Part shown: piece by piece, positions 1-50,052 of the stretch | Position numbering within the stretch: the first letter of the stretch is position 1 | Layout of the letters: the number at the start of each line of letters is the position of its first letter | NCBI GenBank assembly: GCA_030524125.1 | Contig: JAUNHB010000010.1 | Span: 1 to 50,052, forward strand | Origin: Eubacteriales bacterium | GTDB lineage: Bacteria; Bacillota; Clostridia; Lachnospirales; Lachnospiraceae | Direction: 5' to 3' | DNA: 50,052 bases | Program-made: the position numbers and the translations under genes | Notes under the pieces: model-generated | Database searches by the model: none | What the model saw: only the letters and a program-made list of their open reading frames with translations | What the model was told of the DNA's origin: nothing

Positions 1-52
1 GTACGCACGGTGGTGTGAGAGGACGGCGGTTAATCACCGCCTCCTACTCGAT
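1..52 (+). mobile_element. 3' end of a group II intron (domain V tail and domain VI)
   Basis: The first bases look like the end of a bacterial group II intron RNA. Positions 1-16 resemble the 3' strand of domain V and the linker. Positions 17-49 fold as domain VI: GAG/CTC, AGGA/TCCT and GGCGGT/ACCGCC pair around loop 31-35, leaving A46 bulged on the 3' side, as expected for a branch-point adenosine. The intron would end near CTCGAT, about position 52. The rest of the intron and its reverse transcriptase would lie left of the window. The end is 14 bases from the stop codon of the leftward cupin gene. The call rests on the fold and remembered intron ends. Confidence 0.72.
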
Positions 53-66
53 TGGCAGCTTGCAGC

Positions 67-417
67 TTAATAGGTATAGTTCTCGATCTCCACCTTGTCC
101 ACCTCCTGATACGGAGCCAGCGTGGAGATCATCTTGATCGGCTTGTCGTAGCTGTTCTTGCAGTAGTGCACCTCTCCGGGCTCGATGTGGATGAGCTGGC
201 CGGGGTACATGTGGTTGACGACGCCGTCCACCACGATGTCGATCTCGCCCTCGAGAATGAAGAAATCCTCCTCCATCACGTTGTGATAGTGCGCCTTAAA
301 ATCCTGACCGGGCATGAACTGCACGACGGCGAAGTTCATGCGGGGGCCTTTCATCAAATATTTCGGACCGCTGTCGCCGAAACGGTACTCTCTGTCTTTT
401 TCATCAACAATATACAT
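67..417 (-). CDS. Single-domain cupin protein at the end of the lsrR-lsrK operon
   Basis: This is a 116-residue single cupin barrel. Metal-ligand candidates are H43 and H45 (HYH), E49/E50, and H84 in the second motif (PGEVH), so it probably binds a divalent metal. No signal peptide or membrane segment is seen, so it should be cytosolic. The ATG follows AAAGGAG by about 8 bases and lies 27 bp after lsrK, which suggests cotranscription as the third gene of lsrR-lsrK-cupin. Small cupins often act as isomerases or epimerases on sugars and keto-acids. The Lsr pathway needs an isomerase (LsrG, a ferredoxin-fold protein) that is not encoded here, so this cupin is a candidate replacement. That role is inferred from context; the cupin fold is well supported. 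Confidence 0.88.
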   Translation of the reverse strand: MYIVDEKDREYRFGDSGPKYLMKGPRMNFAVVQFMPGQDFKAHYHNVMEEDFFILEGEIDIVVDGVVNHMYPGQLIHIEPGEVHYCKNSYDKPIKMISTLAPYQEVDKVEIENYTY

Positions 418-444
418 GCTGCTGATCTCCTTTCCCTTTCCTGT

Positions 445-2010
445 TTATAATCCGGGCGCGACCCACATGGGTTTCGTGACGCCGTCATTGACAAGCTGAA
501 GCTGCGCCGCGTAGACCTTTCTCCACGTGGCGTAGAGCTGATCGTACACCTGTCGGTGCTCCGGGTTGGGCGTGAAGACGCGGTCCCATTTGACCGTGCG
601 CGCCGCGCCCTCCTCGATGCTCTTGTAGAGTCCGACGCCGTAGCCGGCCAGGATCGCGGCTCCCAGAGCGGTGGCCTCCTTGACTTCGGGGACGCGCACC
701 GGCATTCCCAGCACGTCCGCCAGGATCTGCGACCAGAGCGGGCTTTTGGAGGCTCCGCCTGCAAAGATGATCTCGGACGGCATATTTCCGGTGGCTTCCT
801 TCACCAGCTCCATATGCCCCTTCACGAGGAGGGCGGTATTTTCCAAAATGGCCCGGTAGAAGGTGTAGCGGTTGAATTTTTCCGGATCCAGCTCAAAATT
901 GGTGAAGGTGGGAGCCGCGTGCTTCCAACCGATAAAGTTCATGATGTCGCTGAACGCGCATACCATGCCGTAGCTTCCGGCGGGGATCTTTTCGGCCTCT
1001 CGGTTCATGACGTCGTAAGGATCCGTCCCTTCCTTAGCAGCCTGCTCTTTCTCTGCCTGGCAGAAGCCGTCACGGAACCAGCGCATGACCAGACCGGGCT
1101 TGAAGGCGAGAGCCTCATACTGCCAGACGCCGGGGACGGCGTGACAGTTGACGCGCACGCGGCAGCCGGGATCGGTGGCCCCGCTGTCGGTGTTGAACTC
1201 ATACTGCCAGAAGCTGCCGCCGAAGACGGCTGCCTGGCCGGGCAGCGTCGCGCCCACGCCGATGGTGCCAAGCTGGCAGTCGCCGCCGCCCACCACCACG
1301 GGAGTTCCCGCGAGCAGACCGGTGTCCTTCGCGCCCTTTTCGCTGACGCTGGCCAGAACCGTGCCGCACTCGGCCACCGGCGGGAAAATGTCGCCCCGCA
1401 GGCCGCATTTCTCGGCGATGGAGGAATCCCACGTCCGGCTCTGCAGATCGAAGATGCCGGTGGTGGAGCCGTTGCTGGGCTCCACGGCCTCGACGCCGGT
1501 CAGCTTCCGGATCAGCCAGTCGTTGAACATGCCCACGGCCGCCGTCTTTTCATAGACCTCGGGCATCTTGTCCTTGACCCACAGAAGACGCGGAAGAGCG
1601 CCGAGCGCGTAGGTCTGTCCGCTCTTTAAATAAATCTCCTTCTCGAGGCCCGGATACATGCGGATGAGACGTCCGACCTCGTCGTCGCTCCGGGCGTCCA
1701 CATTGGCGCAGGCCCAGATCTCGTTCCCTTCATGGTCATAGAGCACGATGCCCTCTCTCATACAGGTGGTGGACACGGCCGCCACCGAAGCGGGATCGAT
1801 GCCCGTCTTTTCAAAGACGCCGCGGACGCACTCGCAGGCCAGAGCCCAGTTGTGGGTCCAGTCGAAATCCATACTGCCCGGATAACGGGGATCCTCCCGG
1901 TGTTCCCATTCCCGCTGGACGCATCCGACCTGAGCGCCGTCCAGAGAGAAGAGAACGGCGCGGACGCTTCCGGTCCCGGCGTCGATCGCCATCAAATACT
2001 GTTCTGCCAT
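445..2010 (-). CDS. lsrK: Autoinducer-2 kinase LsrK (FGGY family)
   Basis: The predicted 521-residue cytosolic kinase phosphorylates the open form of autoinducer-2 (DPD) with ATP, trapping it and making the inducer of LsrR. The N-terminal MAIDAGTGS phosphate loop, the GGGD motif with candidate catalytic base D244, the conserved MREGIVLY and IWACANVDAR stretches, and the C-terminal APGL ending all match remembered enteric LsrK, which has about 530 residues. I chose ATG 2010 over an upstream in-frame ATG because AAGGAGGG precedes it by a normal spacing. It begins 26 bp after the lsrR stop and is followed by the cupin gene. Other FGGY kinases (xylulose, glycerol) are possible in principle, but residue agreement and the lsr neighbours make LsrK very likely. 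Confidence 0.93.
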   Translation of the reverse strand: MAEQYLMAIDAGTGSVRAVLFSLDGAQVGCVQREWEHREDPRYPGSMDFDWTHNWALACECVRGVFEKTGIDPASVAAVSTTCMREGIVLYDHEGNEIWACANVDARSDDEVGRLIRMYPGLEKEIYLKSGQTYALGALPRLLWVKDKMPEVYEKTAAVGMFNDWLIRKLTGVEAVEPSNGSTTGIFDLQSRTWDSSIAEKCGLRGDIFPPVAECGTVLASVSEKGAKDTGLLAGTPVVVGGGDCQLGTIGVGATLPGQAAVFGGSFWQYEFNTDSGATDPGCRVRVNCHAVPGVWQYEALAFKPGLVMRWFRDGFCQAEKEQAAKEGTDPYDVMNREAEKIPAGSYGMVCAFSDIMNFIGWKHAAPTFTNFELDPEKFNRYTFYRAILENTALLVKGHMELVKEATGNMPSEIIFAGGASKSPLWSQILADVLGMPVRVPEVKEATALGAAILAGYGVGLYKSIEEGAARTVKWDRVFTPNPEHRQVYDQLYATWRKVYAAQLQLVNDGVTKPMWVAPGL

Positions 2011-2036
2011 AGTAACCCTCCTTGATTCATATAGAT

Positions 2037-2972
2037 TCACTTGTTATCTCCCAGCTCCAGAACGTCGGCGGCGGTTTTCTCGTCGGTGATCAGGATATCC
2101 AGGTAGCCTCCCCGCAGGGCGGCCAGAATCGCTTCCGCTTTTTTCTTGCCTCCGGCCACGCCGATGGTGTTGCGCATGGTCTTTAACGTTTCCAGAGACG
2201 TGCTCATAAGACGCCCCTCCAGATCCGACGGAACGAGACGCCCGTCCCGGTCGATGAAATGACAGAGCATATCGCCCACGGCCCCCTTCATGGAGAGGAG
2301 CAAAAGCTCGTTCTGGGTGAGCGTGCCGTTGGTGATCAGCGTGGCGTTCTCGTCGATGCCGCCGATACCCACGACCGACATCTGCGCCAGCGTGGCCATG
2401 CTGCGGATCTGCTCCACGCCGGGCTCGCGTTCCATGGCGTCCACGATCTCCGCGTTTGCCATGACGAGAGGCGCGGGCGTCAGATAGAGCTTCGCGTTGA
2501 AAATGCTGGACTGCGTATTGGGCAGGTAATAGCTGACGCCTCCGGTCAGCGACACCACGCTCACCGGAAACTCGCAGATGTTTGCCAGGTGGTTCAGGAT
2601 CCGGCTGGAGGTGTCGCCGTAGCCCATGTTGATGTAGCCGGATTTGTCCAGCCGCTCATGGATGTACATGGCGGCGGCCTGCGCTACGCTCTCGTTGATG
2701 TCCCGGTCGTACATGGGGGACGGCACGACGAACGCGTCCTTCAGGCCGTACTGACTGATGAGCGCGCGCTCCACCTGCATGCGGCCGGTGTCTCCGTCCC
2801 GCACGGAAAAATGGATGACGCCGGTCTTGCGCGCCTTATCCAGAAGACGGTTTACCCGCAGCCTTGGAATGCCGAGATATTCGCCGATCTCCTGCTGCGT
2901 AAACCCTTCTATATAGTAATACCATGCGACCTTCACCAGAAGCTTTTCTTCGTAAGCGTATTCCTTCTCCAA
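2037..2972 (-). CDS. lsrR: Lsr operon repressor LsrR (SorC/DeoR family)
   Basis: This 311-residue SorC-family regulator has an N-terminal helix-turn-helix (about residues 24-46) and a C-terminal sugar-phosphate-isomerase-like effector domain. Phrases such as VAWYYY, GFTQQEIGEYLG, TPAPL, KGAVGD and GVAGGKKKAEAI match enteric LsrR. In enteric bacteria LsrR represses the lsr promoters until phospho-AI-2 binds. A TTG start at 2972 is preferred because GAGGTGG lies 7 bases upstream and gives the usual length; longer in-frame starts fall in the promoter region. The gene is divergent from lsrA, the same layout as in enterics. Repeated AAATGTT sites just after its probable transcription start suggest autorepression. 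Confidence 0.93.
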   Translation of the reverse strand: MEKEYAYEEKLLVKVAWYYYIEGFTQQEIGEYLGIPRLRVNRLLDKARKTGVIHFSVRDGDTGRMQVERALISQYGLKDAFVVPSPMYDRDINESVAQAAAMYIHERLDKSGYINMGYGDTSSRILNHLANICEFPVSVVSLTGGVSYYLPNTQSSIFNAKLYLTPAPLVMANAEIVDAMEREPGVEQIRSMATLAQMSVVGIGGIDENATLITNGTLTQNELLLLSMKGAVGDMLCHFIDRDGRLVPSDLEGRLMSTSLETLKTMRNTIGVAGGKKKAEAILAALRGGYLDILITDEKTAADVLELGDNK

Positions 2973-2989
2973 AATCTGTTCCACCTCTA

Positions 2990-3019
2990 AACAAATGTTG
3001 TAATAATTATCAAATGTTC
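2990..3019. promoter_or_regulatory. Putative LsrR operator: two direct repeats 20 bp apart
   Basis: AACAAATGTT (2990-2999) and TCAAATGTTC (3010-3019) repeat in the same orientation exactly 20 bp apart, about two helical turns. They lie just downstream of the predicted lsrR start point, a normal place for an autorepressor. A third copy of the motif, inverted, sits beside the lsrA ribosome site. Assignment to LsrR is inferred from position. Confidence 0.5.
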
Positions 3020-3032
3020 TTTTTATACGAGA

Positions 3033-3061
3033 AGTGTACCATGAAAAATACGGGATGTCAA
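3033..3061 (-). promoter_or_regulatory. lsrR-lsrK-cupin promoter
   Basis: Read leftward, TTGACA (3061-3056), 17 bases and TACACT (3038-3033) with a TG one base upstream form a sigma-A-type promoter with an extended -10. The start would fall near 3026, about 55 bases before the lsrR TTG codon, with the two AAATGTT repeats in between. Confidence 0.7.
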
Positions 3062-3160
3062 TAAGATTTGCAGCTCTGATACACCCGGAAATATAATGAA
3101 AATAACTAAAATACAAAAAAGTAATTTGAAACGGTTGTGAGAAATTGACAAGAATTTTGG

Positions 3161-3189
3161 TTGACAAATATAGAAAACAAGCGTATATT
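3161..3189 (+). promoter_or_regulatory. lsrACDBF promoter
   Basis: TTGACA (3161-3166), a 17-base spacer and TATATT (3184-3189) form a near-consensus sigma-A promoter. Transcription would begin near 3196, about 54 bases before lsrA. The surrounding ~240 bases are much more AT-rich than the genes. A second TTGACA at 3145 has no matched -10. Confidence 0.78.
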
Positions 3190-3212
3190 ATAGTAAAACA
3201 TAATTTTTGAGT

Positions 3213-3227
3213 TTGAACATTTGTTAA
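3213..3227. promoter_or_regulatory. Putative LsrR operator in the lsrA leader
   Basis: TTGAACATTTGTTAA contains the AACATTTG core found inverted at 2990-3019. It lies downstream of the lsrA promoter and ends 9 bases before the GGGAGG ribosome site, so a bound repressor would block transcription or early elongation. The binding protein is inferred to be LsrR. Confidence 0.45.
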
Positions 3228-3249
3228 AAGGTTGAAGGGAGGAAGTTAC

Positions 3250-4764
3250 TTGCCGGGGAAAACGTTGCTGGACATTAAGAACATTCATAAGTCATTCGGC
3301 ATGAACGCGGTCCTGAAAGGAATCAGCCTGGAGCTTGGCGAAGGAGAGGTGCTGGCCCTGATCGGGGGGAACGGCGCCGGAAAAAGTACGCTGATGAAGA
3401 TCATTATGGGCATCTATCATCAGGACAGCGGAGAACTGTTCGTCAGGGGAGAGAAGGTCACTTCCAATAAGACAAGCACGGCGCTGGCCAACGGTATTTA
3501 CATGGTGCCGCAGGAGCCGCTGCTCTTTCCAAACATGACGGTGGAGGAAAATATCGTCATCGGCTTTGAGCGGAAGGCGTCGGACCTGCACCGGGAGCTG
3601 GTCGAGGTCATGCAGGAGGTGGGATGGGAGCTGGAGCTTTCCAGAAAAGCAAGCAGCCTTTCCATCGCGGAGCAGCAGATGGTGGAGATCCTGAGAGGTC
3701 TTCTGCGCCATGCGAGCATTCTGATCATGGACGAGCCTACCAGCGCGCTGGCATTTGACGAGACGGAGAGCCTGTTCAAGAGCGTCAACGAGCTTCGGGC
3801 CAAGGGGATCGGGATCATCTATATCACCCACCGTCTGGCGGAGGTGTTCCAGATCGCGACGGATGTGGCGATCATGAGAGACGGAAGACTTCCGATCCGC
3901 GGAAAGGTGGAGGAATTTACGAGAGAGATGCTGGTGAAGGGACTGCTTCCGCCGGACACGCAGGAGCAGGAGGCGACGCTCAAGGAGCATCTGAAAAAAA
4001 TCGATTATGAGAACGCTGCGCCGGTGTTTGAGCTTCAGAATTACAGCGGCTACGGCTTTCAGGATATTTCGCTGAAGGTTTACCCGGGAGAGATCCTCGG
4101 GCTGGCGGGAGTGATCGGAGCCGGAAGGACCGAGATCGCCACGACCGTGTTCGGAAGAGACAAGGTGCTGGGCGGAAAGGCCATCCTGGACGGACGGGAC
4201 ATCACGGGACTGTCCACCAGAAAGGTGCTGGAGGCCGGCGTCAACTATGTGCCGGAGGACCGGCATCTCCACGGGCTGTTCAAGATCAGCGACGTGGCGG
4301 CCAACACTACGAGCGCCATGCTGGACGATCCGTCCATGGGCAGGTTCTTCTTGAATAAGAAGGAAGAATACCGGATGACCCAGAAGTATGTGGACGATTT
4401 CCGCACGAAGGTGACGGGACAGGGACAGCTGGTGGGAAGCCTCTCGGGAGGAAACCAGCAGAAGGTGGTCATCGGGCGCAGCCTGTCCACATCGCCGAAG
4501 CTGGTGATCCTGGACGAGCCCACCCGCGGGATCGACGCGGCGGCCAGAGGCGACGTCTATACGATCATCCATGAGCTTCGGAATCAGGGAGTCTCGGTGC
4601 TGCTCATATCATCCGATATGGAGGAGATCGTGGAGCTCTCCGACCGCGTCATGACCGTGTGCCAGGGGCGGATCAACGGAGAATTTACAGGAGAGGACAT
4701 CAATCAGGACAATCTGATGGCGGCCTCCTTCGGTATTACGAAAAGCGCGGAGGTGGAAGCATGA
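3250..4764 (+). CDS. lsrA: AI-2 import ATP-binding protein LsrA
   Basis: This 504-residue protein has two fused ABC ATPase domains, as in sugar importers of the Rbs/Lsr type. The first has a full Walker A (GGNGAGKST, residues 39-47), a signature region and LIMDEPTSAL. The second has the degenerate GVIGAGRTE loop followed by an intact GSLSGGNQQK signature and LVILDEPTRGID. Length and layout match LsrA (~510 residues). It should power AI-2 uptake through LsrC/LsrD at the inner face of the membrane. The TTG start at 3250 follows GGGAGG by 7 bases; an in-frame TTG at 3232 has no ribosome site. The stop overlaps the lsrC start by four bases, implying translational coupling. Confidence 0.93.
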   Translation: MPGKTLLDIKNIHKSFGMNAVLKGISLELGEGEVLALIGGNGAGKSTLMKIIMGIYHQDSGELFVRGEKVTSNKTSTALANGIYMVPQEPLLFPNMTVEENIVIGFERKASDLHRELVEVMQEVGWELELSRKASSLSIAEQQMVEILRGLLRHASILIMDEPTSALAFDETESLFKSVNELRAKGIGIIYITHRLAEVFQIATDVAIMRDGRLPIRGKVEEFTREMLVKGLLPPDTQEQEATLKEHLKKIDYENAAPVFELQNYSGYGFQDISLKVYPGEILGLAGVIGAGRTEIATTVFGRDKVLGGKAILDGRDITGLSTRKVLEAGVNYVPEDRHLHGLFKISDVAANTTSAMLDDPSMGRFFLNKKEEYRMTQKYVDDFRTKVTGQGQLVGSLSGGNQQKVVIGRSLSTSPKLVILDEPTRGIDAAARGDVYTIIHELRNQGVSVLLISSDMEEIVELSDRVMTVCQGRINGEFTGEDINQDNLMAASFGITKSAEVEA

Positions 4765-5765
4765 AGAAGATCGTAAAAGCAAGAGAGTTCAGCAGCTTCC
4801 TGTTTCTGATCGCTCTGTTCCTGATTGTGGGGATCATCAACCCAAGCTTTCTGTCGGCGGACAATCTTACGGCCTGCTTTAATGAGAGCGTGGTTTACAT
4901 TATCGTATCGGCGGGAATGGCGTTCGCCATTTTCATCGGAGAGATCGACGTGTCGGTGGGCGCGAATCTGGGATTTACGGCGACGGTCGTCTCCTGCATG
5001 CTCCGGGACGGAGAGAGCTGGGCGCTGGCCTTCGCGGCGGGGATTGCGGTAGGCGCGCTGATCGGACTGTTCAACGGCTGGGGCGTGGCGGTCATGGGAG
5101 TGCCCTCCCTGATCTTTACGCTGGGCACCAACGGCGTCATGCGCGGCATGATGTACGTGTACACCGGAGGCGCGTGGGTGGAAAACCTTCCGGCGGCCTT
5201 CAAGCAGCTTTACACCACCACGCTTGTGGGAAGCTTGAGCATCTGCTTCGCGGTGACCGCGGTGCTGATCCTGCTCATTCATCTGGTTCTGAGAAATACA
5301 AAACGAGGCAAATACTTTATCGCAGTGGGAGACAATCCTTCCGGAGCAACGCTGGTCGGCATCCCGGCCACGCAGACCAAGGTGGCGGCCTATGTGATTT
5401 GCGGGATCCTGGCGGCCATCGCGGGAATCGTTTTTTCCTCCCGGATCGGCTTTGTGACGGCCACCTCCGGAAACGGCTATGAGATGAAAGCGGTGGCGGC
5501 CTGCGTGCTGGGAGGCATCAGCCTTTCCGGAGGCGTGGGAAGCGTGATCGGATCGTCCATCGGCGCGGTCATCATGGCGAGCATCAGCCGTCTGCTGGTG
5601 TTCATGGGCTTTGGCTCCACCTACGACAACGCCATTACGGGCATCATGCTGATCGTCATCGTGGTAGCCGACGCGCTGATGCAGCGCAGAGCGGCGGAGC
5701 AGAACCGCCGTCAGAGGCTTGCGGCCAGAACCGCGGCCCATGAGAAAGGAGGAGCGGCATCATGA
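4761..5765 (+). CDS. lsrC: AI-2 import permease LsrC
   Basis: This 334-residue integral membrane permease of the BPD_transp_2 (ribose/Lsr) family has about nine or ten hydrophobic segments. The central EIDVSVGANLGF and the VAACVLGGISLSGGVGSV stretch are typical of sugar ABC permeases. With LsrD it should form the heterodimeric AI-2 channel served by LsrA and LsrB. The start is the ATG overlapping the lsrA stop; in-frame codons further upstream lie inside lsrA and lack a ribosome site. The arginine/alanine-rich cytosolic tail (last ~25 residues) overlaps the start of lsrD by four bases. LsrC versus LsrD is assigned by gene order. Confidence 0.88.
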   Translation: MKKIVKAREFSSFLFLIALFLIVGIINPSFLSADNLTACFNESVVYIIVSAGMAFAIFIGEIDVSVGANLGFTATVVSCMLRDGESWALAFAAGIAVGALIGLFNGWGVAVMGVPSLIFTLGTNGVMRGMMYVYTGGAWVENLPAAFKQLYTTTLVGSLSICFAVTAVLILLIHLVLRNTKRGKYFIAVGDNPSGATLVGIPATQTKVAAYVICGILAAIAGIVFSSRIGFVTATSGNGYEMKAVAACVLGGISLSGGVGSVIGSSIGAVIMASISRLLVFMGFGSTYDNAITGIMLIVIVVADALMQRRAAEQNRRQRLAARTAAHEKGGAAS

Positions 5766-6790
5766 ATCAATCCTTTTCTCAGAAAGCAAAACGTTTCCTG
5801 AAGAGCTGGGAGCTGGTGCTGATCTGCATTCTGATCGCGGAGTTTCTCATCTTCGGAGCGGCGAACGAGAAGTTCCTGCGCCCGGCGATGCTCTTCAACA
5901 GCATGAACGATTTCATGTCCATCTGCATCATCTCTCTGTTCGTGACCTTTGTCATGATCACGGGCGGAATTGACATTCAGGCAGGTTCCATCGTGGGACT
6001 GACCTCCATCATCATCGGCGTATCCTGGCAGGATTTCGGATTCAACATCTGGACCGCCGCGGCGCTGGCCCTTGTGGTGGCGGTGATCTGCGGGGCGCTC
6101 TCGGGCTTCTTTGTAGCCTACTGCGGCGTGCAGGCCATGGTGGTCACTCTCGGAGGAAGCTTCCTGTACTCGGGGATCGCGCTCCTGGTATCCAATCTGG
6201 CGTCCACCGCCAGCTATCAGGGAATCAGCGGATTTCCGGAGTACTTTAAGATCCTGTCCAAATACAAACTGTTCGGGCTGATCCCGAGCCAGCTTCTGAT
6301 CTTTCTGGCGCTGGTGGTGATCGCCTATCTGGTGCTCCACAGATCCAAGTACGGAAGAAGGATCTTCCTTGTGGGTGTGAACCAGCAGGCGGCGGAATAT
6401 TCGGGGATCAACACAAGACTGATCATCATGAGCACCTATATGCTCTCGGCCGCCAGCGCGGCGGTGGCGGGCATCGTGCTGACCGCCTATCTCGGCACGT
6501 CCAAGAGCGATCTTGGAGCAAACTTTACGCTGAATATCATCACGGCGGTGGTGCTCGGCGGAACTCTGAGCACCGGAGGAAAGGGAAGCGTGGTCGGCAC
6601 GGCGCTGGCGTCCATGGTCATCGGACTGCTCCGCTTCGGACTTCCGCTCTGCTTCAAGGTGGGAACCCAGTATCTGGATATCCCGGTGGGGATCCTGCTT
6701 CTGGTGGTCGTGGTCGGAAGAGCGGTGGCGGCCAACCCGTCCATGGCGGGACTGTTTGCGGGGCTTAAGAAAAAGAAAGCATCCGCATGA
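5762..6790 (+). CDS. lsrD: AI-2 import permease LsrD
   Basis: This second permease (342 residues) has the same family fold as its upstream neighbour: an ITGGIDIQAGSIVGLTS loop and a VVLGGTLSTGGKGSV motif near the end, with about nine hydrophobic segments. It should pair with LsrC in the membrane. The ATG overlaps the lsrC stop (ATGA) and is preceded by AAAGGAG, which argues for coupled translation. A 74-base gap separates it from lsrB, which has its own strong ribosome site, so lsrB can be made in excess. No terminator is visible in that gap, only a weak 5-bp hairpin. Confidence 0.88.
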   Translation: MNQSFSQKAKRFLKSWELVLICILIAEFLIFGAANEKFLRPAMLFNSMNDFMSICIISLFVTFVMITGGIDIQAGSIVGLTSIIIGVSWQDFGFNIWTAAALALVVAVICGALSGFFVAYCGVQAMVVTLGGSFLYSGIALLVSNLASTASYQGISGFPEYFKILSKYKLFGLIPSQLLIFLALVVIAYLVLHRSKYGRRIFLVGVNQQAAEYSGINTRLIIMSTYMLSAASAAVAGIVLTAYLGTSKSDLGANFTLNIITAVVLGGTLSTGGKGSVVGTALASMVIGLLRFGLPLCFKVGTQYLDIPVGILLLVVVVGRAVAANPSMAGLFAGLKKKKASA

Positions 6791-6864
6791 CGCGCATTCC
6801 ATTTGGTGTTTAGGGGTGGGACCCTAGATATAAAAATCAAAGTTCATAAAAGGAGGAAAGATTT

Positions 6865-8034
6865 ATGAAAAGAAAGGCTTTAGCGATGATGCTGGCTGCA
6901 ACGATGGTCATGGGACTTGCCGGCTGCGGCTCATCCAACGACGCGGCTGCGGACGCCACGCCCGCAGAGGAGACGACGGACGATGCGGCGGCTGCGGATG
7001 ACGCGGAGGCGGCGGACGATGCGGCGGCTTCTGAGGGAGCTTCCATCGAGGGCATGACGGTGGCGTTTATCCCGAAGGTAACCGGAAACGCATTCTTCGA
7101 GTCTGCAAACGACGGCGCGCAGGAGTATGCGGCGCAGTGGGGGATCAACGTAGAGTACATGGGCAACTCCGTCGCAGGAGCGGCAGAGCAGGTTGAGGTT
7201 ATCAACCAGGCCATCAACGCAGGCGTGGACGCGATCTGCATCTCCACCGTGGATGCGGCGGGAGTATCCGACGCTCTGAAGAACGCGCAGGATATGGGCA
7301 TCGTCGTCTGCACGTGGGACTCTGACGCCAATGTGGAGGATCGCTCCCTCATGGTATCCCAGGGAACTCCCGAGGTGCTCGGCGAGATGCTGGTCAGCAT
7401 GAGCGTGGACGCTCTCGAGAAGAGAGGCAAGGATCCGGCGGCTGACGAGATCAAATATTGCTGGCACTATTCGCAGGCGACCGTTACCGACCAGAACTCC
7501 TGGCAGGTGGCAGGCGAGGCTTATATCGCAGAGAACTATCCGAACTGGGTCAACGTAGCTCCGGAGAACTACTACAGCGAGCAGGATGCGGAGAAGGCCG
7601 TCACGGTAGGCGCTTCCGTTCTTGCCAATCATTCGGACATCGACCTGATCATCTGCAACGACTCCACCGCGCTTCCGGGACAGCTTCAGGCGGCCCAGAA
7701 CGCAGGACTTGACAGAGATTCCATCACGATCACCGGATTCGCTTCCCCGAACTCCATCAAAGAGTACTGCAAGGCAGGCGTTCTCTATGAGTGGGGACTG
7801 TGGGACTGCCAGATCCAGGGAGCGATGGGCTGCTATGTGGCCGCATACCTGGCAGCAGGCAACACGGTAGCGGTAGGCGACACCATCTCCATTCCGGGCA
7901 TCGGCGACGTGACGGTTGAGCCCAACGACAGCATCGCTGAGGGCGCGGCTACGGGCGACAGCAACAACGGCGTTGTGCTTCTTCCGGAGAGAGCTGTGTT
8001 TGACGAGAGCAACATGGACAACTACAACTTCTAA
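6865..8034 (+). CDS. lsrB: AI-2 binding lipoprotein LsrB (non-canonical pocket)
   Basis: This 389-residue lipoprotein has a signal peptide ending in LAG-C21, an Asp/Ala-rich linker (about residues 25-58) and a type I periplasmic-binding domain. Conserved stretches include FIPK, TWDSD, TVTDQN, SIPGIGDV and VVLLPER. Aligned by eye to enteric LsrB, the six AI-2 contacts K35, D116, D166, Q167, P220 and A222 become K71, D152, D209, Q210, N265 and S267: four kept and two replaced. Clostridial receptors with altered pocket residues have been shown to bind AI-2, so binding remains likely. It should be anchored outside the membrane and hand AI-2 to LsrC/LsrD. AAAGGAGG lies 8 bases before the ATG. Confidence 0.92.
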   Translation: MKRKALAMMLAATMVMGLAGCGSSNDAAADATPAEETTDDAAAADDAEAADDAAASEGASIEGMTVAFIPKVTGNAFFESANDGAQEYAAQWGINVEYMGNSVAGAAEQVEVINQAINAGVDAICISTVDAAGVSDALKNAQDMGIVVCTWDSDANVEDRSLMVSQGTPEVLGEMLVSMSVDALEKRGKDPAADEIKYCWHYSQATVTDQNSWQVAGEAYIAENYPNWVNVAPENYYSEQDAEKAVTVGASVLANHSDIDLIICNDSTALPGQLQAAQNAGLDRDSITITGFASPNSIKEYCKAGVLYEWGLWDCQIQGAMGCYVAAYLAAGNTVAVGDTISIPGIGDVTVEPNDSIAEGAATGDSNNGVVLLPERAVFDESNMDNYNF

Positions 8035-8059
8035 GCGGCATGGAACGATGAAAGCGGGA

Positions 8060-8122
8060 GGGCGGAGTCTTGACTCCGCCCTTGCCCATCGGACAGGGAA
8101 AAATCTTTTCCTGTCCGATGGG
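8060..8122 (+). repeat. Two intercistronic hairpins between lsrB and lsrF
   Basis: GGGCGGAGTC (8060-8069) pairs with GACTCCGCCC (8072-8081). CCCATCGGACAGG (8085-8097) then pairs with CCTGTCCGATGGG (8110-8122), and A/T pairs in the loop extend that stem. No run of T follows, so these are unlikely to be full terminators. They may protect the 3' end of lsrACDB mRNA or reduce downstream expression, as seen for other binding-protein genes. Confidence 0.8.
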
Positions 8123-8158
8123 ACCGGCATCTGAAACAGGAAAGAGAGGACGAGAAAA

Positions 8159-9043
8159 ATGGCAGATAAAGACGGATTAAAAGTGGCAAAGGACTACCAT
8201 GTGGACGTTCCGTTTGCAAATCAGGAGGGCTTCTATGTAAAGGGAGCAAACAGTCTGGACTGGGGCATGAAAAAGCACCTGTCCAATATTTTCAACCCGA
8301 AGAGCGGCAATTCCGTGATGTTCGCGTTTGACCACGGATATTTCATGGGCTCCACGGCAGGACTGGAGAGACTGGATCTCCTTCTTCCGAAGCTGGCTCC
8401 TTATGTGGATGTGTTTATGGGAACGAGAGGCGCCATCCGAAGTTGCGTTCCGCCGGAGATCACCAAGGGCATCGCGCTGCGCGTAAGCTCCGGATCTTCC
8501 ATGATCAACGACGATCTTTCCCATGAGGTTGTGGCTGTGGACATCGAGGATTCTATCCGCATGAACGCCGACTGCATGGCGGTGCAGACCTTTATCGGCG
8601 CGGACGGACAGCTTTCCAGCATCGACAACCTGTCCAGAGTCATCAATGCCGGTATGCGCTACAGCATCCCGACGCTGGGCGTCGTGGCCGTCGGCAAGGA
8701 CATGGAGCGGACCGACCGCTTCTTCAAGCTGGCGACCCGGATCGTGGCCGAGATGGGCGTGCAGCTGGTGAAGACGTACAACTGCGACAACTTTGAGGAG
8801 GTCGTGGCGGCGTGCCCGGTTCCCATCGTCGTGGCGGGAGGCAAGAAGCTTCCGGAGGACGAGGCCTTGACGCTGGCTTACACCGTGATCTCCAAGGGAG
8901 CCCGCGGAGTCGATATGGGAAGAAATATTTTCCAGAGCGAGCATCCGGTAGAGATGGCGCAGGCGGTGGCCAAGGTCGTCCACGAGGGCTTCACGGACAA
9001 GGAAGCGTACGAGTTCTTCCAGGACATCACGCACAAAGGATAA
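8159..9043 (+). CDS. lsrF: 3-hydroxy-5-phosphonooxypentane-2,4-dione thiolase LsrF
   Basis: This 294-residue aldolase-fold enzyme of the AI-2 degradation pathway transfers the acetyl group of the isomerised phospho-AI-2 to CoA, giving acetyl-CoA and dihydroxyacetone phosphate. It aligns nearly end to end with enteric LsrF: SLDWGM, SNIFNPKSG, MFAFDHGYF, VGKDMERTDRFFKLATRI, PIVVAGGKKLPE and GVDMGRNIFQSEHPV. The Schiff-base lysine in the LVKTY motif is K205 here, matching enteric K203. It follows lsrB after two hairpins and is six bases from the AEC transporter gene. Other class I aldolases are conceivable, but similarity and context make LsrF nearly certain. Confidence 0.94.
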   Translation: MADKDGLKVAKDYHVDVPFANQEGFYVKGANSLDWGMKKHLSNIFNPKSGNSVMFAFDHGYFMGSTAGLERLDLLLPKLAPYVDVFMGTRGAIRSCVPPEITKGIALRVSSGSSMINDDLSHEVVAVDIEDSIRMNADCMAVQTFIGADGQLSSIDNLSRVINAGMRYSIPTLGVVAVGKDMERTDRFFKLATRIVAEMGVQLVKTYNCDNFEEVVAACPVPIVVAGGKKLPEDEALTLAYTVISKGARGVDMGRNIFQSEHPVEMAQAVAKVVHEGFTDKEAYEFFQDITHKG

Positions 9044-9049
9044 GGACAG

Positions 9050-9976
9050 ATGGAGCTTGCGGTAATTCGTATGGTGCTTCCGGTGCTGGTCATGATCGGG
9101 ATCGGATATGTCTGCAATCGGAAGCAGATCTTTGATATGAATGGCCTGAAAGGGTTGAAGGCATTGCTGGGAGACATCATGCTCCCGGTGATGCTTTTCA
9201 ACGCTTTTTTCACGGCCTCCTACAGCATCCGCGTGGTCGTGGTCTTTCTCGTGGTCTATCTGGGATTCGGAGCGGCGATCCTTCTGGGCTACGCGCTCCG
9301 GCCCGCCGTGCGGCCCTACGGGAAATATCTGCCGTTTCTGCTCTCCAGCGCGGAGGGCGGGATGCTCGGATACGCCCTGTACGGTCTCATCGTGGGCGGC
9401 CAGTCCGGCTTCGCGGCGGTGGATCTGGGGCAGACGGTGTTCGCCTACACGGTGTGGCTTGGCTGCCTGACCGGGACGGACGGCGGGAAGGCGGATCCGA
9501 AGGCGCTTCTGAAAAATATGTTTTCCAATAAATGTTTTCTCGGGATGGCGCTTGGCATCGTGCTGGGGGCTTCCGGCGTCGGAGGTCTGGTCATGAGCTC
9601 CTTTGCGGGCGGCATCGTGAGCCAGCTGATCGGCACGATCACGGCGCCTATCAGCGCGCTGGTGCTTCTGATGGTGGGATATGAGCTGAATCTGAAAAAG
9701 GAGCTTCTCTGGCCGGTGGCAAAGACGATCGTCCTTCGTCTGGCGGTGATGGCGGCGCTTCTGCTGGCGGCAAACCTGATCATCTTCGGCCTGTTCCCCT
9801 TCGACCGGGAGTTGGAGATCGCGCTGATGATCCTCTACGCGCTGCCCGCGCCTTTTATCATCCCGATCTTCTCCGAGGTGGGGAAGGACGGGGAGTATGT
9901 GTCCACCTGCCTGTCGGCTCACACGCTTGTGACCGTGGCGCTCTACGCGGCCATCGCCGTGTACGGCATGAGCTGA
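9050..9976 (+). CDS. AEC-family (auxin efflux carrier-like) transporter
   Basis: This 308-residue membrane protein has about ten hydrophobic segments in two halves, as in the AEC/bile-acid-arsenite fold. Typical elements are LGDIMLPVMLFNAFF near the start, the central GIVLGASG helix, and a C-terminal LPAPFIIPIFSEVGKDGEYVSTCLSAHTLVT stretch. AEC carriers export organic anions or other small solutes. The ATG is six bases after lsrF and no terminator intervenes, so it should be the last gene of the lsr operon. That placement suggests a substrate linked to AI-2, such as AI-2 itself or a by-product of its breakdown. This is inference; the family assignment is secure and the substrate unknown. Confidence 0.85.
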   Translation: MELAVIRMVLPVLVMIGIGYVCNRKQIFDMNGLKGLKALLGDIMLPVMLFNAFFTASYSIRVVVVFLVVYLGFGAAILLGYALRPAVRPYGKYLPFLLSSAEGGMLGYALYGLIVGGQSGFAAVDLGQTVFAYTVWLGCLTGTDGGKADPKALLKNMFSNKCFLGMALGIVLGASGVGGLVMSSFAGGIVSQLIGTITAPISALVLLMVGYELNLKKELLWPVAKTIVLRLAVMAALLLAANLIIFGLFPFDRELEIALMILYALPAPFIIPIFSEVGKDGEYVSTCLSAHTLVTVALYAAIAVYGMS

Positions 9977-9985
9977 CGAAAACCC

Positions 9986-10014
9986 TTGACAAAGCCTGCT
10001 TTTCCATCTAAACT
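9986..10014 (+). promoter_or_regulatory. Promoter for the T-box leader, cotH-like gene and valS
   Basis: TTGACA (9986-9991), 17 bases and TAAACT (10009-10014) make a plausible sigma-A promoter nine bases after the AEC stop. Initiation near 10021 would give a leader of only about 110 bases before the attenuator T-run. Confidence 0.65.
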
Positions 10015-10020
10015 AAGAAA

Positions 10021-10130
10021 GAATTGCAAAGGCAGGGAAGAAAATACGCGTGCACTGCACGCGCATGTGAACAAAGGTGGTACCGCGATACGTTCGCCCT
10101 TTGCACAGGATTGTGCAAAGGGCGTTTTTT
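10021..10130 (+). promoter_or_regulatory. Short T-box-type tRNA-sensing leader
   Basis: AAAGGTGGTACCGCG (10073-10087) is the conserved T-box sequence. Its UGGU would pair with a tRNA ending in ACCA, compatible with tRNA-Val and others. A 7-bp hairpin (CGCGTGC 10047-10053 with GCACGCG 10057-10063) sits where stem III usually lies, and a terminator follows. From the predicted start only ~50 bases precede the core, so the long stem I with the codon-reading specifier loop is not apparent. Readthrough would feed the cotH-like gene and then valS. Either the specifier arm is lost or I mistook the start point. Confidence 0.75.
10095..10130 (+). terminator. T-box attenuator terminator
   Basis: CGCCCTTTGCACA (10095-10107) and TGTGCAAAGGGCG (10112-10124) form a perfect 13-bp stem with a GGAT loop, followed by six T. 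It is the terminator half of the T-box switch. The next gene begins 40 bases later. Confidence 0.88.
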
Positions 10131-10169
10131 ATATCACAGGATTCTTTTTTAACTTTACAGGAGGTTTGC

Positions 10170-11918
10170 TTGAACAGAAAATATGCAATGGCGGCGGCGA
10201 CCGTTCTTTTGCTGGCGGCGGTCTCCGTCGGAGCCATCCGATGGGGCGTGCGGACGCCGGAGGTCCGCTTCTCCGAGACGGAGGCCTTTCAGGAGGAAGC
10301 CTTTGATCTGACGCTGTCCGGCGGTCTGCTGGGAGGGACGATCTACTATACGCTGGACGGCAGCGATCCGACCCTCGACTCAGAGATCTACACAGGACCG
10401 ATCCGCATCGAGGAAGGGATGCCCCTGAGCGCCACGGTCGTGAAGGCCGCCGCGCTGGAGGCGGGGACGCTCGGGGACGTCTATACCCAGACATATTTCG
10501 TGGGGGAAGGCGTAGACGAGCTCTTCGACGTGATGGTCGTGTCGCTGACGGCGGATCAGGAGGCGCTCTATGATCCGGAGACCGGCATCCTCGCCAATTA
10601 TACGGAAAAGGGAGAGAACGGCGAGTGGGACCGGCAGGCATACATTGAATTTTATGAGTCGGACGGAAGCCTGATGCTCAAACAGGGCACGGGAATCGCC
10701 GTGTCGGGCAACGGTTCGAGGACGTATGACCAGAAGAGCATCAAGCTCATCGCATCCTCCGAGTACGACATGGACCATCCGACCTTCGACTACGATTTCT
10801 TCGACACGGACATGGCGGGAAATACGACCGGCCAGTCCTACAACCGCCTGGTGCTCAGAAACGGCGGCACCGACCACGAGGGAACGATGATCAAATGGAA
10901 CGTGGTCAGCCGTCTGGCCAGAGAGGCCGGGATCGTCTGCGCCGGGGCGAGGCCGGGGATCCTGTTTTTGAACGGGGAATACTACGGGATCATCCAGCTC
11001 CAGGAAAAATACACGGCCTACAACGTGGCGTCCGCCATCGGCGCGCAGAAGGACGACATTGAGAAATACGAGCCCAACGAGGTCAACAGCTCCCGGTTCG
11101 GCGGCTACTACAACCGCCTGCACTCGGATCTCAACGATCCGGAGCGGCAGGAAAAGCTGGAGGAGTCGGTGGACATGCCGGACATGCTCCGCCACTACGC
11201 GGTCAATCTGATCATGAACAACGTGGACTGGCCGTTTCACAATTTTCTGTCGTGGAAATGCGCGGAGGGCAGCGCGAGCGCGTACGGGGACGGCCGGGTC
11301 CGGTTCTTCCTGTACGATCTGGACGCGGTGTATCAGGATACGAGCGACCTGGAGACGCAGAACAGCTTTGATTCTCTGATGGACGAACCCATCGAGGATA
11401 TGACCGACACGCTGTCGCTGCTCATGCAGTCGGACAAATACCGCACGCAGTTTGTCAATCTGGTCTGCGATCTGACGTCCACGGTCTACGACGAGGACCA
11501 TGTGCTGCAGATCATCGATGAGGAAAATGAAAAAATCGCCCGCTCCATGGCGCTTTATTATACGGAAGCCGAGCGGCAGCGGCAGAGCGGGGCCGTGGCC
11601 GAGATGAAGGCGATGGTCTCCGAAAGCTGCAGCCGCGTCCGCGAGGGACTGAAGACGCATCTGGGGGCGGAGGATCCGTATGTCCTGACGGTGGAAGCGC
11701 CGGAGGGGACGGAGATTTCTTTCAGCCGGATCAGTCTGTCCGGAGGGGAGAGCTACACCGGGACCTATTACCACAACTATCCGCTGACGCTGACCGCGTC
11801 CGGCGCGGACCGTTATCACTGGCTGGTGAACGGCGTCCGGACGGACGCGCAGGAGCTTCTGCTGGATGAAAGCATGACTGGCGACGCCGTGGAGATCCGG
11901 CTTGTCGCAGAAGAATAA
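10170..11918 (+). CDS. CotH-kinase family protein with chitobiase-like N-terminal domain
   Basis: This 582-residue predicted exported or membrane-anchored protein starts with an N-terminal hydrophobic segment (about residues 6-24). A chitobiase/beta-hexosaminidase C-terminal-like domain follows (about 35-110, with GTIYYTLDGSDPT). The CotH-kinase domain comes next (about 160-480), with NGGTDHEGTMIKWNVV, FLNGEYYGIIQLQEKY and the acidic YDLD motif at 382-385, where CotH metal/catalytic aspartates reside. A beta-rich tail closes it. CotH proteins are atypical kinases; Bacillus CotH phosphorylates spore coat proteins. TTG 10170 is chosen because AGGAGG precedes it and it is the first start after the terminator. 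It lies between the T-box leader and valS with no terminator before valS, an odd arrangement. Confidence 0.87.
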   Translation: MNRKYAMAAATVLLLAAVSVGAIRWGVRTPEVRFSETEAFQEEAFDLTLSGGLLGGTIYYTLDGSDPTLDSEIYTGPIRIEEGMPLSATVVKAAALEAGTLGDVYTQTYFVGEGVDELFDVMVVSLTADQEALYDPETGILANYTEKGENGEWDRQAYIEFYESDGSLMLKQGTGIAVSGNGSRTYDQKSIKLIASSEYDMDHPTFDYDFFDTDMAGNTTGQSYNRLVLRNGGTDHEGTMIKWNVVSRLAREAGIVCAGARPGILFLNGEYYGIIQLQEKYTAYNVASAIGAQKDDIEKYEPNEVNSSRFGGYYNRLHSDLNDPERQEKLEESVDMPDMLRHYAVNLIMNNVDWPFHNFLSWKCAEGSASAYGDGRVRFFLYDLDAVYQDTSDLETQNSFDSLMDEPIEDMTDTLSLLMQSDKYRTQFVNLVCDLTSTVYDEDHVLQIIDEENEKIARSMALYYTEAERQRQSGAVAEMKAMVSESCSRVREGLKTHLGAEDPYVLTVEAPEGTEISFSRISLSGGESYTGTYYHNYPLTLTASGADRYHWLVNGVRTDAQELLLDESMTGDAVEIRLVAEE

Positions 11919-11958
11919 TAGAAGAATAGAGTAAAAGAAGATAAAGGAGAGAGAACAG

Positions 11959-14598
<2,640 letters not shown>

Positions 14599-14599
14599 T

Positions 14600-15901
14600 A
14601 TGACGTACGAAGAGGCGGTGGCGTACATCGAGAGTACGCCCAAATTCACAAAGAAAAATTCTCTCGCCAACACAAGGGCCGCGCTGGACGCGCTGGGAGC
14701 CCCCGACCGGACTTTTAAGATCATCCATGTGGCCGGTTCCAACGGAAAAGGATCGGTGTGCGCCTATCTGGCCTCGATCCTTGAGACGGCGGGGAAGCGG
14801 ACCGGGCTCTTTACGTCCCCTCATCTGGTGGACATCCGGGAGCGCTTCCTGACAGACCGCCGGATGGCGGACGAGGAGCAGTTCCTCGCAAGCTTCACGC
14901 GGGTGATGGACGTGGTGGAACGGCTCTGCCGGGAGCGGCCGGAGGAGTTCTTCCATCCCACCTACTTTGAGCTTTTGTTTCTGATGGGCATGGATCTCTT
15001 CGCGAGAGCGGGCATGGAGTACGTAGTGCTGGAGACGGGGCTTGGCGGGCGGCTGGATCAGACCAACGCCATTGAGCATCCGCTGGTGACGGTCATCACG
15101 TCTATCAGCCTTGAGCATACGGAATATCTGGGAAATACCTTCGCCGAGATCGCGGCGGAGAAGGCCGGGATCATCAAGGAAGGATGCCCGGTAGTCTACG
15201 ACGCCACGCGTCCCGACGTGGAGGAGGTCATCCTGAGGAAGGCAAAGGAGATGCACGCCAGAGCCTATGGGATCCGCCCGGATATGTATAAAATTTTGAT
15301 GAACACCGAGAAAACCATTGATTTTTCAATGGATACTGGGTATTATGATGCTATGGATCTGTCCATAGAAAGCGTTGCGGAGTACCAGATCATGAACGCC
15401 TGCGAGGCGGTGACGGCGGCCTTTGCCATGAATATCGGACTGACAGAGGAGGATATTCACAGGGGGATCGCCCGTATGCACTGGCAGGGGCGGATGGAGA
15501 CGGCGCTTCCGGGCGTGATCATGGACGGCGCCCACAACGATTCCGGCGTGGAGGAGTTTGTGCGGACTGTCCGGAAGTTCCAGAAGGATAAGAAGATCAC
15601 CATTTTATTTTCCTGCGTGAAGGAGAAGGACTACGAGGGCATGATCCGCACGATCTGCGAGAATCTGACCTTTGAGAGCGCGGTGATCACACAGGTGGAA
15701 TCGGACCGGTACGTGCCCTGCGGGGAGCTGGCCGGGATCTTCCGAAAATATACGGCGCGGCCGGTGACGGAGCAGGAGTCGGTCAAGGCTGCGTTTGAGG
15801 AGGCGCTTTCGAGGCGGGGAGACGGACTTTTGTTCTGCGTCGGTTCTCTCTATCTGGTGGGCAGCTTAAAGAGTCTTATAAGGAGCGGAAGCTATGCTTG
15901 A
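14600..15901 (+). CDS. folC: Folylpolyglutamate synthase / dihydrofolate synthase
   Basis: This 433-residue Mur-ligase-family enzyme adds glutamate to folates (and often to dihydropteroate) using ATP. The P-loop is GSNGKGS (about residues 50-56), followed by TSPHL, the central ETGLGGRLDQTNA motif, SLEHTEYLG, and the C-terminal domain with DGAHN. The length fits FolC. The ATG at 14600 lies one base after the valS stop and uses a GGAG ribosome site inside valS, so the two genes are probably coupled; a valS-folC pair is common in Firmicutes. Its last eight bases overlap the start of the next small gene. Whether it is mono- or bifunctional cannot be read by eye. Confidence 0.95.
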   Translation: MTYEEAVAYIESTPKFTKKNSLANTRAALDALGAPDRTFKIIHVAGSNGKGSVCAYLASILETAGKRTGLFTSPHLVDIRERFLTDRRMADEEQFLASFTRVMDVVERLCRERPEEFFHPTYFELLFLMGMDLFARAGMEYVVLETGLGGRLDQTNAIEHPLVTVITSISLEHTEYLGNTFAEIAAEKAGIIKEGCPVVYDATRPDVEEVILRKAKEMHARAYGIRPDMYKILMNTEKTIDFSMDTGYYDAMDLSIESVAEYQIMNACEAVTAAFAMNIGLTEEDIHRGIARMHWQGRMETALPGVIMDGAHNDSGVEEFVRTVRKFQKDKKITILFSCVKEKDYEGMIRTICENLTFESAVITQVESDRYVPCGELAGIFRKYTARPVTEQESVKAAFEEALSRRGDGLLFCVGSLYLVGSLKSLIRSGSYA

Positions 15902-16037
15902 TTTTGAAGAAGAGTTGAAGAAGTTTCGTCCCAGCCCCGAGATCGATCAGGTGGAGGACAGCGTGTACAGCAACAATCTGGCGGATGTGACGGATCTGCT
16001 GGACGAGATGCTCAAAGAGATGAAGAAACGTCAGTAG
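15894..16037 (+). CDS. Small acidic protein, 47 residues
   Basis: The product is 47 residues, strongly acidic with a basic end (DLLDEMLKEMKKRQ) and probably helical. No signal peptide, membrane segment or known motif is visible. The ATG overlaps the end of folC by eight bases and has AAGGAGCGG about 6 bases upstream, so translation is plausible and probably coupled to folC. It ends 13 bases before the zinc-ribbon/TPR gene, so it belongs to the valS-folC-TPR transcript. I do not recognise the family. Conservation in related genomes would be the best evidence that it is real. Confidence 0.65.
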   Translation: MLDFEEELKKFRPSPEIDQVEDSVYSNNLADVTDLLDEMLKEMKKRQ

Positions 16038-16050
16038 AAAAGGTGGATAT

Positions 16051-17415
16051 ATGAAGTGTTTTAACTGCGGGGCAGTTCTGAAAAGTACGGACTACTGCAG
16101 CCAGTGCGGGGCGGATGTGAAGCTTTACCGCCGGATGCTCCAGCTGTCCAACGCTTACTATAACGAAGGGCTTGAGAAAGCCAGAGTACGGGACCTGTCT
16201 GGGGCGGTCATATCGCTGCGCCAGAGTCTGAGGCTGAATAAGAAGAACACCGATGCCAGAAATCTTCTCGGGCTGGTCTCTTTTGAGATGGGCGAGGTGG
16301 TGGAGGCGCTGTCCCAGTGGATCATCAGCCGCAGCTTTCAGGGGCAGAAAAACCTGGCGGATCACTACATCGAATCGGTGCAGAGCAATCCGGCGAAGCT
16401 GGACACCATCAACACGACGATCCGCAAATACAACCAGTCGCTGGTCTACTGCGAGCAGCAGAGCTACGATCTGGCCATCATCCAGCTCAAAAAGGTGCTG
16501 TCCATGAACATGAACCTGCTGGACGGGCATCTGCTTCTGGCGCTTCTCTATATGAAAGCGGAGAACTATGGGCGGGCTAGGAACGAGCTTCGCCGGGTGC
16601 TGGCCATCGACCGGACCAACACGAGAGCGCTGCGCTACATGAAGGAGGTGGACGCGGCCGGCGGAAAGCAGGCCGAGAAGGAGACGGTCGTCCAGAGCAA
16701 GGACGCCATCGCCTACACCAGCGGAAACGAGACGATCATCCAGCCGGTGGGCGTGAAGGACAACTCCGGGCTTCACTCGGTGCTCAACGTGGTCATCGGA
16801 CTGGCCATCGGAGCGGCGGTCATGTGGTTTCTGGTCCTTCCGGCCCAGCAGCAGATGAGAAACGGAGAGCTCAACGACGCGGTGGCGGAATACAGCGATC
16901 AGCTGGACTCCAGGACGGCGGCGCTGGAGGCGCTGCAGTCCGAGATGGACGGCATGGAGCAGAGGGTGCAGGAGGCCGAGCAGACGGCGCAGGACGCGCA
17001 GACGCAGCTTGACAGCCAGCAGGCCCTTCTGGCAGCCTACCGGGCTTATGCGGAAGGGAACGCCGCGGAGGCGCTGACCCAGCTGGAGACGGTGGAGCAG
17101 GACGGCCTGAGCGACGACGCGCAGGCGCTCTACGATTTTGTGTTCTCGGAGGTGGGAACCCAGGCGGTGCGGGAGCTGTACCAGACCGGGTACGCGGCCT
17201 ATGAGAGCGGTGATTACGCCACGGCGATCGCCGACCTGCAGAAATGCTACGAGCTGGACAACAGCCAGGGCGACGCCCTGTATTTCCTTGCCAGAGCGTA
17301 CCACCGCTCGGGCGATACGGAGAACGCGAAGACTTACTATCAGAAGGTGGTGGAGGAGCTGCCGGGGACCAGAAGAGCGACGGACGCGCAGTCCTTCTTA
17401 GACGGACTCCAGTAG
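16051..17415 (+). CDS. Zinc-ribbon, TPR-repeat membrane protein
   Basis: This 454-residue protein has a clear mosaic: an N-terminal zinc ribbon with C3, C6, C16 and C19; TPR-like helical repeats (about 30-205); one transmembrane segment (about 243-265); a coiled coil (about 280-335); and another TPR set (about 340-450, with YAAYESGDYATAIADLQKCYELD). The zinc ribbon and first TPRs should be cytosolic and the coiled coil and second TPRs outside. TPR proteins act as scaffolds; no enzymatic motif is present. AAGGTGG precedes the ATG. It closes the valS-folC transcript and is followed by a terminator hairpin. The function is not known to me. Confidence 0.83.
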   Translation: MKCFNCGAVLKSTDYCSQCGADVKLYRRMLQLSNAYYNEGLEKARVRDLSGAVISLRQSLRLNKKNTDARNLLGLVSFEMGEVVEALSQWIISRSFQGQKNLADHYIESVQSNPAKLDTINTTIRKYNQSLVYCEQQSYDLAIIQLKKVLSMNMNLLDGHLLLALLYMKAENYGRARNELRRVLAIDRTNTRALRYMKEVDAAGGKQAEKETVVQSKDAIAYTSGNETIIQPVGVKDNSGLHSVLNVVIGLAIGAAVMWFLVLPAQQQMRNGELNDAVAEYSDQLDSRTAALEALQSEMDGMEQRVQEAEQTAQDAQTQLDSQQALLAAYRAYAEGNAAEALTQLETVEQDGLSDDAQALYDFVFSEVGTQAVRELYQTGYAAYESGDYATAIADLQKCYELDNSQGDALYFLARAYHRSGDTENAKTYYQKVVEELPGTRRATDAQSFLDGLQ

Positions 17416-17454
17416 ACGCGCAGAAAAACATACAAAAGAGAAACCCTGAAGGAA

Positions 17455-17503
17455 GGGCGCTGCGATCAGCAGCGTCCTTTTGTCGTCTCAAAAGACGACA
17501 AAA
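17455..17503 (+). terminator. Terminator hairpin plus adjacent perfect palindrome before spoIIAA
   Basis: GGGCGCTGC (17455-17463) pairs with GCAGCGTCC (17469-17477) and is followed by four T, ending the TPR transcript. The T-run is itself the first arm of a second hairpin: TTTTGTCGTCT (17478-17488) with AGACGACAAAA (17493-17503), loop CAAA. Each arm contains TTTGTCG, the first seven bases of the Spo0A box. The palindrome ends about 60 bases before spoIIAA, so a regulatory role is possible. Confidence 0.65.
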
Positions 17504-17562
17504 AGGACGAAGGATCGCACTGCGGCGAAGCGTCGCTGAAAAGAGAAAGGAGAATGAGAGCT

Positions 17563-17880
17563 ATGACTATGCTGCAGAGGCAGGGAGGGCGGGTGGTCGT
17601 CCGCCTTCCGGAGGAGGTGGACCATCACCACACGGAGGAGATCCGCCGGCAGGTGGACAGGATCGTGAGGGAGGAGCCGGTGACGGAGGTGGAATTTGAC
17701 TTTTCGGAGACGGCCTTCATGGACAGCGCGGGGATCGGCATGCTGATCGGGAGACATCAGATCATGCGGGCGGTGGGCGGCCGGGTGACGGTTAGTCATA
17801 TGAGAAGCCAGATCCGGAGGATTCTCGAACTGTCCGGAATCCAGAAGTATATTTCTTTGGGCGAGGAGGAGAGCAAATGA
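17563..17880 (+). CDS. spoIIAA: Anti-anti-sigma factor SpoIIAA
   Basis: This 105-residue single STAS-domain protein frees sigma-F from SpoIIAB in the forespore when dephosphorylated. The motif FMDSAGIGMLIG carries the phosphorylatable serine, S55 here (Bacillus S58). The conserved EEVDHHH near the start and VGGRVTVSHM are typical. ATG 17563 is preferred because it lies 10 bases after AAAGGAG; the ATG at 17554 is only one base from that site. The stop overlaps the spoIIAB start (ATGA). Order, coupling and size match the spoIIA operon of Bacillus and Clostridium. Confidence 0.95.
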   Translation: MTMLQRQGGRVVVRLPEEVDHHHTEEIRRQVDRIVREEPVTEVEFDFSETAFMDSAGIGMLIGRHQIMRAVGGRVTVSHMRSQIRRILELSGIQKYISLGEEESK

Positions 17881-18305
17881 ACAATGAAATGACGCTGGCG
17901 TTTGACAGCATCTCGGAGAACGAAGGATTTGCGAGGGTGGCGGTGGCGGCCTTTGTGACGCAGCTGGATCCCACGCTGGAGGAGGTGGCGGACATCAAGA
18001 CCGCCGTGTCGGAGGCCGTGACCAACGCCATCATCCACGGCTATCCGGAGGGAGTACATACGGTAGTGATCCGAAGCCGCCTGACGGATTCCGTGGTGGA
18101 GATCTGGGTCACGGACGAGGGAGTGGGGATCGAAAACGTCCGGCGCGCCATGGAGCCTCTGTACACCAGCAGGCCGGAGCAGGAGCGCTCCGGGCTCGGC
18201 TTCCTGTTCATGGAAGCCTTCATGGACGAGGTGCATGTGGAATCGTCCCCGGGGATGGGAACGACGGTCTATCTGCGCAAGCAGATCGGAAGGAGAGAGG
18301 GTTGA
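17877..18305 (+). CDS. spoIIAB: Anti-sigma F factor / SpoIIAA kinase SpoIIAB
   Basis: This 142-residue GHKL-fold protein binds and inhibits sigma-F and phosphorylates SpoIIAA. The N-box EAVTNAIIHGY, the G1 box VTDEGVGI and the SGLGFLFMEAF lid region are all present, so ATP binding should be intact. It starts inside the spoIIAA stop codon and is followed 18 bases later by sigF; the GGGAGG near its end serves the next gene. Length and motifs are normal for the family. It acts in the predivisional cell and forespore cytosol. Confidence 0.96.
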   Translation: MNNEMTLAFDSISENEGFARVAVAAFVTQLDPTLEEVADIKTAVSEAVTNAIIHGYPEGVHTVVIRSRLTDSVVEIWVTDEGVGIENVRRAMEPLYTSRPEQERSGLGFLFMEAFMDEVHVESSPGMGTTVYLRKQIGRREG

Positions 18306-18323
18306 CGGGAGGTTTCTGCCTTT

Positions 18324-19067
18324 ATGGAAGACACAATGGTCCTGATAGAGCGGGCGCACCATGGGGATAAAAAGGCGAGGGAACAGCTGGTGGAGGAAAA
18401 TATGGGGCTGGTGTGGAGCATCGTGAAGCGCTTCGCGGGGCGGGGCACGGACAACGAGGATCTGTTCCAGATCGGCGCCATGGGGCTGATCAAGGCCATC
18501 GATAAATTTGACACGTCCTTTCAGGTGAAATTTTCCACCTACGCCGTGCCGATGATCTCCGGCGAGATCAAACGGTTTCTGCGGGACGACGGGATCCTGA
18601 AGGTGAGCCGGACGCTGAAGGAGAACGGCTGGAAGCTCCGCCGGGAGGCCGAGCAGTTCAGGATCCGGAGCGGGAGAGAGCCTACGCTGGAGGAGATGGC
18701 GGAGCTGACCGGCCTGGAGCGGGAGGAGATCGTACAGGCGATGGATGCGGGCGTGGAGGTGGACTCCATCGACCGGACGATCTTTCAGAGCGACGGCAGC
18801 CAGGTGTGCCTGCTGGACCGGCTGGACAGTCAGAATATCAAAAATACGGGCATGCCCGGGGACAGCGAGAAGGACAGGCTTTTGAACCGGGTCGTGCTGG
18901 AGCAGCTGCTGGCGGAGCTGACCGGCCCGGAGCGCAGGCTCATCGTCATGCGTTATCTTCAGGAGCGGACGCAGACGGACGTGGCCGGAAGGCTGGGGAT
19001 CTCCCAGGTGCAGGTGAGCCGCATGGAGAAGCGGATCCTGAAGCAGATGCGGGATAAGCTCACGTGA
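18324..19067 (+). CDS. sigF: RNA polymerase sigma-F factor (early forespore)
   Basis: This 247-residue sigma-70 family protein contains region 2 (NEDLFQIGAMGLIKAIDKFD and FSTYAVPMISGEIKRFLRDDG), region 3 and region 4 (ERTQTDVAGRLGISQVQVSRMEKRIL). The N-terminal pattern and operon position after spoIIAA/AB identify it as sigma-F rather than sigma-G. It turns on early forespore genes. The ATG has GGGAGG 11 bases upstream, a slightly long spacing. It is followed by a possible sigma-G promoter and spoVAA, which keeps part of the classical spoIIA-spoVA gene order. Confidence 0.96.
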   Translation: MEDTMVLIERAHHGDKKAREQLVEENMGLVWSIVKRFAGRGTDNEDLFQIGAMGLIKAIDKFDTSFQVKFSTYAVPMISGEIKRFLRDDGILKVSRTLKENGWKLRREAEQFRIRSGREPTLEEMAELTGLEREEIVQAMDAGVEVDSIDRTIFQSDGSQVCLLDRLDSQNIKNTGMPGDSEKDRLLNRVVLEQLLAELTGPERRLIVMRYLQERTQTDVAGRLGISQVQVSRMEKRILKQMRDKLT

Positions 19068-19105
19068 CGCGGCGGGCGCGGGAAGCCGAAGCGCGCGCCC
19101 TCTGT

Positions 19106-19135
19106 GCATAAAAAGCGTCCCGGGAGCGCATACTG
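19106..19135 (+). promoter_or_regulatory. Putative sigma-G promoter of spoVAA-spoVAB
   Basis: GCATA (19106-19110), 18 bases and CATACTG (19129-19135) match the Bacillus sigma-G consensus (GHATR, 18 bases, CATNHTA) except for the last base. The spoVA operon of Bacillus is transcribed by sigma-G, and spoVAA starts 45 bases downstream. Confidence 0.6.
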
Positions 19136-19179
19136 TGGAAAAATAAGGCCGCAAAGCGGTGAAGGAGAGACGCGGACAG

Positions 19180-19803
19180 ATGGGCGATATTTTATATTTG
19201 AAAATAGACCGGAACAATCAGGTGGATCATGCGGACGTGCGTCTGGGGGATGTGGCGAAGCTGGAGTGCGCGGACCGGGCCGTGAAAAATCGGCTGAAGA
19301 CGCTGAAGCTTCTGAACGTGCAGGAGAAAAAAAGCGGACGTTATGTGTGTTCCGTCCTGAAGGTGGTGGAGCAGATCCACGGGATCTATCCGGCGCTGGA
19401 GATCCGGAATCTGGGGGAGACGGACTTTATCATCGAGTACGAATCCGGGGACGGCAGACCCCGCTTTACCGCGCTGAAAGTGATCCTCGTATGCATCCTC
19501 GTCTTTTTCGGTTCGGCCTTCTCGATCATGGTGTTCAACAACGACGTGGGGGTGGGGGACGTGTTCGCGCGGACCTACGAGCTGTTCACCGGAGAGCCTT
19601 CGGACGGATTTACGGTGCTGGAGATCACCTACTCCCTTGGCATCGCAGTGGGGATCCTGGTATTTTACAACCACTTCGGCGGGAAACGGAGCGCGAAGGA
19701 TCCGACGCCCATGGAGGTGCAGATGCGGCTGTACGAGGATGACGTCAACACAGCGCTGGTGGAAAGCAGCGGACGGGAGGGGAAGAGCATCGATGTGGAT
19801 TAG
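19180..19803 (+). CDS. spoVAA: Stage V sporulation protein AA
   Basis: This 207-residue membrane protein is a component of the SpoVA machinery that moves Ca-dipicolinate into the forespore. It has a soluble N-terminal domain (about residues 1-95, starting MGDILYLKIDRN) and two hydrophobic segments (about 100-120 and 145-165). ATG 19180 is preferred over the upstream GTG at 19159, since the GAAGGAG site overlaps that GTG. It lies directly after sigF, as in Bacillus. The last 11 bases overlap spoVAB. Only spoVAA and spoVAB remain in this position; spoVAC and spoVAD are about 3 kb away in other orientations. Confidence 0.88.
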   Translation: MGDILYLKIDRNNQVDHADVRLGDVAKLECADRAVKNRLKTLKLLNVQEKKSGRYVCSVLKVVEQIHGIYPALEIRNLGETDFIIEYESGDGRPRFTALKVILVCILVFFGSAFSIMVFNNDVGVGDVFARTYELFTGEPSDGFTVLEITYSLGIAVGILVFYNHFGGKRSAKDPTPMEVQMRLYEDDVNTALVESSGREGKSIDVD

Positions 19804-20209
19804 GCAGTGCTTTCTTGGGATTCTGGGACTGTCCGGCGGATTCGCCGTGGCGGGAGGCATGTTCGCGCTGCTGATCGCGCTGGGCGTCGTCCCGCGGTTC
19901 GCGGGGAGGACGCGCACGGCGGCGTATGTGCGTTTTTATGAGGACGCCGCGGCGCTGGGAGGGATCCTTGGAAATCTGTTCAGCGTCTATCCGGTCCGGA
20001 TCCCGGCAGGGATCTGGCCTGCGGCGGCCTTCAGTCTCTTTGCGGGAGTCTTTACCGGGGCGTGGGCCATGGCGCTGACGGAGATCATGGACGTCATCCC
20101 GATCTTCAGCCGCCGGATACGCCTGAAGACCGGCATGCCGTGGATCCTTCTGATGATGGCGGCGGGGCGCATGACCGGAGCGCTGGTCCATGCATACTTC
20201 GGGTATTAG
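19793..20209 (+). CDS. spoVAB: Stage V sporulation protein AB
   Basis: This 138-residue protein has about four hydrophobic segments, matching the size and character of SpoVAB (~140 residues). Typical features are GGFAVAGGMFALLIALGVVPR at the start, the AAALGGILGN stretch and the ALTEIMDVIPIFSRR loop. It is a membrane part of the spore dipicolinate transport system. The ATG overlaps the end of spoVAA and uses GGGAGGGG about 9 bases upstream. Its stop codon overlaps the stop of the convergent ABC-F gene by four bases, so no terminator fits between them. Confidence 0.87.
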   Translation: MWIRQCFLGILGLSGGFAVAGGMFALLIALGVVPRFAGRTRTAAYVRFYEDAAALGGILGNLFSVYPVRIPAGIWPAAAFSLFAGVFTGAWAMALTEIMDVIPIFSRRIRLKTGMPWILLMMAAGRMTGALVHAYFGY

Positions 20210-22053
20210 GAGGAGCGCTCCGGGTGAAATTCCGCCCATGTCTCATACCAGTCCAGACAGGCGCGGGTGTAGTCTTCGGAAAGCTGCCGCTCCTGTTCGT
20301 CCCGGTAAGCGGAATAGAGAGGATCCGTCCAGAGACGCTCCTCGTCGCATTCCTCCTGAAAAAGAGAGAGCTCATGGCGGACGCGTCTGAGCGGTTCCAG
20401 CGCCAGACGCATCTGCCAGTCCTCGTAGGCCTGGCTGGTGCTCTGCTCCCGGAGCTGGTGGCGTTCGGGAAGCGGCACGCTCTGGAGTCCGGACAGAAGC
20501 GCCTGCTCCTCGGAGCTTAGGCAGACCGGGCCGCGCGCTCTCTTTCGCATCCGCTCCACATAGTGCTCGTACCCGAAGGGGTAGTAGAGGACGGAGCGAT
20601 CCGTGAAGATCAAAAGCGACTGGGCCACCTGGCGGACGAGGTACCGGTCATGGGAGACGAACAGGAGCGTGCCCGTGTAAGCGCGCAGGGCGGACTCCAG
20701 CGTCTCTCTGGCGGGGATGTCCATGTGGTTGGTGGGCTCGTCCAGGATCAGAAAATTGGGCTGGCTCTGAAAGAGCTCCGCCAGCACCAGCCGGGCTTTT
20801 TCGCCGCCGGACAGGGAGGCCACCTTTTTGGAAGCCTCCTTTCCGGGAAACAGAAACGCGCCCAGCGCCTGCCGGACCTCTTTTTCCGTCAGAGACGGGA
20901 ACAGGCTGTGAAAATGCTCCGCCACTGTGAGAGACGAGGACAGCTCCGCCGTCTGCTGGTCAAAGTAGCCTGTCAGCACGTGAAGCCCCATCCGGCACGT
21001 TCCCTCCACGGGCGGGAGAAGTCCGGCCGCGGTCTTTAAAAAGGTGGACTTTCCGGCTCCGTTGGGGCCGATGACGCCGATCTTCTGTCCGCGCCGGATG
21101 CGGAGCGAAAGCTCAAGGAGAGCGTCGCCGTAGCCGATCTTCAGATCCCTGGCTTCCAGCACCCACTTGGAACTTGGAAACTGCGGATCCAGGCTGCCCG
21201 TAAAGCTGTGAGACTCTTCCGGCACGGGCTTTTGCACCTCGGGCATCCGCTCCAGAAGCTTTTTTCGGGAGCGGGCGAAGGCCGCTTTTTTCGGTTTGTT
21301 CCGGAACCGTTCGATCAATTCCTCCAGACGCTGCGCCTCCTCCTGGCTGCGTCTCCATGCCCGCGTCTGAAGCTCCAGCTCCTTCGCCCGCTGTTCCTTG
21401 TAGGCGCTGTAATTTCCGGCATAGCGCACCAGCTTTTTCTCCCGGAACTCGTACACGGTGTCGGCGGTCCGGTCGAGAAAAAAGCGGTCGTGGGACACGA
21501 TGACGACGGCGTGGGGATAGCTTTGCAGATGCTCCTCCAGCCATTCCACCGTCTCCGTATCAAGGTGATTGGTCGGCTCGTCCAGCAAAAGGACGTCCGG
21601 GCAGGCCAGAAGAAGGCGGATCAGACGGATCTTGGTCTGTTCGCCGCCGGAAAACTGTTCCAGCCGTTTCTTTTTGTCTTCTTTGGAAAATCCGAGTCCG
21701 GTGAAGATCCGGTCGTATTCCTGCTCCCACTGAAACCGCTCCCGGTCCCACCTGTCGGGGCAGGGGCACGCCTTTAAAATCTCCTCTTCGACGGTCAGGG
21801 AGCCGTCGGAAAAGGCCTGCTGGCGCATAAGGCCGGTGGTCAGCCGCCGGGAGACGGTCAGGCCGGGGCTCTGGAGACGGTCGTCCCGGTCCAGGGAGAG
21901 CTCGCCCGCCAGAAGCCGCAGAAGCGTCGTCTTTCCGCAGCCGTTCCGTCCCACGACGGCGATTTTTTCATTTCCCCGGATCTCAAAATCAAAATGGGCC
22001 AGAACCGTGTTGGCTCCGGCGCTGAGCGTTCCGCTCTGAATCTGCAGCAGCAT
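20206..22053 (-). CDS. ABC-F family ribosome-associated ATPase
   Basis: This 615-residue protein carries two ABC ATPase domains and no membrane segments. Walker A motifs are GRNGCGKTT (about residues 36-44) and GPNGAGKST (about 325-333), with signatures FSGGEQTK and LSGGEKAR and Walker B LLLDEPTNHLD and LILDEPTNHMD. The linker between domains (about 205-290) is rich in charged helix, and a long C-terminal extension (about 500-615) is helical. ABC-F proteins act on ribosomes, either in translation control or in ribosome-targeting antibiotic protection; which applies here cannot be told. It stands alone on the reverse strand between spoVAB and spoVAD and has its own promoter. Confidence 0.92.
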   Translation of the reverse strand: MLLQIQSGTLSAGANTVLAHFDFEIRGNEKIAVVGRNGCGKTTLLRLLAGELSLDRDDRLQSPGLTVSRRLTTGLMRQQAFSDGSLTVEEEILKACPCPDRWDRERFQWEQEYDRIFTGLGFSKEDKKKRLEQFSGGEQTKIRLIRLLLACPDVLLLDEPTNHLDTETVEWLEEHLQSYPHAVVIVSHDRFFLDRTADTVYEFREKKLVRYAGNYSAYKEQRAKELELQTRAWRRSQEEAQRLEELIERFRNKPKKAAFARSRKKLLERMPEVQKPVPEESHSFTGSLDPQFPSSKWVLEARDLKIGYGDALLELSLRIRRGQKIGVIGPNGAGKSTFLKTAAGLLPPVEGTCRMGLHVLTGYFDQQTAELSSSLTVAEHFHSLFPSLTEKEVRQALGAFLFPGKEASKKVASLSGGEKARLVLAELFQSQPNFLILDEPTNHMDIPARETLESALRAYTGTLLFVSHDRYLVRQVAQSLLIFTDRSVLYYPFGYEHYVERMRKRARGPVCLSSEEQALLSGLQSVPLPERHQLREQSTSQAYEDWQMRLALEPLRRVRHELSLFQEECDEERLWTDPLYSAYRDEQERQLSEDYTRACLDWYETWAEFHPERSS

Positions 22054-22125
22054 GATCTCCCTCGCTGTTCCGCCGCGTCCCGCGGCTGTGGCGCGCCCTT
22101 TTTCGGGCGGCTGATCGTGTGTCTA

Positions 22126-22154
22126 AATATAACAGAAAGGGGAGGGGATTGCAA
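22126..22154 (-). promoter_or_regulatory. Promoter of the ABC-F gene
   Basis: Read leftward, TTGCAA (22154-22149), 17 bases and TATATT (22131-22126) with TG one base upstream form an extended -10 sigma-A promoter. It starts seven bases past the spoVAD stop and gives a ~65-base GC-rich leader before the ABC-F ATG. Confidence 0.62.
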
Positions 22155-22160
22155 GCCGGT

Positions 22161-23189
22161 TCAGCACTCCTCCAGCACGACGGCGTGGGCGATGCCGGGG
22201 ATGGACTGTCCCTCGTTGAAGCTCACTTTGGATAAGAGGGCTCCGGTGGGAACGAAGAGGACCCGCTTCCAGTCGCCGCGCGCCAGCATGGGCAGGATAT
22301 AGGCGGCCAGCGTGACGGCCGCGCAGCCGCAGCCGGAGCCGCCCGCGTGGGTATCCTGCGTTTTTGGGTCGTAGATGAGCATCCCGCAGTCCTCGTGGGA
22401 GCTGCCCAGCCGGACGCCCCGGTCGGCGAGAAGATCCTTGAGGATCGTCTGTCCGATGCTCCCCAGATCCCCGGTGATGATCCGGTCATAGTCGGACGCC
22501 TGCCGCCCGGTGTCCTTCAGATGCTGGCAGATAGTGTCCGCCGCGGCCGGAGCCATGGCCGCCCCCATGTGCATGGAATCCTTTACGCCGTAGTCCACCA
22601 CCTTCCCGGTGGTGATCCCGGCGATGCGCACATGGGCGTTTCTGGAAGGGGCGGAATCGGCGGCGGACAGTACAAAGGCGCCGGCGCCGGTGACCGTCCA
22701 GGTAGTTGAAAGGGGACGCTGCCCCGCGTACTCCAGGGGAAATCGGAACTCCTTCTCGGCGCTGGCGAAGTGGCTGGAGGTCAGCGCCATGACGCAGTCC
22801 GCATAGCCGCCGGCCACCGTAATGGCGGCCAGTCCCAGTCCCTCCCCGCAGGTGGAGCAGGCGCCGTACAGGCCGAACAGCGGGATCTGGAGCTCCATGA
22901 TCCCGTAGGAGGTGGCGATGCCCTGCGCCAGCAGATCGCCCGCGAACAGATAACGGATCTGCTCCTCGTTCATACCGGATTTTTCCATGGCCTTTCGGGC
23001 GGTCCGAAGCTGAAGCTCGCTCTCCGCCTCCTCCCACGTATTTTTGCCGAACCTGGGATCCTGCTCGATGCAGTCCAGCAGATGGCCCAGCGGACCGTCT
23101 CCCTCCTTGCTCCCGGCGATGGCCGCGGCTCCGATGATATGGGGCGGCCGGTCAAAGAAAAGCGTGGCTCTTCCCGCTGTCTGTGTCAT
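22161..23189 (-). CDS. spoVAD: Stage V sporulation protein AD
   Basis: This 342-residue thiolase-fold protein is related to beta-ketoacyl synthases. SpoVAD is the soluble SpoVA subunit that binds dipicolinic acid. Conserved parts are FDRPPHIIGAAAIAGSKEGDGPLG, YGACSTCGEGL, SHFASAEKEFRFPLEY, GDLGSIGQ, HEDCGMLIYD and AGGSGCGCAA. Length matches Bacillus SpoVAD (~338). ATG 23189 lies 10 bases after AGGAGG; another in-frame ATG is too close to that site. In Bacillus spoVAD follows spoVAC in one operon; here the two are divergent with 168 bp between them. Confidence 0.93.
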   Translation of the reverse strand: MTQTAGRATLFFDRPPHIIGAAAIAGSKEGDGPLGHLLDCIEQDPRFGKNTWEEAESELQLRTARKAMEKSGMNEEQIRYLFAGDLLAQGIATSYGIMELQIPLFGLYGACSTCGEGLGLAAITVAGGYADCVMALTSSHFASAEKEFRFPLEYAGQRPLSTTWTVTGAGAFVLSAADSAPSRNAHVRIAGITTGKVVDYGVKDSMHMGAAMAPAAADTICQHLKDTGRQASDYDRIITGDLGSIGQTILKDLLADRGVRLGSSHEDCGMLIYDPKTQDTHAGGSGCGCAAVTLAAYILPMLARGDWKRVLFVPTGALLSKVSFNEGQSIPGIAHAVVLEEC

Positions 23190-23220
23190 ATGCGTCATTC
23201 CTCCTGTTGCTTTTTGCAGG

Positions 23221-23250
23221 TATTGTCCGCATATCAAAAGAAAAATATAC
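23221..23250 (-). promoter_or_regulatory. Putative sigma-G promoter of spoVAD
   Basis: Read leftward, GTATA (23250-23246), 18 bases and GACAATA (23227-23221) fit the sigma-G spacing and -35, with a two-base deviation in the -10. It lies about 30 bases before the spoVAD start. A weak match on its own; context raises it. Confidence 0.4.
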
Positions 23251-23281
23251 GCGCGCCGCAAGGCCGTCTCTTCGCGCTGGC

Positions 23282-23310
23282 GTATAGAATCCGCGCGGTC
23301 GGACACGATA
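23282..23310 (+). promoter_or_regulatory. Putative sigma-G promoter of spoVAC
   Basis: GTATA (23282-23286), 17 bases and CACGATA (23304-23310) match the sigma-G consensus at the -35 and at all but one -10 position. The spoVAC ATG is 47 bases downstream. The spacer is one base shorter than usual. Confidence 0.45.
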
Positions 23311-23357
23311 GAGATAACCGATCTTTTCAAAAACAGTTGAGACAGGAGGCGCAGCGT

Positions 23358-23819
23358 ATGAACGTCAACGAAGAACAAAAGGAACAGTATCAGAAATATG
23401 TCAGGCAGGTGACGCCGACCCACAGCCTTCCGCTGGAGATGGCGAAGGCTTTTGTGACCGGCGGGTGCATCTGCACACTGGGGCAGCTCATCCAGAATCT
23501 GGCCATGGGAATGGGGGCGGAGCAGAAGGACGCCGGCACATGGTGCTCCATCGCGCTGGTGCTGATCAGCGTCCTGCTGACCGGATGGAATCTCTATCCG
23601 TCCGTCGCCAAATGGGGCGGCGCGGGCGCGCTCGTCCCGATCACCGGGTTTGCCAACGGCGTCGCCTCGTCGGCCATCGAATACAAAAAGGAAGGGCAGG
23701 TGTTCGGCGTCGGGAGCAAGATCTTCACGATCGCGGGGCCGGTGATCCTGTACGGAGTCTTCAGCTCCTGGCTTCTGGGACTGGGCTACTGGCTTCTGAA
23801 GACGACCGGCATTTTGTGA
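23358..23819 (+). CDS. spoVAC: Stage V sporulation protein AC
   Basis: This 153-residue membrane protein has about four hydrophobic segments. GGCICTLGQLIQNLAMG, the GAGALVPITGFANGVASSAIEYKKEGQVFGVGSKIFTIAGPVILYG stretch (about residues 95-140) and its length identify SpoVAC, the presumed mechanosensitive channel part of the SpoVA system in the forespore membrane. SpoVAE is a shorter relative, so the longer hydrophilic N-terminus favours SpoVAC. An ATG follows GGAGGCGCAGC. It is divergent from spoVAD, alone on its transcript, and is followed by a convergent nfo. No spoVAE gene is visible in this window. Confidence 0.88.
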   Translation: MNVNEEQKEQYQKYVRQVTPTHSLPLEMAKAFVTGGCICTLGQLIQNLAMGMGAEQKDAGTWCSIALVLISVLLTGWNLYPSVAKWGGAGALVPITGFANGVASSAIEYKKEGQVFGVGSKIFTIAGPVILYGVFSSWLLGLGYWLLKTTGIL

Positions 23820-23861
23820 GAGGAGGCCCCGGCGGGCGGGAGGCTTCTTCCCCGCGGCAGG

Positions 23862-24731
23862 TCACGCGGGCGCGCCCGCCCGCAGCATCGCGATCTCTTC
23901 CTTATAAGGAGCCCTCGTATGCTTCCGGTCTCCGTCGACGGGGATCCACGGCGTCTCGAGGATCTTTGGCACGCCGGCAAAATCGGGATGATGCACGATG
24001 GCGTTCAGGGCGTCGAAGCCGATATACCCTTTTCCCAGATTTTCGTGGCGGTCTTTGGCGGCCCCGCGGGGATTTTTGCTGTCGTTGATGTGGAAGACCG
24101 CGATCTGTTCTTTTCCGAGGATCCGGTCAAACTGCTCCATGACGCCGTCAAAATCGCCGACGATATCGTAGCCGCTGTCGTGGGTATGGCAGGTGTCGAA
24201 GCAGACCCGGAGCCGGTCCTTCCGGGAGACGCCGTCGTAGATCCGGGCCAGTTCCTCGAAGCTTCGTCCAAGCTCGGAGCCCTTCCCGGCCATGGTTTCC
24301 AGCGCTACAAGACAGTCCGTGTCGTCGGTGAGCACTTCGTCGAGTCCTCTGACGACGGAGGCGATCCCGGCGTCGACGCCGGCGCCCACGTGCGCGCCGG
24401 GATGGAGCACCATCACGCGGCTCTTGCAGGCGTCCGCGCGGCTGAGCTCCAGCCGCAGGAAATCCACGGCCAGCCGGTAAGTGTCGGGATTGACCGTGTT
24501 GGCCAGATTGATGATGTAGGGCGCGTGGATGATAAAGTCCTCGACGCCGTTTTGCCGCATGAGCTCCCATGCGGCCTCGATCTGCAGCTGGCTGACGTCC
24601 TTGCGCCTCGTGTTCTGGGGCGCTCCCGTATAGATCATAAAAGTGTTCGCCCCGTAGGACAGGGCCTCCTCCACGGAGCCGAGCATCATCTTCTTTCCGC
24701 TCATCCCCACATGGGAACCGATCTTTAACAT
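23862..24731 (-). CDS. nfo: Endonuclease IV (AP endonuclease)
   Basis: This 289-residue TIM-barrel metallo-enzyme cleaves DNA at abasic sites during base excision repair. It shows the three-zinc ligand pattern of the family: [68 protein letters not shown] and LETPW. The ATG follows AAAAGGAG by seven bases. The gene stands alone, convergent with spoVAC and divergent from argS; a GTTCAGCC/GGCTGAAC hairpin lies upstream. In Bacillus nfo is a forespore gene protecting spores, but I did not find a convincing sigma-G promoter here. Confidence 0.96.
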
Positions 24732-24761
24732 AAGCTTCTCCTTTTTTTCTGTTTTGTAAAT

Positions 24762-24788
24762 GTTCAGCCCGGCCGGCTGAACTGTTAT
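24762..24788. repeat. Hairpin carrying the GGCTGAACTGTTAT repeat arm
   Basis: GTTCAGCC (24762-24769) pairs with GGCTGAAC (24775-24782). The right arm continues as GGCTGAACTGTTAT (24775-24788), the same 14 bases that form the inverted ends of the element at 29211-29376. It lies between divergent nfo and argS. Confidence 0.6.
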
Positions 24789-24857
24789 CCTATTTTACAT
24801 GCCGGGGGACGGCTTTGCAAGCGGAAAAAGGGCGTCCGGACGGGCCTTTTGGCGCGC

Positions 24858-24886
24858 TTGACAAACATTTGCAATTTCCCTATACT
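24858..24886 (+). promoter_or_regulatory. argS promoter
   Basis: TTGACA (24858-24863), 17 bases and TATACT (24881-24886) give a near-consensus sigma-A promoter. The ~90-base leader to the argS ATG shows no T-box core or strong terminator. Confidence 0.8.
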
Positions 24887-24982
24887 GGATGGAAGAATGG
24901 ATCCTGTCTGCAGGGAATCTGTGAACAGCGACGAAGAATGAGCCGGGAAAAACGGCGGCACATCAGGAGGAGAACAAAAACT

Positions 24983-26749
24983 ATGAAGAAAATGCTGGAG
25001 CTTTTGTCCGCCGAGGCGGCGTCCGCCTTCCGGGCGGCGGGCTACGATGAGAAATACGGACGGGTGACGCTGTCCAACCGGCCGGATCTGTGCGAATATC
25101 AGTGCAACGGCGCGATGGCGGCCGCAAAGGAATACCATAAGGCCCCGATCATGATCGCGCAGGCCGTGGCGGAGGAGCTGGGACGCTCCGAAGCCTTCGA
25201 GGACGTGCAGGCGGTCAATCCGGGCTTCATCAATCTGAAAGTGAACGAAAGCTTTTTGAGCGATTATCTCGGCGGCATGGAGCGGGACGGACGTCTGGGC
25301 TGCGAAAAGGCGGAGAACCCGAAGACCATCGTCATCGACTACGGCGGGCCGAATGTGGCGAAGCCGCTGCACGTGGGACATCTGCGCTCGGCCATCATCG
25401 GGGAGAGCGTCAAACGGATCGCGCGGTTTGCGGGCCATAAGGTCATCGGAGACGTGCATCTGGGAGACTGGGGGCTCCAGATGGGACTGATCATCACGGA
25501 GCTTCGGGAGCGGAAGCCGCAGCTTCCTTATTTTGATGGGCAGTACGAGGGAGAGTACCCGGCGGAAGCCCCGTTCACCATCGCCGAGCTGGAGGAGATC
25601 TATCCCACGGCCAGCGCAAGATCCAAGGAGGACGCGGACTACAAGGAGGCGGCCATGCAGGCCACCTATGAGCTGCAGCACGGGCGCAGAGGCTATCAGA
25701 CGCTCCTGTCCCATATTTTAAATGTCTCGGTGACGGATCTGAAGAGAAACTATGCGAACCTGAACGTGGAATTTGACCTGTGGAAGGGCGAGTCCGACGC
25801 GCAGCCCTACATTCCGGATATGGTGCAGAAGATGAAGGACGACGGCTTCGCCTATGTGAGCGACAACGCGCTGGTGGTGGACGTGAAGGAGGAGACGGAC
25901 ACGAAGGAGGTCCCGCCCTGCATGCTCCTGAAGTCCGACGGCGCGTCCCTCTACACGACCACGGATCTGGCTACGATCGTGGAGCGCATGAAGCTCTATC
26001 ATCCGGACGAGATCATCTATGTGGTGGACAAGCGTCAGGAGATGCATTTTGTGCAGGTGTTCCGCTGCGCGAGGAAATGCGGTCTGGTGGACGAGGGCAC
26101 GGAGCTTAAATTCCTTGGCTTCGGCACCATGAACGGAAAGGACGGCAAGCCTTTCAAGACGAGAGAGGGCGGCGTCATGCGTCTGGAGTATCTGCTGAAG
26201 GACATCAACGAGGAGATGCTGAAGAAAATCCAGGCCAGCCGTCCGATGGAGACGGAGGAAGCGGAGGCCATCGCAAAGATCGTAGGACTGTCCGCCGTCA
26301 AATACGGAGACCTGTCCAATCAGGCGTCCAAGGATTATATTTTCGATGTGGACCGGTTCACCTCCTCCGAGGGCAATACGGGGCCCTACATCCTTTATAC
26401 CATCGTCCGGATCAAATCGATCCTGCGCAAGTACGAGGAGACCGGACGGCAGGCGGCGGCCGGAAACGTTGCCCCGGCCAGAAGCGCCAGCGAGAAAGGG
26501 CTTCAGATGGAGCTGGCGAAATTCAACGGAGTCGTGGAGGCGGCTTACGAGGAGTCCGCGCCGCACAAACTCTGCGCGTATATCTACGATCTGGCCAACG
26601 CCTTCAACAAGTTCTATCACGAGACGAAAATTCTCGGAACGGAGGATGAAGAGGCGCAGGCGGCGTGGATCAGCCTGCTCTGCCTGACCAGAAGCGTGCT
26701 GGAGACCTGCATCGATCTTCTGGGCTTTGAGGCTCCCGAGAAGATGTAG
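24983..26749 (+). CDS. argS: Arginyl-tRNA synthetase
   Basis: This 588-residue class Ia synthetase charges tRNA-Arg. It has the ArgRS-specific N-terminal Add1 domain (about residues 1-110), GGPNVAKPLHVGHLRSAIIGES with the HVGH motif near 129, the catalytic domain with VDKRQEMHFVQVF, a KMSKS-equivalent region (KPFKTREGG), and a DALR anticodon-binding domain with the usual C-terminal LEAPEKM-type end. ATG 24983 is preceded by AGGAGGAGAA; in-frame codons upstream would start before the promoter's transcription start. A single strong promoter serves it, and the CPBP gene follows 18 bases later in the same direction. Confidence 0.97.
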   Translation: MKKMLELLSAEAASAFRAAGYDEKYGRVTLSNRPDLCEYQCNGAMAAAKEYHKAPIMIAQAVAEELGRSEAFEDVQAVNPGFINLKVNESFLSDYLGGMERDGRLGCEKAENPKTIVIDYGGPNVAKPLHVGHLRSAIIGESVKRIARFAGHKVIGDVHLGDWGLQMGLIITELRERKPQLPYFDGQYEGEYPAEAPFTIAELEEIYPTASARSKEDADYKEAAMQATYELQHGRRGYQTLLSHILNVSVTDLKRNYANLNVEFDLWKGESDAQPYIPDMVQKMKDDGFAYVSDNALVVDVKEETDTKEVPPCMLLKSDGASLYTTTDLATIVERMKLYHPDEIIYVVDKRQEMHFVQVFRCARKCGLVDEGTELKFLGFGTMNGKDGKPFKTREGGVMRLEYLLKDINEEMLKKIQASRPMETEEAEAIAKIVGLSAVKYGDLSNQASKDYIFDVDRFTSSEGNTGPYILYTIVRIKSILRKYEETGRQAAAGNVAPARSASEKGLQMELAKFNGVVEAAYEESAPHKLCAYIYDLANAFNKFYHETKILGTEDEEAQAAWISLLCLTRSVLETCIDLLGFEAPEKM

Positions 26750-26767
26750 GACGGGAGGGCGAACGGG

Positions 26768-27565
26768 ATGAAAGACCGGACAGACATTTCTCTGTATCAT
26801 CTGTGGCGGGCCGTGTATCCGATGCTGCTCTACATGCTGCTGCAGGGGCTGCTGCTTCCGGTCTTCCGGCTGTTTTTCCGGCTTTTCGGCGCGGGGAGCG
26901 AAGCGGCGGTCTCCGACGCCATGACCGCGTATCTGGCGTTCTGCGGTCTGGTCTCGCTTCTGCTGTTCGGCTGGATCTACCGGCGGGACGTGGAGGAGCG
27001 GAAGCGTTCGGGGACGTGGAGAGAGCCCCGGCCCATGAAGGCTCCGGAGCTTTTTCGGATCGCGGCAGGCGCCTGCGCCATGGCGCTTTTCGGCAACAAC
27101 CTTGTGAATCTCACTCCGCTGATGGAGCTTTCCCGGAGCTATCAGGAGACCAGCCGGATCCTCTCCTCCGGAAGCCTCTGGCTCCAGCTTCTGTGCGTGG
27201 GCGCGCTGGTCCCGGCGGCGGAGGAGGTGGTCATGCGAGGGCTTTTGTACGGGAGGCTCCGGGACATGTGCAGACCGGCGGCGGCCATCGCGGTCAGCGC
27301 CGTTCTCTTCGGCCTTTTCCACGGAAATCCGGCGCAGGGCGTCTACGCGGCTGGCTGCGGATGGTTCCTGTCGTGGCTCATGGAGCGGTTCCGTACGCTC
27401 AGAGCGCCGATCCTCGCGCATCTATCGTCCAACGTCTTTATCAGCCTTCTGGGCGGCCTGGACGGCTACCGGAGCCTGTCCGCCGGCGACTGGCGTTTCT
27501 GGGCTCTGACCGCAGGCGGCGGGATCGTGACGGCGCTGGCGGTGGCGGCGCTTCGGAGGGAATGA
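26768..27565 (+). CDS. CPBP-family intramembrane glutamic protease
   Basis: This 265-residue membrane protein of the CAAX protease/bacteriocin-processing (Abi) family has about six to eight hydrophobic segments. The catalytic motifs are complete: EEVVMRG (E152, E153, R157), FGLFH with H185, and HLSSN with H218 and N222. The ATG lies 18 bases after argS and is probably cotranscribed with it. Bacterial CPBP proteases serve in peptide processing, self-immunity or membrane-protein turnover, and the target here is unknown; nothing nearby looks like a bacteriocin. Motifs suggest an active enzyme. Confidence 0.9.
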   Translation: MKDRTDISLYHLWRAVYPMLLYMLLQGLLLPVFRLFFRLFGAGSEAAVSDAMTAYLAFCGLVSLLLFGWIYRRDVEERKRSGTWREPRPMKAPELFRIAAGACAMALFGNNLVNLTPLMELSRSYQETSRILSSGSLWLQLLCVGALVPAAEEVVMRGLLYGRLRDMCRPAAAIAVSAVLFGLFHGNPAQGVYAAGCGWFLSWLMERFRTLRAPILAHLSSNVFISLLGGLDGYRSLSAGDWRFWALTAGGGIVTALAVAALRRE

Positions 27566-27586
27566 AAAACATCCGCATTTGTCGTA

Positions 27587-27615
27587 TTGTATCTCGCCGG
27601 AAATTATGCTACTAT
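27587..27615 (+). promoter_or_regulatory. putP promoter
   Basis: TTGTAT (27587-27592), 17 bases and TACTAT (27610-27615) with TG one base before the -10 form an extended -10 promoter. The putP ATG follows 66 bases downstream. Confidence 0.55.
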
Positions 27616-27681
27616 TGTAAAACGGGCTGCGGTCCGCCGTGACCGCACATTGAAAAAAACCAGAAACGAGGGAGAATACAT

Positions 27682-29211
27682 ATGGATATGATAAAGATCA
27701 CGATGCTGCTGACGATCCTGATCTATCTGATCGCCATGGTGGCGATCGGAGCGGTGCTGGCCAAAAACAACCAGACGACGGACGATTTCTATCTGGGCGG
27801 CCGGAAGCTGGGACCGCTGGTGACGGCCATGAGCGCGGAGGCTTCGGATATGAGCAGCTGGCTTCTGATGGGACTGCCCGGAGTGGCGTATCTGACCGGA
27901 ACGGCGGACGCCGCGTGGACGGCCATCGGACTGGCGCTCGGAACGTACGTGAACTGGCTCGTGGTGGCGAAGCGCCTCAGAAACTACACGCACGCCTGCA
28001 GCAATTCCACGACGCTGCCGCTGTTTTTCTCCAACCGGTACCGCGACGAGCGCAGGATCCTGTCGGTGATCGCGGCGGTCCTGATCGTGATCTTCTTCGT
28101 GCCGTACACGGCCTCCGGATTTGCGGCCTGCGGAAAACTGTTCGCCAACCTGTTCGGCATGGATTACCTGCCGGCCATGATCGTCAGCGCCATCGTCATC
28201 GTGGCGTACACGACGCTGGGCGGATTTCTGGCCGCCAGCATGACGGACTTTGTGCAGAGCATCGTCATGACGCTGGCTATCCTCGTGGTGTTCGGCTTTG
28301 GCATCAGCAGCGTGGGAAGCTTTGACGCGGTCATGGACAACGCAAAATCCATGGCGGGCTACTTCAGTCTGACCCAGATCTACGATCCGGCCTCCGGAAG
28401 CGCGTCGCCCTACGGCACGCTGACCATCTTCTCCATGCTGGCGTGGGGGCTTGGCTATTTTGGGATGCCCCACGTGCTGCTGCGCTTCATGGCCATCGGG
28501 GACGTACAGAAGCTCAAGCTGTCCCGCCGGGTCGCTTCGGTGTGGGTCGTGATCTCCATGGTCGTGGCGGTGTTCATCGGAGTGGTCGGAAACGCCATGT
28601 CCAAGGCCGGCGTGATCCCGGCGCTGGACGACCCGGAGACGATCATCCTGGTCGTGGCGGATGTGATCTCTCAAAACGGATTTCTGGCGGCGGTCGTGGC
28701 CGGACTGATCCTGGCGGGGATCCTGGCGGCGACCATGTCCACGGCGGATTCGCAGCTTCTTGCGGCGTCCTCCAGCGCCTCCCAGAACATTCTGAAGGAA
28801 GTGTTCGTGAAAAACATGAGCGAAAAGACGGGAATGCTCGTGGCGCGCCTGACGGTGCTGGTCATCGCGGTGATCGGAATGTTCATCGCGCGGGATTCCG
28901 ACAGCTCCGTGTTCCAGATCGTGTCCTTCGCGTGGGCCGGCTTCGGCGCGTCCTTCGGCCCGCTGGTGCTGCTGGCGCTGTTCTGGAAGCGCTCCACATG
29001 GCAGGGCGCTCTGTGCGGCATGGTCAGCGGCGGCGTGATGGTGTTCGTCTGGAAATTCCTGATCCGTCCCATGGGCGGCCTGCTGGGGATCTACGAGCTG
29101 CTTCCGGCCTTTCTGCTGGGCCTTGCGGTCAACGTGATCGTAAGCCTGCTGACGCCGGAGCCGTCCAAAGAGGTGCAGGAGGAGTTCGACCGGGTGGCGG
29201 CGATGAAATAA
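27682..29211 (+). CDS. putP: Sodium/proline symporter PutP (SSS family)
   Basis: This 509-residue sodium:solute symporter has about thirteen membrane segments. The family pattern is clear: DDFYLGGRKLGPLVTAMSAEASDMSSWLLMGLPG near the start, the LARLTVL-type segment, and ADSQLLAASSSASQNI near residue 360, which contributes Na+ and proline contacts in PutP. Proline is the most likely substrate. The ATG follows GGGAGAATACAT. It is a one-gene unit with an extended -10 promoter. The stop codon touches the left end of a 166-bp inverted-repeat element whose inner hairpin may act as its terminator. Confidence 0.93.
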   Translation: MDMIKITMLLTILIYLIAMVAIGAVLAKNNQTTDDFYLGGRKLGPLVTAMSAEASDMSSWLLMGLPGVAYLTGTADAAWTAIGLALGTYVNWLVVAKRLRNYTHACSNSTTLPLFFSNRYRDERRILSVIAAVLIVIFFVPYTASGFAACGKLFANLFGMDYLPAMIVSAIVIVAYTTLGGFLAASMTDFVQSIVMTLAILVVFGFGISSVGSFDAVMDNAKSMAGYFSLTQIYDPASGSASPYGTLTIFSMLAWGLGYFGMPHVLLRFMAIGDVQKLKLSRRVASVWVVISMVVAVFIGVVGNAMSKAGVIPALDDPETIILVVADVISQNGFLAAVVAGLILAGILAATMSTADSQLLAASSSASQNILKEVFVKNMSEKTGMLVARLTVLVIAVIGMFIARDSDSSVFQIVSFAWAGFGASFGPLVLLALFWKRSTWQGALCGMVSGGVMVFVWKFLIRPMGGLLGIYELLPAFLLGLAVNVIVSLLTPEPSKEVQEEFDRVAAMK

Positions 29212-29376
29212 ATAACAGTTCAGCCAGCCGGGAGTGACAGGCCAAAATCGTGCTCGCACGAATTTTGGCCTGTTGCTTTCGGTTGAGGGAGCGCCGGATT
29301 ATGAGCAAAGGCAGCCGCGCAGCGGCGGGGAGCGCGTCAGCGCGGCTTTGCGAATGGCGTGGGCTGAACTGTTATT
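29211..29376. repeat. MITE-like element with 15-bp perfect inverted ends
   Basis: AATAACAGTTCAGCC (29211-29225) and GGCTGAACTGTTATT (29362-29376) are exact reverse complements. The 136 bases between them hold a 16-bp hairpin (29237-29273) and a second nested stem (GCAAAG and GCCGCGC near 29305-29319 with GCGCGGC and TTTGC near 29339-29351), so the whole element can fold on itself. It carries no credible gene. It lies between putP and the convergent RDD gene. A partial arm recurs at 24775-24788. Confidence 0.68.
29237..29273 (+). terminator. Hairpin, probable putP terminator
   Basis: ACAGGCCAAAAT-CGTGC pairs with GCACG-(A)-ATTTTGGCCTGT, a 16-17 bp stem with one bulged base, followed by TTGCTTT. 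The T-run is imperfect, so termination strength is uncertain. It lies inside the inverted-repeat element. Confidence 0.6.
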
Positions 29377-29404
29377 TTTTTTTGCGCCCGGCGGGCGCAT
29401 CGTA

Positions 29405-29995
29405 TTAAAGCGACGGCTTCTGTTCGTCCGCCGCAGCATCCTCCGCGTCTCCGTCCTGCGTACCGGCGGCGTTCTCCTCCGCCTGCTGCCGGCGCACATA
29501 GCCGGGTTCCCGGTAGGTCCGACAGATTTTCACAGGCTTTTCGTAGACGACCCGCGTGTCCGCCAGCATGTCGTGGAGCGCCCGCTTCTCCCGGTCGATC
29601 CCGGCCATGAGGTAGCCGATGCCGAGGAGAAAGCCGCTCAGAAACCGTCCCACGGTCTCCCGGTAGACGACGCAGAGGAGCGAAAGCTCCCGTCCGCCCC
29701 CGGCGGTCACCACCCGGAGATTCAGCAGGCGCTTGCCCGGCGTGACGCCGGTGAAGTAGGTGAACAGAATGTAATACAGCGCGCCGCACCCATAGAGGAC
29801 CATGTCGGACAGCGAGTACTGGAACAGAAGATGTCCGTTCAGAAGGTCTCCGGCCGGGAAGAGGCTGAGGAGAAAGAGAAACAGCCGCGCGAACAGGAGA
29901 AGCGCGCTCACGAGGAGCGAATCGATCAGAAAAGCGGCCAGCCGGACCCAGAATCCGGCAAAGACCACCGTATCGTTACTGGAGTCCCTGTACAT
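29405..29995 (-). CDS. RDD-family membrane protein
   Basis: This 196-residue protein has an RDD domain: the first segment FWVRLAAFLIDSLLVSALLLFA carries the Arg and Asp that name the family, a second segment follows (about 65-85), and the GVTPGKRLLNLRVV loop is typical. The C-terminal ~45 residues are charged and Gln/Ala-rich, probably cytosolic. Its start overlaps the end of sppA by 20 bases and uses GGGAGGG inside that gene, so the two are cotranscribed. RDD proteins are poorly understood; some are Na+/H+ transporters and some assist membrane proteases. A link to SppA is suggested by the overlap only. Confidence 0.87.
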   Translation of the reverse strand: MYRDSSNDTVVFAGFWVRLAAFLIDSLLVSALLLFARLFLFLLSLFPAGDLLNGHLLFQYSLSDMVLYGCGALYYILFTYFTGVTPGKRLLNLRVVTAGGGRELSLLCVVYRETVGRFLSGFLLGIGYLMAGIDREKRALHDMLADTRVVYEKPVKICRTYREPGYVRRQQAEENAAGTQDGDAEDAAADEQKPSL

Positions 29996-30962
29996 AATAT
30001 TGAAGCCCTCCCTGCGTCTCCTCCGCCAGCTCCTGAAGGATCTGGGATTCGGATTTTGGTATCAGTTCCCGGATGGAGCCAAACAGCGAGGAAAACATGG
30101 TCGCGACGCCGGCGTCCAGCTCGTAGAAAATGTCAGTCCCGGCCTCGGAGGCGATCTGCTCCCTCACATCGTCGTAAAGCCCGATCTCGTCGATCAGCCC
30201 GTTTTCCAGCGCCTGACGGGCCGTGTAAGTCCGGCCGTCGGCCAGCTCGCGCACCTGCTCGTCGCTCATATTCCGGCCGTCGGCCACGATCTCCACGAAG
30301 CGGTCGTAGGCCTCGTCCACCTGCGACTGGTAGATGGCGACCTGCTCGTCGCTCAGGGTGCTGGAATCCTTGTTGGAGCCGCTGGTGATGCTCACATAGC
30401 GGATGCCCAGCTTTTCGTAGAGGCCGCTCAGGTCATAGCCCGCCATGATCACGCCGATGGATCCGGTGGTCGTGTTGGGATTGGCGTAGATCCGATCCGA
30501 CGGCGCGGAGACATAATATCCGCCGGAGGCGGCGTAGTGGGCCATGTAGGTCCAGACGGGGCGTCCGGTCTCCTCCTTATATTCCACCAGCTTCCGGTAG
30601 AGCTCCTCGCTCTCGTAGATCGTGCCGCCCGGCGAGTCCACGTAGAGAAGGATGCCGGTGTTGAAGCCGTCCTCCATGAGCCGGTCGATGTAGTCCATGG
30701 TCGTGCTGTGCTGATAGCCTCCGGCGGAGGTGAGGAGGCTTGCGGCCCCCTGCTGCTGGATCGTGCCCTCCACCCGTACCACCGCCACATAGTCGGAGAG
30801 AGGCGTGCTGAAGGATACGCCGCCCGTCAGCGTCTGCTCTATGGAGTCCAGAGCCGACTGGTTGATCTGCTCCGCCGTCCGGTTGACGAATACGCTGATC
30901 GTGCCGGTCAGGATAAAGAGGAAGACGGCGACGGCCAGGCCGATGATCTGCTTTCTGTTCAT
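29976..30962 (-). CDS. sppA: Signal peptide peptidase SppA
   Basis: This 328-residue serine protease has one N-terminal membrane anchor (about residues 5-26) and a peptidase S49 domain. The catalytic Ser-Lys pair should be S168 in TTTGSIGVI and K198 in SGSNKDS. YVDSPGGTIYESEEL and YAASGGYY are also characteristic. The single-domain length matches Gram-positive SppA. It is expected to digest leftover signal peptides in the membrane and, in Bacillus, helps resistance to some lantibiotics. ATG 30962 follows AAAAGGAG; longer frames start inside the upstream terminator. It lies downstream of glgCD on the same strand but is separated by a terminator, and it overlaps the RDD gene. Confidence 0.93.
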   Translation of the reverse strand: MNRKQIIGLAVAVFLFILTGTISVFVNRTAEQINQSALDSIEQTLTGGVSFSTPLSDYVAVVRVEGTIQQQGAASLLTSAGGYQHSTTMDYIDRLMEDGFNTGILLYVDSPGGTIYESEELYRKLVEYKEETGRPVWTYMAHYAASGGYYVSAPSDRIYANPNTTTGSIGVIMAGYDLSGLYEKLGIRYVSITSGSNKDSSTLSDEQVAIYQSQVDEAYDRFVEIVADGRNMSDEQVRELADGRTYTARQALENGLIDEIGLYDDVREQIASEAGTDIFYELDAGVATMFSSLFGSIRELIPKSESQILQELAEETQGGLQYYVQGLQ

Positions 30963-30988
30963 AGAAAAAAGTCTCCTTTTGTGAAAAT

Positions 30989-31022
30989 GGGAAGAGCGCG
31001 ATCCTCGGATTGCGCTCTTCCC
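30989..31022 (-). terminator. Terminator after glgCD
   Basis: GGGAAGAGCGC pairs with GCGCTCTTCCC and is extended by further pairs to about 15 bp with a 4-base loop. Read leftward it is followed by ATTTTC, a short T-run. It separates glgD from sppA; termination may be partial. Confidence 0.65.
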
Positions 31023-31062
31023 GTATAAGACAGCCGGAAGCGCCGGCTGCCGGACAGACGGA

Positions 31063-32205
31063 TCATACCGTGTGGAACTTGGCAATGTAGACGGGATAGG
31101 TCTCGGTGCCTTTCATCTCCTTGCCTGCCGTTACGGTCACATTTTTGTCGGTGATCAGGTACTCGATGTCCGCTCCCTTCTCCACCACCGTATCCTGCAT
31201 CAGAATACAGTTTTTGACTTTCGCGCCCTTTTCCACCTTCACGCCTCGGAAGAGGATGGAGTTTTCCACCTCGCCCTCGATCAGGCAGCCGTCGGCGACC
31301 ATGACGTTCTGCGCCTTTGCGCCCTCTATGTACCGGGTGGGGCTGTCGTCGCGGACCTTGGTGTAGATCGGCGAGCCGGAGAACAGCGCGTCCTGATTGT
31401 AATCGTCCAGAAGACGCATGTTTTCCTCAAAATAGGTCTTGATGCTGGAGATCGTGGCCACATAGCCATCGTACTTGTAGCCCTGAACGTTCAGCTTTCC
31501 AAGCTGCGGGATCAGCACGTCTCTCTCGAGGAACTCCTGACCCAGAAGCGAAGCCTCGGTGACCAGATTGATCAGAAGCTCGCGGTCCACGATCAGAATG
31601 TTCATGCAGAAATTCTGGATGCCGGTATCCTTCGGGTTCACGAAGATCTTGGTGACCCGGCCGTTGTCGATGCGGAGCGTGTAGTAGTAGCCCTTCGTGC
31701 TGTCCTTCGCCTTCAGGAAGCCTTCGGGGATCTCCTGCGTGTGGTAGGCCATCGTGATGTCCGCGCCGCTGGCCACATGGGCGTCCACCATCGCCTTGAA
31801 GTCGATGTTGGCGGCGATGTTGGAGTTGGCCAGAAGCACATATTTTTTCTTCTGGTTCTGGAGGAAATCCAGAATGTTCGCCAGAGCGCCGGCCCGTCCC
31901 ACATAAGGCTTGGACGCCTTGTCCGCGAAGGGCGGGAAGATGTTCAGTCCGCCGTTTTTGCGGACCAGATCCCAGGAGCGTCCGGATCCCAGATGGTCGA
32001 TCAGAGACTGATAGTTGTTGTTGACCACGACGGATACGGTGTCGATGCCGGAGTTCGCCATGCTCGAAAGCGTAAAGTCGATCAGACGGTAACGGCTGGC
32101 AAAGGGAATGGACGCCATGAGCCGCACATTTACAAGATCCGGCACAAAAAGATCGTAGCTGTTCGGGAAAATAATGCCCAGAGTGTTCATATTGGAATTT
32201 ACCAT
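31063..32205 (-). CDS. glgD: Glycogen biosynthesis protein GlgD
   Basis: This 380-residue non-catalytic-type partner of ADP-glucose pyrophosphorylase has an N-terminal nucleotidyltransferase-like domain and a C-terminal left-handed beta-helix (about 290-370). It lacks the GGxGxRL nucleotide loop seen in GlgC (here it reads [19 protein letters not shown]), the usual mark of GlgD. It matches the second subunit of Firmicute GlgCD, which boosts GlgC activity in glycogen synthesis. The ATG at 32205 overlaps the glgC stop by seven bases; an ATG at 32190 is an alternative start. glgA and glgB are not in this window. Confidence 0.93.
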
Positions 32206-33407
32206 TGCTCTTCACCGCCTTTTACATTTTTGCTGACCATGGCCTTGGGGCCGATCGTGGCTCCCGCGCCGATGGAGACGCCTGCGCCGATGGTGGCGAC
32301 CTCGTTCTCCTCGCCTGTCGGCATGGCTCCTACGACCGCGTTTTCACCGATGGTCACATTCTCCGCGACAATACAGTGGCGTACGACCGCCCCGGCCTCG
32401 ATGACAGTGCCGCCCATGACGACCGCATCCTCGACGACCGCGCCCTCCGCCACATGGACGCCGGCGAACAGGACGGAGTGCTTCACCGTTCCTTTGATCC
32501 GGCAGCCGTCGGTGATCATGGAATCCTCCACTACCGCGGAAGCACTGATCTTATGGCCGGACATTCCGCTGTTGCGGCTGTAGATCTTCCAGTCGTCGTC
32601 AAACAGATTGATGCCGCTGTGCTCCGGATCGAGCACCTCCATGTTGGCTTCCCACAGGGAGGAGATCGTTCCTACGTCCTTCCAGTATCCGCTGAAATGA
32701 TACGCGTACATCCTGCGTCCGTCGCGGAGCAGGTTGGGGATGATGTTGTTGCCGAAGTCGTTCTCGGAGTTAGGATCCTGCTCGTCCTCCTCCAGATATT
32801 TCTTCAGAATATCCCAGTTAAAGATATAGATTCCCATGGAAGCCAGATTGGATTTGGGATTTTTCGGCTTCTCCTGGAATTCGGTGATCCGGTCGTACTC
32901 GTCGGTGACCATCAGACCGAAGCGGGAAGCCTCGTCCCACGGCACCTCCATGACGGCCACGGAAAACTCCGCGCCCTTCTCCTTGTGGAATCTGAGGAAG
33001 TCGCTGTAATCCTGCTTGCAGATCTGGTCGCCGGAGAGGATGATCACATACTCGGGATCGTAGCGCTCGATAAACGAGATGTTCTGGTAGATGGCGTTGG
33101 CCGTGCCCTTATACCAGTCGGAGCCGGACGCCTTCTGATAAGGCGGCAGGACATGGACGCCTCCATAGAGCCGGTCCAGATCCCACGGCTGTCCGTTGCC
33201 GATGTACTCGTTGAGCACGAGAGGCTGATACTGGGTCAGGATGCCGACCGTATCGATCCCGGAGTTTACGCAGTTGGACAGCGGGAAGTCGATGATCCGG
33301 TATTTTCCGCCAAACGGAACTGCAGGTTTTGCAAGCTTCTGGGTCAGCGCGTACAGCCGGGAGCCCTGACCGCCGGCGAGAAGCATTGCAATCATTTCTT
33401 TAGCCAT
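32199..33407 (-). CDS. glgC: Glucose-1-phosphate adenylyltransferase GlgC
   Basis: This 402-residue catalytic subunit makes ADP-glucose from glucose-1-phosphate and ATP for glycogen storage. The N-terminal loop [38 protein letters not shown] is the signature. [43 protein letters not shown] and GYWKDVGT follow, then a left-handed beta-helix domain. ATG 33407 is preceded by AGGAGGG; the longer frame upstream has no ribosome site. The glgCD pair is probably transcribed from the AT-rich region to its right, where I see a perfect 20-bp palindrome but no certain -35/-10. Confidence 0.96.
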
Positions 33408-33692
33408 AATATTCCCTCCTGATAAAAATGAATCATAGATAAATTGTACTATATTTCTAAAAAAAATGATAGATGTTTTGTGCAAAATATTTGTAAGATT
33501 TTTAAAAATCTTATGAAAGGAATAGAGGGACTTTTGAGTTAAGAAAGGGCTAAAAAGGGAGAAAACCCGTTAAACGACGGTTAAAATAGAGATCAGGCGG
33601 TGGCAAAGGCCGGGAGAATATGATATGCTCCTGCTGATCTGACGAGACGGAGAAAAACGGTGTCTCGAATCCAAAAGAAAAGAGGTCTGAAC
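33408..33692. other. AT-rich intergenic region between glgC and the 48-residue gene
   Basis: These 285 bases separate the leftward glgCD operon from a rightward small gene and are far more AT-rich than the genes around. The right half becomes GC-rich. Apart from the palindrome listed separately, no clear promoter pair, RNA element or reading frame with a ribosome site was recognised. Confidence 0.5.
33494..33513. promoter_or_regulatory. Perfect 20-bp palindrome upstream of glgC
   Basis: TAAGATTTTTAAAAATCTTA is perfectly self-complementary with no spacer. Its position about 87 bases before the glgC start suggests an operator for a dimeric regulator. The cognate protein is unknown. Confidence 0.5.
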
Positions 33693-33839
33693 ATGGATCA
33701 GTTAGGCAGCGCGGTGCTGGTCGGCTGTATGGTAGTGCTTGGCGGGATTCCTTCCTTATATATATTGATCAGCCTGCCCGTTATTATCGTACAGAAGGTC
33801 TGTCGGAAAATCAAATACGGAAAGTCGCTGAGCGACTAA
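33693..33839 (+). CDS. Small membrane protein, 48 residues
   Basis: The product is 48 residues with one long hydrophobic segment (about residues 6-35), then a short basic stretch (QKVCRKIKYGK) expected to face the cytosol. The ATG is preceded by AGAGGT about 6 bases upstream, and the gene is closed by a good terminator, so it looks like a complete one-gene unit. It precedes a KdpD/KdpE-type two-component pair, and Kdp systems have a small membrane subunit, but this protein is longer than KdpF (~29 residues) and I see no sequence match. Function unknown. Confidence 0.62.
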   Translation: MDQLGSAVLVGCMVVLGGIPSLYILISLPVIIVQKVCRKIKYGKSLSD

Positions 33840-33848
33840 AGATGCGGG

Positions 33849-33876
33849 GCCCCGGACAAACCGGGGCTCTTTTTTT
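33849..33876 (+). terminator. Terminator of the 48-residue gene
   Basis: GCCCCGG (33849-33855) and CCGGGGC (33861-33867) form a 7-bp GC stem with a 5-base loop, followed by TCTTTTTTT. It begins nine bases after the stop codon. Confidence 0.88.
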
Positions 33877-33991
33877 GTGCGATACGCCGTGCCTGCACGG
33901 GCAGCCATTTGCAGGGCAACGGACGGCGGACAGCTTTGCTGTGAGCTGGCTGTGGTATCGCGGCGGATCGGGGAAGATATCCGATTGCGGA

Positions 33992-34020
33992 TTGAGAAAC
34001 GGGAATACATATGCTATACT
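33992..34020 (+). promoter_or_regulatory. Promoter of the KdpD-like/KdpE-like operon
   Basis: TTGAGA (33992-33997), 17 bases and TATACT (34015-34020) with TG one base upstream form an extended -10 promoter. Initiation near 34027 rules out the in-frame ATG at 34025 and supports ATG 34058 as the kinase start. Confidence 0.72.
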
Positions 34021-34057
34021 AAAAATGTATACGAAAAAACGAGGAGCAGAGGAGAGC

Positions 34058-35125
34058 ATGGAGGAACGGCATTCGACGGGAAAAAATCTTTTCATCACGG
34101 CTGCGATCCTGGCGGGAGCGTCCGGGATCAGCTTTGTGCTGCAGCAGTTTGCCACGACGGACAGTCATGTGCCGCTTCTGTTCGTGCTGGCCGTGCTGTT
34201 CGTCTCCCGGCTGACGGACGGCTACCTGTACGGGATCGTGGCGTCCATGGCCGCGGTGGTGGGCGTCAACTACGTGTTCACTTACCCGTACTTTGCGTTT
34301 GACTTTACGATCACCGGCTATCCGTTCACCTTTCTGACGATGCTGGCCGTGTCCGTCAGCGTCAGCGCGCTGACCAGCCGGGTCAAGCAGCAGGAGCAGA
34401 TACGGCTGGAGGTGGAGAAGGAGAAGATGCGGGCCAATCTCCTCCGCGCGGTGTCCCACGATATCCGCACGCCCCTCACGTCCATCGTCGGGAGCGCGTC
34501 GGGGATCCTGGAAAACAGGGACGTGCTGACGAAGGAGAACGAGATGGAGCTGGTGCAGGACATCAGGGAGGAGGCCCAGTGGCTGATCCGGATCGTGGAA
34601 AACCTTCTGTCGGTCACGAGGATCAACGGGGAGAACGCCCGGATCGACACGCAGGAGGAAGCGGTGGAGGAGGTCATAAGCGGGGCGGTAGTCAAATTCT
34701 GCAAGCGGTTTCCCGACGCGAAGGTGCAGGTGGACATGCCCGGGGAGTTTCTGATGGTCCCCATGGACGGCGTGCTGATCGAGCAGGTGCTCGTAAACCT
34801 TCTGGAAAATTCAATCCTGCACGGAAAGACGACGACGCTCATCCGGATCGCGGTGTCCCACGGGCCGGGACGCCTGACGGTGGCGGTGGAGGACGACGGG
34901 CAGGGTATACGGGAAGCGGTGCTTCCGGTCATGTTCGACGGGCAGATTTCCTCCTCGAACGGAGAGGAGTGCGACTCCAGGCGAAATATGGGGATCGGGC
35001 TGTCGGTCTGCAGGAGCATCGTGAAGGCGCACAGGGGCGGCATGAGAGCGGAAAACAAAAGCACCGGAGGGGCCAGAGTCCTGTTCTGGCTTCCCATGAA
35101 GGAGGACGATACAGATGGATATTAA
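34058..35125 (+). CDS. Shortened KdpD-type sensor histidine kinase
   Basis: This 355-residue kinase corresponds to the C-terminal half of KdpD. A DUF4118 block of about four membrane segments (about residues 10-108) is followed by a HisKA domain with phospho-acceptor H134 in SHDIRTPLT and a HATPase domain with LVNLLENSILHG, VEDDGQGI and NMGIGLSVCRSI. The cytosolic KdpD and USP domains found at the front of full KdpD (~890 residues) are absent and no remnant lies upstream. KdpD senses K+/ionic stress and phosphorylates KdpE. The kinase ends 11 bases inside the regulator gene. kdpFABC transport genes are not in this window, so the target is uncertain. Confidence 0.9.
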   Translation: MEERHSTGKNLFITAAILAGASGISFVLQQFATTDSHVPLLFVLAVLFVSRLTDGYLYGIVASMAAVVGVNYVFTYPYFAFDFTITGYPFTFLTMLAVSVSVSALTSRVKQQEQIRLEVEKEKMRANLLRAVSHDIRTPLTSIVGSASGILENRDVLTKENEMELVQDIREEAQWLIRIVENLLSVTRINGENARIDTQEEAVEEVISGAVVKFCKRFPDAKVQVDMPGEFLMVPMDGVLIEQVLVNLLENSILHGKTTTLIRIAVSHGPGRLTVAVEDDGQGIREAVLPVMFDGQISSSNGEECDSRRNMGIGLSVCRSIVKAHRGGMRAENKSTGGARVLFWLPMKEDDTDGY

Positions 35126-35822
35126 GGACAGAGTGCTGGTCGTGGAGGACGACAAGAGCATCCGGAACTTTTTCAAGACCGTTCTGGAGGCGAACAACTA
35201 CGACGTCATCATGGCCGTCACGGGGGCCGAGGCGTACAGCATGGTGACCTCCCAGTGTCCGGACGTGGTGATCCTGGATCTGGGGCTTCCGGATATGGAC
35301 GGGATGAAAATACTGAAAAGCGTCCGGGAATGGTCTTCCATGCCGATCCTCGTGGTGTCCGCGCGGACCCACGAGAGAGACAAGGTGGAGGCGCTGGACG
35401 CGGGGGCTGACGACTACATCACGAAGCCCTTCGGAACGTCGGAGCTGCTGGCGCGCCTTCGGACGGCCATCCGTCATGCGAGAGCGGCCTATCTGACGCC
35501 GGAGGGGATGCAGACCGGGACGTTCCGCACGAAGGACCTGCTGATCGATTACGATAAGCACAGAGTCTATGTGGGCGAGCGGGACGCGAACCTGACGCAG
35601 AACGAATATAAGATCGTGAGCCTCCTCGGAAAATATGCCGGGAAGGTGCTGACCTACGATTTTATCATCAAGGAGATCTGGGGGCCGAACATGAAGAACG
35701 ACAACCGGATCCTTCGGGTCAACATGGCGAACATCCGCCGGAAGATCGAGAAAAGCCCGGCCCAGCCCGAGTATATTTTCACAGAGGTGGGCGTAGGATA
35801 CCGGATCGCGGATCCGGACTGA
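35115..35822 (+). CDS. KdpE-like OmpR-family response regulator
   Basis: This 235-residue protein has a receiver domain (phospho-acceptor D55 in VVILDLGLPD, acidic pair E11-D12, KPF switch lysine) and an OmpR/PhoB winged-helix DNA-binding domain (about residues 130-230, with LTQNEYKIVSLLGKYAGKVLTYDFIIKEIWG). VSARTHERDKVEALDAGADDYITKPFGTSELLAR is close to KdpE. It overlaps the kinase gene by 11 bases and is surely its partner. Regulated genes cannot be named here. nth follows 19 bases later on the same strand. Confidence 0.92.
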   Translation: MDIKDRVLVVEDDKSIRNFFKTVLEANNYDVIMAVTGAEAYSMVTSQCPDVVILDLGLPDMDGMKILKSVREWSSMPILVVSARTHERDKVEALDAGADDYITKPFGTSELLARLRTAIRHARAAYLTPEGMQTGTFRTKDLLIDYDKHRVYVGERDANLTQNEYKIVSLLGKYAGKVLTYDFIIKEIWGPNMKNDNRILRVNMANIRRKIEKSPAQPEYIFTEVGVGYRIADPD

Positions 35823-35841
35823 CAGGAAGAGCAAAAGGAAA

Positions 35842-36486
35842 ATGACGGAAGGACAGAAGAAAAAACTGGCGCTGCAGATCATCGAGCGTCTGAAGACCGC
35901 GTATCCGGACGCAGACTGCACGCTGGATTACGACGACGCGTGGAAGCTTCTGGTGAGCGTGCGGCTGGCGGCCCAGTGCACCGACGCCAGAGTCAATGTG
36001 GTGGTGGAAAAGCTGTATGAGAAATATCCCGACGTGGAGGCGCTGGCCGACGCGGACGTGGACGGCATCGAGGAGATCGTCCGGCCCTGCGGACTCGGCA
36101 GAAGCAAGGCGCGGGACATCAGCGCCTGTATGAAAATACTGCGGGACGAGTACGGCGGAAGGGTGCCCGACGACTTCGACGCCCTGTTGAAGCTTCCGGG
36201 CGTGGGGAGAAAGAGCGCGAACCTGATCATGGGAGACGTGTTCCACAAGCCTGCCATCGTCACGGACACCCACTGCATCCGTCTCGTGAACCGCATGGGT
36301 CTGGTGGACGGCGTCAAGGAGCCGAAAAAGGTGGAGATGGCGCTCTGGAAGCTGATCCCGCCGGAGGAAGGGAGCGACTTCTGCCACCGGCTGGTCTATC
36401 ACGGAAGAGAGATCTGCACCGCCAGAACGAAGCCGTACTGCGACCGCTGTTGCGTGAGCGACCTGTGCGCGAAGGCGGGCGTGTGA
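35842..36486 (+). CDS. nth: Endonuclease III
   Basis: This 214-residue DNA glycosylase/AP lyase removes oxidised pyrimidines. The helix-hairpin-helix LPGVGRKSAN carries catalytic K124, and D142 lies in VTDTHCIRL. The C-terminal [4Fe-4S] loop has C192, C200, C203 and C209 with spacing 7-2-5; many family members use 6-2-5, and an extra cysteine (C204) is adjacent. The family assignment is firm. An ATG follows the regulator by 19 bases, probably on the same transcript, with GGAAAA upstream. A short hairpin without a T-run follows the stop. Confidence 0.95.
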   Translation: MTEGQKKKLALQIIERLKTAYPDADCTLDYDDAWKLLVSVRLAAQCTDARVNVVVEKLYEKYPDVEALADADVDGIEEIVRPCGLGRSKARDISACMKILRDEYGGRVPDDFDALLKLPGVGRKSANLIMGDVFHKPAIVTDTHCIRLVNRMGLVDGVKEPKKVEMALWKLIPPEEGSDFCHRLVYHGREICTARTKPYCDRCCVSDLCAKAGV

Positions 36487-36577
36487 CCGTCCGTCCCGGC
36501 GGACGCATTCCGGTCCGGTGTGCGGGCGGTATCCCGCAGGGAGAGCGGAAGGATTTTGTGTGGAGGAGTGATATGCT

Positions 36578-37777
36578 GTGTTTGTATTGAGAAGAATGTA
36601 CTGCAGGACCTTTCAGGCGGTGTTCCGGGCGGCGCTTCCGTTTCTGCCCTATCGGAGCCCGAAGATCATTCCATCGGTGGCCGGCATCCCGGACGTCTGT
36701 CGGAGAAAGGGCGTGGACTCGGTCATGATCGTCACCGACGCGGGCATCCGTTCGCTGGGACTGACCGCGTTTCTGGAAAAGACGCTCTCGGAGAGCGGGA
36801 TCGACTACTGCATTTACGACGGGACCGTGGCGAATCCCACGATCCGGAACGTGGAGGAGGCAAGAGCGCTCTATCTGGAGCGGGGAGCGAAGGCCATCAT
36901 CGCGTTCGGGGGCGGCTCGTCCATGGACTGCGCCAAGGCGGCCGGCGCGAGGATCGTAAAGCCCCGGCAGAGCATCAGCCGCATGAAAGGACTTTTGAAG
37001 GTACATAAGAGGCTGCCCCTTCTGATCGCCATCCCGACCACGGCCGGGACCGGCAGCGAGACGACGCTGGCTGCGGTGATCACGGACAGCGAGAAGCATC
37101 ATAAATATCCGATCAACGATTTCAGCCTGATCCCGCGCTACGCGGTGCTGGATTACCATGAGACGGTGGGACTGCCAAAGAGCATCACGGCCACCACGGG
37201 CATGGACGCCCTGACCCACGCGGTGGAGGCGTACATCGGCGGCTCCACCACGAGGGAGACCCGGGCCATGGCGGAGGAGGCCGTGCATCTGATCTACCAG
37301 TATCTGAAGGCCGCCTACGACGACGGCCATGACAAGGAGGCGCGAAAGGGCATGCTGAAGGCGGCCTACTGCGCGGGCGTGGCGTTCACAAAATCCTATG
37401 TGGGCTACATCCACGCGGTGGCCCACTCTCTGGGAGGCCAGTACGGCACGCCCCACGGTCTGGCCAACGCGGTGATCCTGCCCATCGTCCTGAAAATGTA
37501 CGGCCCGTCCTGCGAGAAGCGTCTGGCCAGACTGGCGAGGAACGCGGGCGTGGTGGAGTCCGGCATGGGCGACAGGGAGGCCGCGGACCGATTCATCCGC
37601 TGGATCCGGCAGATGAACGATTCCATGGGGATCCCGCGGCATTTTCCCGATATCCGCAAGGAGGATATCCCGGTCATGGCCCGCCATGCGGACAAGGAAG
37701 GCAATCCGCTCTATCCGGTGCCGGTGCTCATGGACCGAAAGGAGCTGGAGCGGATCTATTATGAGGTAAAGGGGTGA
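36578..37777 (+). CDS. Iron-containing alcohol dehydrogenase
   Basis: This 399-residue group III (Fe-ADH) enzyme has an NAD(P)-binding half with AFGGGSSMDCAKAAG (about residues 108-122) and IPTTAGTGSETT. The metal-binding helical half has DALTHAVEAYIGG and HAVAHSLGGQYGTPHGLANAVILP, containing the usual Asp/His ligands. It should interconvert an alcohol and an aldehyde. A GTG start at 36578 follows GGAGGAG by nine bases. Its stop overlaps the upstream region of an aldehyde dehydrogenase gene, suggesting a pathway from alcohol via aldehyde to acid or the reverse. Substrate is not determined; related enzymes handle butanol, 1,3-propanediol or lactaldehyde. Confidence 0.92.
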   Translation: MFVLRRMYCRTFQAVFRAALPFLPYRSPKIIPSVAGIPDVCRRKGVDSVMIVTDAGIRSLGLTAFLEKTLSESGIDYCIYDGTVANPTIRNVEEARALYLERGAKAIIAFGGGSSMDCAKAAGARIVKPRQSISRMKGLLKVHKRLPLLIAIPTTAGTGSETTLAAVITDSEKHHKYPINDFSLIPRYAVLDYHETVGLPKSITATTGMDALTHAVEAYIGGSTTRETRAMAEEAVHLIYQYLKAAYDDGHDKEARKGMLKAAYCAGVAFTKSYVGYIHAVAHSLGGQYGTPHGLANAVILPIVLKMYGPSCEKRLARLARNAGVVESGMGDREAADRFIRWIRQMNDSMGIPRHFPDIRKEDIPVMARHADKEGNPLYPVPVLMDRKELERIYYEVKG

Positions 37778-37782
37778 CGCGG

Positions 37783-39171
37783 ATGGAGGAGCGAAGACAG
37801 ACCGGCGCAGAGAAGCTTCTGGCGGAGCAGCGGGCGTATTTCGCCTCGGGTCGGACGCTGCCGGTACAGGCGAGGATCGAGGCTCTCGACCGGCTGGAGC
37901 GGGCGATCATCGGCTATGAGGACGAGCTGTGCCGGGCGCTGAAGGCGGATTTGGGAAAATCGAGGGCGGAGGCCTATATGTGCGAGATCGGGCTGACGCT
38001 GTCGGAGCTGCGGTATGTGAGACGGCATGTGAAGAGCTGGAGCCGGGACCGGAGAGCGCGCACGCCGCTGGCGCAGTTTCACGCAAAAAGCTTTACGGTG
38101 CAGGAGCCGTACGGAGTCGTGCTCGTCATGTCGCCGTGGAACTATCCGGTGCTCCTGACGCTGGAGCCGCTGTGCGGCGCGCTGGCGGCGGGAAACTGCT
38201 GCGTCGTGAAGCCGTCGGCCTACGCGCCGGAGACGGCGGCGGTCATGGGCCGGATGATCCGCGAGGCCTTTCCGGCGGGCTACGTGTCGGTGGTGGAAGG
38301 CGGACGGCAGGAAAATCAGAGCCTTCTCTCCCAGCGGTTCGACTACATTTTCTTCACGGGAGGTGTGCAGGTGGGAAAGCTGGTCATGGAGAAGGCGAGC
38401 GCGCATCTGACGCCGGTGACGCTGGAGCTCGGCGGCAAGAGCCCCTGCATCGTGGACCGGACGGCGGATATCCCGCTGACGGCCAGACGGCTGGTGTTCG
38501 GAAAATATTTAAACTGCGGACAGACCTGCGTGGCGCCGGACTATGCGCTGGTCCACGAGGAGGTGAAGGAGCGGCTGCTGGAGTGCGTGAAGGCGGAGAT
38601 CGCGCGCATGTTCGGCCCGCGTCCGCTGGAATGCCCGGATTACGGGAAGATGATCAACCGCAAGCACTTTGACCGGGTGCTGGGGCTGATCGACCGGGAA
38701 AAGCTGGTCTTCGGCGGGGAGAGCGACGAGGCGTCTCTGCGGATCGCCCCGGCGGTCATGGACGGTGTGACCGGGGAGGACCGGGTCATGCAGGAGGAGA
38801 TCTTCGGGCCGGTCCTGCCGGTGCTGACCGTGCGCTCCATGGACGAGGCGCTTGCCTTCGTGCGGGAGAGACCGAAGCCGCTGGCGCTCTATCTGTTCGC
38901 GAAGGACCGGGCGCTGGAGAAGAGAGTGCTGACAGAGGCGTCCTTCGGGGGCGGCTGCGTCAACGACACGATCATCCATCTGGCCACGTCCCGCATGGGC
39001 TTCGGAGGCGTCGGAGGCAGCGGCATGGGCTCCTATCACGGGGAAAAGAGCTTCCGGACTTTCAGCCATGAGAAGAGTATCGTGAAGAAATATACATGGC
39101 TGGACCTGCCTATGCGCTATCAGCCCTACACGCCGCTCAAGGAGCGGCTGGTGAGGATGTTCGTGCGGTGA
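37783..39171 (+). CDS. NAD(P)-dependent aldehyde dehydrogenase (class 3-like)
   Basis: This 462-residue aldehyde dehydrogenase is short and resembles the ALDH3/coniferyl aldehyde dehydrogenase group: MSPWNYPVLLTLEPL, KPSAYAPET, FTGGVQVGK, general base E215 in LELGGKSP and nucleophile C249 in NCGQTC. The C-terminal GGVGGSGMGSYHGEKSFRTFSHEKSIV also fits. ATG 37783 is preferred, eight bases after AAAGGGG; a GTG at 37774 is too close to that site. It is five bases after the alcohol dehydrogenase stop and almost certainly coexpressed. The pair could detoxify or ferment medium- or long-chain aldehydes. No signal or membrane anchor is obvious. Confidence 0.93.
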   Translation: MEERRQTGAEKLLAEQRAYFASGRTLPVQARIEALDRLERAIIGYEDELCRALKADLGKSRAEAYMCEIGLTLSELRYVRRHVKSWSRDRRARTPLAQFHAKSFTVQEPYGVVLVMSPWNYPVLLTLEPLCGALAAGNCCVVKPSAYAPETAAVMGRMIREAFPAGYVSVVEGGRQENQSLLSQRFDYIFFTGGVQVGKLVMEKASAHLTPVTLELGGKSPCIVDRTADIPLTARRLVFGKYLNCGQTCVAPDYALVHEEVKERLLECVKAEIARMFGPRPLECPDYGKMINRKHFDRVLGLIDREKLVFGGESDEASLRIAPAVMDGVTGEDRVMQEEIFGPVLPVLTVRSMDEALAFVRERPKPLALYLFAKDRALEKRVLTEASFGGGCVNDTIIHLATSRMGFGGVGGSGMGSYHGEKSFRTFSHEKSIVKKYTWLDLPMRYQPYTPLKERLVRMFVR

Positions 39172-39255
39172 TCAGTCTGCGGGAGGACATCAGAAGAGAC
39201 AGGAAGCGCTGCCCGGAAGGGCGGCGCGGGACAGACAATAAAAGGAGGAAAAAAC

Positions 39256-39777
39256 ATGAACGAAGCGATTCGGAATATGATGGAGCGCAGAAGCTGCCGC
39301 TCCTATAAGGCAGAGCAGATCAGGGACGAGGAGCTGGAGCTGATCCTGAAGGCGGGAGAATGGGCCCCGTCGGGAATGGGTGCGCAGAGTCCCATGCTGG
39401 TGGCGGTGCAGCAGCCGGAGCTGGTGAAAAAGCTGTCCGCCATGAACGCGGCGGTGATGGGAAGCGGAGCGGATCCGTTCTACGGAGCGCCCACGGCGGT
39501 CGTCGTGTTTGCCAATACGGAGCGCCCTACGTATGTGGAGGACGGCTCCCTCGCGCTTGGAAATATGATGAACGCGGCGGCCTCGCTGGGAGTGGGCTCC
39601 TGCTGGATCCACCGGGCGAAAGAGGTGTTCTCCTCTGAGGAAGGGAAGGCGCTCAAGGCGGAGTGGGGCGTGCCCGAGTCCTATGAAGGCATCGGCCACT
39701 GCATCCTCGGCTATGCGTCGGCCCCGCTGGGCGAAGGAAAGCCGAGAAAAGAAGGCCGGACCCGGATCGTAAAGTGA
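39256..39777 (+). CDS. Nitroreductase-family flavoprotein
   Basis: This 173-residue protein has the compact FMN-dependent nitroreductase fold: RRSCRSYKAEQI near the start, a WAPSGMGAQSPM loop, and the C-terminal HCILGYA. A homodimer with bound FMN is expected. Natural substrates of such proteins are rarely known; quinones, nitro-compounds or flavin recycling are typical. The ATG follows AAAGGAGG by about 8 bases, a strong site. The next gene (tcdA) begins 14 bases after its stop. Confidence 0.9.
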   Translation: MNEAIRNMMERRSCRSYKAEQIRDEELELILKAGEWAPSGMGAQSPMLVAVQQPELVKKLSAMNAAVMGSGADPFYGAPTAVVVFANTERPTYVEDGSLALGNMMNAAASLGVGSCWIHRAKEVFSSEEGKALKAEWGVPESYEGIGHCILGYASAPLGEGKPRKEGRTRIVK

Positions 39778-39791
39778 GAGGGAGCGCACCG

Positions 39792-40532
39792 ATGCTGAAT
39801 CAATTTTCGAGAACCGGGCTGCTGCTCGGAGAAGAAAAGCTGGAGAGGCTCGCCCGCGCCCGGGTGGCGGTCTTCGGCGTGGGCGGCGTGGGAGGCTACG
39901 CCGTGGAGGCGCTGGCCAGAAGCGGCGTGGGCGCGCTGGATCTGATCGACAGCGACCGGGTGTGCCTGACCAATATCAACCGCCAGATCTACGCGACCCA
40001 CAGCACGCTCGGAGCCTACAAGGTGGATGTGGCGCGGGAGCGGATCCTGGACATCAACCCGCAGGCGCAGGTCCGCGTGCACAAGGTATTTTATATGCCG
40101 GACACGGCGGAGCAGTTCGACTTTACAGAATACGATTACATTCTGGACGCCATCGACACCGTCACCGGCAAGCTGGAGCTGATCGTGCAGGCCGACCGGT
40201 GCGGCACGCCGGTTATCAGCTCCATGGGAGCGGGAAATAAGCTGGATCCGTCGGCCTTTCAGGTGGAGGACATTTACCGGACGTCGGTCTGCCCGCTGGC
40301 GAAGGTCATGCGGCGGGAGCTGAAAAAACGCGGGATCCGCCGCCTGAAGGTGGTGTATTCCAGGGAGCAGCCGCTGACGCCCGCGGGGGACGGCGGGGAG
40401 CTCCGCGAGGAGGGCGTCTCCCGCCGGTCCATTCCGGGCAGCGTCGCGTTCGTCCCGTCGGTGGCGGGACTGATCATGGCGGGAGAGGTCGTGAAGGATC
40501 TGACCGCGGACGGAAAAGGAGGACAGCCATGA
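39792..40532 (+). CDS. tcdA: tRNA threonylcarbamoyladenosine dehydratase (TcdA/CsdL)
   Basis: This 246-residue E1-like (ThiF/MoeB) protein uses ATP to cyclise t6A37 in tRNA to ct6A. The nucleotide loop is GVGGVGGYAVEALARSG (about residues 26-42), followed by DSDRVCLTNINRQ and an activating region with SSMGAGNKLDP. The length fits TcdA and the zinc-binding extension of MoeB is absent. ATG 39792 follows GGGAGC; an upstream GTG is not near a ribosome site. It overlaps the rhodanese-TtcA gene by four bases, placing two tRNA-modification genes in one coupled unit. Confidence 0.91.
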   Translation: MLNQFSRTGLLLGEEKLERLARARVAVFGVGGVGGYAVEALARSGVGALDLIDSDRVCLTNINRQIYATHSTLGAYKVDVARERILDINPQAQVRVHKVFYMPDTAEQFDFTEYDYILDAIDTVTGKLELIVQADRCGTPVISSMGAGNKLDPSAFQVEDIYRTSVCPLAKVMRRELKKRGIRRLKVVYSREQPLTPAGDGGELREEGVSRRSIPGSVAFVPSVAGLIMAGEVVKDLTADGKGGQP

Positions 40533-41752
40533 AGACGATCACCATAGAGGAGCTGGAGGCGCTTGCGCCGGGCAGCGCCGTCGTGGCGGACGTGCGCCCG
40601 GAGGAGGATTACCGGAGAGGGACCTTTCCCGGGGCGGTGAACATCCCGATGGATCAGATCGGCAGCCGGATGGAGGAGCTTCCGAAGGATAAGCCGGTCT
40701 ATCTTTTGTGCCACACCGGGGAGCGGAGCGTCGACTATGTGGATTGGCTCTGTCTGGAGGGATACGACGCGGGAAACGTATCCGGCGGCTACCGGTCGTA
40801 TCTGCGCCTTTCGCTGGGCCGCTTCCTTCAGGAGGAGGACGTGCGCCGGGACAAGACGAAGGAGATCGAGAGGAGCCTGATCAAGAAATTCCGGAAATCT
40901 ATCTGGAGAAGCTTTACGAAGGGCATCCAGAAATACGATCTGATCCAGGAGGGCGACCGGATCGCGGTGTGCATCTCCGGCGGCAAGGACTCCATGCTGA
41001 TGGCGAAGCTTCTGCAGGAGCTGCAGCGCCACGGAAAATTTCCGTTTGAGCTGGTGTTTCTCGTGATGAATCCGGGCTACAATGAGGACAACTGGAAGAT
41101 CATACAGGACAACGCAGAGCTTCTGGACATTCCGCTGACGGTGTTTGAGAGCGATATTTTCAATATTGTGGCGGAGGTGGAGGACAATCCGTGCTATCTG
41201 TGCGCCAGAATGCGCAGAGGGTATCTCTACTCCCACGCGAAGGAGCTTGGCTGCAACAAGATCGCGCTGGGACACCATTTCGACGACGTGATCGAGACGA
41301 TCCTCATGGGAATGCTTTACAGCGGCAAGGTGGAGACGATGATGCCGAAGCTGCACAGCAAGAACTTTGAAGGAATGGAGCTGATCCGCCCCATGTATCT
41401 GATCAAGGAGGAGGACATCAAGGCGTGGAGAGACTATCACCGCCTGCATTTCATCCAGTGCGCATGCCGCTTTACGGAAAACTGCGCCACCTGCGGAGGG
41501 GCGAAGGGCTCGAAGCGGGACGAGATGAAGGATCTGATCCGGCAGTTCCGGGGTGTCAGCGACGTGATCGAGTATAATATTTTCAACAGCGTCCACAATA
41601 TCAATCTGAGGACGGTCATCGGCTATCACAAGGACGATATGACATACAATTTCCTCGACGATTACGACGCGCCGGGGAGGGAGGCGGCCCATGGAGAAGA
41701 TCGTGCAGAGATTTCTGGAACGGCAGGATCTGGAGAAGGCGGAATTTGCTGA
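40529..41752 (+). CDS. Rhodanese-TtcA fusion, tRNA 2-thiolation protein
   Basis: This 407-residue protein has an N-terminal rhodanese domain (about residues 1-100) with the sulfur-carrying C61 in LLCHTGERS, fused to a TtcA/TtuA-type PP-loop enzyme (about 110-385) with SGGKDS at 150-155. Candidate iron-sulfur cysteines are C222/C225 (CYLC) and a later cluster C311/C313/C319/C322. TtcA thiolates cytidine 32 of tRNA. The rhodanese probably delivers sulfur in cis, replacing a separate carrier. It is coupled to tcdA through ATGA. The last ~20 codons overlap hydE by 62 bases, and this tail is low-complexity, so only the domains before it are likely conserved. Confidence 0.88.
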   Translation: MKTITIEELEALAPGSAVVADVRPEEDYRRGTFPGAVNIPMDQIGSRMEELPKDKPVYLLCHTGERSVDYVDWLCLEGYDAGNVSGGYRSYLRLSLGRFLQEEDVRRDKTKEIERSLIKKFRKSIWRSFTKGIQKYDLIQEGDRIAVCISGGKDSMLMAKLLQELQRHGKFPFELVFLVMNPGYNEDNWKIIQDNAELLDIPLTVFESDIFNIVAEVEDNPCYLCARMRRGYLYSHAKELGCNKIALGHHFDDVIETILMGMLYSGKVETMMPKLHSKNFEGMELIRPMYLIKEEDIKAWRDYHRLHFIQCACRFTENCATCGGAKGSKRDEMKDLIRQFRGVSDVIEYNIFNSVHNINLRTVIGYHKDDMTYNFLDDYDAPGREAAHGEDRAEISGTAGSGEGGIC

Positions 41753-42731
41753 GCTGGTGCGCTGCGCCGCCGATCCGGAGAGCGCGGACGCGCTGCGCGC
41801 CCGGGCGATGGAACTCAGGCGCAGATACTACGGCGACAAGGTCTACACACGGGGGCTCATCGAGTTTACCAATTACTGTCAAAATGACTGCTACTACTGC
41901 GGGATCCGGCGGGGCAACCGCCTGGCGGTCCGCTACCGGCTGACGAAGGAGGAGATTCTGGAGTGCTGCCGGGAGGGCTACGCGCTGGGCTTCCGGACCT
42001 TCGTGCTGCAGGGCGGGGAGGACGGGTACTACACCGACGGGCGGATGGAGGACGTCATCCGCAGCGTCAAAGAGGCCTACCCGGACTGCGCGCTGACGCT
42101 ATCCGTCGGGGAAAAATCTTACGAGAGCTACCGGCGGTTCCGGCAGGCCGGGGCGGACCGGTATCTCCTGCGGCATGAGACGGCCGACGACGCCCATTAC
42201 CGGAGACTCCACCCGGCGTCCCAGAGCCCGGAGCGGCGCAGGCAGTGCCTGTGGGATCTGAAGGAGCTGGGGTATCAGGTGGGAGCCGGATTCATGGTGG
42301 GCTCCCCGGGGCAGACGGCGGAATGTCTGGCGGAGGATCTTTTGTTTCTCAGGAGACTCGCGCCGCAGATGGTGGGGATCGGGCCGTTTCTGCCTCACCA
42401 TGATACGATCTTCGCGCGGGAGCGGGCGGGGAGCGTGGAGTTGACGCTCTATCTTCTGTCGGTGATCCGGATCCTTCTCCCGAAGGCGCTGATCCCGGCC
42501 ACCACGGCGCTTGGAACCGCGGACCCGGAAGGACGGGAGAGGGGGCTTCTTGCCGGGGCGAACGTGGTCATGCCGAACCTGTCCCCCGTCGGGAAGCGAA
42601 AGCAGTACGAGCTGTACGACAACAAGATCTGTACGGGCGAGGAAGCGGCCGAGTGCCTCGGATGTCTGGCCCGCCGCGTGGAGAGCGTGGGCTTCCGTCT
42701 GGTGAGCGAGCGCGGGGACGCGGCGATGTGA
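41691..42731 (+). CDS. hydE: [FeFe]-hydrogenase maturation radical SAM protein HydE
   Basis: This 346-residue radical SAM enzyme of H-cluster assembly has the HydE-type CX3CX2C motif (C63, C67, C70 in FTNYCQNDCYYCGIRRGN), then QGGEDGYYTDG and the barrel ending PNLSPVGKRKQYELYDNK. HydE acts with HydG and HydF to build the diiron site; neither is in this window. The ATG has GGGAGGGAGG about 6 bases upstream, inside the end of the rhodanese-TtcA gene. BioB or PylB relatives are ruled out by the cysteine spacing context and C-terminal motif. It marks the organism as an anaerobe making [FeFe]-hydrogenase. Confidence 0.92.
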   Translation: MEKIVQRFLERQDLEKAEFAELVRCAADPESADALRARAMELRRRYYGDKVYTRGLIEFTNYCQNDCYYCGIRRGNRLAVRYRLTKEEILECCREGYALGFRTFVLQGGEDGYYTDGRMEDVIRSVKEAYPDCALTLSVGEKSYESYRRFRQAGADRYLLRHETADDAHYRRLHPASQSPERRRQCLWDLKELGYQVGAGFMVGSPGQTAECLAEDLLFLRRLAPQMVGIGPFLPHHDTIFARERAGSVELTLYLLSVIRILLPKALIPATTALGTADPEGRERGLLAGANVVMPNLSPVGKRKQYELYDNKICTGEEAAECLGCLARRVESVGFRLVSERGDAAM

Positions 42732-42778
42732 GGCGGGAGCGCCCCGGGAGAAAATGGCAACAGAAAGGAACATGGACT

Positions 42779-43057
42779 ATGAAATTTACGTATCCGGCGA
42801 TCATCCGTCCCGCAGAAGACGGAGTGTGGAGGGCGATCCTGCCCGATCTGGCCTGCTGCGAGGCGGAGGGCGATTCGGTGGAGGAGGCGGTGGAGCGCGC
42901 CAACGAGGCGCTGTACGACTGGATCTATTTGGAGCTGACCGAGGACGAGGGAGAGCTTCCGCCCATCTCCGACCCGAGGGATCTGGAGCTTCAGGAGGGA
43001 GATCAGGTGAGAAACATCTGCGTCAACATCCGTCTGACGGACGGCTGGGACGAATGA
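42779..43057 (+). CDS. HicB-like protein (orphan antitoxin-type)
   Basis: This 92-residue protein has the HicB partial RNase H-like fold: YPAIIRPAEDGVWRAILPDLACCEAEGDSVEEAVERANEAL is the characteristic first half. Unlike typical HicB, it has no obvious DNA-binding tail; the end is acidic. No hicA toxin gene (about 60-80 residues, with a conserved His) is seen within several hundred bases on either strand, so it is solitary. The ATG follows AAAGGAA and the gene lies 47 bases after hydE, ending before a terminator. It may act as a nucleic-acid-binding regulator rather than part of a toxin-antitoxin pair. Confidence 0.8.
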   Translation: MKFTYPAIIRPAEDGVWRAILPDLACCEAEGDSVEEAVERANEALYDWIYLELTEDEGELPPISDPRDLELQEGDQVRNICVNIRLTDGWDE

Positions 43058-43153
43058 CGCATGAAAAAAACAGATGTTAAAAATAAGAAAGAAAATATCA
43101 AAAACCGGCATAGAGCCGGGTGTATAGGTATGAGATAATAAGAATCATAAAAC

Positions 43154-43208
43154 AAAGAGGTTTTTCCGCTTTCGGTAGAGATATCCCTGTGGAAAGACCT
43201 CTTTTTTA
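43154..43208 (+). terminator. Terminator after the hydE-hicB region
   Basis: AAAGAGGTTTTTCC (43154-43167) pairs with GGAAAGACCTCTTT (43191-43204), a 14-bp stem with a 23-base loop, running directly into TTTTTT. It should end the nitroreductase-to-hicB transcript. Confidence 0.8.
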
Positions 43209-43210
43209 TA

Positions 43211-43281
43211 CAATGGGAAATTCCTCCGAATTTCCCATTGCACAAAAGGACGCTCCGCGGGATCGCGCTGCGGCGGAGTGA
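43211..43281. repeat. Hairpin plus dispersed tail also present near 17478
   Basis: CAATGGGAAATTC (43211-43223) pairs perfectly with GAATTTCCCATTG (43228-43240) across CTCC. A tail beginning AAAAGGACG and containing GATCGCGCTGCGGCGGAG follows. The palindrome at 17478-17503 is followed by a closely similar tail (AAAAGGACG then GATCGCACTGCGGCGAAG). The hairpin sequences differ while the tails agree, so this may be a small repeat family. Confidence 0.5.
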
Positions 43282-43331
43282 AAAAGCTCCTCCGGCGGCG
43301 ATCACAAGGAAAAGGAAAGGGGAAGGACAAC

Positions 43332-44546
43332 ATGGCAGAACTGACAGCGGTCGCACAGAAGGTGCGGCAGTACATGAAGGAGCATGAGGAGGAATTTCTA
43401 GAGAGATTCCGCCATCTGCACCAGCATCCGGAGATGAGCTTTCAGGAGTATGAGACGACGGCGTACATCAGGGAAAAGCTGACGGAGTGGGGGATCGAGA
43501 TCATGGACGTCGGTCTGGAGACCGGGGTGATCGGGCTTCTGAGAGGGGCGAAGGAGGGCCCGTGCATCGCGCTGCGCGCGGACATCGACGCGCTCCCGGT
43601 GACGGAGGAGTCCACCATCGGCTATCCGTCTCTGAACAAGGGCGTCATGCACGCCTGCGGACATGACACGCACATGGCGTCCCTGCTGGGAGGCGCGCAG
43701 ATCCTGGCCGCCATGCGGGACGAGCTGTGCGGAAGCGTGAAATTTCTGTTCCAGCCGGCGGAGGAGCTCAATCTGGGCGCTAAAAAATTTATGGAGCTGA
43801 AATGTCTGGAAAACCCGAAGGTGGACGCGATCTTCGGCATGCACAATTCTCCGGAGATCCCCACGGGCACCGTGGCGGTGAAAAACGGGCCTCTGATGGC
43901 GGCCGTGGACCGGATCAATTTTACGATCAAGGGGAAAGGAGGACACGGAGGCATCCCTCAGAGGAACGTGGATCCCATCGTGGCCGCCGCGGCCATCATC
44001 CAGGCGGCGCAGACGGTCGTGAGCCGCAACACAAGCCCCATCGATTCGGCGGTGATCTCCATCTGCAACGTGAAGGCGGGGGAGGGGACGACCAACAATG
44101 TGACGCCGGACGAGGTAAAGATGTACGGCACCGTCCGCACCTACCGAAAGGAAGTGGAGACCATGATCGACAGACGGCTCCACGAGATCACCGAGAGCAT
44201 CAGCGCGGCCTACGGCTGCGAGGGAAGCCTTGAGTACATCTATGAGCTGGCGGTCACCGAGAACAACCCGACGCTCTACGACGTCGCTTATGCGGCCGTG
44301 ACCGGGGCGGGAGCGCAGCCGGTGGATCCGGTCCCGTCCACGGGCGGGGAGGATTTCTCGGAGTACACGTCCAAGTCCGACGTGCCCGGCTTCTTCTACT
44401 GGCTGGGGACGAGAAACGAGGAGAACGACTGCCGTTATTCGTGGCACAGCCCGCACTTCAAGGCGGACGAGCCGTGTATCGCCATCGGGGCGGGAACCTA
44501 CGCCATGTCAGTCTTTGAGGCGGTCGAGGCGCTGACGAAAAAATAG
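43332..44546 (+). CDS. M20-family amidohydrolase (peptidase M20D)
   Basis: This 404-residue zinc-dependent aminoacylase/carboxypeptidase-like enzyme shows LHQHPEMSFQEYET, ALRADIDALPVTEE, MHACGHDTHMA, FQPAEE and the dimerisation-domain GKGGHGGIPQRNVDPI. Conserved Cys/His/Glu residues provide the metal site. M20D members cleave N-acyl amino acids or dipeptide-like amides (for example hippurate, N-acetyl amino acids or p-aminobenzoyl-glutamate). ATG 43332 follows AAGGGGAAGG. It is followed after 16 bases by two membrane-protein genes that look like a transporter, so uptake and hydrolysis of one compound is a reasonable model. No export signal, so the enzyme is cytosolic. Confidence 0.92.
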   Translation: MAELTAVAQKVRQYMKEHEEEFLERFRHLHQHPEMSFQEYETTAYIREKLTEWGIEIMDVGLETGVIGLLRGAKEGPCIALRADIDALPVTEESTIGYPSLNKGVMHACGHDTHMASLLGGAQILAAMRDELCGSVKFLFQPAEELNLGAKKFMELKCLENPKVDAIFGMHNSPEIPTGTVAVKNGPLMAAVDRINFTIKGKGGHGGIPQRNVDPIVAAAAIIQAAQTVVSRNTSPIDSAVISICNVKAGEGTTNNVTPDEVKMYGTVRTYRKEVETMIDRRLHEITESISAAYGCEGSLEYIYELAVTENNPTLYDVAYAAVTGAGAQPVDPVPSTGGEDFSEYTSKSDVPGFFYWLGTRNEENDCRYSWHSPHFKADEPCIAIGAGTYAMSVFEAVEALTKK

Positions 44547-44562
44547 AAAGGGAGAAAACAAG

Positions 44563-45390
44563 ATGGATAAAGTGAAAACACTGTTGAAATGTTGGCCTCT
44601 GCACCTGACGGTGCTGGCCATCGTCGTTGTCTGCGAGGCGGTCAATACGATCCAGATCCCCACGCCGGTGGGCAACATCCTGTTCCTGCCGATGCTGTAC
44701 GCCATCGTGCTCGGCCTTCTTTTGTTCCTCGCAAAGCCGGTCAGATGGATCGGGGAGCAGGCGTCGCATTTAAGCGGAGACTTCGTGGTGTTCGGCATCT
44801 CCATTTTCCTCGCGAAAGTGGCCGTCACCAGCGGAACGCAGATCCAGCAGGTGATCGAGGCGGGACCGGCGCTGATCATCCAGGAGTTCGGCAATCTGGG
44901 GACGATCATTCTCGCGCTCCCGATCGCGCTCCTTCTGGGCTTCAAGAGGGAGGCCGTCGGCATGACCCACTCCATCTGCCGCGAGCCCAACGTGGGATAT
45001 ATCGCGCAGAAGTACGGACTCAACTCTCCGGAGGGCCGCGGCGTCATGACGACCTACGTGACAGGAACGCTAATCGGGACCATTTTCATGGGACTGATGG
45101 CAAGCTTTCTCGGACTGCTGGGAGTGCTCCATCCGTATGCGCTGGCCATGGCCTGCGGCGTGGGAAGCGGAAGTATGATGGCGGCCTCCTCGGCCTCTCT
45201 GGCGGCGGCGTTCCCGGAGATGGCGGATCAGATCACGGCCTACGCGGGAACGAGCAACGTGCTCTCCAACGCGGACGGCATCGTCATGACCGTGCTGGTG
45301 GGACTGCCCATGTGCAACTTCCTGTATAAAAAGCTGGAGCCGGTGCTGGACAGACAAAAGGCCGTAGAGGCGGAAGGAACGGAGGAGTGA
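44563..45390 (+). CDS. DUF3100-type integral membrane protein
   Basis: This 275-residue protein has about eight hydrophobic segments. I recognise it as DUF3100-like from KREAVGMTHSICREPNVGYIAQKYGLNSPEGRGVMTTYVTGTLIGTIFMG and the glycine/serine-rich GVGSGSMMAASSASLAAAFPE region (about residues 205-225), which looks like part of a solute or ion path. The ATG follows AAAGGGAG after the M20 hydrolase. Its stop is three bases before the next membrane gene. The pair with a 162-residue partner suggests a two-subunit transporter for the substrate or product of the hydrolase. Biochemical function is not established to my knowledge. Confidence 0.82.
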   Translation: MDKVKTLLKCWPLHLTVLAIVVVCEAVNTIQIPTPVGNILFLPMLYAIVLGLLLFLAKPVRWIGEQASHLSGDFVVFGISIFLAKVAVTSGTQIQQVIEAGPALIIQEFGNLGTIILALPIALLLGFKREAVGMTHSICREPNVGYIAQKYGLNSPEGRGVMTTYVTGTLIGTIFMGLMASFLGLLGVLHPYALAMACGVGSGSMMAASSASLAAAFPEMADQITAYAGTSNVLSNADGIVMTVLVGLPMCNFLYKKLEPVLDRQKAVEAEGTEE

Positions 45391-45393
45391 CGG

Positions 45394-45882
45394 ATGAAAA
45401 AGCTGACATTGGAAAATTTCGTTGAGTTTGTACTGATCCTGACGATCACCATGGTTCTGGTGCTGATCGGCAACTGCATCAACACGGTGACGGACAAAAA
45501 TCCGGACACCTTCGTGTCGGTGCTGGACGGACTTCCCGGCCTTCTGATCCTGTTCGGCATCGCGCTGGCGGGGCTCTGCGTCAGCCGGTACACGCCGAAG
45601 ATCCCGTCTATCATCTGGATCACGCTGTTCGGCGTCCTTCTGGCCATGCCCTACAACACGCTGACCGGCCCTTTTGTGGCGGAGCAGGTGAACAAGATCG
45701 GGCTTCTCCCGGCGGCGACGCCGGTGCTGGCCTATGCGGGCGTGTCCATCGGCAAGGACTGGGTGGAATTTAAGAAGATCGGATGGAAGGGCATCCTGAT
45801 CTCCGTGCTGGTCATGATCGGCACCTATCTGGGCTCGGCGCTGATCGCGCAGGCGATCCTGACGGCGCAGGGCATCATTTAA
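45394..45882 (+). CDS. 162-residue membrane protein, partner of the DUF3100-type protein
   Basis: This protein has about five hydrophobic segments (near residues 10-28, 45-62, 70-88, 102-122 and 132-155). It begins three bases after the DUF3100-type stop, with GGAGGAG just upstream, so the two must be made together. KIPSIIWITLFGVLLAMPYNT and VLAYAGVSIGKDWVEFKKIGWKG are distinctive but I cannot assign a named family with certainty. Its size and pairing suggest it completes a transporter. No terminator follows clearly before the glyA-like gene, although an AT-rich 157-base gap intervenes. Confidence 0.78.
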   Translation: MKKLTLENFVEFVLILTITMVLVLIGNCINTVTDKNPDTFVSVLDGLPGLLILFGIALAGLCVSRYTPKIPSIIWITLFGVLLAMPYNTLTGPFVAEQVNKIGLLPAATPVLAYAGVSIGKDWVEFKKIGWKGILISVLVMIGTYLGSALIAQAILTAQGII

Positions 45883-46039
45883 AGATAGATGGATTTTGAC
45901 TTTTTGAGAAATAGAAAAGTTAAAAACGGTACATAAAAGACCGGTATCGAGAATAGAAACAGAAAATGAGCCATGTTATATTGATGGTATCAAAGGGAAA
46001 ATCGTAACGATAAATCCAAAAGGTAAAGGAGAGAACAAT

Positions 46040-47296
46040 ATGATCAAGGTGACAAGACAGACAGACCCGGAGCTGGCGGCTCTGGTGGACGAGGAGCTGG
46101 TACGTCAGGAGCACAATATTGAGATGATCGCATCCGAGAGTACCGCGCCGCTGGCCGTGATGGAGCTGAGCGGAAGCGTGTTTACCAACAAGACGCTGGA
46201 GGGCTATCCGGGAAGAAGATTCCAGGCGGGCTCCGAGGTGGCGGACAAGGTCGAGGAGTTGGCGTGGAAGCGCGCGAAGGAGCTGTTCGGCGCGGAGCAT
46301 GTGAACATCCAGTCCTACTCCGGATCCACCGCGAATTACAGCGTGTTCGCGTCGGTGCTGGAGCCGGGCGACAAGATCCTGAGCATGCGTCTGGATCAGG
46401 GCGGACATCTGACCCACGGTTCACCCGCAAACTGGGTCAGCAAGATCTACAATCACGTATTTTACGGCGTGGACAAGGAGACGGAGCTCATTGACTACGA
46501 CGAACTGGAGCGGATCGCAAAGGAAGAGAAGCCGAAGATGATCATCGCTGGAGCCAGCTCCTATCCGAGACTGATCGATTATGAGCGCATCGCGAAGGTG
46601 GCCGAGGAAGTGGGCGCGTACTTCATGGTAGACATGGCCCACATCGCGGGACTTGTGGCTGCGAAGGTGATCCCGAGCCCGATCCCCTATGCGGACTTCG
46701 TCACCTCCTCCACAACCAAGACCTTCTGCAGCGCCAGAAGCGGTATGGTATTCTGCAAGGAGAAATATGCGAAGATCCTTGACAAAGGAACCTTCCCGGG
46801 ATGCCTCGGCTCCCTGATGTTCAATACGATGGCGGCCAAGACCTGGTCCTTCAAATATGCGGCTTCCCAGGAGTTCCATGACATCATGGCGCAGGTGGTC
46901 GTGAACGCGAAGTGTCTGGCGGAGGAGCTTCAGAAATACGGCTTCCGCATCGTCAGCGGCGGCACGGACAACCATCTGCTGGTCGTGGACTTAAGAGAGA
47001 AGGGCATCACCGGCAAGACCTTCCAGAACGCTCTGGACGCGGTCGGCATCACGGTCAACAAAAATATGATCCCGTTCGACCCGGAGAAGCCCGGCGTCAC
47101 CAGCGGCGTGCGCATCGGCCTGACCTCCGTATCCCAGAGAGGACTCAAGGAGCCGGAGATCCGCGAGATCGCGGCGATCATGAACCAGGTGGCGCAGGCT
47201 CCGGAGGACGAGGAGAACCTGAAGGCCTGCAAGGCGAAGGCGGAGGCTCTGATCTCCAGATTCCCGCTCTATCCGGCCGGTTCCTTCGACGACTGA
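46040..47296 (+). CDS. Serine hydroxymethyltransferase homologue with altered active-site motif
   Basis: This 418-residue fold-type I PLP enzyme aligns along its length with GlyA: IASES, EGYPGRR, GGHLTHGSP, GASSYPRLIDY, VDMAHIAGLVA, SGGTDNHL, GITVNKN and VTSGVRIG. However, the PLP-lysine region, normally THKTLRGPRGG, reads TTKTFCSARSG here: K227 is kept, but the preceding His is T226, and Arg and both motif glycines/proline are changed. The HSGSQAN and PGIQGGP motifs are also altered. It may be a true glycine hydroxymethyltransferase or a paralogue using another aldehyde or amino acid. AAAGGAGA precedes the ATG. A possible extended -10 (TGTTATATT, 45974-45982) lies upstream without a clear -35. 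Confidence 0.87.
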   Translation: MIKVTRQTDPELAALVDEELVRQEHNIEMIASESTAPLAVMELSGSVFTNKTLEGYPGRRFQAGSEVADKVEELAWKRAKELFGAEHVNIQSYSGSTANYSVFASVLEPGDKILSMRLDQGGHLTHGSPANWVSKIYNHVFYGVDKETELIDYDELERIAKEEKPKMIIAGASSYPRLIDYERIAKVAEEVGAYFMVDMAHIAGLVAAKVIPSPIPYADFVTSSTTKTFCSARSGMVFCKEKYAKILDKGTFPGCLGSLMFNTMAAKTWSFKYAASQEFHDIMAQVVVNAKCLAEELQKYGFRIVSGGTDNHLLVVDLREKGITGKTFQNALDAVGITVNKNMIPFDPEKPGVTSGVRIGLTSVSQRGLKEPEIREIAAIMNQVAQAPEDEENLKACKAKAEALISRFPLYPAGSFDD

Positions 47297-47319
47297 TTGA
47301 CGGACATGAAATGAAACGA

Positions 47320-47351
47320 CACTGCCTGCGCTGAATGCAGGCAGTGTTTTT
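47320..47351 (+). terminator. Terminator of the SHMT-like gene
   Basis: CACTGCCTGC (47320-47329) and GCAGGCAGTG (47337-47346) form a perfect 10-bp stem with a 7-base loop, followed by five T. It is 24 bases after the stop codon. Confidence 0.9.
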
Positions 47352-47366
47352 GGTTTTCGGGCGGGC

Positions 47367-47396
47367 TTGTCAGGCGGGGACGGTCTCGTTTATAAT
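47367..47396 (+). promoter_or_regulatory. Promoter of the cupin-PocR kinase operon
   Basis: TTGTCA (47367-47372), 18 bases and a perfect TATAAT (47391-47396) lie just after the preceding terminator. The kinase ATG is 53 bases downstream. Confidence 0.68.
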
Positions 47397-47449
47397 AGGA
47401 AAAGCGGCCGGAGAGCGGGACAGGCCTGCGGCGGGAAGAAGGAAAGAGT

Positions 47450-48964
47450 ATGCGGATACAGAAGACAGACTGGGGCCAGATCGAGTGGATGGATCCGGAG
47501 GATTTTGGAGAAGGACAGGAGTCGTCCCTGCGGACGGGGACGGTCTATGTGGAGCCGGGCAAGGCCATGATGAAGCATGTGCACTACGAAGAGCAGTTCA
47601 TTTATGTGCTCCAGGGGCACGGCGTGGGGTATATCAACGGGCAGGCGCAGAAATTTGAGCCGGGGGCCAGATTCCATATGCCGGCGGGCTGCACGCATGA
47701 ATTTGTCAATACCGGGGACACGACGCTCGTGCATCTTCTGGTGGCAAGCCCGCTCTCCATCGATCCGGACAGCCTGATCGACAAGACGAAGCCGTCCCAT
47801 GAGAAGGCGGAGGGGCAGTTGTACACGGCCATCGAGGCGGTGAGGACGCAGTTTCTGGAAAATCTGAACATGGCGTTTGTGATCCGGGACGCCGAAGGAA
47901 ACGTAGTTCTGAAAAGCGACTATTTTCCGGAGACGTGCGAGACGCACTGCTGCATCTCTGGCGGAGGCCCCTGCTACTGTCTGCGGCTGGATCAGAACTG
48001 TCAGGAGGCATCGGAAAACACGTTTGTCTGCCCCGGAGGGCTGACGGTCTTTCGGGTGCCGATCATATGGGAGGAGCAGCGCCTCGGCTGGGTGCAGGGC
48101 GGCTATATCCGGCTGTCCTACGGGAAGGACTCGCCGGAAAACATGTACGACGTGCCCGAGAGCGGCGCGTTCGGCATCCTGCAGCTCCTTCGGAAGGTGG
48201 CGAAGGCCATCCGGAATTACTGCGAGTTTGACCAGTACCGGAAGGAGCTGTTCGAGACGGAGAAGAGTCTCAGCAGCTCGCTGGACGTGCAGAGGGATCT
48301 GAGGCTTCATCTGCGGGATTCGGAGCAGGAAGTGGCGGATCTGAAGATCAACAACCATTTTCTGTTCAACACGCTCAACAGCATGGCGGCGCAGGCGCTG
48401 GAGGGCGGGATGCGTCCGCTGTACCAGTCGATCATCGATCTGTCCAAGATGCTGCGCTACTCGGTCAGAGTGCGGGGAAGCCAGATCCCGCTGGCGGTGG
48501 AGCTGGATTATCTGGAGGCGTATCTGAAGCTTCAGAGGCTCCGTTATCCGGTGGGCTTCTCCTATGAGATCCGGGTGGAGCCGGGACTGGAGCGGGCGGA
48601 GGTCCCGTTTAACTTCCTCCAGCCGGTGGCGGAGAACGCGTTCACACACGGATTTTCGTCGGAAAAGGAGAAGGAGCTATTCATCCGCGTGGAGTCGTGC
48701 GGGGACGGCGTTCAGTTTCTTGTCGAGAACAATGGGACGCTCCTGACGGCGGACCGGTGCCGTCAGATCCGGGCGCAGATCCAGAGCAACACGTCCCACG
48801 GGCTCTCAATGATCTGCGAAAAGCTCAGAAGCGCCTACGGGACCCGTTTTTCCATGGAGATCCTGCCCGGGGACAGAAGCGGCGCGAAGGTGCGCATCCG
48901 GATCCCTTTCAAAAACTGGACGCAGGCGGAGGAGGAGAAGCATGATCAAAGCAGTCATATGTGA
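47450..48964 (+). CDS. Cupin-PocR-histidine kinase sensor
   Basis: This 504-residue soluble sensor kinase has three parts: an N-terminal cupin (about residues 25-105) with ligand candidates H43, H45, E47/E48 and H83; a PocR-type domain (about 120-255) with a cluster of seven cysteines (C163, C167, C168, C175, C177, C184, C194); then a coiled coil and a LytS/YesM-type kinase with phospho-acceptor H303 in NNHFLFNTLNSM and NGTL and SHGLSMIC ATP-site motifs. No membrane segment is seen. PocR domains bind small organic ligands, and the cupin may sense or bind another. It overlaps its AraC-type regulator by 23 bases. The regulated genes likely lie right of the window. Confidence 0.88.
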   Translation: MRIQKTDWGQIEWMDPEDFGEGQESSLRTGTVYVEPGKAMMKHVHYEEQFIYVLQGHGVGYINGQAQKFEPGARFHMPAGCTHEFVNTGDTTLVHLLVASPLSIDPDSLIDKTKPSHEKAEGQLYTAIEAVRTQFLENLNMAFVIRDAEGNVVLKSDYFPETCETHCCISGGGPCYCLRLDQNCQEASENTFVCPGGLTVFRVPIIWEEQRLGWVQGGYIRLSYGKDSPENMYDVPESGAFGILQLLRKVAKAIRNYCEFDQYRKELFETEKSLSSSLDVQRDLRLHLRDSEQEVADLKINNHFLFNTLNSMAAQALEGGMRPLYQSIIDLSKMLRYSVRVRGSQIPLAVELDYLEAYLKLQRLRYPVGFSYEIRVEPGLERAEVPFNFLQPVAENAFTHGFSSEKEKELFIRVESCGDGVQFLVENNGTLLTADRCRQIRAQIQSNTSHGLSMICEKLRSAYGTRFSMEILPGDRSGAKVRIRIPFKNWTQAEEEKHDQSSHM

Positions 48965-49625
48965 CGACGAGCGGGCTACGCGGAATATTATCTGCCATTT
49001 TCTGGAGGAGGAGCGCCTTCCCATCGAGATCGTCGGAAACGCGGAGGACGGGGAGGAGGCGGTGGCGCTGATCCGCAGGACGTCCCCGCGGCTGATCTTT
49101 CTCGACATCCATATGCCGGGACGGAACGGCTTTCAGGTGATCGAGGAGGTGTCGCAGGAGATCGGGGCGCAGATCATCATCCTGACGGCGTTCGCCTCGT
49201 TCGAGAACGCCCAGCAGGCGCTGCGTCTGGGCGTGTGCGACATCCTCTCCAAGCCGGTGGACATGGAGCAGCTGAAGGCGGCCATCTCCAGAGCCATCGG
49301 CTGGAAATTCACGACCAACGAGACGGTGAACGTGATGCTGGAATACATCCACGCGCACTACCAGGAGGGGCTGGAGCTGGAGGATCTGTCGCGGGTGACA
49401 TACAGTACCGAGAGTCACCTGGCCCGGCTGTTCAAAAAATATATGGGAGTCACGATCCTCTCGTATGTGCACCGGCTCCGGATCGAGGAGGCGTGCAGGC
49501 TGCTGGCCAGCCATGAATGCGATATTCAGGAGACGGCGTTCCGGGTGGGGTACGCGAGCCTGAATAACTTCTATAAATACTTTAAGAGGTATATGGGGAA
49601 GACGCCGGCGCAGTTTTTGGAGTGA
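48942..49625 (+). CDS. AraC-type (YesN-like) response regulator
   Basis: This 227-residue regulator has a receiver domain (D8/D9, phospho-acceptor D55 in LIFLDIHMPG, K-P loop in SKPVDMEQL) and a C-terminal AraC double helix-turn-helix (about residues 130-227, with LEDLSRVTYSTESHLARLFKKYMG and DIQETAFRVGYASLNNFYKYFKRYMGKTPAQF). It is shorter than classical YesN but complete. It begins within the kinase gene, so the two are a coupled two-component system. It probably activates uptake or catabolic genes for the ligand sensed by the PocR/cupin kinase; none is inside the window. Confidence 0.92.
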   Translation: MIKAVICDDERATRNIICHFLEEERLPIEIVGNAEDGEEAVALIRRTSPRLIFLDIHMPGRNGFQVIEEVSQEIGAQIIILTAFASFENAQQALRLGVCDILSKPVDMEQLKAAISRAIGWKFTTNETVNVMLEYIHAHYQEGLELEDLSRVTYSTESHLARLFKKYMGVTILSYVHRLRIEEACRLLASHECDIQETAFRVGYASLNNFYKYFKRYMGKTPAQFLE

Positions 49626-49656
49626 GGGGCGGGCCCGGGGCGCGGGAGACGGTGGG

Positions 49657-49684
49657 CGCGCCGGCTTGCTGCGCAAGCGGCGCG
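49657..49684. repeat. GC-rich hairpin after the response regulator
   Basis: CGCGCC (49657-49662), a bulged G and GCTTGC pair with GCAAGC and GGCGCG (ending 49684) around a TGC loop: 12 pairs. Another imperfect GC stem follows (49703-49727). No T-run follows either. Confidence 0.7.
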
Positions 49685-49755
49685 TGGGAGTGATGAGACG
49701 ACCCGGCCTGCCAAGCAGGCGGGCCGGAGAGTTGGCTGGGAACCGACGCCATACA

Positions 49756-49816
49756 AGCCCCGGACCCGCTTGCTCTGCGCAAGCTCTTCCGCTGCTTCGC
49801 AGCTCTGTCCGGGGCT
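49756..49816. repeat. Branched element 1: outer 10-bp stem enclosing two hairpins
   Basis: AGCCCCGGAC (49756-49765) pairs exactly with GTCCGGGGCT (49807-49816). Inside are GCTTGC/GCAAGC (49768-49773, 49779-49784) and GCTGC/GCAGC (49791-49795, 49799-49803), giving a three-way junction. It could be a structured RNA or a DNA hairpin repeat. Confidence 0.65.
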
Positions 49817-49838
49817 GAACGGGCGTTCCGCCCATTCA

Positions 49839-49898
49839 AAAAAGAGAAGAAACTGCGCTTGGGGAGCGAGCCTCCCCAGCGCAGTTTCTTCTCTTTTT
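49839..49898. terminator. Very strong bidirectional terminator
   Basis: A 21-base arm (49839-49859, starting AAAAAGAG and ending CTGCGCT) pairs perfectly with 49878-49898, which ends in CTCTTTTT. GGGGA/TCCCC pairs continue towards the loop after one bulged T. With A-run and T-run flanks it can stop transcription from both directions, ending the two-component operon. Confidence 0.88.
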
Positions 49899-49914
49899 GT
49901 CACGATTCACAGCC

Positions 49915-49995
49915 CTCCGCCCCCATGCGCACTCGTCGCCTCTGCGAGGCTCCAGTCCCGCTCCTTCGGAGCTAAGACTGCTTATGTGGGCGGAG
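49915..49995. repeat. Branched element 2: outer 8-bp stem enclosing two hairpins
   Basis: CTCCGCCC (49915-49922) pairs with GGGCGGAG (49988-49995). Inside, GCCTC-TGC-GAGGC (49938-49950) and a composite stem, CAGTC/GACTG closing GCTCC-TTC-GGAGC (49953-49980), form a second junction. A CCTGC-TTC-GCAGG hairpin follows at 49999-50010. The architecture parallels element 1 although sequences differ. Confidence 0.6.
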
Positions 49996-50052
49996 TTCCT
50001 GCTTCGCAGGCTCGATATGGATCTGCCGCCAGCCTCTTACATGCGAGCATGA

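Follow-up and report, generated by a model that had tools for sequence, protein, structure and literature searches.

Phospho-AI-2 is removed by LsrG, a protein of the ferredoxin-like ABM fold, together with LsrF, and this removal ends the AI-2 response. In the described pathway, LsrG isomerises phospho-DPD and LsrF passes an acetyl group of the hydrated product on to CoA, freeing DHAP (PMC8016206, excerpt), with K203 as the catalytic lysine of LsrF (PMC2728841, excerpt). A further gene beside lsrK has been known since 2012. It is annotated as a mannose-6-phosphate or sugar phosphate isomerase in the B. cereus group, Spirochaeta smaragdinae and S. enterica, it belongs to the Salmonella LsrR regulon, and a possible role in processing AI-2-P has been raised for it (PMC3420918); an excerpted figure legend of the same paper marks an lsrG end in B. 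cereus as well. Judging by position and annotation, this gene is probably the lsrK-adjacent cupin that we describe below, and STM4071, which is next to lsrK by gene number, probably corresponds to it by position. STM4071 is listed as a hypothetical protein at 2.02 among the changed genes of a fabR mutant, alongside lsr genes (PMC4804515, excerpt), and STM4071-80 are grouped as quorum sensing (lsr) (PMC11000858, excerpt). The words cupin and Clostridi- are absent from the text of the 2012 paper, its section 13 does not propose a replacement of LsrG, and the open-access literature that we searched held no statement of a cupin replacing LsrG.

Cupins tied to other sugar pathways offer two further comparisons. 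KdgF is a small cupin with a sugar-like substrate, as the cupin studied here may be, and KdgF-like enzymes catalyse ring opening (PMC11381880, excerpt); KdgF differs in its pathway and its gene neighbours, and matches our cupin profile weakly. The DUF4867 cupins SftX and SqvB resemble our case as cupins without an assigned step that are tied to a sugar pathway, and a ring-opening role has been suggested for the sulfoglycolysis-locus cupin; unlike our case, they belong to sulfoglycolysis, where the enzymes of the key steps are already known (PMC11968277, excerpt).

The lsr locus of the window

We analysed a stretch of 50,052 nucleotides (the window), which is the entire contig C56 of a 2.39-Mb genome in 95 contigs that is 80.48% complete. 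Its lsr genes are arranged divergently: the minus strand carries lsrR-lsrK-cupin, the plus strand lsrACDB-lsrF. We treat the locus as an Lsr system because the AI-2 kinase LsrK (445..2010, minus strand; NF008187, 747.7 bits, cut-off 528) and the 3-hydroxy-5-phosphonooxypentane-2,4-dione thiolase LsrF (8159..9043, plus strand; NF006081, 407 bits, cut-off 297) score above their curated NCBIfam cut-offs. The other products each have their own Lsr model as top match, yet fall under the equivalog cut-offs: the lsrR-like regulator (2037..2978, minus strand; NF011947, 227.8 bits, cut-off 486), whose start codon is our choice, the mechanical open reading frame (ORF) extending to 3167, and, on the plus strand, the lsrA-like ABC ATPase (3232..4764; NF011967, 536.6 bits, cut-off 586), the lsrC-like permease (4755..5765; NF011961, 253.8 bits, cut-off 388), the lsrD-like permease (5762..6790; NF011612, 248.4 bits, cut-off 500) and the lsrB-like AI-2 binding protein (6865..8034; NF011937, 302.7 bits, cut-off 384). 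The lysine at Salmonella position 203 is kept in the window LsrF and in the four other LsrF proteins that we aligned.

The cupin gene (67..417, minus strand) starts with ATG and encodes 116 amino acids; an AAAGGAG resembling a Shine-Dalgarno sequence lies 9 nt 5' of the start (427..433, minus strand), as read from the sequence. Its product is a member of the Cupin_2 family (PF07883, 58 bits, cut-off 27.2) and reaches no NCBIfam model above cut-off. The ORF, the Pfam match and the measured gap of 27 bp from the lsrK stop confirm the initial annotation in placing a 116-residue cupin third in lsrR-lsrK-cupin. The contig ends 66 bp past the cupin stop, so the rest of the cupin operon is out of view in this genome. 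Like the gene described in 2012, the window cupin adjoins lsrK, and it is 40% identical to the cupin beside lsrK in Salmonella. Unlike the window, the Salmonella locus keeps lsrG, and its cupin has R44 and C49 in place of Y44 and E49.

Directly 3' of lsrF (9050-9976) the window encodes an AEC-type transporter (PF03547, 31.2 bits, cut-off 25.7), and homologues of about 54% identity also come after lsrF in two other loci (L042 and L045).

LsrG and the cupin in the window's class

The initial annotation had held that lsrG is missing from the locus, and the search bore this out: the LsrG model NF007791 found no match in the window's genome (80% complete) at E<=0.001 or at E<=0.05, leaving no sign of lsrG elsewhere in that genome either. 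The window cupin itself does not match this model, which, with its predicted cupin-type all-strand fold, sets it apart from LsrG. Among the LsrK-bearing genomes of the window's class, none of the 14 (the window's included, hence 13 others) has LsrG over the cut-off; nine genomes were searched at an E-value of 0.05 and five more, with G366 again, at 0.01. Sub-threshold LsrG-like matches appear in three of the 14 (37.1 bits in G366, 26.9 in G1066 and 23.3 in G1089), and the remaining 11 gave no LsrG-like match at these E-values. The positive controls (W01, W04, G1149 and G1151) all have LsrG over the cut-off, the same search returned 107.8 bits in a Rhizobium genome, and an E. coli control genome matched LuxS and neither LsrK nor LsrG. 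LuxS is present in 12 of the 14 LsrK-bearing class genomes, among them the window's.

We also considered an lsrG hidden 3' of the cupin and, from eight of the 13 other class loci, rejected it. In seven of these eight, the next ORF of at least 70 amino acids is on the opposite strand; in G037 the cupin is followed by an ORF of 167 amino acids that shares its strand. Locus L043 gave no tblastn match to LsrG.

Had the cupin been absent from other lsr loci that lack lsrG, the proposal that it replaces LsrG would have suffered; the opposite was found, with a cupin beside lsrK in all 14 class loci and on a Lacticaseibacillus plasmid. In the window's family, LsrK is over the cut-off in 8/200 genomes, and close cupins (at least 112 bits) occur in 9/200, which include all eight (Fisher p = 1.6e-13). 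Generic cupins are common, with 64/200 family genomes matching at E<=0.001, and the 55 of these 64 whose cupins reach about 41 bits or less were dropped before counting. The ninth close cupin (G001, 46% identity) is on a short contig with an FGGY-type kinase of 24-25% identity. A second family has LsrK in 6/194 genomes and close cupins (at least 159 bits) in 7/194, after 18 of 25 cupin genomes at about 38 bits or less had been dropped. Its extra close cupin, in a genome without an LsrK match (G1071), is in a decayed lsr locus. There, L193 9762-12118 holds remnants of lsrK and lsrB, a split lsrF and an uninterrupted cupin.

The cupin adjoins lsrK in all 14 class genomes with LsrK over the cut-off (eight plus six), which rules out chance adjacency. 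We assign to an lsrK-linked group, of the STM4071 type, those cupins directly beside an over-cut-off lsrK, and the window cupin is one of them. The gap between the two genes, taken from the ends of tblastn matches, is roughly 11-110 bp in 13 loci and about 445 bp in G037. In G1032 all four genes of lsrR-lsrK-cupin-lsrF lie in this order on the same strand; the cupin begins 11 bp past lsrK, and its stop shares one base with the start of lsrF. When all ORFs of at least 60 amino acids in the 14 loci were compared with one another (tabulated for five of the loci, with frames antisense to lsr genes set aside), the families present in at least seven of the 14 neighbourhoods were the cupin and lsrR, K, A, C, D, B and F, with no others; at that level no other conserved gene of the locus offers itself as a substitute for LsrG. 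Distances among cupins and among LsrK proteins correlate at r = 0.93 (18 pairs), and at 0.47 within nine of the class.

We asked whether the cupin tracks LsrF instead of LsrK. LsrF is present in 10/200 genomes of the window's family, namely the eight lsr genomes and two more (G019 and G063), so that the cupin accompanies eight of ten LsrF genomes and eight of eight LsrK genomes; given this difference, and since LsrF in the two LsrF-only genomes lies beside DhaK/DhaL-like ORFs, we take the cupin to follow LsrK rather than LsrF. These two loci (L161 and L162) and a third (L052) have over-cut-off LsrF homologues beside DhaK/DhaL-like genes and no lsrK or Lsr transporter nearby, and the arrangement in G019 and G063, of LsrF with apparent dihydroxyacetone-kinase genes, resembles that of an annotated Parabacteroides record. 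Membership of the LsrF family alone is thus no marker of the AI-2 pathway. In G366, codon 152 of lsrF (L048 17071-17955) is an in-frame stop, within an otherwise complete-looking lsr locus.

In wider draws, LsrK was found in G000 and G366 among 391 genomes drawn across the class, and over the cut-off in 2/398 drawn across the phylum (G000 and G841); the genome searches score the best few candidates per genome (mostly three to seven), and carriers may be missed. G841 belongs to another class of the phylum (LsrK 589 bits), and its adjoining cupin is very different, lacks E49 and was not counted as an orthologue. That distant cupin (L142 1391-1804) lies about 21 bp past the LsrK-family kinase and near a weakly Lsr-like sugar transporter, making a second kinase-cupin pairing. 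Three genomes with LsrK below the cut-off (G936, G865 and G1143; 337-379 bits) were left out of the counts; tblastn found no cupin in the stretches retrieved from them. Scans of viral contigs with the cupin and LsrK alignments found no relatives, and a phage collection gave three records.

Loci that carry lsrG and the possible role of the cupin

For a view beyond the class, we scanned species genomes with the LsrK alignment and took the best 80 of 565, which were ordered by their similarity to a Deinococcus LsrK, an order that makes these 80 lean to Enterobacterales. Among these best 80 of 565, lsrG or an LsrG-like gene is present in 76 loci (retrieved flanks, at least 45 bits). Seventy of the 76 have no cupin within the retrieved flanks, and in six a cupin is, in addition, the gene directly past lsrK (Edwardsiella, Serratia sp. 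H1w, Entomohabitans, Mangrovibacter and two Citrobacter); a Salmonella record likewise has lsrG as well as a cupin beside lsrK. The remaining four of the best 80 have neither gene, one of them being a 4-kb contig. Tabulated over 94 loci (the 14 class loci and the best 80 of 565), both genes occur in 6, the cupin only in 14, lsrG only in 70 and neither in 4. The association has p = 5e-9, a value dominated by two lineages whose events are not independent; because the split follows phylogeny, it does not serve as an independent test.

LsrK is encoded on 79 plasmid records, and ten LsrK-bearing records were examined. A Lacticaseibacillus paracasei plasmid carries lsrK-cupin, with no LsrG match on the whole plasmid record. 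A Deinococcus plasmid also carries lsrK-cupin, with no match to lsrF or to an Lsr transporter in the 20 kb retrieved; its LsrG-like match (41.8 bits) is far from the pair. In seven alphaproteobacterial loci (L134 and L145-L150), an LsrG-like protein occupies the slot after lsrK that the cupin fills in the window's class, and the four of these proteins that were scored reach 99-110 bits against the LsrG model (cut-off 135). The step proposed for the cupin is the same as that of LsrG.

From these arrangements, the place of the cupin in AI-2 metabolism is well supported, and its linkage marks it firmly as a partner of LsrK; its role likely falls between LsrK and LsrF. It is the only good candidate within these lsr clusters for LsrG's step. 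We give somewhat less than an even chance to the reading that the cupin would be a dedicated phospho-AI-2 processing enzyme produced together with LsrK and that, in loci without lsrG, it would most likely carry out the isomerase step. Replacement of LsrG is the best single reading because LsrF is kept, LsrG was not found and the cupin is the sole extra gene common to the loci, and also because of the overlapping kinase-cupin-thiolase order in G1032 and the LsrG-like protein in the same slot elsewhere. The initial annotation had proposed such a replacement, and its proposal holds in part: linkage to lsrK in 14 of 14 loci and the failure to find LsrG speak for it, and against it stand the loci that carry both genes, in Salmonella and in six of the best 80 of 565, as well as the Deinococcus lsrK-cupin pair without an lsrF match in 20 kb.

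Since an enterobacterial clade combines the cupin with LsrG, and the Deinococcus locus shows no LsrF, it is possible, if rather unlikely, that the cupin performs another step on DPD or on phospho-DPD. Such a cupin might speed the opening of a ring, a dehydration or an exchange of anomers, much as KdgF makes unsaturated uronates linear, and would act either on AI-2 for LsrK, bringing cyclic forms to linear DPD, or on phospho-DPD. Pairing of the cupin with lsrK is strict even where lsrF was not seen (Deinococcus) or lsrG is present, which fits this idea, as do the ring opening by KdgF-like enzymes (PMC11381880, excerpt) and that suggested for the sulfoglycolysis cupin (PMC11968277, excerpt). DPD, moreover, exists in linear and in cyclic hydrated forms side by side, and the form bound by LsrB is the cyclic R-THMF (PMC8016206, excerpt). 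The 70 of 76 lsrG-bearing loci (among the best 80 of 565) with no cupin in their flanks weigh against it, since it would then be chiefly the bacteria without LsrG that need the different step. So does the comparison with solved proteins, in which the pectin degradation protein chains 5fpz/5fpx match the cupin profile weakly (E ~1e-4), behind many other cupins. We take these chains to be KdgF.

The seven alphaproteobacterial loci (at about 1.9-4.3 kb in each) have a RhaD-type class II aldolase after lsrB, in the place of lsrF, and no lsrF match; from its position, this aldolase is a possible replacement of LsrF. The contigs labelled Helicobacter or Sulfurovum among the best 80 of 565 have LsrK with neither an over-threshold lsrG nor a cupin, which also counts against the replacement of LsrG. 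Three loci labelled Helicobacter, Sulfurovum and Helicobacteraceae (L109, L110 and L120) have LsrK at 54-55% identity to the Deinococcus query and no match to an Lsr transporter or lsrF in the retrieved stretch; a class II aldolase is nearby in L110 and L120, and L120 also has a weak LsrG-like ORF after lsrK. In seven Serratia loci among the best 80 of 565 (L062, L067, L069, L071, L074, L085 and L088), lsrG adjoins lsrK and lies on the opposite strand, and the retrieved flanks gave no match to lsrF.

Cupin residues and a possible reaction

We aligned 19 cupins and examined the positions expected of a metal site. The initial annotation had named H43, H45, E49/E50 and H84; of these, H43, H45, E50 and H84 are invariant in 19/19, and E49, which lies beside this site, proved not to be universal. 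Also invariant in 19/19 are M1, R12, G17, P18, Y20, L21, G24, P25, G37, F52, G57, G73, P80, N88, P102 and D107. Ten cupins (nine from the class and one from Lacticaseibacillus) differ from seven LsrG-accompanied cupins at 19 positions, which include Y44 versus R44 and E49 versus C49. Six further class cupins all have E49, and two of them have F44. E49 is thereby found in 16 of 16 lsr-locus cupins of the class and Lacticaseibacillus, G1071 included, a set for which the check on LsrG covered 14 class genomes and the Lacticaseibacillus plasmid, with G1071 and the Lacticaseibacillus chromosome outside it. A 37-row tree places the cupins in two groups, with no clear branching to show one joint origin: six LsrG-accompanied cupins and that of Deinococcus form one supported clade, and the class and Lacticaseibacillus cupins form the other group, at whose base G1032 and a long-branched generic cupin branch in no settled order. 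An AlphaFold2 model built from seven of the 19 aligned cupins is almost all-strand (mean pLDDT 82.8, weak in residues 1-20). The nearest solved chains by sequence are generic cupins and quercetin dioxygenase, all distant, and neither an assay nor a solved structure of any close relative is known to us.

If the cupin does replace LsrG, LsrK would make phospho-DPD, and the cupin would bind its neighbouring carbonyl or enediol oxygens at a divalent metal whose ligands are H43, H45, E50 and H84. A nearby base, for which E49 is the candidate, would shift the carbonyl through an enediol to yield the 2,4-dione, which LsrF would then cleave to DHAP and acetyl-CoA. In this scheme we infer the metal binding, the substrate, the reaction and the role of E49. 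What is observed is that the gene is present with a conserved motif of metal type, that it is linked to lsrK, that no lsrG was detected and that LsrF has kept its lysine.

Binding of phospho-AI-2 by a non-catalytic cupin, serving as a sink or as a helper that tunes LsrR, would suit a gene that stands in one row with lsrR and lsrK, and the gene next to lsrK in Salmonella does change together with lsr genes (PMC4804515 and PMC11000858, excerpts). The invariance of all four metal-type positions points to chemistry instead, and we consider binding alone improbable. We judge it equally doubtful that the isomerisation is spontaneous or due to an unlinked enzyme, with the cupin serving an unrelated role: the sub-threshold LsrG-like proteins of three genomes (23-37 bits) speak for it, but 11 of the 14 genomes have no such match and the cupin is beside lsrK in all 14. 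Least probable is an oxygen-dependent enzyme that breaks the enediol oxidatively, in the way of acireductone dioxygenase, itself a cupin whose enediol substrate is chemically similar; the best solved matches do include quercetin dioxygenase, but the cupin carriers are probably anaerobes and have retained LsrF, which depends on an intact chain.

Returning to replacement of LsrG, we suggest, tentatively and at well under even confidence, that AI-2 breakdown may be modular, with LsrG or the cupin as isomerase and LsrF or a class II aldolase as cleaver; E49 cupins would then be a non-homologous LsrG in bacteria that lack LsrG, and the C49 cupins found beside LsrG would have taken another task. If an unrelated enzyme does perform this step, surveys based on lsrG overlook these AI-2 degraders, and studies of what becomes of AI-2 in mixed communities gain a new candidate enzyme. 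The same comparison suggests a testable role for the orphan gene that adjoins lsrK in loci of the Salmonella type, and it names residue 49 as separating the two cupin groups. At this residue, the Deinococcus cupin has E49 and that of G001 has Q49.
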